The position numbers and the translations under genes are program-made. DNA of 41,182 nt from a virus: IMG/VR virus record IMGVR_UViG_3300031999_000070, positions 1 to 41,182 of that record. One strand, given 5' to 3'. Position 1 is the stretch's first letter; every line of letters begins with the position of its first letter. Positions 1-41,182 of this stretch are shown in pieces. Below the pieces are notes generated by a model. That model searched no databases, had not been told where the DNA came from, and was given only the letters and a program-made list of their open reading frames with translations.

Positions 1-19
1 CAGGCGAAGGAGACGCCTG
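1..19 (+). other. Small stem-loop at window edge with SD-like loop
   Basis: CAGGCG (1-6) is the exact reverse complement of CGCCTG (14-19), leaving a 7-base loop AAGGAGA that resembles a Shine-Dalgarno sequence. It could hide a ribosome site, but no start codon follows at the right distance, so a role is speculative. Confidence 0.3.
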
Positions 20-522
20 GTGAAGGGCACCCATCCGAGATCATACGGGAGAGTGGTGAAACTGGTATCACAGCCGTCTCCAAAACGGCTAGCCCAGGTT
101 CAACTCCTGGCTCTCCCGCCATCTCCCCCGCCGAGATTGCGGAGCTGAGGCAGTTGTGCGATGCGGCGACACCGGGGCCGTGGACAGAGACGGACGCCGT
201 GAATTTGCCCAACCTGAATCGTCTCGCCGGTGGCATCCTTGAAGGAGACTCTGATGCAAAATTCGTCGCCGCCTCCCGCACCGCCCTACCCCGACTGCTC
301 GATGAAATGGAGCGCATCCCCGGCATTGCCGCGCAAATGCTGGGAGACCTGTCCCGGTTGCGAGCAGTAGAGAAAGCGGCGAAGGAGTGGGAGGCCGCAA
401 GCCCTGGGGACATCGATGAAGATACGGCGTTTGACTACGCGTATGTGGCCCGTGCAATCCTGGCAGGTTACGGGCCAGAAGGAAAGGTGAAGCCATGGAA
501 TACCCAAACATCGAAGAAGTAG
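1..522 (+). CDS. Partial 'ATPGPW' phage protein, cassette copy A
   Basis: The frame is open from the window edge to the stop at 520-522, so the 5' end is missing or the gene starts at the TTG at 154. The segment CDAATPGPW, then DAKFVAASRTALPRLLDEMERI, then a C-terminal RLRAVEKAAKEWE stretch is a pattern I recognise from many small phage proteins of unknown function. It matches the 1067-2113 gene closely over this part. The last eight residues (WNTQTSKK) are an extension: the sister copy stops at a TGA where this one has TGG, which turns an ATGA stop/start overlap into a 28-base overlap with the next gene. A complete tRNA-Trp lies inside the frame at 47-121. Function unknown. Confidence 0.6.
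   Translation, partial: QAKETPGEGHPSEIIRESGETGITAVSKTASPGSTPGSPAISPAEIAELRQLCDAATPGPWTETDAVNLPNLNRLAGGILEGDSDAKFVAASRTALPRLLDEMERIPGIAAQMLGDLSRLRAVEKAAKEWEAASPGDIDEDTAFDYAYVARAILAGYGPEGKVKPWNTQTSKK
47..121 (+). tRNA. tRNA-Trp (anticodon CCA), copy A, CCA tail encoded
   Basis: A full cloverleaf can be drawn by eye. The acceptor stem GGGAGAG (47-53) pairs with CTCTCCC (111-117). The D stem GTGA/TCAC encloses loop AACTGGTA with A14, G18G19 and A21 in place. The anticodon stem GCCGT/ACGGC encloses loop CTCCAAA, giving anticodon CCA at 80-82. The variable loop is TAGC. The T arm is CCAGG-TTCAACT-CCTGG. Discriminator G118 is followed by encoded CCA (119-121). All stems are Watson-Crick paired. It is nested in sense inside an open reading frame. 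Confidence 0.93.
476..497 (+). repeat. Conserved gene-junction repeat (copy 1 of 3)
   Basis: A 22-base sequence containing GAAGGAAAGGTGAAGCCATG and ending in a start codon (ATG at 495). It is identical at 869-890 and 2091-2112. An 11-base partial copy (GTGAAGCCATG) lies at 677-687. It combines a purine-rich ribosome-binding site, the end of the upstream gene and the next ATG, so it behaves as a conserved join between cassette genes. Confidence 0.8.
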
Positions 523-680
523 ATATCGCAAATCAAAGGAAAATCTGTCAGTGGTACGGGTTTCTGTCGTCTCCCACGAATGCAACCGAGGTAGCGATAA
601 TGGATCGCATTGTGGAGAGGTTCAGGATGTATGGAGGTTTCACAGTATCAATTTCAAAAGGCCTTGGATGGGATGAGTGA
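495..680 (+). CDS. 61-aa conserved cassette protein, copy A
   Basis: Small protein MEYPNIEEVD...GLGWDE starting at the ATG that ends the 22-base junction repeat, with AAGGAAAGG as ribosome-binding site. It is about 77% identical (47 of 61 residues) to the 2110-2295 product. The best conserved stretches are CQWY and MDRIV.RFRMYGGFT. No catalytic motif or membrane segment is visible and I do not recognise the family. Conservation in two diverged copies, with changes that keep the frame and length, supports it as a real gene. It overlaps the end of the preceding gene and is followed five bases later by the next start. Confidence 0.75.
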   Translation: MEYPNIEEVDIANQRKICQWYGFLSSPTNATEVAIMDRIVERFRMYGGFTVSISKGLGWDE

Positions 681-684
681 AGCC

Positions 685-891
685 ATGAATGGGCAGGGTG
701 AAACCAACAAGAAGGGTGTGGGGATGTGTATGAATGTAGCCCCAGGCCGCATTGCTGTGTGCGAAAAGCCACCAACAGACAGGAGCCACTACCTCACCCC
801 GTGGTGTCATTTGCCTAAAGGACACGAGGGCCATCATGTGTGTGGAGAGCACTGTTGGGAGAGCGATTCAGAAGGAAAGGTGAAGCCATGA
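685..891 (+). CDS. Small Cys/His-rich protein
   Basis: Starts at ATG 685 in the partial junction repeat GTGAAGCCATG and gives a 68-residue protein. Its second half has CEK...WCHLPKGHEGHHVCGEHCWE, a Cys/His cluster of the sort seen in small phage zinc-binding proteins; metal binding is inferred from residues only. It ends with SEGKVKP, the same tail produced by the junction repeat in other cassette genes, and its stop overlaps the next start (ATGA at 888). It has no counterpart in the second cassette copy, so it was gained in copy A or lost from copy B. Function unknown. Confidence 0.65.
   Translation: MNGQGETNKKGVGMCMNVAPGRIAVCEKPPTDRSHYLTPWCHLPKGHEGHHVCGEHCWESDSEGKVKP
869..890 (+). repeat. 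Conserved gene-junction repeat (copy 2 of 3)
   Basis: Identical 22-base junction to 476-497. It ends in ATG 888, which starts the MTFKDWLE protein, and its TGA overlap closes the previous gene. Confidence 0.8.
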
Positions 892-1070
892 CATTCAAAG
901 ATTGGTTGGAGAAGGTGTATCTCGCGGCGGTAGCGAAGGGTTACAGCAGGCAAGAATTAAACGACGCGCAAATCGACTACATTGATGGGTCATGGCGCTC
1001 TACGTCGGACCGCGAGGTTTGCGTGATCATCAACAAGATCAGCAAAAAGTTGCATGTGGGGATTACATGA
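888..1070 (+). CDS. 60-aa MTFKDWLE cassette protein, copy A
   Basis: Protein MTFKDWLEKVYLAAVAKG... with GSW.STSDREVCV in the middle, 60 residues. It is about 73% identical to the 2299-2481 product. The N-terminal half looks helical (DWLEKVYLAAVAKGYSRQEL) and resembles a small helix-turn-helix or scaffold, but no family can be named. It begins in an ATGA overlap with the upstream gene, and its own stop overlaps the next start at 1067 in another ATGA, which indicates coupled translation in one operon. Confidence 0.75.
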   Translation: MTFKDWLEKVYLAAVAKGYSRQELNDAQIDYIDGSWRSTSDREVCVIINKISKKLHVGIT

Positions 1071-2113
1071 CACTGCTTAAATGCGACGTGTGCGGGTCTA
1101 CGTGCCAGGCGAACAATCCCGAGGCTGTTGGTATGCCGCATCTGGGACGCATCGGCCTTGATGGCTGCCCCGGCCACTACCGCGTTGTGGAGGATCGGGA
1201 GAGTGGTGAAACTGGTATCACAGCCGTCTCCAAAATGGCTAGTCCAGGTTCGACCCCTGGCTCTCCCGCAATCTCCCCCGCTGAGATTGCGGAGTGGCGG
1301 AAGCTGTGCGAGCAGGCGACGCCAGGGCCGTGGCACCACAGCCCGTCAAATAACATTTGTTGCCGGGAGAATCTGATTGTCTGCGGGGACAGGATTGGCT
1401 CCAATGTCGTGACTACGGTTGACGCTGATTTTATCACGGCCTCCCGCACCGCCACCCCCCGACTGCTGGATGAGGTGGGGCGGTTGACGTGGGAAAACCA
1501 GAACTGGCAGCGCAAAGAGGTTGAGCGAGGGTCATGTTGTACGGACATGCAGGCCCGCGCCGAGAAGGCAGAGGCAGAGCGCGACTCGGCGCAACTGGCC
1601 TTGCGCGAGCACGCCGCCGCAGTTGAGTTGGCGAATCACGTCTACATGGATGAGATCAAGCGTTTGATGGACGAGGTTGTGCTACACAAGGCGGGGCACG
1701 AAGGCCAGACCCGCAACACGATGGCGTTTTATGACGACTGCGAAAACCTCACGAAAGAGCGCGACGCACTCAAGGCCGAACTTGAGGTAGGGCGTATGTG
1801 CCTCGTGGCTTGTGGTGTCGTGGCGTGCGCTGACACGCCGACTTCGGCGTCCGAACAGAGAAAGATGCATACAGACTACAAGAGCGCGTCGTGTGACAGT
1901 GTAGCCAGCAGGGTGGACGAGTGCATAGCGTTACGGTCAGAGCGCGACGCCCTCAAGGCAGAGGTGGAGCGATTGCGAGCAGTAGAGAAGGCAGCGAATG
2001 CGTGGGAGTCCGCAAACCCTGGGCACATCGATGAAGATACGGCGTTTGACTACGCCGCTGTAGCCCGTGCCATCCTGGCAGGCCGCGGCCCAGAAGGAAA
2101 GGTGAAGCCATGA
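1067..2113 (+). CDS. 'ATPGPW' phage protein with N-terminal zinc-type segment, copy B
   Basis: A 348-residue frame starting at the ATGA overlap at 1067. Residues 1-15 contain CDVCGSTC, a possible zinc knuckle. After about 40 residues the frame passes straight through a tRNA-Trp gene (1197-1268) without a stop. Then follow CEQATPGPW, DADFITASRTATPRLLDEVGRL, and a long Glu/Ala/Lys-rich coiled coil (RAEKAEAERDSAQLALREH and RSERDALKAEVERL) ending GPEGKVKP. No ATG, GTG or TTG lies in frame between the tRNA and ATPGPW, so either the protein is translated across the tRNA or a rare start is used. The coiled coil suggests a self-associating protein. Function unknown. Confidence 0.65.
   Translation: MTLLKCDVCGSTCQANNPEAVGMPHLGRIGLDGCPGHYRVVEDRESGETGITAVSKMASPGSTPGSPAISPAEIAEWRKLCEQATPGPWHHSPSNNICCRENLIVCGDRIGSNVVTTVDADFITASRTATPRLLDEVGRLTWENQNWQRKEVERGSCCTDMQARAEKAEAERDSAQLALREHAAAVELANHVYMDEIKRLMDEVVLHKAGHEGQTRNTMAFYDDCENLTKERDALKAELEVGRMCLVACGVVACADTPTSASEQRKMHTDYKSASCDSVASRVDECIALRSERDALKAEVERLRAVEKAANAWESANPGHIDEDTAFDYAAVARAILAGRGPEGKVKP
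1197..1268 (+). tRNA. tRNA-Trp (anticodon CCA), copy B, no encoded CCA
   Basis: Same cloverleaf as the copy at 47. The acceptor is GGGAGAG/CTCTCCC (1197-1203 with 1261-1267). The D stem is GTGA/TCAC. The anticodon stem is GCCGT/ATGGC with one G-T wobble and loop CTCCAAA (anticodon CCA). The T arm is CCAGG-TTCGACC-CCTGG, and the discriminator is G1268. The following bases are CAA, so the tail would have to be added by host nucleotidyltransferase. Substitutions relative to copy A fall in loops or keep pairing, which suggests selection for tRNA structure. Confidence 0.9.
2091..2112 (+). repeat. Conserved gene-junction repeat (copy 3 of 3)
   Basis: Identical to 476-497 and 869-890. It ends in ATG 2110 and makes an ATGA stop/start overlap with the preceding gene. 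Confidence 0.8.
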
Positions 2114-2295
2114 ACTATCCAAACATCACAGACGTGGACACGGCAAATCAAAGGCAAATCTGTCAGTGGTACAGGTTTCTGCCGTCGCCCACGAATGCAA
2201 TCGAGGTAGCGACAATGGATCGCATTGTGCAGAGGTTCAGGATGTATGGCGGTTTCACGGCGTCTATTTCAAAAGACATTGGATGGGAGGAGTAA
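2110..2295 (+). CDS. 61-aa conserved cassette protein, copy B
   Basis: Protein MNYPNITDVD...DIGWEE, the paralogue of the 495-680 product (47 of 61 residues identical). It starts in the ATGA overlap at the third junction repeat and is followed three bases later by the next gene. Invariant CQWY and RFRMYGGFT point to a conserved core, but no function can be assigned. Confidence 0.75.
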   Translation: MNYPNITDVDTANQRQICQWYRFLPSPTNAIEVATMDRIVQRFRMYGGFTASISKDIGWEE

Positions 2296-2298
2296 GTC

Positions 2299-2481
2299 AT
2301 GACGTTCAAAGATTGGTTGGAGGCTGTATATTTGGCGGCGGTAGCAAGGGGTTACAGTCGGCAAGAATTAGGAGATGCGATTGTAGAGTACATCAACGGA
2401 TCTTGGAGTTCTACGTCAGACCGCGAGGTATGTGTGCGGTTCAAAAAGATCGGGGACGCAACCCATGTGGAGATTACATGA
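2299..2481 (+). CDS. 60-aa MTFKDWLE cassette protein, copy B
   Basis: Paralogue of 888-1070 (44 of 60 residues identical), with the same N-terminal MTFKDWLE helix and STSDREVCV core. Ribosome-binding site GGGAGGAG lies upstream at about 2285-2292. Its stop overlaps the ATG at 2478. It is the last gene with the GC-rich composition of the cassette region. Function unknown. Confidence 0.75.
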   Translation: MTFKDWLEAVYLAAVARGYSRQELGDAIVEYINGSWSSTSDREVCVRFKKIGDATHVEIT

Positions 2482-2774
2482 CCAAGAAAAGAAGAAATAA
2501 ACTGATTAAGAAGCAAATTAGAAAATTGGACATTAAGATTAAGAACGGTATGATTCAAAATTGTTTTAGGCAAAATGGTGTATTATATGCCATAGAAAAA
2601 TTAGATTGTACTAATGGATATGAACGATGGATTACTACCACTACGGTATCAACTGTTAAAGAAATATTAAATGATGACCTGGCCGCATATAATAATTCAC
2701 CTAAATATAGAGTATCCACATTTATAAGAACACCACTGTCTAATGATGGTATGACTATTAAATTGGCAAGTTAA
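2478..2774 (+). CDS. Hypothetical basic protein
   Basis: 98 residues starting MTKKRRNKLIKKQIRKLDIKIKNG, a strongly basic N-terminus that could bind nucleic acid, followed by an unremarkable domain with WITTTTVSTVKEIL. The start at 2478 is chosen because it forms the same ATGA overlap seen at 1067; an upstream frame extension runs antiparallel to the logic of the cassette. Base composition becomes AT-rich within this gene, so it marks the border with the rest of the phage sequence. No family recognised. Confidence 0.6.
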   Translation: MTKKRRNKLIKKQIRKLDIKIKNGMIQNCFRQNGVLYAIEKLDCTNGYERWITTTTVSTVKEILNDDLAAYNNSPKYRVSTFIRTPLSNDGMTIKLAS

Positions 2775-2803
2775 AAAGAGTTCTTCCAAACATTGGCAAA
2801 ATA

Positions 2804-3142
2804 ATGACTGGTATAGACAACAGAATATTGTTAGCCGCAGTTTATCTATTTCTTCTTATCTTTTTAGAGACGATTGCAGATATTTTTGCTAAAGAATATT
2901 CATTAAAAGGTAATCTAATACGCGCTGGTGTTTCTCTTTCATTTTATTTGGTGGCCAATGCCTGTTGGCTTGTGTCTCTTCGTTATAAATCTAATCTTGC
3001 GGTTGGGGCCAACATCTTTTGTGTGGCCCAGGGCGTGGCAGCACTAATGATAGGAGTATGGATGTATGGTGAAGTATTATCAATCCAACAGTATGTTGGT
3101 GTTGCTATTGGCATTATTGCTCTTATTCTTTTAGTATTCTAA
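2804..3142 (+). CDS. SMR/EamA-like small multidrug-transporter-type membrane protein
   Basis: 112 residues with four hydrophobic segments (about 8-26, 35-55, 61-80, 90-112), the layout of small multidrug resistance and half-size EamA proteins. Helix 1 contains LETIADIFAK, where a membrane-embedded Glu sits near the position of the proton/drug-binding Glu of SMR proteins. The last helix GEVLSIQQYVGVAIGIIALILL matches the conserved C-terminal helix of that superfamily. SMR proteins work as dimers in the inner membrane and export cationic compounds or guanidinium in exchange for protons; the substrate here is unknown. The gene stands alone with no obvious partner subunit. Confidence 0.7.
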   Translation: MTGIDNRILLAAVYLFLLIFLETIADIFAKEYSLKGNLIRAGVSLSFYLVANACWLVSLRYKSNLAVGANIFCVAQGVAALMIGVWMYGEVLSIQQYVGVAIGIIALILLVF

Positions 3143-3161
3143 TGTTAAGGAGGATCATGAA

Positions 3162-3356
3162 ATGAAGAAAGAACACAAAAACACACGTGCTGTTCATAAT
3201 ACCAAACAGACATCATCAAAATCGCATCGACAAATGGATAAAGAAAATGATCATGAATCAAATGATTATGAGTTGTCCATAGACAACAGAGAACTCAATC
3301 CATTTGATGAAGTACCAGAAGGTTGTTTACCGGAGGATAGAGCAGACGAAGAATAA
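3162..3356 (+). CDS. Hypothetical hydrophilic 64-aa protein
   Basis: Preceded by a perfect ribosome-binding site AAGGAGG (3147-3153), eight bases from the ATG at 3162. The earlier ATG at 3157 stops after two codons. The product is charged and probably disordered: a Lys/His/Ser-rich N-terminus and an acidic C-terminus (DEVPEGCLPEDRADEE). No family recognised. The strong initiation site supports expression. Confidence 0.6.
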   Translation: MKKEHKNTRAVHNTKQTSSKSHRQMDKENDHESNDYELSIDNRELNPFDEVPEGCLPEDRADEE

Positions 3357-3370
3357 ACAAGTGGTGCCAC

Positions 3371-3604
3371 ATGAATGAAATAATGCTGAGTATTTATGAA
3401 GTGCCAGAGGGAATTTATAACTGGCGTTTAGGCAAGAAACTTGCTGATACAATAACTAGGGACCCAATACCTGTTCCTGGTACTTTAATTGAACGTGATC
3501 AACAAATATGGGAAGTACGCAATATTATAAGAGTACAAGATGTGGAGGTTTTACAAAATTGGGTTGTTTTAGTAAATTGGCGTTGTGAGATAATGGAGGA
3601 CTGA
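3371..3604 (+). CDS. Hypothetical 77-aa protein
   Basis: MNEIMLSIYEVPEG...IMED, soluble. The second half alternates hydrophobic residues (IWEVRNIIRVQDVEVLQNWVVLVNWRC split by charged turns) as in a small beta-rich fold. Its stop overlaps the next start (TGATG at 3602-3606), so it is likely translated with the 128-aa gene downstream. No family recognised. Confidence 0.55.
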   Translation: MNEIMLSIYEVPEGIYNWRLGKKLADTITRDPIPVPGTLIERDQQIWEVRNIIRVQDVEVLQNWVVLVNWRCEIMED

Positions 3605-3990
3605 TGGTCATTCTACATAATCCTAATTCTGTTAGTTTAAATCCTTGGGAAGACTTTGGTGGTGAAGACACACTACACTCACTAAGTGCACGCGAAATGG
3701 CCAAACAATTGGGAATTGAAATTGACCCCAAAGCTGCTCAAGACAGACTTGATTTTGAAACTGGTAAACGTATGTCACTAGAATCAGATGAAGGATCAAC
3801 TGCACGAAAATTTTTAGGCAAATATCGTAATGTTGTCGGTCCAATGGAAGAATCAATCCCCATTGATAAATTGCTTGCATGTTATCGTTCTGCAAAGGCA
3901 TGGTTGGCTTCTGATCTAGACCCTCAACATCACGCCTATGTTAAAGCCATATTACTTGCCATAATTGATGGCGAATTGCCGCCCAAATAA
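3604..3990 (+). CDS. Hypothetical 128-aa protein
   Basis: MVILHNPNSVSLNPWEDFGGED..., soluble, with a helical segment LHSLSAREMAKQLGIEID and a C-terminal helical region PIDKLLACYRSAKAWLASDLDPQHHAYVKAILLAIIDGE cut here for length by its flanks. It is translationally coupled to the preceding gene. No motif allows a functional call. Confidence 0.6.
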   Translation: MVILHNPNSVSLNPWEDFGGEDTLHSLSAREMAKQLGIEIDPKAAQDRLDFETGKRMSLESDEGSTARKFLGKYRNVVGPMEESIPIDKLLACYRSAKAWLASDLDPQHHAYVKAILLAIIDGELPPK

Positions 3991-4022
3991 AATTTCCAAC
4001 CTTAATATATAGATGATTATTG

Positions 4023-4028
4023 TATAAT
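4023..4028 (+). promoter_or_regulatory. Candidate -10 box upstream of the 4050 gene
   Basis: TATAAT lies 22 bases upstream of the ATG at 4050, in the 59-base gap after 3990. The -35 region is a poor match (about 4000-4005), so this is a weak call. AGAGGATAAG just before the ATG is a good ribosome-binding site. Confidence 0.35.
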
Positions 4029-4049
4029 CACATTTACAGAGGATAAGCC

Positions 4050-4622
4050 ATGTCTTTCTTCCACATAGAGTCAGAAATCGCTCAGAAATTATTGAAGCGA
4101 TTTGCTAAAAAATTATATATGATTGATTCTCCCAGGTCTGATTGGCAGGTAGTAAGAGGCTTGGGTAATATACACGATCGTCAAAGATTCTTTAAAAATT
4201 TTATGGTTACTAAGGCCATACATCTTCCCACAGAAGACCCAATTTATGCACATCCTGGACAACATCAAATAGAAATAGAACGTAAAATGTTTCCAGATTC
4301 AGATGTTGAACTGTTTGCTACTATAATTTCATTATCAGACATGCGTAATTTAGGCGTCTTTCACAGTGTTATTGAAGATCCCACTAGCCCAGAAATTTCA
4401 CTTGCCAATTTTATGGATTCAATTGACGATTTAATGAAAAGTAATGCTGGTAGTGTTGCTAAAGAAAACGAAGAAAACGAAGAAAAATGTGATGTTTGTA
4501 AACGTATGAAAGATGTGGGAGAAGCCTGTTGGTTCTGTGGTGGAGGTAAAGAGACAGTTAAGCCATCGGGGCTGGACCTGTCCCGTACTGTATATTCTTC
4601 GAAGAAATCGAAGAAATTATAG
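4050..4622 (+). CDS. Hypothetical protein with C-terminal four-Cys zinc motif
   Basis: 190 residues. The N-terminal two thirds (helical, HIESEIAQKLLKRFAKKLYMID...) are not recognised. A Lys/Glu-rich linker leads to CDVCKRMKDVGEACWFCGGG, a CxxC-x9-CxxC cluster typical of a zinc ribbon, and then a Lys/Ser-rich tail. It has its own ribosome-binding site and possibly its own promoter. It converges on and overlaps by six bases the minus-strand gene 4617-5123. A nucleic-acid or protein-binding role is plausible from the zinc motif only. Confidence 0.65.
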   Translation: MSFFHIESEIAQKLLKRFAKKLYMIDSPRSDWQVVRGLGNIHDRQRFFKNFMVTKAIHLPTEDPIYAHPGQHQIEIERKMFPDSDVELFATIISLSDMRNLGVFHSVIEDPTSPEISLANFMDSIDDLMKSNAGSVAKENEENEEKCDVCKRMKDVGEACWFCGGGKETVKPSGLDLSRTVYSSKKSKKL

Positions 4623-5123
4623 GCCCATCAATAATTCAATAATTGTCTTGGCAGTACCACTATTAACAATTTGACGAAATTCAGCCTTAGATGTCTTTAC
4701 TGTAATCTCTGCTACCTCATGAGACCTAGTCAGTGGCACGGTGTTGAGACGTGCCCCCAGCTTCTTTGGTGGTCTGCGACGATACAGGTGTAGTGCACGC
4801 CGCAAACACTTAACCGTATTACGACCAGCACTAGGTCGAATTTTCCTAATCTCTTCCAAAATTTGTTTGTCGGTGTGCCCACTTGTGAACAGTTTTCGCA
4901 CTACCTTCATTTCTGTCTTGGTGTAGTGTTGCTTCCTGCGTATGGTGTGTTGTACCCCATTCTTCCTCTTATACGCGTAATAAAGACTAATTGCTGCTCC
5001 TCGTGTCAAAGCTGGTCTCCACGATGTAAGTAGCTTGTGTAAATCGTCTACCTTCCCATTGGCAACTACTGTTGAAATTTCCTTCTTCTGGTCATCACTG
5101 TATAGCTTGTTGATCTGCTCCAT
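4617..5123 (-). CDS. Probable DNA-binding protein with two Myb-like HTH repeats
   Basis: 168 residues with ribosome-binding site AGGAGGT just upstream of the ATG on the minus strand. Two segments look like Myb/SANT three-helix units. One is LYSDDQKKEISTVVANGKV...LLTSWRPALTRGAAISLYY (about 7-50). The other is YTKTEMKVVRKLFTSGHTDKQ...IRPSAGRNTVKCLRRAL (about 66-115). The tail is basic (YRRRPPKKLG). It is likely a transcription regulator or nuclease-type adaptor. A 13-base palindrome overlaps its presumed promoter, which would suit autoregulation. The call rests on pattern similarity and is moderate. Confidence 0.6.
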   Translation of the reverse strand: MEQINKLYSDDQKKEISTVVANGKVDDLHKLLTSWRPALTRGAAISLYYAYKRKNGVQHTIRRKQHYTKTEMKVVRKLFTSGHTDKQILEEIRKIRPSAGRNTVKCLRRALHLYRRRPPKKLGARLNTVPLTRSHEVAEITVKTSKAEFRQIVNSGTAKTIIELLMGL

Positions 5124-5145
5124 AATTACCTCCTGACATTATATA

Positions 5146-5158
5146 ATGCAAATTGCAT
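5146..5158. promoter_or_regulatory. Palindrome ATGCAA-A-TTGCAT, possible operator
   Basis: ATGCAA and TTGCAT are exact inverted arms separated by one base. The site lies in the 81-base gap between divergent genes 4617-5123 (minus) and 5205 (plus), and adjoins TATAAT-like sequence 5142-5147 that could serve the minus-strand gene. It could be an operator for the neighbouring Myb-like protein; no binding evidence. Confidence 0.4.
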
Positions 5159-5204
5159 GCCCGTACACTATATCCAGTATATCGTTGTCTTATATTATTT
5201 ATGA

Positions 5205-5405
5205 GTGAAAAAGATATTGCCATCAATGACCATATGGCCAGACAATGGCTCACAATTACTAGGTAATGCCAGATGTACTGTCTGTCAAAAGTCAATTACC
5301 CATAATTCACGTGGCATAAGGTTTAATGATTCTCCATATGTGTGCTATGGGTGTTTAAAAATTGCAGCACAAATGATTGAAGGAAACGGAAAACACAAGA
5401 AATAG
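5205..5405 (+). CDS. Small zinc-finger-type protein
   Basis: The GTG at 5205 gives 66 residues; an internal ATG at 5226 would give 59, and neither has a clear ribosome-binding site. The core is ARCTVCQKSITHNSRGIRF...YVCYGCLKIA, a CxxC...CxxC zinc-ribbon pattern with a Lys-rich tail. This is the kind of small treble-clef protein often found in phage accessory regions. No specific role can be given. A competing 21-codon frame starts at ATG 5201. Confidence 0.55.
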   Translation: MKKILPSMTIWPDNGSQLLGNARCTVCQKSITHNSRGIRFNDSPYVCYGCLKIAAQMIEGNGKHKK

Positions 5406-5414
5406 GGATATAAG

Positions 5415-5624
5415 ATGTCAATTCAATTTGAAGCACCATTAATTATGTTTACTAGCCAATTTGAAGAAAAGTTACTAAACGAAGAAGACATAGAAACAGC
5501 TAAAACTCTTGTAAGAAATAAAATTCCAGAAATTTATACCCCAGAACAAATACCAGATACATATGATATTGATGTGAACGCTGCTGGTGTTGTAACCATA
5601 ACTTATGAGCCCAATGGAGATTGA
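5415..5624 (+). CDS. Hypothetical 69-aa acidic protein
   Basis: MSIQFEAPLIMFTSQFEEK... with AGGGATATAAG before the ATG. It is acidic, with a helix (EEKLLNEEDIETAKTLVRNK) and a short beta end (VVTITYEPNGD). It overlaps the start of the next gene by 20 bases. No family recognised. Confidence 0.55.
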   Translation: MSIQFEAPLIMFTSQFEEKLLNEEDIETAKTLVRNKIPEIYTPEQIPDTYDIDVNAAGVVTITYEPNGD

Positions 5625-6000
5625 ATATACTATAAAATCTGAAGCCCCTTGGTACATTAAACCAATATTTTGGCTTATTCCTAAGGATTTTGGCATTACA
5701 ATTTGGAACATGATTTATGTTCCAAATGATTTTAGTATAAATAAATATCCTAAACTACTTCAACATGAAAATATTCACATACAGCAATGGAAGAAATACA
5801 AAATATTATTTCCAATTTTATACTTTTTTGTTGCGCCTGTGTTTTTTGCCTATTTCAGATGGAAATTTGAAAGAGAAGCATATTTAATAAATATCAAAGC
5901 TGGAGCATCACAGGATAAAATAGTTGAATTATTATGGCATAATTATTGGTGGACATGGCCACGTCCATGGATGAAAAAGTGGTTTGATGAGCATAAATAG
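5605..6000 (+). CDS. HEXXH-motif, putative zinc metallopeptidase-like membrane protein
   Basis: 131 residues (ATG 5614 is an alternative start). LLQHENIHIQQW (about 51-62) carries HEXXH: His54, Glu55 and His58. FEREAY (about 88-93) could supply the third, glutamate ligand about 30 residues later, the gluzincin arrangement. A hydrophobic segment (ILFPILYFFVAPVFFAYF, about 67-84) lies between them, and a Trp-rich tail follows. Small phage/bacterial proteins with HE..H and a downstream E-R-E-A are a known unassigned group. Proteolysis is inferred and the real role unknown. The gene overlaps the dCMP deaminase start. Confidence 0.6.
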   Translation: MSPMEIEYTIKSEAPWYIKPIFWLIPKDFGITIWNMIYVPNDFSINKYPKLLQHENIHIQQWKKYKILFPILYFFVAPVFFAYFRWKFEREAYLINIKAGASQDKIVELLWHNYWWTWPRPWMKKWFDEHK

Positions 6001-6436
6001 ATATGAATGGGATGCATATTTTATTGATATAGCCCACACTGTATCTAAACGAGCCACGTGTGACAGGAAACATGTGGGCGCGGTTATAGTTAAAAATAGG
6101 ACCATATTGAGCACAGGTTATAATGGATCAATTAGGGGCATGCCACACTGCGATGAAGTTGGACACTTGATGGAAAATGGGCATTGTATTAGAGTTGTGC
6201 ATGCTGAGGTTAATGCGGTGCTGCAGGCAGCTAAAAATGGTGTGGCGATAGATGGTGCCACAATGTATGTAACTTGTAGTCCGTGTTGGAATTGTTTTAA
6301 ACTAATTGCCAACGCTGGTATTACTAGTATAATATACCAAGAATTTTATAGGGATGAAAGAATCTTTATGGTTGCTAATAAGATTGGAATAGAACTTAAA
6401 CAAGTGGAGAGCACAAATGGCAGCAAAGAAAGTTAA
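5987..6436 (+). CDS. dCMP deaminase
   Basis: 149 residues from ATG 5987 (a TTG precedes it). It is a zinc-dependent deaminase converting dCMP to dUMP to feed dTMP synthesis. Motifs: VGAVIVKN, GYNGSIRGMPHC (the nucleotide/zinc region characteristic of dCMP rather than cytidine deaminases), catalytic HAE (His72, Glu74) and PCWNC (Cys100, Cys103) as zinc ligands. Length fits the family. No thymidylate synthase is in the window, so the partner may lie elsewhere or in the host. It overlaps both neighbours, in the accessory operon. Confidence 0.92.
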   Translation: MSINRYEWDAYFIDIAHTVSKRATCDRKHVGAVIVKNRTILSTGYNGSIRGMPHCDEVGHLMENGHCIRVVHAEVNAVLQAAKNGVAIDGATMYVTCSPCWNCFKLIANAGITSIIYQEFYRDERIFMVANKIGIELKQVESTNGSKES

Positions 6437-6764
6437 TTTGGTTGGTGTGGCTGCTTTAGTAACAGCAATATCAACTGCTGGCCTAGCGTTTTGGCAGCAA
6501 TATTCTAAGACACAATACAACGCAAAAATGATGAAAAGTATGTTTGCGATTATGGATTATAGACTTCAACGAATAGAAAAGAAATTAAAGATTGAAACTC
6601 CACCAGTATTTATGGGGATGATGGGAGCAGTTGGTACTGCTGAACCTGTTGGTGAAATGAAGATGTTACACAGTGCAGAACCAGCTCCAATGCCAATGGA
6701 TTTCGATACCATGCAAAAAGTTGTTGATATGACTGGTAAAGCGGTTGAGGTGCCACAAGAATGA
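6417..6764 (+). CDS. Single-pass membrane protein with coiled coil
   Basis: 115 residues. One hydrophobic helix (VGVAALVTAISTAGLAFW, about 8-25) follows a short basic N-terminus, then a heptad-like helix (MKSMFAIMDYRLQRIEKKLKI, split here) and a Pro/Met-rich tail. GGAG sits upstream of ATG 6417. The layout suits an inner-membrane-anchored protein with a cytoplasmic or periplasmic helix; a holin or spanin role is possible but unsupported. Its stop overlaps the next start (ATGA at 6761). Confidence 0.6.
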   Translation: MAAKKVNLVGVAALVTAISTAGLAFWQQYSKTQYNAKMMKSMFAIMDYRLQRIEKKLKIETPPVFMGMMGAVGTAEPVGEMKMLHSAEPAPMPMDFDTMQKVVDMTGKAVEVPQE

Positions 6765-7123
6765 GTAGTTGCATGCAATGTGGTTCTGAGATGTCTACGG
6801 GTGGATGTCTGAAATGTAATTCTGGTCTTACAATTATGCTTCCTCGTCAGAAGGATGCAAATGTTGGATTTAGATACTATTTGGTATGTGATCACGACTG
6901 GACATTCTTGTATGGTGAAACTGCGTGGTGTTGGAAATGCGGTTCATTACACATAATGCACGATGGAGTACCACGAGTTTATAGAGTTGGCGAACACCCA
7001 AAACTAGGAGATGATTATGGAAGAGGTAAAGCCCCAGGAAAAGACGCAAGAGATTCCACAAATTCTTATTGCGTCCCGAGTCAAGGAACTTTTACATGCG
7101 ATGGATTTAAATGCGTCGGGTGA
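6761..7123 (+). CDS. Zinc-ribbon protein
   Basis: 120 residues. MSSCMQCGSEMSTGGCLKCNSG carries CxxC-x8-CxxC (about 4-19), and CDHDW...WCWKCGSLHIMH carries a second Cys/His group (about 46-68). The last third overlaps the histone-fold gene by 107 bases in another frame and looks less protein-like (PGKDARDSTNSYC), so this gene's 3' end may be a later extension. Start in an ATGA overlap. Function unknown; nucleic-acid or chaperone-type zinc binding inferred. Confidence 0.6.
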   Translation: MSSCMQCGSEMSTGGCLKCNSGLTIMLPRQKDANVGFRYYLVCDHDWTFLYGETAWCWKCGSLHIMHDGVPRVYRVGEHPKLGDDYGRGKAPGKDARDSTNSYCVPSQGTFTCDGFKCVG

Positions 7124-7226
7124 TTATATCGACGCATTGAATACTTATCTTATTGAAAAGATTCAAAAATCTGGTGGACGATGTAAGGGTAATGGGCGCA
7201 AAACCACTAGACCATACGACCTGTAG
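7017..7226 (+). CDS. Bacterial/phage-type histone-fold protein
   Basis: 69 residues from ATG 7017, six bases after AGGAG (7006-7010); ATG 7011 is too close to that site. IASRVKELLHAMDLNASGDY (helix 1 and loop), IDALNTYLIEKIQKS (long helix 2) and NGRKTTRPYDL (loop 2) match singlet histones, including the R-K-T and R-P-x-D signature. The chain ends at DL, so helix 3 is nearly absent, as described for bacterial histones such as Bdellovibrio Bd0055. It would form dimers that bind or coat DNA. A role in genome compaction or host nucleoid takeover is inferred. Confidence 0.75.
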   Translation: MEEVKPQEKTQEIPQILIASRVKELLHAMDLNASGDYIDALNTYLIEKIQKSGGRCKGNGRKTTRPYDL

Positions 7227-7261
7227 ACCCAAATTATATTCGTGGTTGATTATTTATTAAC

Positions 7262-7495
7262 ATGCCACGAGTAGAAATGCCCACGTCTGAAGAACTAATG
7301 AAAATGGTGTGTAAGCACCAGACGTTATTCTTTGGAAGTGGTGGATATTATATAATCTGTGCTGAATGTTCATATATGTGGGTTGCTAAAGACCCAATGA
7401 GTCAAATGGATGAACCAGCTAAAGATTTTCAAAGGTTAGAATTAACAAATAAAGATATTAGAATAGATCCTCAATTAGATCCTGGCCACAAATAA
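7262..7495 (+). CDS. Hypothetical small Cys/His protein
   Basis: 77 residues, MPRVEMPTSEELMKMVCKHQTLFF...YIICAECSYMWVAKD. CKH and CAEC could make one zinc site. It has an acidic C-terminal half and no clear ribosome-binding site. It converges on and overlaps the minus-strand gene at 7471 by 25 bases. No family recognised. Confidence 0.5.
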   Translation: MPRVEMPTSEELMKMVCKHQTLFFGSGGYYIICAECSYMWVAKDPMSQMDEPAKDFQRLELTNKDIRIDPQLDPGHK

Positions 7496-7668
7496 ACACG
7501 TAGTTTCCCACCACACACAACTGTCCAACCATGAGATAGGGCTGTGGTACCACTAAAATTATTTATTTTAATGTATACATTTGGATCGTCTGGTATTTTG
7601 AATCTGTGTCCAATTTCAATTTTCTGAAATGGTACTGTTTCTAACCAAATTTTGATCCATTTACACAT
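7471..7668 (-). CDS. Small phage beta-rich protein
   Basis: 65 residues, MCKWIKIWLETVPFQKIEIGHRFKIPDDPNVYIKINN... divided here. The pattern F..IEIGHRF..P....Y.KI......A...G..V resembles a widespread group of small phage proteins of unknown function. It starts directly after the stop of the lytic transglycosylase gene (TAA then ATG), so it is the last gene of the minus-strand cluster. Confidence 0.6.
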   Translation of the reverse strand: MCKWIKIWLETVPFQKIEIGHRFKIPDDPNVYIKINNFSGTTALSHGWTVVCGGKLRVYLWPGSN

Positions 7669-8292
7669 TTATTGTGCGGTGGCAACATAAATAGTAGAAT
7701 CAAATTTAATTCTCTTTAATCTGTTAAATGTTTTAATAATTGCCTTTGAATATCCGGTACGAGGATTGATTCCTTGTCGTAATAGTTTGTTAACCGTATC
7801 TGGGCCTCTATTGTAAGCTGTAAGTACTAAATCATATCTTTTGTACATTTTTTCATATTTAGATAAAATTTCAATACCATATTTTATATTTGTATTAATA
7901 TCGTAAAAATTATTAACACCAAAGGTATCAGTCCAGAGAGGCATAACCTGCATTAAACCTTGCGCCCCTGTTGGAGATTTTGCCTCTGGATTGAAATACG
8001 ACTCAACAGCCATAATAGCAAGTATCATGTCTGGGTCTTTATTTGTTTTTGTACAATTTTGATAAATGCTTGTGGATATTTGATGTAATAATTCTTGATC
8101 AATTCTATGTCTAATATGCAGTATCTTGTATTCAATTTTGTCTATTTCTCTTATTTCATACAATATATTTTCTGCCCGTTGTGCTTCATGTTTATCATCA
8201 GTATTTATAGTTCCAGCGTTTGTGCCACTTGGATCCCAAGTATTTAATAATACCGCAGCTATACTGGTAATTACCAATATATATTTTATCAT
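7669..8292 (-). CDS. Lytic transglycosylase (SLT domain)
   Basis: 207 residues. An N-terminal hydrophobic segment (YILVITSIAAVLLN, about 4-17) looks like a signal or anchor. The SLT domain spans about 85-200: catalytic Glu97 in MAVESYFNPEAKS, then PTGAQGLMQVMP, then AYNRG (159-163), all hallmark motifs. It cleaves the MurNAc-GlcNAc bond of peptidoglycan with 1,6-anhydro product. It could act in host lysis or as a cell-wall-opening enzyme. It overlaps the upstream minus-strand gene (start 8292, stop 8289-8291) and is followed by the 65-aa gene. No holin is recognisable beside it. Confidence 0.88.
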   Translation of the reverse strand: MIKYILVITSIAAVLLNTWDPSGTNAGTINTDDKHEAQRAENILYEIREIDKIEYKILHIRHRIDQELLHQISTSIYQNCTKTNKDPDMILAIMAVESYFNPEAKSPTGAQGLMQVMPLWTDTFGVNNFYDINTNIKYGIEILSKYEKMYKRYDLVLTAYNRGPDTVNKLLRQGINPRTGYSKAIIKTFNRLKRIKFDSTIYVATAQ

Positions 8293-8480
8293 TTACGTCT
8301 CCAATCGCCACCCTTTTCTTCTTTGGGTTTAATGTGTTCCTTACCACACCTACAACACATAGCCCCAGCATCATAGCGGTGTATGTGTGTTTTGTATTCT
8401 TCTGACCACGAGCATGGTTCTTGTATTATTTCTTCTTTTTTGTACATCATACTAAAATATCCCATACTCTGTTTTGTCAT
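8289..8480 (-). CDS. Small Cys/His-rich protein upstream of transglycosylase
   Basis: 63 residues from ATG 8480 (an internal ATG at 8465 is possible). CSWSEEYKTHIHRYDAGAMCCRCGKEH gives a Cys/His cluster likely to bind zinc; the tail is Lys/Arg-rich. It opens the minus-strand three-gene cluster and its stop overlaps the next start. A similar arrangement of CxxC plus H is common in small phage proteins. Function unknown. Confidence 0.6.
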   Translation of the reverse strand: MTKQSMGYFSMMYKKEEIIQEPCSWSEEYKTHIHRYDAGAMCCRCGKEHIKPKEEKGGDWRRK

Positions 8481-8555
8481 AAGAACTCTATAATATTAAC
8501 CAACCACACAATTAGTCATCTACAATATTCCTATTAAGGTTGTTTTTGGAGATAT

Positions 8556-8571
8556 TTGTATTTGCATACAA
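8556..8571. promoter_or_regulatory. LexA-box-like palindrome TTGTAT-TTGC-ATACAA
   Basis: A 16-base inverted repeat with perfect 6-base arms, located 35 bases before the LexA-type gene at 8606 and within the 125-base divergent gap. The proteobacterial LexA box is CTGTATATATATACAG; this site keeps TGTAT and ATACA at the same spacing. It is a natural candidate operator for the downstream protein, possibly controlling both divergent genes. Seen directly; binding inferred. Confidence 0.6.
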
Positions 8572-8605
8572 TAAATTGATAAAATAGCCAATATTATGAT
8601 ATGGT

Positions 8606-8971
8606 ATGTACATGAGAGCAGAGCTAACAGAAGGCCAGAAGAAAATTTATGGTTTTATTTCTGAATTTATAAAAGATCATAATTTCCCTCCCACAATACG
8701 AGAAATTCAAGATAATTTTGGATTTAAATCCGGCAACTCAGTAGTTACTCAAATTAAGAAATTGAAAGAAAAAGGATATGTTGCCAATAAGAGCGCAAAG
8801 AGCAAGATGTCAGCTCGAACGCTCAGATTGGTTGATGATATTGTCGGATATCACATGATCGAGTCAGCACAGCTATCAAAAGTTATTGCCGAAATGAAAC
8901 AAAAAGGTTATGCAATTCCTGTTGATGTGGCGGTGGAGTTATTACATCGGCTAAATATTAGAATTCAATAA
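8606..8971 (+). CDS. LexA-type winged-helix repressor without protease domain
   Basis: 121 residues (ATG 8612 also possible). LTEGQKKIYGFISEFIKDHNFPPTIREIQDNFGF and KSGNSVVTQIKKLKEKGYV reproduce the LexA N-terminal DNA-binding domain: LTxxQ, PPTIREI, SxxxV...L..KG. The C-terminal 50 residues are helical and show no S24 Ser/Lys protease, so it cannot self-cleave like LexA. It is likely a constitutive repressor or a competitor at host SOS operators. The palindrome at 8556-8571 suggests autoregulation. Confidence 0.85.
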   Translation: MYMRAELTEGQKKIYGFISEFIKDHNFPPTIREIQDNFGFKSGNSVVTQIKKLKEKGYVANKSAKSKMSARTLRLVDDIVGYHMIESAQLSKVIAEMKQKGYAIPVDVAVELLHRLNIRIQ

Positions 8972-9148
8972 TTATTTTACAAATCCCATTTCTCTCAAGT
9001 TAATTTCTTGTGTGATCTCTGTTTCCGATGGTTTCTTCTTGAGTTCTACGAGATACAAATTTCCATCTCTTGATCCAGCACATTCTGTGTGGTCGATTGG
9101 GCGTCGCACAATTTTTCTGCACATGGAACACTGATATAATTTCCGCAT
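8972..9148 (-). CDS. Small zinc-finger-type protein
   Basis: 58 residues starting MRKLYQCSMCRKIVRRP at ATG 9148, chosen because GAGG lies six bases upstream; a TTG start at 9193 would run through the promoter. CSMC and HTEC (about 7-10 and 19-22) could bind one zinc. The C-terminal half is charged. It converges directly on the LexA-type gene. Function unknown. Confidence 0.6.
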   Translation of the reverse strand: MRKLYQCSMCRKIVRRPIDHTECAGSRDGNLYLVELKKKPSETEITQEINLREMGFVK

Positions 9149-9164
9149 GTGTGCCTCTATTTTT

Positions 9165-9193
9165 ATTATAACTGCGAGAACCGTGCCAATCAA
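9165..9193 (-). promoter_or_regulatory. Sigma70-like promoter for the minus-strand gene at 9148
   Basis: On the minus strand TTGATT (plus 9188-9193) and TATAAT (plus 9165-9170) are separated by exactly 17 bases. The start codon follows 16 bases after the -10, giving a very short leader that still contains GAGG. The match is good by eye. Confidence 0.55.
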
Positions 9194-9266
9194 CCGTTAC
9201 TAAAAGCCTATACAATTCGATTATTAAGCGCGTACAAAGAATATGCTCTAGACTGTCTGGGGATAT

Positions 9267-9584
9267 ATGATGCAAGAAAAGCAACATCAGTTAATGCATC
9301 AAGTCATAAATTGGTATTTCGATAACTTCGATCCTGGCATTTCGAAAACATCTGCTAGAGATCCAAAACATTCAGAAGAGATGTGGGCCTTGTTATTAGC
9401 AAAGGCCATATCATCTTTTAACCAGGGATTGGAAGATCGGGTAGAACCTGATAATTCCAGGGTGGCACATATTGAAGAATTATCTAATGATATAATTGAT
9501 ATGGTTGGCATTAATGCGTTTAAGGATATTTCATTATTAGTTACAGCCTCTGGATGCTGCAGGCTGGCGTCTGTTGAGGAATAA
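9267..9584 (+). CDS. Hypothetical protein heading the virion operon
   Basis: 105 residues, ATG at 9267 or 9270. It is helical and His/Gln-rich at the N-terminus, followed by SEEMWALLLAKAISSFNQGLED and VAHIEELSNDIIDMVGI. No family recognised. It is the first gene of an unbroken plus-strand run to 41182 and is immediately followed (TAA then ATG) by the ferritin-like fusion, so it may be its partner. No clear promoter motif is seen on the plus strand in 9194-9266. Confidence 0.6.
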   Translation: MMQEKQHQLMHQVINWYFDNFDPGISKTSARDPKHSEEMWALLLAKAISSFNQGLEDRVEPDNSRVAHIEELSNDIIDMVGINAFKDISLLVTASGCCRLASVEE

Positions 9585-11564
9585 ATGAGCCAGCTCACTG
9601 AACTTCTTAAGGATATTGTACAAACTGAACATGGGCAGTGGATGCGGTATACGTATCTATCAGTCCTTGGACATGGTCTGCACACCGATACTCTTAAGGA
9701 ACATTTTGAAGAGCATGCACAAGATGAATTGCGACATGCCAAATTAGTTTCTAGGTGGATTGTTGATTTGGGTGATGCTCCACCTACCCAAATCCCATGT
9801 ATTGAGCAGCTTGCAGCTTCTAGTGAAGAATCGATTCAGTGGTTACTTAAGGCTGAGTTAGATGGAGCAAATAAATATCAGATAGCCATGGAATTAGCTG
9901 AAGGTATTCATGGGCTTCAAAATGATATTGGTGATATTTTATCAGAAGAACATGAACATATTTCTGATCTAATGAAAATGTTGTCACAGTTCAAAGATAA
10001 GACCGATGATGCTGTGACATTGGTTGTGGTAGCTTCAGCTTATAATAAATTTGTTAGAAGTGGATCATTTAAAAGATTTGCGTCCCACCACAAAATAGCC
10101 GGTGCATTAGAAGACTTTATTAAAGAAGAATTACAATTGGCATGGGACAAATATGAAATGGATTATACGCCTGAAAAAGGGCGTCAATATGTTGAGGATG
10201 AAGCAAAGAAACACATCCAAAACTTATATAATCGTCTGACAGTGGAAGAAGATCAATCTGCTAAACCAGCATTACAATTCTATACTAATTTATATAAATA
10301 TGTTGTAGATCCTAAAGTGAAGGGTGGCTGGACAACATACCATAAGTCGTTCTGGCCCGACTATGAACAATGGTTACGATCTGATATTGAGCAAGAAAAA
10401 ACTAAGCCAAAGACATTTGAAGATGTTATGACGATAGTAGACCCAGCATTTGCTGTTCCCACCCCCAAAGCTGCACCTAAGAAGATGTTGATGACTCCTA
10501 AGCAGAGACTTCAGCAACAAGAGCAAGAGATGTTGAAGCAAATTCGTGAAAAAGAAGAACAGGGAGTACCAACTTCTGAAGAAATTGAAGAAGAAGCTAA
10601 AGCTACTGAAGAGGCTGAACTTCAAGAAACCATGGGGTTTGGTGAGCCAGTAGTAGAACAATCTACCCTTACTAAGACCAGAATGGAAGAACCAGAAGTT
10701 AAACCAGATGATGAATTAATTAAGCAGCTTAATAAAATATTGAGTTTTTCATCTAAAAAATACGAAGACACTGAACAAAGAGATATGGTTATTGGTAAAG
10801 CATTGGCACCAGTTTATGTTAGTAGACACGATCAATTTATGCTCTGGACTCAACAACTTAGTTCTGATTTACGACAATATGTTATGACCATCATATCTCC
10901 TTATGTTTATCAAATAGAAAGCAAGGGAGATATTGGAGAAGGATCAGAAGAAGTGGTGAGTAGGCCACCAGTCGAGATGGAAGAGGAAGAGGCTAGACCA
11001 GAGGCACCATTTGAAGAGGAAGAGAAGGAAGAGAAGGAAGAGAAGAAAAACAAGAAAGAAGAAGAAGAGGAAATTGAGCCAGCAGAAGAACTAGAGACAG
11101 AACGCGATGTTGATATTGAGTATGAGAAGGCCATGGAAGCGCCATCGATGGCGAAATCCAAGCCTACTTTTGGTGATATAGACTGGGCCAATATTCCTTC
11201 TGTGGAAGTCGAAGAGACCAAAGAACCAGAGGCCAAGACCACAGAACGTAGACCTGTAGAGACTTTGAGTAGTAAGATACAGGTTTGGGATGCCTTCAGA
11301 GGGTTAGAAGGTAAGGGACAGAAATTTGCTGTCGGTATTGGTGACAGAATCAGAAATATGACACCAGATGAAGAATCAGTTCCGCCTCCTGGAAGACCAG
11401 GTAGAACTGAAGCTACTGTTGGTACTATTCAAGGTATTAATCCTTCTGGTTTAATTACTGTGCGTACTGATGATGGTAAAGTTCACGAATGGAATCCAGA
11501 TATTGATATTCTGGAAATTGATGCTAAAGAAAGATCTAAATACGTTTTACGTCAAGGCAAATAA
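9585..11564 (+). CDS. Ferritin-like diiron domain fused to a large acidic phage protein
   Basis: 659 residues. Residues 1-133 form a four-helix ferritin-like domain with Glu15, Glu48/His51 (ELRH), Glu91 and Glu122/His125 (EHEH). This is the ligand order and spacing of bacterioferritin (E18, E51, H54, E94, E127, H130); the haem Met position is Leu. Residues ~150-275 and ~370-440 are helical. Between them and after them are Glu/Lys-rich linkers (~460-510). The C-terminal ~75 residues look like a KOW/SH3-like barrel (VGIGDRIRNM, ATVGTIQGI, GLITVRTDDGK). Ferritin-like proteins oxidise or store iron, or carry other diiron chemistry. Position among packaging genes suggests a virion protein; its activity is inferred. 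Confidence 0.75.
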   Translation: MSQLTELLKDIVQTEHGQWMRYTYLSVLGHGLHTDTLKEHFEEHAQDELRHAKLVSRWIVDLGDAPPTQIPCIEQLAASSEESIQWLLKAELDGANKYQIAMELAEGIHGLQNDIGDILSEEHEHISDLMKMLSQFKDKTDDAVTLVVVASAYNKFVRSGSFKRFASHHKIAGALEDFIKEELQLAWDKYEMDYTPEKGRQYVEDEAKKHIQNLYNRLTVEEDQSAKPALQFYTNLYKYVVDPKVKGGWTTYHKSFWPDYEQWLRSDIEQEKTKPKTFEDVMTIVDPAFAVPTPKAAPKKMLMTPKQRLQQQEQEMLKQIREKEEQGVPTSEEIEEEAKATEEAELQETMGFGEPVVEQSTLTKTRMEEPEVKPDDELIKQLNKILSFSSKKYEDTEQRDMVIGKALAPVYVSRHDQFMLWTQQLSSDLRQYVMTIISPYVYQIESKGDIGEGSEEVVSRPPVEMEEEEARPEAPFEEEEKEEKEEKKNKKEEEEEIEPAEELETERDVDIEYEKAMEAPSMAKSKPTFGDIDWANIPSVEVEETKEPEAKTTERRPVETLSSKIQVWDAFRGLEGKGQKFAVGIGDRIRNMTPDEESVPPPGRPGRTEATVGTIQGINPSGLITVRTDDGKVHEWNPDIDILEIDAKERSKYVLRQGK

Positions 11565-11576
11565 CAGGAGATAGTT

Positions 11577-11882
11577 ATGGAAAAGATTGCAGTTGATCAA
11601 GCGGCCAAAGATTATTGGAGCAATTATTTTAAGGAATATGGCCAAATGTGGGTTCGCAATATTCCACGACGCATTAAGGCTGAAGTGCGCCGAGCCATGA
11701 AGGCATCTAGCACTGAAGGCAGTGTTATTCCACTCGCCTATGAAGTTGCTGATGACGGTACCTTATCTATCGAAGCAGCCTTTGTTGGTAAATTGGATGA
11801 TAAGGATGCTAAGGTTTTGATCACAGCCGAATTTGATGATAATGGTATTTTGAAGAGCTTTGATCCTACTCGCGTGATCTAA
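11577..11882 (+). CDS. 101-aa protein sharing a YW motif with the giant virion protein
   Basis: Ribosome-binding site AGGAGAT before ATG 11577. The first ~41 residues (KIAVDQAAKDYW, then YFKEYG, then IPRR...KAS) match an internal segment of the 1616-aa protein (KLAVDPTAKQYW, AFGDYG, VPRM...KAS; 16800-16920). The C-terminal half is a compact beta-rich unit (LSIEAAFVGKLDDKDAKVLIT) of unknown fold. The shared segment may be a docking or head-targeting element. Its stop overlaps the J-domain start (TAATG). Confidence 0.65.
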   Translation: MEKIAVDQAAKDYWSNYFKEYGQMWVRNIPRRIKAEVRRAMKASSTEGSVIPLAYEVADDGTLSIEAAFVGKLDDKDAKVLITAEFDDNGILKSFDPTRVI

Positions 11883-12310
11883 TGAACGTTTATGAAGCCA
11901 GCATACTGCTCAGTGTGTGGCCTGTGGTTAAGGCCAGGGCAGAGATTTGGTTAACAGCCAAACCTTCTGAGAGTATGTGGAATGGCTTCAAAGACATCAT
12001 TAAAAATAGATATAGAGAATTATCATTGGTTCATCATCCAGATATGGGTGGCGACCATGATACCTATATTAAGATCCAAAGAGCATATGAAGTACTCAGG
12101 TATTCTGCATTGGAAGACATTGTAGAAGCATTATCATATGAGAAGAAGATGATTGCTGAGTATTGTAAACCTGGATCAGATAAATGTAAAAATTGCTCCA
12201 AATGGAGCAAAATGATTAATCTGTGTGCTACTATCTCCTGTACGGGATTTGAAATTAATAGCAGTCCTAACTATGGACACCTTAAACAAGAACAAAGTGG
12301 AGCATATTGA
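11882..12310 (+). CDS. J-domain (DnaJ-like) protein with Cys cluster
   Basis: 142 residues. YRELSLVHHPDMGGDHDTY followed by IKIQRAYEVL contains the invariant HPD (His52, Pro53, Asp54) between helices II and III of a J-domain, plus the usual A-Y-E-V-L of helix III. J-domains stimulate Hsp70 (DnaK) ATPase and recruit substrates. The C-terminal half has CKPGSDKCKNCSKW...CATISC, a likely metal site. It sits in the virion operon and could recruit host DnaK to head or tail assembly; that role is inferred. Confidence 0.82.
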   Translation: MNVYEASILLSVWPVVKARAEIWLTAKPSESMWNGFKDIIKNRYRELSLVHHPDMGGDHDTYIKIQRAYEVLRYSALEDIVEALSYEKKMIAEYCKPGSDKCKNCSKWSKMINLCATISCTGFEINSSPNYGHLKQEQSGAY

Positions 12311-12349
12311 TCTTGTCGAATTTATGACAGGGTAAATTGGAGATGTAAA

Positions 12350-15300
12350 ATGCAAACTCGGAAGGCATTAAAGAGCTTTAGCAAGGGTGCGGCGATTGCT
12401 GATCAGGTTTCGCCTGGTGGACCACTAGCCCAGAATGCTGAGTGGTTATTAAAGGCGTACAATGAAAAGCAAGAAGGCGTTCGTGTAGCACAAAAGCGCC
12501 ACGCCATTGCTTCGGTGCAGCCAGTACTGCAAGCCGCTCGCAATAAAGTTGATGATATGATGAGAGATCGGGTTTTGCCCGATGATACGCCCATCGTATC
12601 TCGTTTTGATGCCTTCTCAGTCATCAAGGATGCTACACGCCATAACAAAGACGATATGTCTTTGCGTAAACTGGCGCTTCATCTGGAAAGATTGTGGCAT
12701 AAAGATCCACTGGGTTATTTGAGTGCTGGTGCAATGTCACGGTTACGTGATCACTACCAACAGATGTCTCCACGGTCTGTTGTGGCTGAAGTGATTGACG
12801 TCACCATTCCGAAGGTTGCATTTACCAATCTCCCAGTTGCTACCTTGGTACGTATTGCATCTCAGATTGAGAATCAGTCTGATTTTGATAATGCCATTGC
12901 TCGTAATTGCTTACAAGGCGATGATCTTAAGAGCGTTAGAGCACGCATCTTTATTCGGGCTTTAGTTAACCGTAAGGATGCTCAAGCTGGTCCTACCCTG
13001 CCCTCGTCTGGCTCTATGACAGTAGCTGATAAGCCCAATATCTGTGCGACTCACGGTGAACCAGAATGCACTCTCTGTTCTCGTAAGAAGGGTGGCAAGG
13101 ACATTGCCTCTCGAATTGCCAATCGCATCTATAAAATGGCCGAGCCAGATCCTGATAAGGATGCTGCTGATGAATGTGATAAAGACAGTGAGAAACAGAA
13201 TGAATTGGGGATTGAGGGAAGTGGTATGATGGAGGCACAGGCTCAAACCAAGAAGGGTGAGTCTGATAAGCCAGGGTGCGTAGAATTTGAGCCAGATGTT
13301 AATGAGCAGCAGGAACCACAGCTTAATGTGAGCGAGGACGATGGTTCTCAGGTTCTTACTGAAGATAAGGATCTTAAACAAGATCGTGCCAAGATGAAAG
13401 CAGCCATCACAGCTAGTCATCCATTTGTTGATGATGGGATGAATCATTTTCCCATTAATAACGATAAATTTATTCAACTATCTCTCAAGATTGCTAATAG
13501 TATGACTGAGGTGCCAACATGGTGGCTTGGTTCTCTTGAAGAGCTTAAGCAGACCGTGCGTGACGCAGTTGAGAAGGATGCTGGTAAACTTCCTCCTGGT
13601 CTTGCTAAATTTAAGTTTGACAAGAAGAAGGATAAGGGTAAAGGTAAGCCAAAGTTTAAGTTTGCTCGCACCACTCAAATGGTGGAAGAGGCTTTGGTCA
13701 AGGATCAACAGTATAAAGCTGCTGGTTATACCATTACCATTGATGCAAATGATATTGTTAACATCGTTTCTAAGACTGGTACCAAAAAGTATCAGATGAT
13801 TGATCTTGATGATGCTATTACAGATTTCTTATACCTTGCCAATACTACTAAACATCCGGCAGGTGAACCACCTCCTCCAGTATTCTTTATTAGAGAAGGT
13901 CTTAGATATGCTTGTCCAGGATGTCATGAAGTAAATAGTTATGAGATGCCAAAAACGGCTGAAGACTTATCTTGTGGCAATTGTCATGCTATTATCCCAT
14001 CCATGGCTATCACAGCGGCCATGGAAGTTGGTGCAATTGTAGAAGAGTCTACTCTTGTTGCGATTACCCCAATTGATTTACAGGATGAGTTTGCTGCTAA
14101 ATTTGCTAAGGCAGCTGAGATTATGAATGCTGATGTGGGCACCAGTGGTTGTCGCTCTGAGGCCTATGCTGATGGGCGCGATGAAGTTGTCCTAGCTAAA
14201 GTTTGGGACTACATGGTTGATGCTGGTTATAAGCCCATCCAGATTCAAGGTCAAATGGATATGCCGTCGATGGATACTACAATGCCATCGTCTGACACTG
14301 AAATGCCGTCTGCCGAGCCAAAGGCCCAAGAAGCGGGTGCTATTCCAACGCCTGCTCCAACTACTCAAACCGCAGATGAAGAAGTTATTAAATCTGCAAT
14401 GACCCATTATAAGCATATGGGCATGAATCCAGTTGAGGCAGTTGTACAATTTAAGAAAGATTATGGTGATAAGAAGGATGAGGAAGGGAACCCCATCAGT
14501 CATGAGTATGATCCAACCCTTGTGGTTAAAGTTGCTTCTGAAGTTTGGGGTGTGGACCATGCAGGATTAGATGACTATATGGCGCTTACGCCATCCACTG
14601 AATTACCCAAGGCTGGTTCTGCTAAGCAGGCAGATATTCCTACTCCCAAGGTTAATCAGCAACAGCCAGACGCTGTTACTCCAGAGGATTTAGGCCCAGA
14701 TTCTGATACCAAGGGTGAAGTACCGATGCCTGGTAAGATTAAGACTCAGATAGATCCTCAGGGCACTTTTGCTGACACAGGCACAGAACCTGATTCTGAC
14801 AATAGAGACCCTGGCACCTTTGGTGCTGAGAAGCCAAAGATCCAACATAAACCCACTGAACAATCCGGTGTGTCGTTGCCAGCTACTGATTTAGGCAAGG
14901 ATTCTGATGCTGGCGACAATAAAGTAACCAAGAAGATGGATTCTGTTAGTAAGGCGGCTAGTGTTCCAAGCATGGTTAAGACAGCTGCTGAATTTATGCA
15001 GTGGAATCAAGCTCTACAGCAGGCAGTTGCTCTTTATAATCTGTCCAAGTCTGGTGATCAGGAAGCAGAGCAATTGGTGCAAGAGGCCATGAATCGGGCT
15101 CCAGAGCAGGACGCTGATTTTATTGGTAATCTTTACCAAAAGAGACTACCAGAACCAGAAACCAGGAAACAAGAAATTGCATTGATGATGGTTACTGCTG
15201 CTGATTTCCTTAATAAGGCAAAGAAGACCATACAGAAGGCACAGCAGCCTGATCAGGCTCAGACTCCACAAGGCCAGATGCCACAGGATCAATCTACTTC

Positions 15301-15418
15301 AACTCAGGCACCAACAGCTATTCCTGGTGGTGCTCCTGGTGGCATGCCTGGTGGCAAGGTGCAAGCTCAGGCTTTCTGGTCTTCGTTCACCAAAAAGCAG
15401 CCGGTCCCACAACAGTAG
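12350..15418 (+). CDS. Giant multidomain virion-region protein with two zinc clusters
   Basis: 1022 residues with GGAGATG before ATG 12350. The N-terminal ~220 residues are helical and basic. CATHGEPECTLC (~232-243) and ACPGCHEV...SCGNCHAI (~520-545) are two zinc-type clusters. Linkers are long and rich in Asp, Pro and Gln (TMPSSDTEMPS, TPAPTTQT, QTPQGQMPQ). A helical segment MVKTAAEFMQWNQALQQAVALY lies near 870 and can only be read as a whole on the sequence. The C-terminus is Gln/Gly/Pro-rich. No enzymatic motif found. It is likely a structural or ejected internal protein, from its place between J-domain and terminase genes. Confidence 0.65.
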   Translation: MQTRKALKSFSKGAAIADQVSPGGPLAQNAEWLLKAYNEKQEGVRVAQKRHAIASVQPVLQAARNKVDDMMRDRVLPDDTPIVSRFDAFSVIKDATRHNKDDMSLRKLALHLERLWHKDPLGYLSAGAMSRLRDHYQQMSPRSVVAEVIDVTIPKVAFTNLPVATLVRIASQIENQSDFDNAIARNCLQGDDLKSVRARIFIRALVNRKDAQAGPTLPSSGSMTVADKPNICATHGEPECTLCSRKKGGKDIASRIANRIYKMAEPDPDKDAADECDKDSEKQNELGIEGSGMMEAQAQTKKGESDKPGCVEFEPDVNEQQEPQLNVSEDDGSQVLTEDKDLKQDRAKMKAAITASHPFVDDGMNHFPINNDKFIQLSLKIANSMTEVPTWWLGSLEELKQTVRDAVEKDAGKLPPGLAKFKFDKKKDKGKGKPKFKFARTTQMVEEALVKDQQYKAAGYTITIDANDIVNIVSKTGTKKYQMIDLDDAITDFLYLANTTKHPAGEPPPPVFFIREGLRYACPGCHEVNSYEMPKTAEDLSCGNCHAIIPSMAITAAMEVGAIVEESTLVAITPIDLQDEFAAKFAKAAEIMNADVGTSGCRSEAYADGRDEVVLAKVWDYMVDAGYKPIQIQGQMDMPSMDTTMPSSDTEMPSAEPKAQEAGAIPTPAPTTQTADEEVIKSAMTHYKHMGMNPVEAVVQFKKDYGDKKDEEGNPISHEYDPTLVVKVASEVWGVDHAGLDDYMALTPSTELPKAGSAKQADIPTPKVNQQQPDAVTPEDLGPDSDTKGEVPMPGKIKTQIDPQGTFADTGTEPDSDNRDPGTFGAEKPKIQHKPTEQSGVSLPATDLGKDSDAGDNKVTKKMDSVSKAASVPSMVKTAAEFMQWNQALQQAVALYNLSKSGDQEAEQLVQEAMNRAPEQDADFIGNLYQKRLPEPETRKQEIALMMVTAADFLNKAKKTIQKAQQPDQAQTPQGQMPQDQSTSTQAPTAIPGGAPGGMPGGKVQAQAFWSSFTKKQPVPQQ

Positions 15419-15440
15419 GGGATGATGTAGGGGATTGAAA

Positions 15441-18400
15441 ATGATTACTGATAATAGGCATGTATCCAAGCCATCGGATGGTAAGAAATATACCAAAGCT
15501 GATTTCTTAGGAATTGCCAATAAAGATCTCTGGGCTTTAAAACAAGCTTCTGAGCTTATTGGCATGCGTAGACCACCAGCCAGTGATGATGCATTCCCAA
15601 TTAATACACTGGTTGAATTTACTGCTCCGGATGGTACCACCTATAGAGGCAAAGTGGCATCTAAGGATGGTGACGACTACATTGTTAATACTCAACCTGG
15701 CGAGTCATATTTAGTTCCCCCAGTTAAATTGGCAAAGGTAACTCCAGACGCTGACATGGTTAAAGAAGCCATGCGGCGCGAGGTTACACCAACCATTCGT
15801 ATGGTTGCGGCGTCTAATGTTCTTGATAGACACATTGTGAAAGTTGCTTATATTGGTCGTCAACCTACCGATGAGCAGCTCAAGCACTGGGCATCTGAAC
15901 ATTTTGACCTAGAATTAGTTGATGCCATTCCTCGTGGCAGCCAGAAAATTGATCTAATTTTTAAGATAGCAGCCGAAGATGTAAAGCCTCAGGGAACTGC
16001 CGCTGAAATGCCTGGTGAACGTGGTAAGGCACTTTCGAGTGAAGAAATTCAGGGCACCGGCATGATTGCTGATGCTATTCCTGGTGGTCTTTCTGAAGGA
16101 TGTAAACCGTCAGATTTTGACCCCAAAGCATTAGAAGATGGTGTTCAAGTAGAGATGGAACACACTAATGATCCAGAAATAGCACAAGAAATTGCCATGG
16201 ATCATTTAACCGAAGATAAAGAATATTATAAAAAATTAAAGAATATTGAGGCCTGTATCATTACCTTTGAAGATGTAGTTCCACAACAGTATACTCTAGA
16301 AGAGACTATTAAAGAGGCACAACTTGGTACACCAGGTGCTGGTGAGGCATATGGTGATTTGGTTCGTGCTGCTCGTTGGGTGTTGGCTAGGTTTAACGAT
16401 AGTAATCCCAAATATTATGCCATTCCAGAAGAGACTGAAGTTAGTGGCGAAGGTGATAATAGAGTAGCCAGGTTATCATTTACTCTTAACAAAAAAACTG
16501 AAGATGATACATTAACTGGTCTTTATATTTCACGTCAGGGTACTATTGTGCACGAAGCAGGTCCAGACACCAAGCCAGTACGTGGATTTGTGCAGGTTGA
16601 TTCGGAAGGTAACCTACCATCCGTTATGATCACTGGTCCAACCGGTCCTCATTCGATTCAGGATTATGGGTTTAATCTCCAGGCCAGTGCTGAAATGTCT
16701 GGCTTCAATGCTTGTATGGAAGTGGCTGATAATGTGTTGGCTGAGCATGGTGAATATACTGCCGCAGCCCAGGCAGATTTTGATGCTCGTTTGACCAAGC
16801 TTGCCGTGGATCCTACTGCCAAACAATATTGGCAGAGTGCTTTTGGTGATTATGGTAAGAAATTTACTAGCAAAGTGCCTCGGATGCTTGATAAGAAAAT
16901 GAAGCAGAAAAAGGCATCTAAGAAAATTGCACAAGAGGCACATCACGAAGTTGATACCTTTGCAGTGGAATATTGGACAAATTATTTTGGTAGCAGTGCC
17001 TTCAATGATCGTTGGTATGGTGAGCAGTTTGTTAGACCAATTATTCCAACTAGACTTACTAAGGGTGCTGACAAAATTGCTAGTGATTATGCCGCATATG
17101 TTAAAAAGACCCCAGGTGGCAAATATGAAGTAAAGAGTGAATCCAATCCAGATTGGTCTGGTGGTACTTATGATTCGAAAGAAGCCGCTGAAAAGAGGCT
17201 TCAACAGGTAGAATTTTTCAAGCACAAGAAGTCTGAGGTTGAAGAAACCATTGAAAAGATTGCTGCTGGTCAGCAGATTGATCCACGCATACAACAATTT
17301 GCCGAAAGCATTGTAAGTCTCAAGCAGCGTGCTTCTGGTGTGGTGTCTGGTGGTTATGGTAAAAAATTTAAGCGAGGTCAACCAGACCAATTGGCCGCTG
17401 ATGTATTACAGAAAGTGTCTCAAACCACTGGTGTTGATGTTAATAGTCCCCAATTTGCTCGTCAGTTGGTTGTGGCGCTTTATAAGAATCCTAAGATGCT
17501 GAATCAGATTCAGCCTATGCTTCATGAATATTATACTAAATCTACTGGCATCCAACCGAAACAAGATATTCTTAGAACTATTAATGAAAAAGCTCTTTCA
17601 CCGTCAGCGTGGTACCGTGGTGTTCAACAAGGAATTGGTGGTGTTCAAAAAGGTCTTGGTGTTTTAGGTGAACAGTGGCAGAAATTTAAGAATGCGCCCA
17701 GTGGGCAATTCACTCCACAAACACCTGGTCAAGCCACATTAATGCGGGCCAGTAAAACGGCTGCCGATGAACCACCTACTACTCCAGAGAAGATTGAAGT
17801 TGTTTCTGAAGAACCAGAAACTGCTCCTGAAAAGCCGGTAGTATCACCAACACAGTCGCCAGCACCAGAGAAAAAAGAAATTACAACTGATATGTTGGCA
17901 GATGAGGAATCACTCACCGAGGCATATGTACAAGAATATCAAAGACTTAAGAATGATTTTGTTAGTGCTCCAATAGACCAACGGCCAGCCTTAGATTTGG
18001 CTGTTCAAGAAGCGGCCACCGCAATGCGGAGGCAAAGAGCTAAAGAATTAGCTTTAAATAAAAAATATGAAGAACAAGAAAAGGCAAAAAAGCCATTTTC
18101 TAAAGTGTCTCCCGATAGACCATATGAGGCCAAGGATCTTCCTTTACCAGAAGCAGCTACTGGAAGACCAATATCCTCCGAAGAGAAGAAGGTAATACTT
18201 TCTAGAATAGATGCTGAATTGGCCTCTGGTAAATACAATGACGAATTTGTAAGCCTTATGCATTCCAATGAGCGCCTATTTAGAAGGCCAAAACAAGATG
18301 GTAGTAGCTATAAATATCCATTTCTTAGCGCTAGGCAAATAGTATTAATTGATCCAGCATATTTAATTTTGAATGCTCCTCAAGTTTACCCAGAATTGGC

Positions 18401-20291
18401 TCCAGAATTTGCTAAGCTTGGTATTGCGGTGTGGACTAAGGGTATATTGTGGGACTTACTACATCCTAGGAAGAGACCCAGGACCCACGATGAAAAGGTA
18501 AAAGAAGAGGCCCAAAAACTGGTCGATGCCAGAGACAGAGCAAAGGCAAGAGAATATAAAGAGAAAGTAGAGGCTTTACCCTGGAGAACCCCTGAGCAGA
18601 TGTTAAAATTAGAAAAAGAAATGGAAAGTAAGGGTAAAGAACCATCTGCTCCTCCAGAAGAATACGGTATTATTACTCCAGAAATACGCCAGCAGTGGAA
18701 AGAGCAAGAAGAAGAACAGGCTCTTAAACAAGAGTATAAACGTCCATCATCTGAGCCTCGGTTAGAATTAGGAAAAAGACATCGGGAATTGGATCGTCAG
18801 CTTAAAATGACAGAAAGTATGATGGAACGGGAAGGTTTGCCTCGTAACGAGATAGAAGAAGCTTTAAAGAAGATTAGAAAACAACACCCAGAACTTTATG
18901 AGTCTACTAGAGCGCTACCAGAAGAGAAGGTAAGAGAGAAAGTAGAAAAGAAGGTAACTACAGAAGAAAGACAACAGAAGATCAAGGAAATGATGGAGCG
19001 TTCTAAGGACATACTTAATTGGAGAATTCCCTCAACTGGTGAAGGTGCCAGTAAAGATATGGGTGGCATGACCCTTAAAGAAGCTCTTCAGGCTCAAGAA
19101 GGTAAAGGGAGTCTTGCAAAGCCAAAATTTAATCGTGAACAGATTGCTAACTTTATGGCCCAAAATCATCCAGAAATGTGGCTTAAATACATAGAGGTGG
19201 TTGCGGCTGCCGACGCAGAAACTAAATTTATAAATGAAGAAGATAAAAAAGAACATGTTAGAGCAATATTAACTAAAGAACATAAACGTATTCGAGACAT
19301 TGAATTTATGGAAAAACCCAAGAAAAGAGAGCCAAAAGAGACAGAAGAGATGGGGACTGCCGAATATAAAGATATGATTAGTCATGCCACCTATGACTGG
19401 AAAATTCCATCTGGCCCATTTGCTGGTAAAACCATATCGTCTATTATGTCTAAAGACCCGACCATGGAAGAGTCTCGTGACGCGGATTGGAACCGCATGA
19501 AAGCAATTAAGTGGTTATTGGGTCATAATTATAATCCAGAAAATAAAGAATTTAGTGGTAACGAATTTAAATATTATTTAGAAGGCATTGGTGCTGATAA
19601 AGCACGCGAACTCAAAACCAAATTTATTGATATAGCAAGTAAATTACCATGGGCTGCCATAGAAGTTCTTGAGGGAATGGGTATTACCACAGTACCTCGT
19701 AATTTACTAGCTCTAAATAAGACATTAAAGAGTGCCCTGGAAGAAGCAGAACGATCTGGTAATAATGCGGCTGCTGAAATAATTAGACCTGCTTTAGCAG
19801 AGTTAACTCCATCTACTGAAGCAGTGGGGAAAGCAAGTGCAAGCATGAACAAGAAGAGTGATGCTGGTCCTAAGCCGTTTGCGTATAATGTTCCCGACAA
19901 GGACGACGATGAAGATTATAACCATAAGAAACATAATATGCAACCAGCTCGTACACGCACGAGATTTAAGGTGACGCGTTTATATTCTACTTCATCGTCT
20001 CAGGATGCTGGGTACGCAATTATGGAATTGGCCTGGGACCCAGAGAAGTTTGAGAATATGAGTACTCAGAACATCCAGCATCAAATAGTGTCCTATGTGA
20101 AAGGACTTGAGAGTACCAAAGAACCTCACGATTTTGGTATTATGGGTAGACCCAGAATTACTGAGATGGATCGGGATGCGGGCGTCGCACAAATTAAGGT
20201 TAGATGCAGCAATACCCGTGGCTTGATTACTCTTAATTACACGGATGATTCACATGATGTGCAGTTGAACCCACTTTGTATGTTGCGGTAG
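15441..20291 (+). CDS. 1616-aa giant virion-region protein with DUF5661-like segment
   Basis: Start ATG 15441, six bases after AGGGGAT. Residues ~45-100 resemble an SH3-like barrel (NTLVEFTAPDGTTYRGKVAS). Residues ~215-270 (GGLSEGCKPSDFDP, VEMEHTNDPEIA, AMDHLTEDKEYYKKL) match the pattern I associate with DUF5661, a phage-linked family of unknown function. Two YW segments lie at ~453-490 and ~503-540 (AKQYW...YGKKF; AVEYWTNYFG). Beyond ~770 it is mostly charged coiled coil and Pro/Glu linkers. The C-terminal ~120 residues form a separate beta-rich unit (TRTRFKVTRLYSTSSS...). Probably an internal or baseplate-linked structural protein; no catalytic site seen. Confidence 0.65.
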   Translation: MITDNRHVSKPSDGKKYTKADFLGIANKDLWALKQASELIGMRRPPASDDAFPINTLVEFTAPDGTTYRGKVASKDGDDYIVNTQPGESYLVPPVKLAKVTPDADMVKEAMRREVTPTIRMVAASNVLDRHIVKVAYIGRQPTDEQLKHWASEHFDLELVDAIPRGSQKIDLIFKIAAEDVKPQGTAAEMPGERGKALSSEEIQGTGMIADAIPGGLSEGCKPSDFDPKALEDGVQVEMEHTNDPEIAQEIAMDHLTEDKEYYKKLKNIEACIITFEDVVPQQYTLEETIKEAQLGTPGAGEAYGDLVRAARWVLARFNDSNPKYYAIPEETEVSGEGDNRVARLSFTLNKKTEDDTLTGLYISRQGTIVHEAGPDTKPVRGFVQVDSEGNLPSVMITGPTGPHSIQDYGFNLQASAEMSGFNACMEVADNVLAEHGEYTAAAQADFDARLTKLAVDPTAKQYWQSAFGDYGKKFTSKVPRMLDKKMKQKKASKKIAQEAHHEVDTFAVEYWTNYFGSSAFNDRWYGEQFVRPIIPTRLTKGADKIASDYAAYVKKTPGGKYEVKSESNPDWSGGTYDSKEAAEKRLQQVEFFKHKKSEVEETIEKIAAGQQIDPRIQQFAESIVSLKQRASGVVSGGYGKKFKRGQPDQLAADVLQKVSQTTGVDVNSPQFARQLVVALYKNPKMLNQIQPMLHEYYTKSTGIQPKQDILRTINEKALSPSAWYRGVQQGIGGVQKGLGVLGEQWQKFKNAPSGQFTPQTPGQATLMRASKTAADEPPTTPEKIEVVSEEPETAPEKPVVSPTQSPAPEKKEITTDMLADEESLTEAYVQEYQRLKNDFVSAPIDQRPALDLAVQEAATAMRRQRAKELALNKKYEEQEKAKKPFSKVSPDRPYEAKDLPLPEAATGRPISSEEKKVILSRIDAELASGKYNDEFVSLMHSNERLFRRPKQDGSSYKYPFLSARQIVLIDPAYLILNAPQVYPELAPEFAKLGIAVWTKGILWDLLHPRKRPRTHDEKVKEEAQKLVDARDRAKAREYKEKVEALPWRTPEQMLKLEKEMESKGKEPSAPPEEYGIITPEIRQQWKEQEEEQALKQEYKRPSSEPRLELGKRHRELDRQLKMTESMMEREGLPRNEIEEALKKIRKQHPELYESTRALPEEKVREKVEKKVTTEERQQKIKEMMERSKDILNWRIPSTGEGASKDMGGMTLKEALQAQEGKGSLAKPKFNREQIANFMAQNHPEMWLKYIEVVAAADAETKFINEEDKKEHVRAILTKEHKRIRDIEFMEKPKKREPKETEEMGTAEYKDMISHATYDWKIPSGPFAGKTISSIMSKDPTMEESRDADWNRMKAIKWLLGHNYNPENKEFSGNEFKYYLEGIGADKARELKTKFIDIASKLPWAAIEVLEGMGITTVPRNLLALNKTLKSALEEAERSGNNAAAEIIRPALAELTPSTEAVGKASASMNKKSDAGPKPFAYNVPDKDDDEDYNHKKHNMQPARTRTRFKVTRLYSTSSSQDAGYAIMELAWDPEKFENMSTQNIQHQIVSYVKGLESTKEPHDFGIMGRPRITEMDRDAGVAQIKVRCSNTRGLITLNYTDDSHDVQLNPLCMLR

Positions 20292-20301
20292 GGGGCGTAC
20301 C

Positions 20302-20880
20302 ATGAGATACATGTTGGTTAATGTCGCCGATGGGTCTGTACATGTAAAGTTATACGATCCAAATAAACCAGCTAGTGGCATTCGTAGGGTGGCACCAGTT
20401 ATAGCTCTTAATATAGATAGGGGCACATCAGTTGATATTTTACCATATTTTAATGGCTCATTAGAGAAAGCACATGCATCTGTAAAACATAGTACAGATT
20501 TATTAGATCATATTACCACTAGAAGATTAATAATCCATGTTAGTGACGATAATAATAACACAGTAGATATTGATAAGATTTTAAAGGAACAAGAGGCGCG
20601 TAAACCTGTAGAGACTGTTCCTCCTCCTAAGGGTAATTCCACTGAAATTACAAGACCGGATCTTGAACTTGCAAAAGTATTGGCTACCCAAGATCAATTT
20701 GAAGCATCTAAACGTGGTGATGCCAATCCTCCCAGACCATTTAAAAAATATACAAAACCAGAATTAGACATATTAACTAAATCAAAGCTTATAAGACTGG
20801 CCAATACCAAATTTGGTCTTAAACTCGACAAGAGAGATACCAAAGAACACATCGTTGATAGTATTTTGGGGGCACAATAA
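20302..20880 (+). CDS. Hypothetical protein with C-terminal SAP/Rho-N-like helix pair
   Basis: 192 residues. The N-terminal ~95 residues are beta-rich (MRYMLVNVADGSVHVKLYD, RRLIIHVSDD). A Pro-rich linker follows, then TKSKLIRLANTKFGLKLDKRDTK with HIVDSIL, the usual pattern of SAP/HeH or Rho-N helix-turn-helix units that bind nucleic acid or pack against large complexes. It overlaps the next gene by one base (TAATG). It may be a head-completion or packaging accessory protein from context. Confidence 0.6.
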   Translation: MRYMLVNVADGSVHVKLYDPNKPASGIRRVAPVIALNIDRGTSVDILPYFNGSLEKAHASVKHSTDLLDHITTRRLIIHVSDDNNNTVDIDKILKEQEARKPVETVPPPKGNSTEITRPDLELAKVLATQDQFEASKRGDANPPRPFKKYTKPELDILTKSKLIRLANTKFGLKLDKRDTKEHIVDSILGAQ

Positions 20881-21710
20881 TGGCAGAAGTAGTACCAGAA
20901 GTAGTACCAGAAGTAATACCAGAAGTAGTACCAGATATCAATCCTGATCTATTAATACAACCAAGATTTAATAGCCTGTGTACTACATGTCAGTGGTCTC
21001 ACAATAATGTGGAATTGTATAATTGGGTATCTGAAAAAGCACTCAAGGGAATGCCGTCTGGTCATGTCTGGAAATTATTAGTGGAGCACATGAAGGAGAA
21101 ATATCCAGACATTAAGCCACCCAGTAGACAAGCTGTTTGGACACATTTTAAAAAGCATATTCCACCTCTTGAATCGGTTAGAATCGCTGTTGAAAAGGAA
21201 CATTTTGAGTCGGGAAATAAAGACCCGATGATCAATGATAGAGTATTAGAAGAAATTAAGAAGGGGAATTTTGACGAATATAAAGAATTGTGTGCCTTAT
21301 ATATCAAATTTAGAGAGACTAATGATAAGATATATGAACTTACTGCAGCGTTAATGGCACCAAGCAGGAATGGTGTTTCTGAGTATTCTCAGAATAAGAT
21401 TCAAACTTATGTATCTATGGTCAACACACAGAAATCAATCCTGGCTGAAATTGGTAAAATGCGTCAGGGTGATAAGTTGGTAGAAGTTGTTTCCAAATAT
21501 CTCATGGAGACATATACTAAGAGCATTGTTGCTAGACTCACTGAAGAATTTGCGGCACTTGCGTCTGTGTTACAGAGACAGGGCGTTAGTCAACAGATTC
21601 TAGATGCTTATAATGAAATTACTCACGGTAGGTTAGCTAAGATTATTCTGGACGAGGCCAGTAATGCTATGAGCCTTGCCAAGAAGGAATTCAAGCTACC
21701 ACTTAATTAG
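20880..21710 (+). CDS. Candidate terminase small subunit
   Basis: 276 residues. An N-terminal VVPE repeat (residues 4-19) precedes CTTCQW (Cys34, Cys37) and a helical DNA-binding-like region (LYNWVSEKALKGMPSGHVWK; PSRQAVWTHFKKHI). A long helical oligomerisation-like part follows (KDELCALYIKF-type helices through ~230). DNA-binding N-terminus plus helical core, in the operon that contains the large terminase 4.3 kb downstream, fits a small terminase that recognises packaging DNA. No sequence signature proves it, and it could be another DNA-binding virion protein. Confidence 0.45.
   Translation: MAEVVPEVVPEVIPEVVPDINPDLLIQPRFNSLCTTCQWSHNNVELYNWVSEKALKGMPSGHVWKLLVEHMKEKYPDIKPPSRQAVWTHFKKHIPPLESVRIAVEKEHFESGNKDPMINDRVLEEIKKGNFDEYKELCALYIKFRETNDKIYELTAALMAPSRNGVSEYSQNKIQTYVSMVNTQKSILAEIGKMRQGDKLVEVVSKYLMETYTKSIVARLTEEFAALASVLQRQGVSQQILDAYNEITHGRLAKIILDEASNAMSLAKKEFKLPLN
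20886..20933 (+). repeat. Four tandem 12-base repeats encoding EVVP/EVIP
   Basis: GAAGTAGTACCA occurs four times in tandem with one or two changes (the third has AATA; the fourth ends in CCA then GAT). It encodes E-V-V-P units at the N-terminus of the 276-aa protein and is a likely slippage site for length variation. Confidence 0.8.
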
Positions 21711-21719
21711 TATGACAAC

Positions 21720-23483
21720 ATGCCAACCAAAACTATTTCTAAAGGTACTAGGGTAAAATTGGGTGATGGTAGAGAAGGCACCATAATACGCAAAGAAGAA
21801 CGGGCTGGTTTTCAGGGTTACATCGTTAAGATTACTAAGTCTCAAGACAAATCACAAATTGGGCAGACAGTAGGAGCTACGGTTCCTGGTATGAAAGTAA
21901 TTAGCCAGATCGCTCCTAAACCAATACAACCTACAGTACCTGCTGTTCAGAATATTCAACCACAAACATTTAAAGAACAACAAAAGAAGATTGTGGATGA
22001 GCAAATAAAGACAATAGAGACTGATAAGCAGCAAAAGGACAAAGAGATGCAAGCTTTAAATCAGCTTAAGCAAACTCTTGCACACATACAGAACAGAATA
22101 TACCAATTAAGTGAAGTTGTTGTAAACGATCCTAAAGAAGCACAAATTATGCCCCAGAAAGTACCTACTGGATCGGATCCAATGGGTAATCTTGAAGATT
22201 TAGAAGAGAAAAACGATCAAGAACTTGAACAACAGGAAAATTTGGAACAGCAACAAGAAATATCACAACAGCAAAATCAGCAAATGCAGCAGATGCTGAC
22301 TCAACAGCAGGGTCTTCAGCAGAAATTCTCTGGTAGAAATTGGGTTAAAGCTGAGCGTGCCAATGTTAGAATAGCTTTTAATGATCGTTTTGTGTATTGC
22401 GATGTTGCTGCTACTCCAAAACAACAGGCTAGCGGATTACAGGCATATGATGTCCTACCCAATGACAGAGGCCTTTGGTTCCCTCAGAACTGTAGACGCG
22501 TGGCTACTTTTCACATGGGCGACGTTGGTTTTCCTATTGATATTGTATTTATCGATAGTGATACTGTCAAAAAAGTAGTTGCCAATGTTAGACCACGATC
22601 GATGGGGTCATGGTCTTGTGAGTGTACTGATGTAGTTGAGGTAAATGGTGGTTGGTGTGATAATTATGGTGTTACGGTTGGTTCAATTGTAGAAACTCCA
22701 CTTACTAGTAAAAAGAGAGCAAGATCTGAAATTGAACGCGTCATTAATACTTCTTGGTCTGGCCCACAAAAAGCACGAATTACTTCTGATAAAGACGGTG
22801 GGTTATCATATGATCCATTAAGGACTATTACAGAGGCCGACAATCAGAATGATGATCTAATCGAAGAAGTGGAAGAATTATTTCCAGAATTGAAACAAGC
22901 CGATAATAAAACTATTTATACAGGTCCCATGACTGGGGACCCTTATCCTGGAGAAGTTGATAAACGTAATCCACTTCATAGATTTAGAGATAGGGATCTA
23001 CCACCAGTTTCCAGTCCTCAGGGAGAAGATAATCCGGATACAGTAGTAGACCCATACGATAGAGAGCATTGGGAGATGCAGATCGGGTATGATCCTGACA
23101 CTTTTAGAGAAGAAGACCACCCGCACGCAATTAGACCATCAGCTCAAAAAGTTGAAGTACAATCTCCTGAGCCTCTGACTGAACTTAGTGGTGTTGACAC
23201 TAATAGACTTATGCAAGGATCTATTCAGTTATATACTAAGCATGCTCCCAAATGGAAAGAGGGCATCGACAGTAGAAAATATAAAAGAGTAGCTGTAATA
23301 GATGACAATACCATATCTACTTGGATTGATGCCCTTGGCTTCGATGAAGCTAATGAATCGTCATTAAGGAAGGCTATGTTTACCAATAGTTACAAGAGAC
23401 TATTGGGTGATGCTTTAATTTCCGCTGGAGAAATTTCTGATTATGAGCTTCTAGATAGTGATCTGTTGCTCTATCAGCAGTAG
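21720..23483 (+). CDS. Protein with SH3-like N-terminus, Gln-rich coiled coil and DUF192 domain
   Basis: 587 residues. Residues ~5-60 (GTRVKLGDGREGTIIRKEER) resemble a KOW/SH3-like barrel. Residues ~85-205 are Gln-rich coiled coil. Residues ~215-330 match DUF192: RGLWFPQNC, ATFHMGDVGFPIDIVFID, VVANVRP and VVEVNGGWCDNYGVTVGS. DUF192 proteins are small exported bacterial/archaeal proteins of unclear role, and a fused copy in a phage is unusual. The remaining 250 residues carry acidic linkers and a short C-terminal helical domain. Probably structural, from context. Confidence 0.7.
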   Translation: MPTKTISKGTRVKLGDGREGTIIRKEERAGFQGYIVKITKSQDKSQIGQTVGATVPGMKVISQIAPKPIQPTVPAVQNIQPQTFKEQQKKIVDEQIKTIETDKQQKDKEMQALNQLKQTLAHIQNRIYQLSEVVVNDPKEAQIMPQKVPTGSDPMGNLEDLEEKNDQELEQQENLEQQQEISQQQNQQMQQMLTQQQGLQQKFSGRNWVKAERANVRIAFNDRFVYCDVAATPKQQASGLQAYDVLPNDRGLWFPQNCRRVATFHMGDVGFPIDIVFIDSDTVKKVVANVRPRSMGSWSCECTDVVEVNGGWCDNYGVTVGSIVETPLTSKKRARSEIERVINTSWSGPQKARITSDKDGGLSYDPLRTITEADNQNDDLIEEVEELFPELKQADNKTIYTGPMTGDPYPGEVDKRNPLHRFRDRDLPPVSSPQGEDNPDTVVDPYDREHWEMQIGYDPDTFREEDHPHAIRPSAQKVEVQSPEPLTELSGVDTNRLMQGSIQLYTKHAPKWKEGIDSRKYKRVAVIDDNTISTWIDALGFDEANESSLRKAMFTNSYKRLLGDALISAGEISDYELLDSDLLLYQQ

Positions 23484-23493
23484 GGGTACCAAA

Positions 23494-25698
23494 ATGAAAA
23501 TGTATAAGAATGCAATCAAAGCCAGACGTAAGCAGCAATCAGCTGTTAACTCAAAAATTAAGAATGCGATGAGTGGTCTTACCCCGCGTACCGCTGCTCT
23601 ATCATTTGATTTGAGTAGGGGAGAAAGTGGGCATAAAATTGATCAAAACCGGAATGCCCACATCAAGGCTTTGGAGTTGGTATCTAATCTACTGGATGGA
23701 TTTGGCCTTCCTACCCATCCAAGATTAGAGTTTCATGGTATGATTAAGGCCGCAACATCCAAGGATGGATATATCCAGGATGGTATCGTTCGTATTGCCG
23801 CCGTGATTAGTACGATTATGGGACATAAGGCCAATATTGACATTCCGGTTGTTGTTAGGAATAAGAATCTGCTGGAGCCAGCGGTATTCTTCTATGATGG
23901 CGCTCCCTATGTGTTGTGTGGCCCAGCCATTAATCAACTCATTAAACGTGGCACGTTAATGAAAGACTCACAGCACCGTCAGATGTTCTCTGCCCCAGTT
24001 CCGACAGAAGTTACCAGGGAGCAATTACCACGTCAGCCAATCATCAATAAAGACCATATGTATAATCCTGGTTCCAGGAATCCATGGAAGTTCAGAAGGT
24101 ATTCCGAGAAACATGCACAAATTAGTGATACAGACGCTGCACGTTTGAGCCCATATGCTCGTCAGACTTGTGGGCAGTGTGGATATGATATGCCAGAAAG
24201 TGAAGTTGCTTGTCGTAATTGTGGTGCTCCACGACGACCTGCCGAACCCGCGATTAAAACTGTGCAGCAGCCAAAGAAGGAAGATGTATTTGAATTAGAA
24301 GAGGGGATTCCCACTCTTGAAGTTGAGGGGAATAAGAAAACAGCTCACGATGGTAAGCCTCGTAAGCGTACCAATATTGATACCCCTACTGAAGTTCCTG
24401 AACTTTGGGAAGGCCCAGAGGATCAGATGTTAGACCCTGCTGAGCGCGCCAGCAAAGATCATGATTATGCGGTTGGTGCTGATGTTTCGGTAAAGGAAGA
24501 TGTGGAAGTTAGAGAGCGTGGTGGAGGTACTCTTATTATCCCGTCTGGTGAGAAGGGTGAGGTTATCAAGGACGTCTATGGTGATGGCTTGATGGCAGAC
24601 GTATGGTTTGAAGAGCTTTGTCTTCATGCCGTTTTGCCCACCAGATTCTTGAAATCTTCTCAATATGAAGGTCCTGAACGTCGTCAACATCCTGAATCAG
24701 AAGAAAAATCGGTTGAAGAGACGTTTAAGGATATTAAAAGAAAAGACGAAGAAGCGACAGAAGTAAAAAGTTTTTGGGAAAAAGCAGATGAGGAATTAAG
24801 GGGGAAGATAAAAGAGCAGGGAGCCACTGCTACTAAAGCTGCTGAGGTCAGCCAGCCCCCTTTTCCAAAGACGGCAGATGACACTAGACCAGTTGAAACA
24901 GCACTGCAGGAAGTTTTAAGTAAAGTACCGTATCCTGGAACACCAGCTTCTGGTTATAAACTTGCAGGCCTTACTATTGCTCAAATGATCGAGCAGGCCC
25001 CACAAGAGGCATATAAAGTTATCAGCACATCGTATCCTGAGCTGGTATCTCAGTTTTTGAAAATGATGAAGACCAAGCAGAATGTGCCTGCTAAGTCTGC
25101 ATCATTATTTAACAATTTTTATGCCTTTCTTAAGCAAGCAGATCTTACATTAGAAGACCTTCTTAAGAAGCCCGAATCAGAGAAGAAGGAAGAACCAGCA
25201 TCTTCTAAGATACCATCATCTAAATCTGTTGGTCCAGGAGCACTCAAGCCATTAGATCGTATTGTAGAGCGTGTCCGATCCATATTTGGTGATGATGAAG
25301 CCAATTCAGTAAAATCAGTTTCTATGGGTTTATTGGGTCTTAAACCTATCAGCAAAGAAGATCTTAAGCAAACAATTGAAGAAGGTATAGCACTTAGTGT
25401 TCAACCCGAGCTTGAGAGTCTCAGAGAAGATGATCCTAGAAGATGGGAAGAATTTCAAACTGATCTGGAGCGAGCAGCAGATGAGGTTGTAGACAACTAT
25501 GTTGGTTCAGGAGAATTCTCAGAATACTGGGGTGTAGACACTGATGTGGACGCTGGGAAGATTGCAGCCACCGTTGAACAAGTAAAGCACGAAGTACGTG
25601 AGATGATCCGTGAAGGTTACAAACCTGTTGACATACGCCAAACTGTTCAGAAGAAGTACCCAGAACATGCCGAGGTGGCATTGGCTGGTATAGAATAA
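23494..25698 (+). CDS. Virion-region protein with zinc ribbon and SH3-like segment
   Basis: 734 residues from ATG 23494, preceded by AGGGG; an upstream TTG extension overlaps the previous gene. A conserved-looking N-terminal domain (~1-160, KNLLEPAVFFYDGAPYVLCG) is not recognised. CGQCGYDMPESEVACRNCGAP (~226-245, read as CxxC...CxxC) is a zinc ribbon. ADVSVKEDVEV and IPSGEKGEVIKDVYGDG (~330-375) look like an SH3-like barrel. A helical Lys/Glu region and a C-terminal helical domain (VEQVKHEVREMIREGYKP) follow. Role unknown; likely part of the particle. Confidence 0.65.
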   Translation: MKMYKNAIKARRKQQSAVNSKIKNAMSGLTPRTAALSFDLSRGESGHKIDQNRNAHIKALELVSNLLDGFGLPTHPRLEFHGMIKAATSKDGYIQDGIVRIAAVISTIMGHKANIDIPVVVRNKNLLEPAVFFYDGAPYVLCGPAINQLIKRGTLMKDSQHRQMFSAPVPTEVTREQLPRQPIINKDHMYNPGSRNPWKFRRYSEKHAQISDTDAARLSPYARQTCGQCGYDMPESEVACRNCGAPRRPAEPAIKTVQQPKKEDVFELEEGIPTLEVEGNKKTAHDGKPRKRTNIDTPTEVPELWEGPEDQMLDPAERASKDHDYAVGADVSVKEDVEVRERGGGTLIIPSGEKGEVIKDVYGDGLMADVWFEELCLHAVLPTRFLKSSQYEGPERRQHPESEEKSVEETFKDIKRKDEEATEVKSFWEKADEELRGKIKEQGATATKAAEVSQPPFPKTADDTRPVETALQEVLSKVPYPGTPASGYKLAGLTIAQMIEQAPQEAYKVISTSYPELVSQFLKMMKTKQNVPAKSASLFNNFYAFLKQADLTLEDLLKKPESEKKEEPASSKIPSSKSVGPGALKPLDRIVERVRSIFGDDEANSVKSVSMGLLGLKPISKEDLKQTIEEGIALSVQPELESLREDDPRRWEEFQTDLERAADEVVDNYVGSGEFSEYWGVDTDVDAGKIAATVEQVKHEVREMIREGYKPVDIRQTVQKKYPEHAEVALAGIE

Positions 25699-25710
25699 GG
25701 GGGAGCAATT

Positions 25711-26046
25711 ATGAAAGATGATGTGGTTGGCATTATTGACCTGATGGGTAGGTGTATTCTTGGTCGTCAAACCGAGCATAGTGGTGAAAGTGATATTTTA
25801 ACAATTCATGATCCTCTTATCTTGGCTGAAATCGTTGATCCACGTGAGAAAAAAGTGCATCTGATCATAAATCCTTTATTTCATAATTTTGATATCCAGA
25901 CCATTAAATCCAAATGGTCGCATAAATTAGAACTTACTGATAAAATGATTGAATTGTATAATCAGCATATGATACAATTAAGAGCGTCAAGAAGTGGAAT
26001 ACAGGTTGTGAAATCTATGCCTAATAAAATTCAGGTTGGTACTTGA
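25711..26046 (+). CDS. Small beta-rich protein upstream of terminase
   Basis: 111 residues with strong ribosome-binding site GGGGGAG before ATG 25711. The strand pattern (VVGIIDLMGRCILGRQTE, LILAEIVDP, VHLIINPLF) recalls an Sm/SH3-like barrel, and a C-terminal helix follows (LTDKMIELYNQHMIQL). It overlaps the terminase start by four bases (TTGA). A packaging accessory role is possible from position only. Confidence 0.6.
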   Translation: MKDDVVGIIDLMGRCILGRQTEHSGESDILTIHDPLILAEIVDPREKKVHLIINPLFHNFDIQTIKSKWSHKLELTDKMIELYNQHMIQLRASRSGIQVVKSMPNKIQVGT

Positions 26047-28079
26047 GTGACAGACAAAAAAGCAATGACGATTTTACATCGTCTCTTGAATCTATAGTTG
26101 CGCCTCTTCTCAACAAGAGCATCGCTAGAAAGATAGACCTAGAAGAAGAATATTTAAAACATCCAGCGCCAAATATTATTGAGTTCGTTACTTCTTCTCA
26201 ATTTCTAAATATCCCGTCAGCGTATAAGCACACCAGGCAATACCAAGTGCTTAGAGATATGTTTCAATGTAGATGTCCTATCTGCAATTCTGCAAAACCA
26301 GAAGCAGTAGACTGTTGGGATAAAGGTAGAGAATATTTAGAATCAGAAACTTTATTGTCTTGGTCCGTTACACAAAATGATGATGTGTGCCCAAAATGTG
26401 GCAGTACACGTCGTGAGTTATTAGAAGATAAAATAATTCATAAATACAATCAACTCCATGGTATTGTTGGGATGCGTGCGGGAAAGACCGCCACCGTTGG
26501 AATGATTGGAGCGTATGTTGAACATATGCTCATATCTATAGCATTAAATCAAGAAGACCGCAGATTGGCCACATATTTTGGTCTGCTTCCTAAGCAACCA
26601 TTTGAAGTTACGTACATCGCATCAACCGAAGTTCAGTCCAATGACACTATTTGGGCTTATTATCGATCATTTCGTATAGATTCACCTTGGTTTAAGCGTT
26701 ATGTTGGGTGGGTTAAAGAACAAGAGAAAGCTCAAGATACACCTCCAGGAATGGAGGGATGGGAATACAAAGAGACCACCAGAGAAATAGAAAATGAGCA
26801 CATAGGTGTAAAATTTAATTCTAAAAACTCTAACTCGTCTGGTCTAGCTGGTCGTACTCGTATTGCTTCCTTTATTGATGAAATTAGTAGATTTAAACAG
26901 ACAGAATCATCCATGAGTGCTGAAGAAGCATATCGTGTAATGGAGAATTCTCTACGCACTGTTAGGTCTTCTGTCTTGAACCGAGATCTTATCCCTTGGA
27001 TGGGACTTATTGCTTCTATTTCGTCTCCAATATCGGTAGATGATAAGGGGATGGAGCTTTTATATCAGTCTCCCAAGCTAAAGAGTATGTATGCGTTTCA
27101 TTATGCGACCTGGGAATTCAATCCAGATGAGAAGCGCGAATATTATAATGAGGCATATGAGAAGGATGCGGTTGGTACAGAACGTGATTTTGGTGCTAAA
27201 CCTCCACTTGCCGCCAATCCATTAGTTACAAATCCAGAGAAATTTGAAGAACGAGCGGTTGATTCTAAGTTACTTCCCACAGCTAAGCTTGAAATTATAC
27301 CATTCATTGATAAAACCGGACAAAGATACCATAAAGCCCAGATGGTTGAATGTCAGCTTAAACGAGATGTGGCTAGGTATGTTGTGTTTGATGCTGGGCA
27401 TAAATTCGACTCATTTGCTGGTGCATGTGGACATTTAGAAATTATGCAGCTGCCAGATGGTACACAGGAGTATGTGTCGGTAGTTGATTGGCTCTTGCGT
27501 ATATTACCATCAAATGGTATGGAGGTGTGGTTTGATTCAGCAGTTGATCTAATAGAATTCCAACTAAAACATCAGAAGATTGCACAAGTTGAATTTGATC
27601 GTTGGAATAGCGTTACACTTATTCAACAGATTAGAAATCTTGGTGTGCGTGCTGAACAAAAATCAATAAAAGCTCCTGACTATATAAAATTCGTAGCCGA
27701 TTCTCATATGGGCAGGGTACGATTGTTTCCTAAAGAAGCAGGTGATGACGAATTAGAGGCACCATTTAAATCTGCCGCTGCTGTTGGTTTGTACGAAATA
27801 GAAAGATTGGAAAGATCTATTGACGACGCTCGAATTTATAATCCACAGAAGGGTGAACGACGTGGATATAATTCAGATGACGTTGCAGTAGTATTAATTC
27901 ATTTACATAGAATGCTTCAAGATTCACAGGTGATGCCCACTGGTGCTAAATTACGTTCCAGAGAGGCCAGGCTTAAACGTGAAGAAGTAGGATCTCAACA
28001 GTGGCAAATGGGTCAAATGGGAAGGGTATTTAGTCCCAGCAGGCTTGGGCTTCAAGGTACAAATGGGAGACGCTGGTGA
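26043..28079 (+). CDS. terL: Terminase large subunit (ATPase/nuclease) with inserted zinc ribbon
   Basis: 678 residues; TTG start in a TTGA overlap. It powers DNA translocation into the prohead and cuts the concatemer. Walker A is GMRAGKT (143-149) and Walker B is IASFIDEI (Asp279, Glu280). The C-terminal RNase H-like nuclease has acidic residues at Asp450 (VVFDAGHKFD), Asp498 (WFDSAVD) and Asp612/613 (YNSDDVAV). Between the N-terminus and ATPase, CRCPIC (76-81) and CPKCG (116-120) form a four-Cys ribbon unusual for TerL. Its stop overlaps the next gene (GTGA). Confidence 0.93.
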   Translation: MSDRQKSNDDFTSSLESIVAPLLNKSIARKIDLEEEYLKHPAPNIIEFVTSSQFLNIPSAYKHTRQYQVLRDMFQCRCPICNSAKPEAVDCWDKGREYLESETLLSWSVTQNDDVCPKCGSTRRELLEDKIIHKYNQLHGIVGMRAGKTATVGMIGAYVEHMLISIALNQEDRRLATYFGLLPKQPFEVTYIASTEVQSNDTIWAYYRSFRIDSPWFKRYVGWVKEQEKAQDTPPGMEGWEYKETTREIENEHIGVKFNSKNSNSSGLAGRTRIASFIDEISRFKQTESSMSAEEAYRVMENSLRTVRSSVLNRDLIPWMGLIASISSPISVDDKGMELLYQSPKLKSMYAFHYATWEFNPDEKREYYNEAYEKDAVGTERDFGAKPPLAANPLVTNPEKFEERAVDSKLLPTAKLEIIPFIDKTGQRYHKAQMVECQLKRDVARYVVFDAGHKFDSFAGACGHLEIMQLPDGTQEYVSVVDWLLRILPSNGMEVWFDSAVDLIEFQLKHQKIAQVEFDRWNSVTLIQQIRNLGVRAEQKSIKAPDYIKFVADSHMGRVRLFPKEAGDDELEAPFKSAAAVGLYEIERLERSIDDARIYNPQKGERRGYNSDDVAVVLIHLHRMLQDSQVMPTGAKLRSREARLKREEVGSQQWQMGQMGRVFSPSRLGLQGTNGRRW

Positions 28080-29932
28080 GAAGAAAAACTAGACAAAAGA
28101 ATTGGCTTGATGCCGAACATAAACGAGCCAAACAGCATAAGGTCATGAGAAGCATAGCTGTTGGTTTAATTCAGGCTACCGAGGATATTAATGCGGCTGT
28201 CAATGTTGTAGACATGCCTAGTGATGGTGAAATCGGGGGTAGAGAAAAACTTGAATTTCCAGAAGAATTTCCTGCTGGCGAACTTCCAGAAAAAGCGAAT
28301 GAGTGTGCTGAGACTTTGTACCATACACCCAGACAAGCAGATAAAGAATCAGAGAGAGGTCAGTCTTTGACGGATTTGACAACTGAAAAACACACAGTAC
28401 GTACCAAACAGAAACTCACCGAACCAGGTCGTTGGTCAGATTCCTATACCAATGAAAACCAGTTTGAAGATACAGATAAATTGGGTGATGCTGATTCATT
28501 AGAGGATGCTGTGTATCCACCATATACTGATGGTATAGGACAACCGAGTCCACGTTATGAAGACACGAACAAAGAAAAACATAATATTGTCGTGCACGCA
28601 GAAGGACAAGAGGCTGATCCAAACCGAGGACCTGGTTACCTTTGGGTCGCGGTTGACCTCGACGGCACGATCCTCGAAATCCCGCCAGAATATCAAGACG
28701 AAGAAGGTAACCATCTTTTTGGAGAGCCTATTTCCGGAGCGAGAGAAGCGTTGCAAGAATTGATGGATAACGATGTAAAAGTTTCCATTTATTCTGCTAG
28801 ACAATATTTTGCTCACGGGCATAAAGAAGAACAAAAATTAAAAGAGGCGATTGAAAATGAATTAACAAACAGCGGAATTCCTTTCACTGAAGTTTATGTT
28901 GGTAAGAAACCACCAGCGCATGTATATGTGGATGACCGCAATGTTCCTTTCGCTGGTGATTGGGATACAGTTTTAAATACTTTACGTGATAAATATATTA
29001 AGAAGACAACAACTAAATCTGCTGGTGATGATCCAGTTAAAGACCAGAAAGACTATCATGGTATCAAGATCAATGTGGAATGGCCAAGAGGATCCATTCG
29101 TTCTTATGAGGGCAATGATACTTATGTTACGCATATGAAATGTGATTATGGGTATGCTCCAGGAATAGATGGTGGTGAAGATGGTGATCTGGATATCTAT
29201 TTAGGAGATGGTGATTCGGATACTGCATATATTCTTGAACAGCTCAAGGACGATGGATCTTATGACGAAGACAAGGTAATGCTTGGCTTTATGTCTGAGG
29301 ATGAAGCAGCCGAATGTTATCTACAACACATGCCAGCACACATGATGGGTACCATTAGAGAGGTACCAATAGAGACGTTGGTAAATGCACTTTATGGTAA
29401 GCCTGAGGATAGACGTGGGCAAGAAGATCAAGTACCATCCGAAGAAATAAATACCACCAAGAAAGCCCAAAGGCCCAATTATTTATTTGTCTATGGTATA
29501 TTGCGTAAGGGTGAACCTTACTATGAGAAATACCTAAAGGATAGTAAATTTATACGTAATGTCAAGACCAAGCCCAAGTACCATCTCATTATTACCCAAG
29601 CTGCTGGTATGGCACCAGGCGAGAATGCAGTAGATGGTGAATTATATGAAGTTCCTGATGAAGTGATGGCCGAAATTGATAAATATGAGCATCCGTATAA
29701 TCGCCAGGAAATAGAATTAGAAGATGGTAGTGCCGCCTATGCTTATTTCACACCTGATGAGATTCAGGATGTGGTAGAAGAAGCTCCTCGCATGAATACG
29801 GGTGATAAGGAATCTTCTGTGTGGCCAGAAGATAAAAATCGAGAGGAAGAATTATTAGACACTGATTATACCAGAGAGAATCGTGACATTGCCAGGGACC
29901 CTACAACTGAGACTATGAAATATAAGGGGTAA
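28076..29932 (+). CDS. HAD hydrolase + pyrophosphatase-like + gamma-glutamylcyclotransferase-like fusion
   Basis: 618 residues; GTG start in a GTGA overlap with terL. Residues 1-180 are disordered. A HAD-like domain (~188-310) has VAVDLDGTI (Asp194, Asp196), YSAR and VYVDDRN (Asp286, Asp287). A domain at ~325-430 (YHGIKINVEWPRGSIRS, CDYGYAPGIDGGEDGDLDIYLG, DEDKVMLGF) matches the phage 'InPase' domain of polyvalent/head-morphogenesis proteins. A third (~465-575) matches gamma-glutamylcyclotransferase/AIG2 folds: YLFVYGILRKGEPYYEKYL and VDGELYEV with candidate catalytic Glu522. Substrates unknown. It is probably packaged or processes nucleotides or adducts early in infection (inference). Confidence 0.82.
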   Translation: MRRKTRQKNWLDAEHKRAKQHKVMRSIAVGLIQATEDINAAVNVVDMPSDGEIGGREKLEFPEEFPAGELPEKANECAETLYHTPRQADKESERGQSLTDLTTEKHTVRTKQKLTEPGRWSDSYTNENQFEDTDKLGDADSLEDAVYPPYTDGIGQPSPRYEDTNKEKHNIVVHAEGQEADPNRGPGYLWVAVDLDGTILEIPPEYQDEEGNHLFGEPISGAREALQELMDNDVKVSIYSARQYFAHGHKEEQKLKEAIENELTNSGIPFTEVYVGKKPPAHVYVDDRNVPFAGDWDTVLNTLRDKYIKKTTTKSAGDDPVKDQKDYHGIKINVEWPRGSIRSYEGNDTYVTHMKCDYGYAPGIDGGEDGDLDIYLGDGDSDTAYILEQLKDDGSYDEDKVMLGFMSEDEAAECYLQHMPAHMMGTIREVPIETLVNALYGKPEDRRGQEDQVPSEEINTTKKAQRPNYLFVYGILRKGEPYYEKYLKDSKFIRNVKTKPKYHLIITQAAGMAPGENAVDGELYEVPDEVMAEIDKYEHPYNRQEIELEDGSAAYAYFTPDEIQDVVEEAPRMNTGDKESSVWPEDKNREEELLDTDYTRENRDIARDPTTETMKYKG

Positions 29933-29971
29933 GCATGTGTCTTAATAATATTGCTGCTGGGAGACGTAATT

Positions 29972-32900
29972 ATGTCAAATAGACTAATTATTCCAGGCAG
30001 CAAATATGGTGATCCCAAAGAACAAGCTAATCATGATCCCACACCACACGGGTTGACGCCTCAGACCATAGAACAACTTCAAGAACGTTTCGAATCATTT
30101 GTGCCGGGTCTTGCCCAGAAGCAGGGATCTGCCTCTAGACAATTCTTTGATGGCATGTTGCCTACTGGTGCAGAACTAGACCCACGCACTCATAAACAAG
30201 CCAACATGCCCACTGGTGTAACCTTTCCTGGTATGGGAAATATGTATGGTGGTAATACCTTAGTTACACCCCAACGTCCCTATCAGCCTGAATTCGAATG
30301 CGAACTTAAAGGTACTCCTGTAGTGATGGCTGATGGATCCCATAAACCTATTGAGCATGTGTTGGTTGGTGATCGAGTAATTGATAAAACTGGTAGAATT
30401 CAAACAGTAGAACGTGCTTGGTGTTCTGGCACACCAGACCAAGTAGTAGAAATTAAATTGTGGGGGAATAAAACATTCTATTCTACACTTAATCATAATT
30501 GGCCTGTATGGGTTTGGTCACGCAAATGTTTATGTGGTTGTGGTCAAGATGTAACTCAGGGCAGATGTTATGTCATAAATCATGGTCCTGGTAGTAATCA
30601 GTACTGTGAGTCTAATCTAGTTCTTGTTGATGGTAAGGGTACTCATTATCATAATCGTCGTTGCATACCTAAAGATTATCAGCCAGTTCAAAAGTTGACG
30701 GCAGATGAGTTGCGAGCTGGTGATTATTTATTAATTCCAAGAAAATTTGATGTTGTAGAACCCAAAATTCCATTGGACCAGGCTAGATTGCTGGGTTATT
30801 ATGTGTCTGAAGGTTGTCCAAACAATAATCAAATTATGTGGAGCTTGGGTAGATACGAAGAAAACACTCTTGCCCAAGACATACTTAACATATGTGCAAA
30901 ATACAACATTGAAGCATCAAAATGCCTTCCTAAGACACGTAATGCTTGTAAGGTGACAACGCGTGGTAGTAATGGCAAGGATCTATGTAAATTATTATGT
31001 TTACATGGACATGAAAATTCCCACCACAAGCGCCTTTCAGAAGAGGTAATGCGTTGGCCTGTTAAATATAAGATTGAATTAATTCGTGGAATGTTTAAGG
31101 GAGATGGATCTCAATATTCAACTAAGACTTCCAAGGACGGATATGATAGTTGGAAGTTTTGTGTCGCTTATGGGACATCTTCCAAAACACTGGCTTCCCA
31201 AACCCAGTTAGTGTTGGCACAGCTTGGAATATATTCATCTATCATTACAATAAAAGCCAAAGTTAGAAAATCCAAGGAAACCGTAATTAATCAGTGTGAA
31301 CATTATAGATTGGCTACTTATGGCTCTCATGCTAAACGATTATCAAAATTGGTGTGGGAAGACGACAATAAATCAATAGAACATGAATCTAAAGAGAACA
31401 AAGAGAGATTCCGTGTTGATGATAATTATATTTATGTTCCAATTAAATCAGTAAAAGTAATCTCAAATAAAGAACCTGTTTATAACCTCACAGTTTCTGG
31501 TGACCATTCTTATCTTGTCGATAACGTTGGTACATATAATAGTCCAGATCGCCAGCAATTCCCAGTTCATCGCATTCTGGCCAATAGATATTGGCGGTTA
31601 TTTCATAAGCTTGATCCAGTAATTGGCAATTGCATTGATATGTATGCCACTATGCCTTGGTCAGACTTTCAACTAACTGGTGAAGGCGTAACTGGATCGA
31701 TTAAAGAATCATATGAATTAATGTGTGAAGAAACACAAATATTGAAAATTCTTGAATATATGGTTAAAGAATTTATGGTTATTGGCGAATGTTGCCCCCA
31801 TAACTTCTTTGATGAGACTAAGGGTATTTGGACATATACAGCATTGCATAACCCAGACCAATTAGAAGTAATTGATGCGCCATTCATAAAAATGGATCCG
31901 GTGGTAGAGTTCATTCCAGATGATAGATTACGCGCTGTATTAACATCAAATAATCATCTCTTAAGAAGAGTTAGGGAGCAGATGCCCCAAGAACTCATCT
32001 CAAGACTAATAGCTAGACAAAACATACCATTAAGCCCAGTAAATATGACTTTTATCCCACGACGCTTGCACCCATATGATACTCGTGGGACTTCTATCAT
32101 TACACGCATGTGGCGAATTTTAATGTATGAGGATAGCCAAAAACCAGGCACTCCAATTACACGACCTGATGGCTCAAATACACCAATTGAACAACTTGTA
32201 CTTGGTGATTTAATACTTGGTAAAGACGGAGACATACAAGAAATCACACATATCTCAGAGAAGCACGCCAACAAGTTAGTTTATATTAAACTTCTTGGTG
32301 GCTGGGAGATGAATTGTACTGCGTCACATAAATGGCCAGTGTTTAGTAAAGATAATCCACATGGAAAATCAATAAAGACATTGGCATCCGACATTAGGGC
32401 AGGAGATTATTTATCAATTCCACGTAAATTTAAACTATCAGAACTCGATAACCTTTCAAATAATGTTATGGCTCGTTTGTTGGGTTATTATGTGGCTGAG
32501 GGTTCTAAAGCCACATTTAATAAAGATGGATACGGTGTTGCGTGGGCATTAAATGTTGATGAAGAAAACACCTGGGCTAAAGACATAGAAAGACTTTGTT
32601 TAGAAGTCGGTTGCAATACCAAAACTTACATTCATAAGTCTGGTTGTATGGTTCGTTCTCATAAGAACGAGAATCGTTGGCTAGCTGATTGGTTATTTAT
32701 TAATGGTGGACAACACACAGCCACCAAACAATTATCACAAATGATTATGGGATGGCCACTTGAGTTAAAAGAAGAATTTATTCGTGGTTATTTTAGAGGT
32801 GATGGGTCATGTGCTGCCTTAACAGGAAGTTTTATGTTCCCTAATGGGGTTTTAAAACATAATGTAAGAGCGGCAACCATTTCAGAAGTTCTTGCTCATC

Positions 32901-35900
32901 AACTACAATTAATACTGGCTCAGCTTGGTATATTTGCTAAAATTAGACCATACCAGCCACCAAATAACGATGGTAAAAACAGAAAACAAATTTATTATTT
33001 AGAATCATCTGGAGAACATGCTGACAAATTAGGAAATTTGGTGTGGGGGCAGGTGTCTATTCCACCAAGAACCATAGGTGACAGACGTAGGAATTCAAAG
33101 GTTATTGTTACTGAAACACATATATTAATTCCTATTATCAGGATACTAATTGAAGAATATGACGGCCTAGTTTATAGTCTTGAAACTTCTGGTGATCATT
33201 CTTATCTTAATGCCAATGTTGCTACTTACAATTCGATATACAATGCGTCTATCGCTACTGCTCGTCGTCATGCTGGTCCCATTAAAGTTGCTAAACTTGG
33301 TAATCCACAAACTGGGTGGATCCCATCACCAGAACACGAACAAAGATTATTACAATTACTTTCCCAGGCCGAACTCGATGTTAATGCATGGTTAGTATAC
33401 CATTACGGCATCCAATTTGAGATGGTTGGTACTACTGATAGGATTATGAATATCAGTCAGCATCATGAAGTTATTGAGCGCATTAAGCTAATTGCTATGG
33501 GGATTAGCAAATGCTTTGTATATGATACTCTCATAAATATGGCCGATGGTTCTTATAAGACTATTCAAAATGTAAAAATTGGAGATAAAATTTTAGACAA
33601 GAATGGTAAGATTGAATCGGTCACTGATGCCTGGGAAGATGGAATCCCAGAACAATTAGTTGAAATAACCACTAAGGGTGGTAAGACATTTATTGTGACG
33701 CCAAATCATAAATTTCCAGTATGGGCTTGGCCTAGAACCTGTGCATGCGGTTGCGGCAAACCATTAAATAAAATTGGTAGGTTATATGCCCATAATTATT
33801 CTCCAGATATAGAAGTGGAAAGTAAAAGAGTCAATGAACTAACAACAGGACAAAAACCTAAACGTATCCCAACTGATTATGATCCATTCATTGAATTAGA
33901 AGCTTCACAAATAAACCCCGGTGATTGTTTATTAATACCTAGAAAATTTGAATCTGTTGATCCTAAAATACCGCTATTGCAGGCCAGGTTATTGGGCTAT
34001 TATGTGGCTGAGGGTCACATTATAAAAGGTAAACATTTTGGTGGTAAGGCCCACGGTGACGGGTTTGAATTTTCTTTAAATAAAAAGGAACTTACAACAT
34101 GGGCTGAAGATATTAAGACTATATGTAATGAGCTTGGTCATGAGATGCATATACGTCCATCAACATTGGAATCTGGCATTAAAGTAAGCACTCAAGCTGA
34201 AGTATCAATACCGTTAGCAACTTGGTTGAGCAAACATGGTGGTGAATATGCTTCAACTAAGCGTTTATCAGAAGAAGTAATGTATTGGCCAATTAATTAT
34301 AAATTAGAACTTATACGTGGAATGTTTAGAGGTGATGGAACTCAATATTGGTCAGACACAGCTGAAAAAGTTAATGGAGAATTTTCAAGATCGTTATATG
34401 TTAAATATGCAACCACATCTGATGTGCTGGCCAGACAGGTGCAATTAATTTTGGCCCAATTGGGTTTTTATGCAACTTTAGAACATAAGGAGGCATCGGG
34501 ATTTGGAGAATTACCCCAAACAAATCCAACTACACGAGGTAGACACGCCAGGCAATTATCAGAATTAATTTGGGGTAAAGCTAGTATGGCCAATGATTAT
34601 AAAATTGATTCTAATATAGACACATTTAGAGTTGATGACGAATATGTATATATTCCAATTAAAAGCATCAAACTAATACCGAATACTAAACCTGTTTTTA
34701 ATCTGTCAGTTACTGGATCTCATAGTTATTTGGCAGACAATGTTGCTTCATTAAATAGTTTCCTCCACGGGGAAGTTACATATGCCAGTGCGGCTACCGG
34801 TCTTTCAGTATTCTTACAGCGTATGAAGTCATTACGCAATTTCTTTATTACAACATGGTTGTTGCCCAAGTTCTTTAAGCCAATCGCTAAGATTAATGGA
34901 TGGATTAAACGAGATCAAGGTGAATTAGTCCATCGATATAGAATTAAGAGATCTCAAAAAGAACTTGAAATGGAAAATAGGTATATTGTTCCCAAACTTG
35001 AATGGGAGAAACAATTAGATAGCGCTGTTAATAGTGAATTAGTTACAGCCATGGGTGCTCTTGAGGGACTTGGTATTAAATTCTCCAAGACTAGTAAATA
35101 TGCGGCTGTTAATAAGAAGTATGAAGATGAAGTATTAAAGATTAAGGAAGAGCAAGAATTCGAACGTAAGATGGTAAACTTTATTCCTCCAGAAATGCAG
35201 GCGGGTTCTACGCCTGCAGCTCCTCCTGGTGGTGGTGGCATGCTCCCCCCTCCACCTCCACCAGGAGGTATGCCTGGTGAGGTTCCTCCAGGTGAAATGC
35301 CTGAAGCTGGCATGGGTGAAGCGCCACCGGCTGGTGGAGCTATGCCACCAGCAGCTACCGCCGATAAAGCTGGTGCGGGTGGAGGCACTGGCCCATCTGG
35401 TAAGAAAGACCCAGCAGTACGGGATACTGAATCGTCGTTGTGGGATCAAAAGGGACGATATGGTAATTGGGCAGCATCAGAAATTACTGAATTGGCTGAC
35501 CTAATTAAAGAGGGACACACAGATTCACCTCTTTGGGGTGATTTAGACAGTGTAGAATTTAGAAAGGCTATTAATGCTGGTGATTCTTTTGATGTGGTAG
35601 ACCTAATAAGAGAACATCTTGAAGAGCATGGTTATCCACAATCAGACATTAAAGACTTGAGAAAGATTTTAGATCAAGAAGGTATTTTAAAAGATATAGT
35701 TAGCGGTGATGTTGCTAAACTACGTGAAGTAGAAACTAAGATGGACGACTCAAGTACTCTTCTTAATGATGAAGAAGCCATGACCAGATTATCTTCTTAC
35801 TTAGATAACGACAATGCTGAAATAATTAAAACACGTGATGATTTAGGATTGGTATTGGGCCATGGTAATACGCAAGATGGTCCATGGAGTGGTGATATTA

Positions 35901-35923
35901 GTGACATGCTAGAGAAGAAATAA
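29972..35923 (+). CDS. Portal protein precursor carrying three inteins
   Basis: 1983 codons from ATG 29972 (GGGAGA upstream; a TTG 21 bases earlier is not needed). Removing three inteins leaves a 788-residue protein. The exteins read SPDRQQFPVHRI, ANRYWRLFHKLDPVIGNCIDMYATMPWSDF, SIYNASIATARRHAGPIKVAKLG and SFLHGEVTYASAATGLSVFL, patterns of portal proteins of large myophage-type phages. The portal is the dodecameric channel at the head vertex where terminase docks, and the gene lies two genes after terL. After ~residue 1730 a Pro/Gly/Met-rich linker (35200-35400) leads to an acidic helical C-terminal domain of about 170 residues. All three splices must occur for a normal portal. Confidence 0.88.
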   Translation: MSNRLIIPGSKYGDPKEQANHDPTPHGLTPQTIEQLQERFESFVPGLAQKQGSASRQFFDGMLPTGAELDPRTHKQANMPTGVTFPGMGNMYGGNTLVTPQRPYQPEFECELKGTPVVMADGSHKPIEHVLVGDRVIDKTGRIQTVERAWCSGTPDQVVEIKLWGNKTFYSTLNHNWPVWVWSRKCLCGCGQDVTQGRCYVINHGPGSNQYCESNLVLVDGKGTHYHNRRCIPKDYQPVQKLTADELRAGDYLLIPRKFDVVEPKIPLDQARLLGYYVSEGCPNNNQIMWSLGRYEENTLAQDILNICAKYNIEASKCLPKTRNACKVTTRGSNGKDLCKLLCLHGHENSHHKRLSEEVMRWPVKYKIELIRGMFKGDGSQYSTKTSKDGYDSWKFCVAYGTSSKTLASQTQLVLAQLGIYSSIITIKAKVRKSKETVINQCEHYRLATYGSHAKRLSKLVWEDDNKSIEHESKENKERFRVDDNYIYVPIKSVKVISNKEPVYNLTVSGDHSYLVDNVGTYNSPDRQQFPVHRILANRYWRLFHKLDPVIGNCIDMYATMPWSDFQLTGEGVTGSIKESYELMCEETQILKILEYMVKEFMVIGECCPHNFFDETKGIWTYTALHNPDQLEVIDAPFIKMDPVVEFIPDDRLRAVLTSNNHLLRRVREQMPQELISRLIARQNIPLSPVNMTFIPRRLHPYDTRGTSIITRMWRILMYEDSQKPGTPITRPDGSNTPIEQLVLGDLILGKDGDIQEITHISEKHANKLVYIKLLGGWEMNCTASHKWPVFSKDNPHGKSIKTLASDIRAGDYLSIPRKFKLSELDNLSNNVMARLLGYYVAEGSKATFNKDGYGVAWALNVDEENTWAKDIERLCLEVGCNTKTYIHKSGCMVRSHKNENRWLADWLFINGGQHTATKQLSQMIMGWPLELKEEFIRGYFRGDGSCAALTGSFMFPNGVLKHNVRAATISEVLAHQLQLILAQLGIFAKIRPYQPPNNDGKNRKQIYYLESSGEHADKLGNLVWGQVSIPPRTIGDRRRNSKVIVTETHILIPIIRILIEEYDGLVYSLETSGDHSYLNANVATYNSIYNASIATARRHAGPIKVAKLGNPQTGWIPSPEHEQRLLQLLSQAELDVNAWLVYHYGIQFEMVGTTDRIMNISQHHEVIERIKLIAMGISKCFVYDTLINMADGSYKTIQNVKIGDKILDKNGKIESVTDAWEDGIPEQLVEITTKGGKTFIVTPNHKFPVWAWPRTCACGCGKPLNKIGRLYAHNYSPDIEVESKRVNELTTGQKPKRIPTDYDPFIELEASQINPGDCLLIPRKFESVDPKIPLLQARLLGYYVAEGHIIKGKHFGGKAHGDGFEFSLNKKELTTWAEDIKTICNELGHEMHIRPSTLESGIKVSTQAEVSIPLATWLSKHGGEYASTKRLSEEVMYWPINYKLELIRGMFRGDGTQYWSDTAEKVNGEFSRSLYVKYATTSDVLARQVQLILAQLGFYATLEHKEASGFGELPQTNPTTRGRHARQLSELIWGKASMANDYKIDSNIDTFRVDDEYVYIPIKSIKLIPNTKPVFNLSVTGSHSYLADNVASLNSFLHGEVTYASAATGLSVFLQRMKSLRNFFITTWLLPKFFKPIAKINGWIKRDQGELVHRYRIKRSQKELEMENRYIVPKLEWEKQLDSAVNSELVTAMGALEGLGIKFSKTSKYAAVNKKYEDEVLKIKEEQEFERKMVNFIPPEMQAGSTPAAPPGGGGMLPPPPPPGGMPGEVPPGEMPEAGMGEAPPAGGAMPPAATADKAGAGGGTGPSGKKDPAVRDTESSLWDQKGRYGNWAASEITELADLIKEGHTDSPLWGDLDSVEFRKAINAGDSFDVVDLIREHLEEHGYPQSDIKDLRKILDQEGILKDIVSGDVAKLREVETKMDDSSTLLNDEEAMTRLSSYLDNDNAEIIKTRDDLGLVLGHGNTQDGPWSGDISDMLEKK
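30299..31540 (+). mobile_element. Intein 1 of portal (414 aa, LAGLIDADG)
   Basis: Begins Cys (CELKGTPVVMADGS, block A) and ends GDHSYLVDNVGTYN before extein Ser. Block B is TLNH in YSTLNHNWPVW. Two LAGLIDADG-type helices, LLGYYVSEG and LIRGMFKGDG, indicate a homing endonuclease domain. A CLCGCGQ cluster sits in the splicing part. The C-terminal residues are Tyr-Asn rather than His-Asn. The host junction is EFE/SPDRQQ. Confidence 0.92.
32135..33232 (+). mobile_element. Intein 2 of portal (366 aa, LAGLIDADG, Ser1)
   Basis: Begins Ser (SQKPGTPITRPDGS), aligning position by position with the Cys1 of inteins 1 and 3. Block B is CTASHKWPVF. Endonuclease motifs are LLGYYVAEG and FIRGYFRGDG. It ends SGDHSYLNANVATYN before extein Ser. 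It lacks the CxCGCG cluster and is the shortest of the three. Host junction YED/SIYNAS. Ser1 splicing through an oxyester is rarer than Cys1. Confidence 0.9.
33512..34756 (+). mobile_element. Intein 3 of portal (415 aa, LAGLIDADG)
   Basis: Begins Cys (CFVYDTLINMADGS) and ends TGSHSYLADNVASLN before extein Ser (SFLHGE). Block B is VTPNHKFPVW. Endonuclease motifs are LLGYYVAEG and LIRGMFRGDG. CACGCGK matches the cluster of intein 1, and the stretch LLIPRKF.SVDPKIP..QARLLGYYV is nearly the same as in intein 1, so these two are close relatives. Penultimate residue is Leu, not His. Confidence 0.92.
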
Positions 35924-35924
35924 C

Positions 35925-38819
35925 ATGTTAATAAAATTTAAAAACAAAACTGCTCAGCAGGTATCTCTTCCTGGCCCATTGCCAAGGCTTGGTAGTAGTG
36001 AAGAGAAGACAATTGAAATTACTCCGCAAGAATATGATGTTGTAAGAGAGTCATTAGATCGTTTGATTGCTGCTAATGTTGTTGATGTGGTTTCGGCAGA
36101 AATGCCTGGTGGTCGATATACAAAATTTACATTTGATGATGATAATGGTAGAATATTATTTGAAAATGTAGTTATCGCGCCACTGGTTGGTGGTGGAAAT
36201 GTACTAGGTCCAGGATCAGCAACCGACACTGCGCTTGCTAGATTTAGTGGCATTTCTGGACAGCTAATACAAGATTCTTCTGCCACACTTGACAATGCTG
36301 GAAATTTGTCCACGCCTGGTACTGTAAATGGTAGAAACGTTGTATCTGATGGCATAAAATTAGATTCTATAAATCAAGCATTAATACCAACAACTACTCA
36401 AAAAGCAGCTCTTACTGGTACTAGCGGTTCTCCATCGATATCTAATAAATATGTAACAGACCAAGACCCACGCAATACCAATTCTAGACCTCCATCGGGT
36501 GCTGCTAGTGGTCAATTATCTGGTTCTTATCCATCACCATTGGTTATTGGTATTAGAGAAACTGGTGGTCCAACTAATTTAACTGTTGGTGTAATTTCTA
36601 ATGGGCAAGTATTAGCTAGAAGTGGTACTGGTATAGTCGGTATTACTCCTGTGATGACCGATGAATTTGTTAAGGTAGATGGTTCTGATACAGCCACCGG
36701 ACATTTAGCTGATAAGTTAACTGCTACTAGTGGAGCCACACTAACAGTATTGAATGTCGGTGGGAATGAAAAATTACAGATCAGTGCGCCACCATTAACG
36801 TCTGCATTACCAGCAAACGTAACAAAATCGTCTGCATTGGTTGGTAGTGCTACCTCAGCGGCCAGAGCAGACCACAAGCATGACACCACCACAGCAAGTG
36901 CTGTTGGTATATCAGCTAGTTCTGCAAACACAGAGGGTAGCTTAACACCTTTAGCACGTTCTGATCACACACATGCCATTGACACAGCTAACGGCACAAT
37001 AACCACAGTTAAAGCGGGCGACACAGCAGATGCGGGTGTAGCTAGTGGTTTATCTAAACGCGATCATCGTCATGCTGTATCTACAGGAACGCCTGGTACC
37101 ATATCTGTTGCCGATGCCGCAGACGAAGGCGCATCAACAGCACTAGCACGTGCAGATCATACACATGCAGTAGGTACACCATCTGCCCCATCAGATGTTA
37201 CCAAAGCAACCGCCAATGCTGGATCTAATTCAATTCCGGCCAGAGCAGACCACAAACACGATATTTCTACTATTGCTCCAATTCAAGGCATCGGTGGTGG
37301 AAATACTGAAGGATCTTCTACTAGTTTGGCTAGAGCCGATCATGATCATACTATTCATGAAACTGGTGGCCCAACCGATTTAACTGTTGGTGTAGTTGCT
37401 GATGGTCAAGCAATAAAAAGATCTGGCACTGCTTTAGTTGGGTATACACCAACAGATTCAGATGAACATGTAAAAATAAGTGCTACGGATACCACAACCG
37501 ATTATCTTACCAACAAGATAGCCGCCTCTGGTGGTATATCATTATCGATATTAACTCCATCTGGAAATGAAAAACTACAGATTAGTGCTCCAGCGCTAAC
37601 AACATCTGCCCCTGCCGATGTTACTAAATCGGCAGCACAAGCTGGTAGTGGTACTACTGCCGCCAAATCAGACCATAAGCATGATATATCAACTGGTACA
37701 CCATCAAGTTTATCCGGTGATTCAACTAATTATGAAGGCCTTGCAACATCTTTAGCACGCTCCGACCATACACATGTTATTGATACTACCAATGGTACAA
37801 TAACTACTGTTAAAGCAGGCGATACTGCACTGCCTGGTTCAGCAAGCGGTGTAACAAGAAGAGATCATCAACATGCCGTATCTACTGGTACACCAGGATC
37901 AGTTACCATTGCTGCTTCTGCTGATGAAGGATCAGCAACCTCATTAGCTCGATCTGATCATAGACACTCAGTGGGCACACCAGCCGCTCCAGCTGATGTA
38001 ACCAAAGCCACTGCAGATGCTGGTTCGTCATCTACACCAGCCAGGTCAGATCATAAACATGATGTTACCACATCTACAGCCATCGCTATTGGTGGTGGGA
38101 ACAGTGAAGGTTCTGGCACAGCATTGGCTCGTGCCAACCACGATCATAAATTGAAAGAAACTGGTGGACCAACAGAATTAACTATAGCCGCGATTGCTGA
38201 TGGACAAGTCTTAAAGAGATCTGGTACTACTATAATTGGAGTTGCGGTTGGTTCTGGTGATGTAACTGGCCCAGCTAGTTCTGTTGATCTTGGTGTTCCA
38301 GTTTTTAATGGAACAACTGGTAAAATAATTAAAGATTCTGGATTACGAAACTATGGGGCGTCTGCATCAGACCCAACGCCGCCACCAGCCCCATCAGATG
38401 GAGATCAATATTATAACACCGCACTTAAAAAATGGATGGTGTATGATTCATCTCGTACCAAATGGTTGTCACAAGAAACCATAACCATGCCGTGGGGAAG
38501 AAGTGGAAATACTGCCGCTGGTTCATATTATCGTGGCATGGATAGTATAACTTTTACAGCTTCTCTTGGCTTTGTCGCCATATACAATGGAACAATTATT
38601 GAATTTGGTTATACCAGGTCTGATAATGATGCGGCCACATTTAACATTACTGCAAATGGTGTCTCTGTGGCATCCATACCGTCAGCAGCAGTAAAGGGGA
38701 CATCAAGCACTTTGAACGCAAATGTGTCGTCTAGCGATGTGTTGGGGGTGTTTAATCAGGCTGGTGGGAATACAGTATCAGATGCCCAAGGTTGGGTTAT
38801 GATTAAGTGGAGAGCATAA
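35925..38819 (+). CDS. Tail fibre protein with HxH repeats
   Basis: 964 residues. The N-terminal ~60 residues (KFKNKTAQQVSLPG, ITPQEYDVV) probably anchor the fibre to the virion. The body repeats LARADHTH- and ARADHKHD-type units: twelve HxH motifs, the kind that bind iron along the T4 gp37 trimer needle. A longer unit of about 267 residues starting ETGGPT repeats at 36558, 37359 and 38157. The C-terminal ~130 residues (WGRSGNTAAGSYYRG to VMIKWRA) are not repetitive and are likely the receptor-binding tip. The product would be a trimer at the particle surface. Its stop overlaps the next start (TAATG). Confidence 0.85.
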   Translation: MLIKFKNKTAQQVSLPGPLPRLGSSEEKTIEITPQEYDVVRESLDRLIAANVVDVVSAEMPGGRYTKFTFDDDNGRILFENVVIAPLVGGGNVLGPGSATDTALARFSGISGQLIQDSSATLDNAGNLSTPGTVNGRNVVSDGIKLDSINQALIPTTTQKAALTGTSGSPSISNKYVTDQDPRNTNSRPPSGAASGQLSGSYPSPLVIGIRETGGPTNLTVGVISNGQVLARSGTGIVGITPVMTDEFVKVDGSDTATGHLADKLTATSGATLTVLNVGGNEKLQISAPPLTSALPANVTKSSALVGSATSAARADHKHDTTTASAVGISASSANTEGSLTPLARSDHTHAIDTANGTITTVKAGDTADAGVASGLSKRDHRHAVSTGTPGTISVADAADEGASTALARADHTHAVGTPSAPSDVTKATANAGSNSIPARADHKHDISTIAPIQGIGGGNTEGSSTSLARADHDHTIHETGGPTDLTVGVVADGQAIKRSGTALVGYTPTDSDEHVKISATDTTTDYLTNKIAASGGISLSILTPSGNEKLQISAPALTTSAPADVTKSAAQAGSGTTAAKSDHKHDISTGTPSSLSGDSTNYEGLATSLARSDHTHVIDTTNGTITTVKAGDTALPGSASGVTRRDHQHAVSTGTPGSVTIAASADEGSATSLARSDHRHSVGTPAAPADVTKATADAGSSSTPARSDHKHDVTTSTAIAIGGGNSEGSGTALARANHDHKLKETGGPTELTIAAIADGQVLKRSGTTIIGVAVGSGDVTGPASSVDLGVPVFNGTTGKIIKDSGLRNYGASASDPTPPPAPSDGDQYYNTALKKWMVYDSSRTKWLSQETITMPWGRSGNTAAGSYYRGMDSITFTASLGFVAIYNGTIIEFGYTRSDNDAATFNITANGVSVASIPSAAVKGTSSTLNANVSSSDVLGVFNQAGGNTVSDAQGWVMIKWRA
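36558..38180 (+). repeat. Tail-fibre long repeat (~800-base period)
   Basis: ETGGPT(N/D/E)LT units begin at 36558, 37359 and 38157, spaced 801 and 798 bases apart; the third is partial. Each contains several HxH subrepeats. A fourth ETGGPTDLTVGVVADGQ unit begins at 39410 in the next gene. Confidence 0.85.
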
Positions 38820-41182
38820 TGTCCACCATAATTGTAAAAAATCAAACAGCGGGTGATCTACCACTAACTAGATTATCTGCTCCGGATTCTAAAATTCCGG
38901 CGAGTAGCCAAGTAACACTAACTGACTATAACAAGATATATGAAGTACAAAATGATGCAGAATTATTGGCATACATTGATGCTGGTAGTGTTATTATTAA
39001 TGATGGAACTAAGGATCTAACTAAAGCAGAGTCTATTAATTATGTTACTGTTGTAACTACCACTTCTGCACCATCATTCTCTACCACCACGGTAACGACC
39101 GGTGGAACAGGTAATGTTGGTAAACTTATTGCTCTTGATGTTAATGGAAAATTAGAAGGAAGAATAATAACCACTGATGGTAGTAAATTAGATGGTATCG
39201 CCTCTGGTGCGACTAATACCCCACTTACATCCGCAGCACCAGTAGACATTACTAAGGACACAGCTGCGGTGGGTGATGCCACTACAGCGGCCAGAGCCAA
39301 TCATAAACATGACATATCCACAGCTGCACCCTCACAGGGCATTGGTGGTGGAAATAATGAGGGTTCTGGTACTGCGTTAGCTCGTGCCGGTCACGACCAC
39401 AAAATCAGGGAAACTGGTGGCCCAACTGATTTAACTGTTGGTGTGGTTGCTGATGGTCAATCACTTAAACGTAGCGGGACGGCGATAGTTGGCTATACAC
39501 CAACCTCTGGAACTGATGAAAAGGTTAAGGTAACAGCATCTGACACCACCACTAGCTACTTAAACAGCAAACTGGCCGCTGGAACTAACGTTTCATTAAC
39601 AGTTCAAAGTCCAGGCTTAAATGAGACGTTACAAATCAGTGGACCAGCCTATGGTAGTACAGGTGGTACAGTATGTCAGGGCAATGATTCAAGATTGTCG
39701 GACGCTCGTACACCCACTGCCCATGCCACCGTCCATAAAAATGGTGGTGGTGACGAGGTAGCTACAACCACTGCCGCCGCAAATGCAATTCCTAAGGCCG
39801 GATCGGGCGGGAAACTTGCTGCCGGTTGGATTGATGATACGGCCCATGGAAATCTTGGTGGTGGTAGTCTTCATTCAGCAGCAACTAATTCGTCCAATGG
39901 CTTTATGTCTTCCAATGATCGACAGATCATAGACAATGTGTTGGGCACTGTATGGGAGTCTGGTTTAGCGATTACTGCACATTCTCCAAATAATCAAACT
40001 GTTGATTATACGTCTGGAGTTTATTGGGTAGGTGGAACAAAATATACCATTGCAGCTGGTGGGGTTTATGATCTCACATCTTGGTATGCTAGTTTAGCTA
40101 GTGGCCAAAGAGCCGTAGCAGAAATCTATGTTGATTCTGCCCAGACATTAAAATCGGTTCTAGGAACTCCGGTGAGTGGTAGTTCAAAACCACAACCACC
40201 AACTCATCCAAGTAGTTCTGTGTCCTTAGCATATGTAACAATCGGTAAGGCTGGAAATGGAACACCAAACGTCATCAAGTCCAGTGATATCGTAGATACA
40301 CGATTGTTATTGAGTCGAGCTTTACCAGCAAGTGACGAATTGGTAAAAGTGTCATCGACAGACACTACTTCGGGATATTTGTCGACAAAACTTACTGCGG
40401 GCACCAATGTTACGCTGACTCCTCAGAATTCTGGCGCGGATGAGACGTTGCAGGCCTCTATTCCTGCTTTTGGTAGTGCGGCCGGAACTATTTGTCAGGG
40501 TAATGATTCTCGTTTGTCCGATGCCCGAACACCAACGGCTCATGCCACCTCACACAAGAATGGCGGTGGTGATGAAGTAGCAACAGCTACAGCAGCCGCC
40601 AATGCTATTCCAAAAGCGGGGGCCGGTGGAACTCTAGCTACTGGTTGGATTCCAGATTTATCAGGAACATACCAAGTTACGTCTGCCAAAGGATCAGCTA
40701 ATGGCTATGCTGGTCTCGACGCAACTTCAAAAGTTCCAACCCTCAATCTTGGTGGGTCTGGGGCTGACAATACGAAATTTTTACGTGGTGATCAAACATG
40801 GGCAGTGCCCGGTAGCTCATCAAGTGGTCAGAAGGTAATCGATCTTCCAATTACGATGGGCACAGATAGATGGTTCTCTACAAGCTCAGGGTCATACACG
40901 TTGGCTGACGACATGATCTTTCGAGGCTCAACAGTAATGGGGACCCCCATTAACGTCAAAGTACTGGCATGGGTAGATTCCGGTGCAACATGTGCTATTC
41001 GTGTTTATGATGTTACCAATGCGCAGGTTATTTGTGCCAAAATAAACATTACTAATATTACTAAAGCAATAGTAGATTTAGGCGTAATTGCTAATATTCC
41101 AAATGGTGAAGCTATATGGGAAGTTCAGATCTATAAAGTGTCTGGTGGTAGCAATACGAAAGTATATATATCATCGGCACAA
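38819..41182 (+). CDS. Second tail fibre protein, 3' end outside window
   Basis: 788 codons open to the window edge, ATG overlapping the previous stop. The N-terminus (IIVKNQTAGDLPLTRL, TLTDYNKIYEV) resembles that of the first fibre, as do ANHKHDIST, GIGGGNNEGSGTALARAGHDH and ETGGPTDLTVGVVADGQ modules near 39290-39510. Then come two copies of a 103-residue unit containing CQGNDSRLSDARTPTAHAT and NGGGDEVAT, a motif common in phage fibres, separated by a beta-rich segment (39833-40342). A distal unit near 40850-41182 (VIDLPITMGTDRWFSTSSGS) may be a receptor-binding or shaft-end domain. The true C-terminus is unknown. Confidence 0.82.
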   Translation, partial: MSTIIVKNQTAGDLPLTRLSAPDSKIPASSQVTLTDYNKIYEVQNDAELLAYIDAGSVIINDGTKDLTKAESINYVTVVTTTSAPSFSTTTVTTGGTGNVGKLIALDVNGKLEGRIITTDGSKLDGIASGATNTPLTSAAPVDITKDTAAVGDATTAARANHKHDISTAAPSQGIGGGNNEGSGTALARAGHDHKIRETGGPTDLTVGVVADGQSLKRSGTAIVGYTPTSGTDEKVKVTASDTTTSYLNSKLAAGTNVSLTVQSPGLNETLQISGPAYGSTGGTVCQGNDSRLSDARTPTAHATVHKNGGGDEVATTTAAANAIPKAGSGGKLAAGWIDDTAHGNLGGGSLHSAATNSSNGFMSSNDRQIIDNVLGTVWESGLAITAHSPNNQTVDYTSGVYWVGGTKYTIAAGGVYDLTSWYASLASGQRAVAEIYVDSAQTLKSVLGTPVSGSSKPQPPTHPSSSVSLAYVTIGKAGNGTPNVIKSSDIVDTRLLLSRALPASDELVKVSSTDTTSGYLSTKLTAGTNVTLTPQNSGADETLQASIPAFGSAAGTICQGNDSRLSDARTPTAHATSHKNGGGDEVATATAAANAIPKAGAGGTLATGWIPDLSGTYQVTSAKGSANGYAGLDATSKVPTLNLGGSGADNTKFLRGDQTWAVPGSSSSGQKVIDLPITMGTDRWFSTSSGSYTLADDMIFRGSTVMGTPINVKVLAWVDSGATCAIRVYDVTNAQVICAKINITNITKAIVDLGVIANIPNGEAIWEVQIYKVSGGSNTKVYISSAQ
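39524..39832 (+). repeat. Internal fibre repeat, copy 1 (309 bases)
   Basis: Encodes VKVTASDTTTSYL through AAGWI, including CQGNDSRLSDARTPTAHAT. It aligns without gaps to 40343-40651, 819 bases downstream in the same gene. Confidence 0.85.
40343..40651 (+). repeat. Internal fibre repeat, copy 2 (309 bases)
   Basis: Encodes VKVSSTDTTSGYL through ATGWI with the same CQGNDSRLSDARTPTAHAT core as copy 1. Many synonymous differences show it is not a recent duplication. Confidence 0.85.

Follow-up and report, generated by a model that had tools for sequence, protein, structure and literature searches.

A phage portal gene with three in-frame class 1 inteins, part of a clade-wide pattern of portal insertion sites

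Anatomy of the portal gene and its inteins

The window analyzed here is the whole stretch of 41,182 nucleotides of IMG/VR record IMGVR_UViG_3300031999_000070, and this 41-kb window is probably part of a larger genome, since relatives reach 160–200 kb. The portal gene (29972..35923, plus strand), coding for the ring through which DNA enters the virus head, is a single open frame of 5.95 kb and 1983 codons, running from the ATG at 29972, closely preceded by a ribosome-binding-like GGAG, to the stop at 35923. The ORF matched the portal family phrog_16240 in PHROGs (2.1e-61) and LAGLIDADG_3 (5.7e-34, three stretches), Intein_splicing (4.7e-24) and Hom_end_hint in Pfam; portals annotated as such in phages G and Myrna also match the window portal. 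All of its parts lie on the plus strand, and insertion sites are numbered by the residues of the spliced window portal. Extein 1 (29972..30298, residues 1–109) is followed by intein 1 (30299..31540, 414 aa), which sits between residues 109 and 110 (YQPEFE and SPDRQQ). Extein 2 (31541..32134, residues 110–307) leads to intein 2 (32135..33232, 366 aa) between residues 307 and 308 (ILMYED and SIYNAS), and extein 3 (33233..33511, residues 308–400) leads to intein 3 (33512..34756, 415 aa) between residues 400 and 401 (AMGISK and SFLHGE). Extein 4 (34757..35923) holds residues 401–788 and the stop. A sequence-only reading of this DNA had described three complete LAGLIDADG inteins inside the portal gene, and its bounds, lengths, share of the precursor (1195 of 1983 codons) and spliced length (788 aa) were all reproduced exactly. 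When the window's record was searched with intein profiles, every match fell within the portal ORF.

Several other genes of the window were recorded on the side. Between TerL and the portal, 28076-29932 encodes one chain combining a phosphoheptose-isomerase-like stretch with PF18823 (inorganic-pyrophosphatase-like) and PF06094 (gamma-glutamylcyclotransferase-like domain), and the feature at the same place in Virus Rctr197k is 6.5 kb long. A 659-aa protein at 9585-11564 has an N-terminal ferritin-like domain (PF00210, 4e-10), and two tRNA-Trp genes with an identical CCA anticodon lie at 47-121 and 1197-1269.

Position 1 of inteins 1, 2 and 3 is Cys, Ser and Cys, respectively, and the +1 residue is Ser in each. 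The block B TxxH motif reads TLNH, TASH and TPNH, respectively. The two LAGLIDADG motifs are LLGYYVSEG and LIRGMFKGDG in intein 1, LLGYYVAEG and FIRGYFRGDG in intein 2, and LLGYYVAEG and LIRGMFRGDG in intein 3, and the C-terminal ends are GTYN, ATYN and ASLN, respectively. In an alignment of 20 sequences of the family, T63 and H66 of block B, H403 (the block F His), N414 and the LAGLIDADG acidic residues E171 and D269 were invariant, and Pfam LAGLIDADG_3 was found in 20/20 inteins. The penultimate His was absent from all 20 and is replaced by Tyr, Tyr and Leu in inteins 1–3. This His was treated as a usual, not a defining, class 1 feature, and is not required for the assignment because phage class 1 inteins lacking it splice; in one of them the replacement of Gly by His slowed splicing (PMC5050341). 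By residues and motifs, all three thus appear to be class 1 inteins with a LAGLIDADG endonuclease.

Intein 1 was modelled with AlphaFold2 (pLDDT 91, pTM 0.90), and the model was compared with known structures and matched TliVMA (7qsu; Z 30.6, 3.7 A over 314 residues), PI-PkoII (2cw7; Z 27.8), PI-SceI (Z 23–24) and gp41-1 (6riz; Z 19.7), which points to a Hint fold for the modelled protein. The predicted build of Hint domain plus LAGLIDADG endonuclease is shared with TliVMA, PI-PkoII and PI-SceI (Z 23–31), but identity to them is 17–21%, the window inteins lack the penultimate His, and two of them, inteins 1 and 3, have an additional CxCxC insert. This CxCxC...H stretch follows block B at approximately 30527-30610 and 33740-33830 and resembles a zinc knuckle. 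Most of the subfamily has it, but not intein 2 or the relative of intein 2 in contig L011; in the intein 1 model it has lower confidence (pLDDT about 63–69 at residues 91–120).

Empty sites and the survey of portals

The exteins were aligned with intein-free portal homologues, and the junctions proved exact at 109, 307 and 400. Intein-free IMG/VR relatives run ungapped across all three sites (63–86% identity over 416 aa), as does Virus Rctr197k (KX853510, from a DAMO/AAA enrichment culture; 63.5%), so that an exact empty site is present in homologues for all three inteins. We also examined whether the intein segments might be normal portal domains present in intein-free relatives, and they are not. 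The same three positions are occupied by inteins in other phages. An assembly chimera or artefact was judged unlikely because the frame is open, the junctions are exact, and an independent second contig (L037/L092) also carries three portal inteins. The three-intein arrangement is not chance.

For the survey, a portal stretch spanning no insertion site was used as query, which avoids a bias to intein bearers, while the alignment behind this query did include intein-bearing portals found via their inteins. The set contained 56 portals at ≥37% identity, including one genome contig, and 46 after removal of near-copies. Inteins were carried by 13 of these 46: seven portals had one, four had two and two had three, and the remaining 33 had none. 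Eight sites were used (109, 307, 310, 312, 321, 358, 400 and 409/410), or nine if the L042/L102 insertion between residues 409 and 410 is counted separately; no insertion site was conserved throughout the 46 portals. Sites lay in more conserved stretches than random sites did (p 0.0046). The second three-intein portal, IMGVR_UViG_3300035698_004085 (L037/L092), uses sites 109, 358 and 410. Its site 410 intein (L037:6070-6699) is 210 aa long, has Asn where the block F His would stand, and is the only one lacking an endonuclease among the portal inteins found. Relatives of intein 2 occupy site 307 in L011/L059 (63% identity) and L012/L068, and a relative of intein 3 occupies site 400 in L054 (62% identity). 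The L054 contig is filed under an Actinomycetes MAG and is likely phage; in its portal, site 321 carries an intein too. Searches of viral contigs with intein 1 or intein 3 alone returned no close copy.

Neighbouring genes are also affected. Members of the same intein subfamily are present in a TerL homologue (L038) and in the gene after the portal (L025); in L019 and L023 that next gene has more distant inteins. With inteins in TerL, the portal and the next gene, the whole head and packaging block is therefore targeted. As a separate observation, one ORF of another phage contains two inteins (L052:2702-3853 and 4007-5056); the gene resembles that of L047/L049, and L047 and L053 apparently also have two.

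Three inteins in one portal had been called exceptional in the sequence-only reading, partly on the ground that phage inteins usually lie in other types of gene. The rarity stood, at 2 of 46 dereplicated relatives; the contrast with other genes did not, as portal inteins occur in 13 of the 46 and were already known in mycobacteriophage cluster C1 (PMC5050341). The cluster C1 phages (Bixzunavirus) ET08, Jedediah and JayJay have inteins in the homologous portal protein, as the window does, but their records show one intein per portal gene instead of three, and these end in KN or HN where the window's end in YN, YN and LN. Their records give two portal sites, at mycobacteriophage residues 115–116 and 504–505. 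Sharing of these sites with the window was considered and rejected, since the alignment puts them elsewhere, and tblastn with window inteins 1 and 2 gave no mycobacteriophage match. Several inteins in one packaging gene are also found in the TerL of cyanophage Mic1 (PMC7156551) and of crAss-like phage OBYQ01000140 (PMC7886860), though there the gene is a terminase and the inteins are two, not three. The haloarchaeal MCM helicase, with four intein sites (PMC10643990), resembles the window portal as a conserved gene with several neighbouring sites, each having its own site-specific intein; it differs in being an archaeal replicative helicase and not a virion protein, and the portal clade has eight or nine sites with at most three occupied in any one gene. 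In the open-access literature searched, we found neither a phage gene described as carrying three inteins nor a portal family described with eight or nine insertion points. A triple insertion into one gene is unusual, a rare accumulation of a known element type and part of a clade-wide pattern.

Portal fold, intein history and the +1 residue

The portal fold was modelled on an intein-free relative (L055) in place of the spliced window portal, and sites were placed on this model via the ungapped alignment. The model has a well-predicted core (block means about 66–96 across residues 120 to 540) and matches the portals of lambda (8xot, Z 19.7), P7-1 (11bp, Z 19.1) and G20c (4zjn, Z 18.6). On it, site 109 lies directly ahead of the core, sites 307–321 fall within the long helix 294–320 or at its end, site 358 is in a loop, and sites 400 and 410 are within the conserved GISKSFLHGEVTYAS stretch adjoining helix 408–446. 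An unspliced chain should be unable to reach the portal fold, and the earlier claim that the 788-aa portal can form only after three splices is supported.

On the intein tree, the inteins of site 358 form one clade (99/97), as do those of site 400 (100/100), whereas none of sites 109, 307, 312 and 410 resolves as a single clade. Window intein 2 joins the site 307 intein of L059 with support of 100/100, and window intein 1 joins the site 109 intein of L062 with weaker support (81/90, 47% identity). Site labels change 9 times over the tree, against a shuffled mean of 19.5, and 0/200 shuffles were as low. Inteins thus group mostly by site and not by phage; the three of the window come from three site lineages and look separately acquired. 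Same-site inteins are about 40–63% identical, and pairs within a site show intein/portal identities of 47/69, 63/79, 62/70, 59/79 and 46/59%. The site families are therefore old, within-site intein divergence roughly tracking portal divergence; for the same reason, together with the low same-site identity, recent transfer is not evident. Homing and loss may both have shaped this history. On the portal tree, intein presence changes at least 10 times and the bearers are scattered; L055–L058, the four nearest to the window, are intein-free.

Splicing requires a nucleophile at +1, and homing copies flanking sequence. At site 307, Ser was at +1 in 3/3 bearers, while Ser, Thr or Cys was found in 4/41 other portals (usually Ala; p 0.0026), and at site 358 Ser was present in 4/4 bearers versus Ser, Thr or Cys in 6/39 others (usually Ala; p 0.0017), both p values coming from Fisher tests that treat related phages as independent. 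The association of Ser with an intein at 307 and 358 supports working splicing. Selection for splicing, co-conversion, or entry only at a pre-existing Ser could each give this pattern, and each would imply a splicing-competent intein.

Interpretation and significance

We consider it very probable that the portal gene was separately invaded at three conserved sites by homing class 1 inteins, which are spliced out to give the 788-aa portal. The gene anatomy, the exact empty sites, the site-specific families, the scattered distribution and the link with Ser at +1 for two sites are direct observations on which this reading is built. After translation, Cys1 or Ser1 would attack, the +1 Ser would accept and the terminal Asn would cyclise, probably with help from the block F His, since Tyr or Leu here takes the place of the usual penultimate His; three such self-excisions would leave a normal 788-aa portal. 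Each endonuclease would cut the intein-free portal alleles of co-infecting relatives, and the intein would be copied in with flanking sequence, maybe including the +1 Ser codon. In this phage clade, the portal gene would then have long been a hotspot for inteins, which use eight or nine sites in it.

A mainly vertical history is a variant of this reading that differs on history only: an ancestral multi-intein portal passed down, most lineages lost their inteins, and little homing goes on at present. Some of the data agree with old inheritance followed by many losses, as inteins of one site have diverged roughly in step with their portals, but the portal tree needs at least 10 gains or losses, the invariant endonuclease acids would not be expected after long disuse, and just one portal intein, that of L037/L092 at site 410, was found without its endonuclease; we regard this history as rather unlikely. 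Local triplication, in which one invading intein was copied to two more sites of the same portal gene, could draw on the single subfamily that the three window inteins share (39–45% identity) and on inteins 1 and 3 being the most similar pair among them. Yet the tree groups each of them with a same-site intein elsewhere (intein 2 with L059 at 63%, intein 3 with L054 at 62%, and intein 1, more weakly, with L062 at 47%), so triplication is disfavoured and seems highly improbable, while at the root of the subfamily an ancient spread from site to site is likely.

The sequence-only reading had further suggested a timing or quality step in head assembly. On this view, splicing of the three inteins would be slow or conditional and would serve as a timer or checkpoint, with rings of portal assembling late or only if the cell is healthy. 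A non-His penultimate residue can alter the splicing rate (PMC5050341), and phage Mic1, with two inteins in its TerL, has been the subject of a similar, untested proposal (PMC7156551). Against this, 33 of the 46 relatives are intein-free, the four closest (L055–L058) included, no site is clade-wide, and the endonuclease motifs are retained. Sporadic presence together with retained endonuclease motifs is what homing parasites show, and the timing role is therefore unsupported; we give it very little probability. Equally doubtful is the more specific idea that slow or conditional splicing without the penultimate His delays ring-competent portal, which, if true, would let stacked homing parasites set the onset of head assembly.

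In conclusion, a build-up of homing inteins at conserved positions in an essential packaging gene remains our preferred reading. The inteins explain long and odd portal ORFs, which annotation may break or miss. The clade forms a natural series with none, one, two or three inteins, same-site families and an Ala-to-Ser difference at +1. This series is useful for studying the coexistence of several homing elements in one essential gene, possible mutual blocking of homing between neighbouring inteins, and what several needed splices cost a virion protein.
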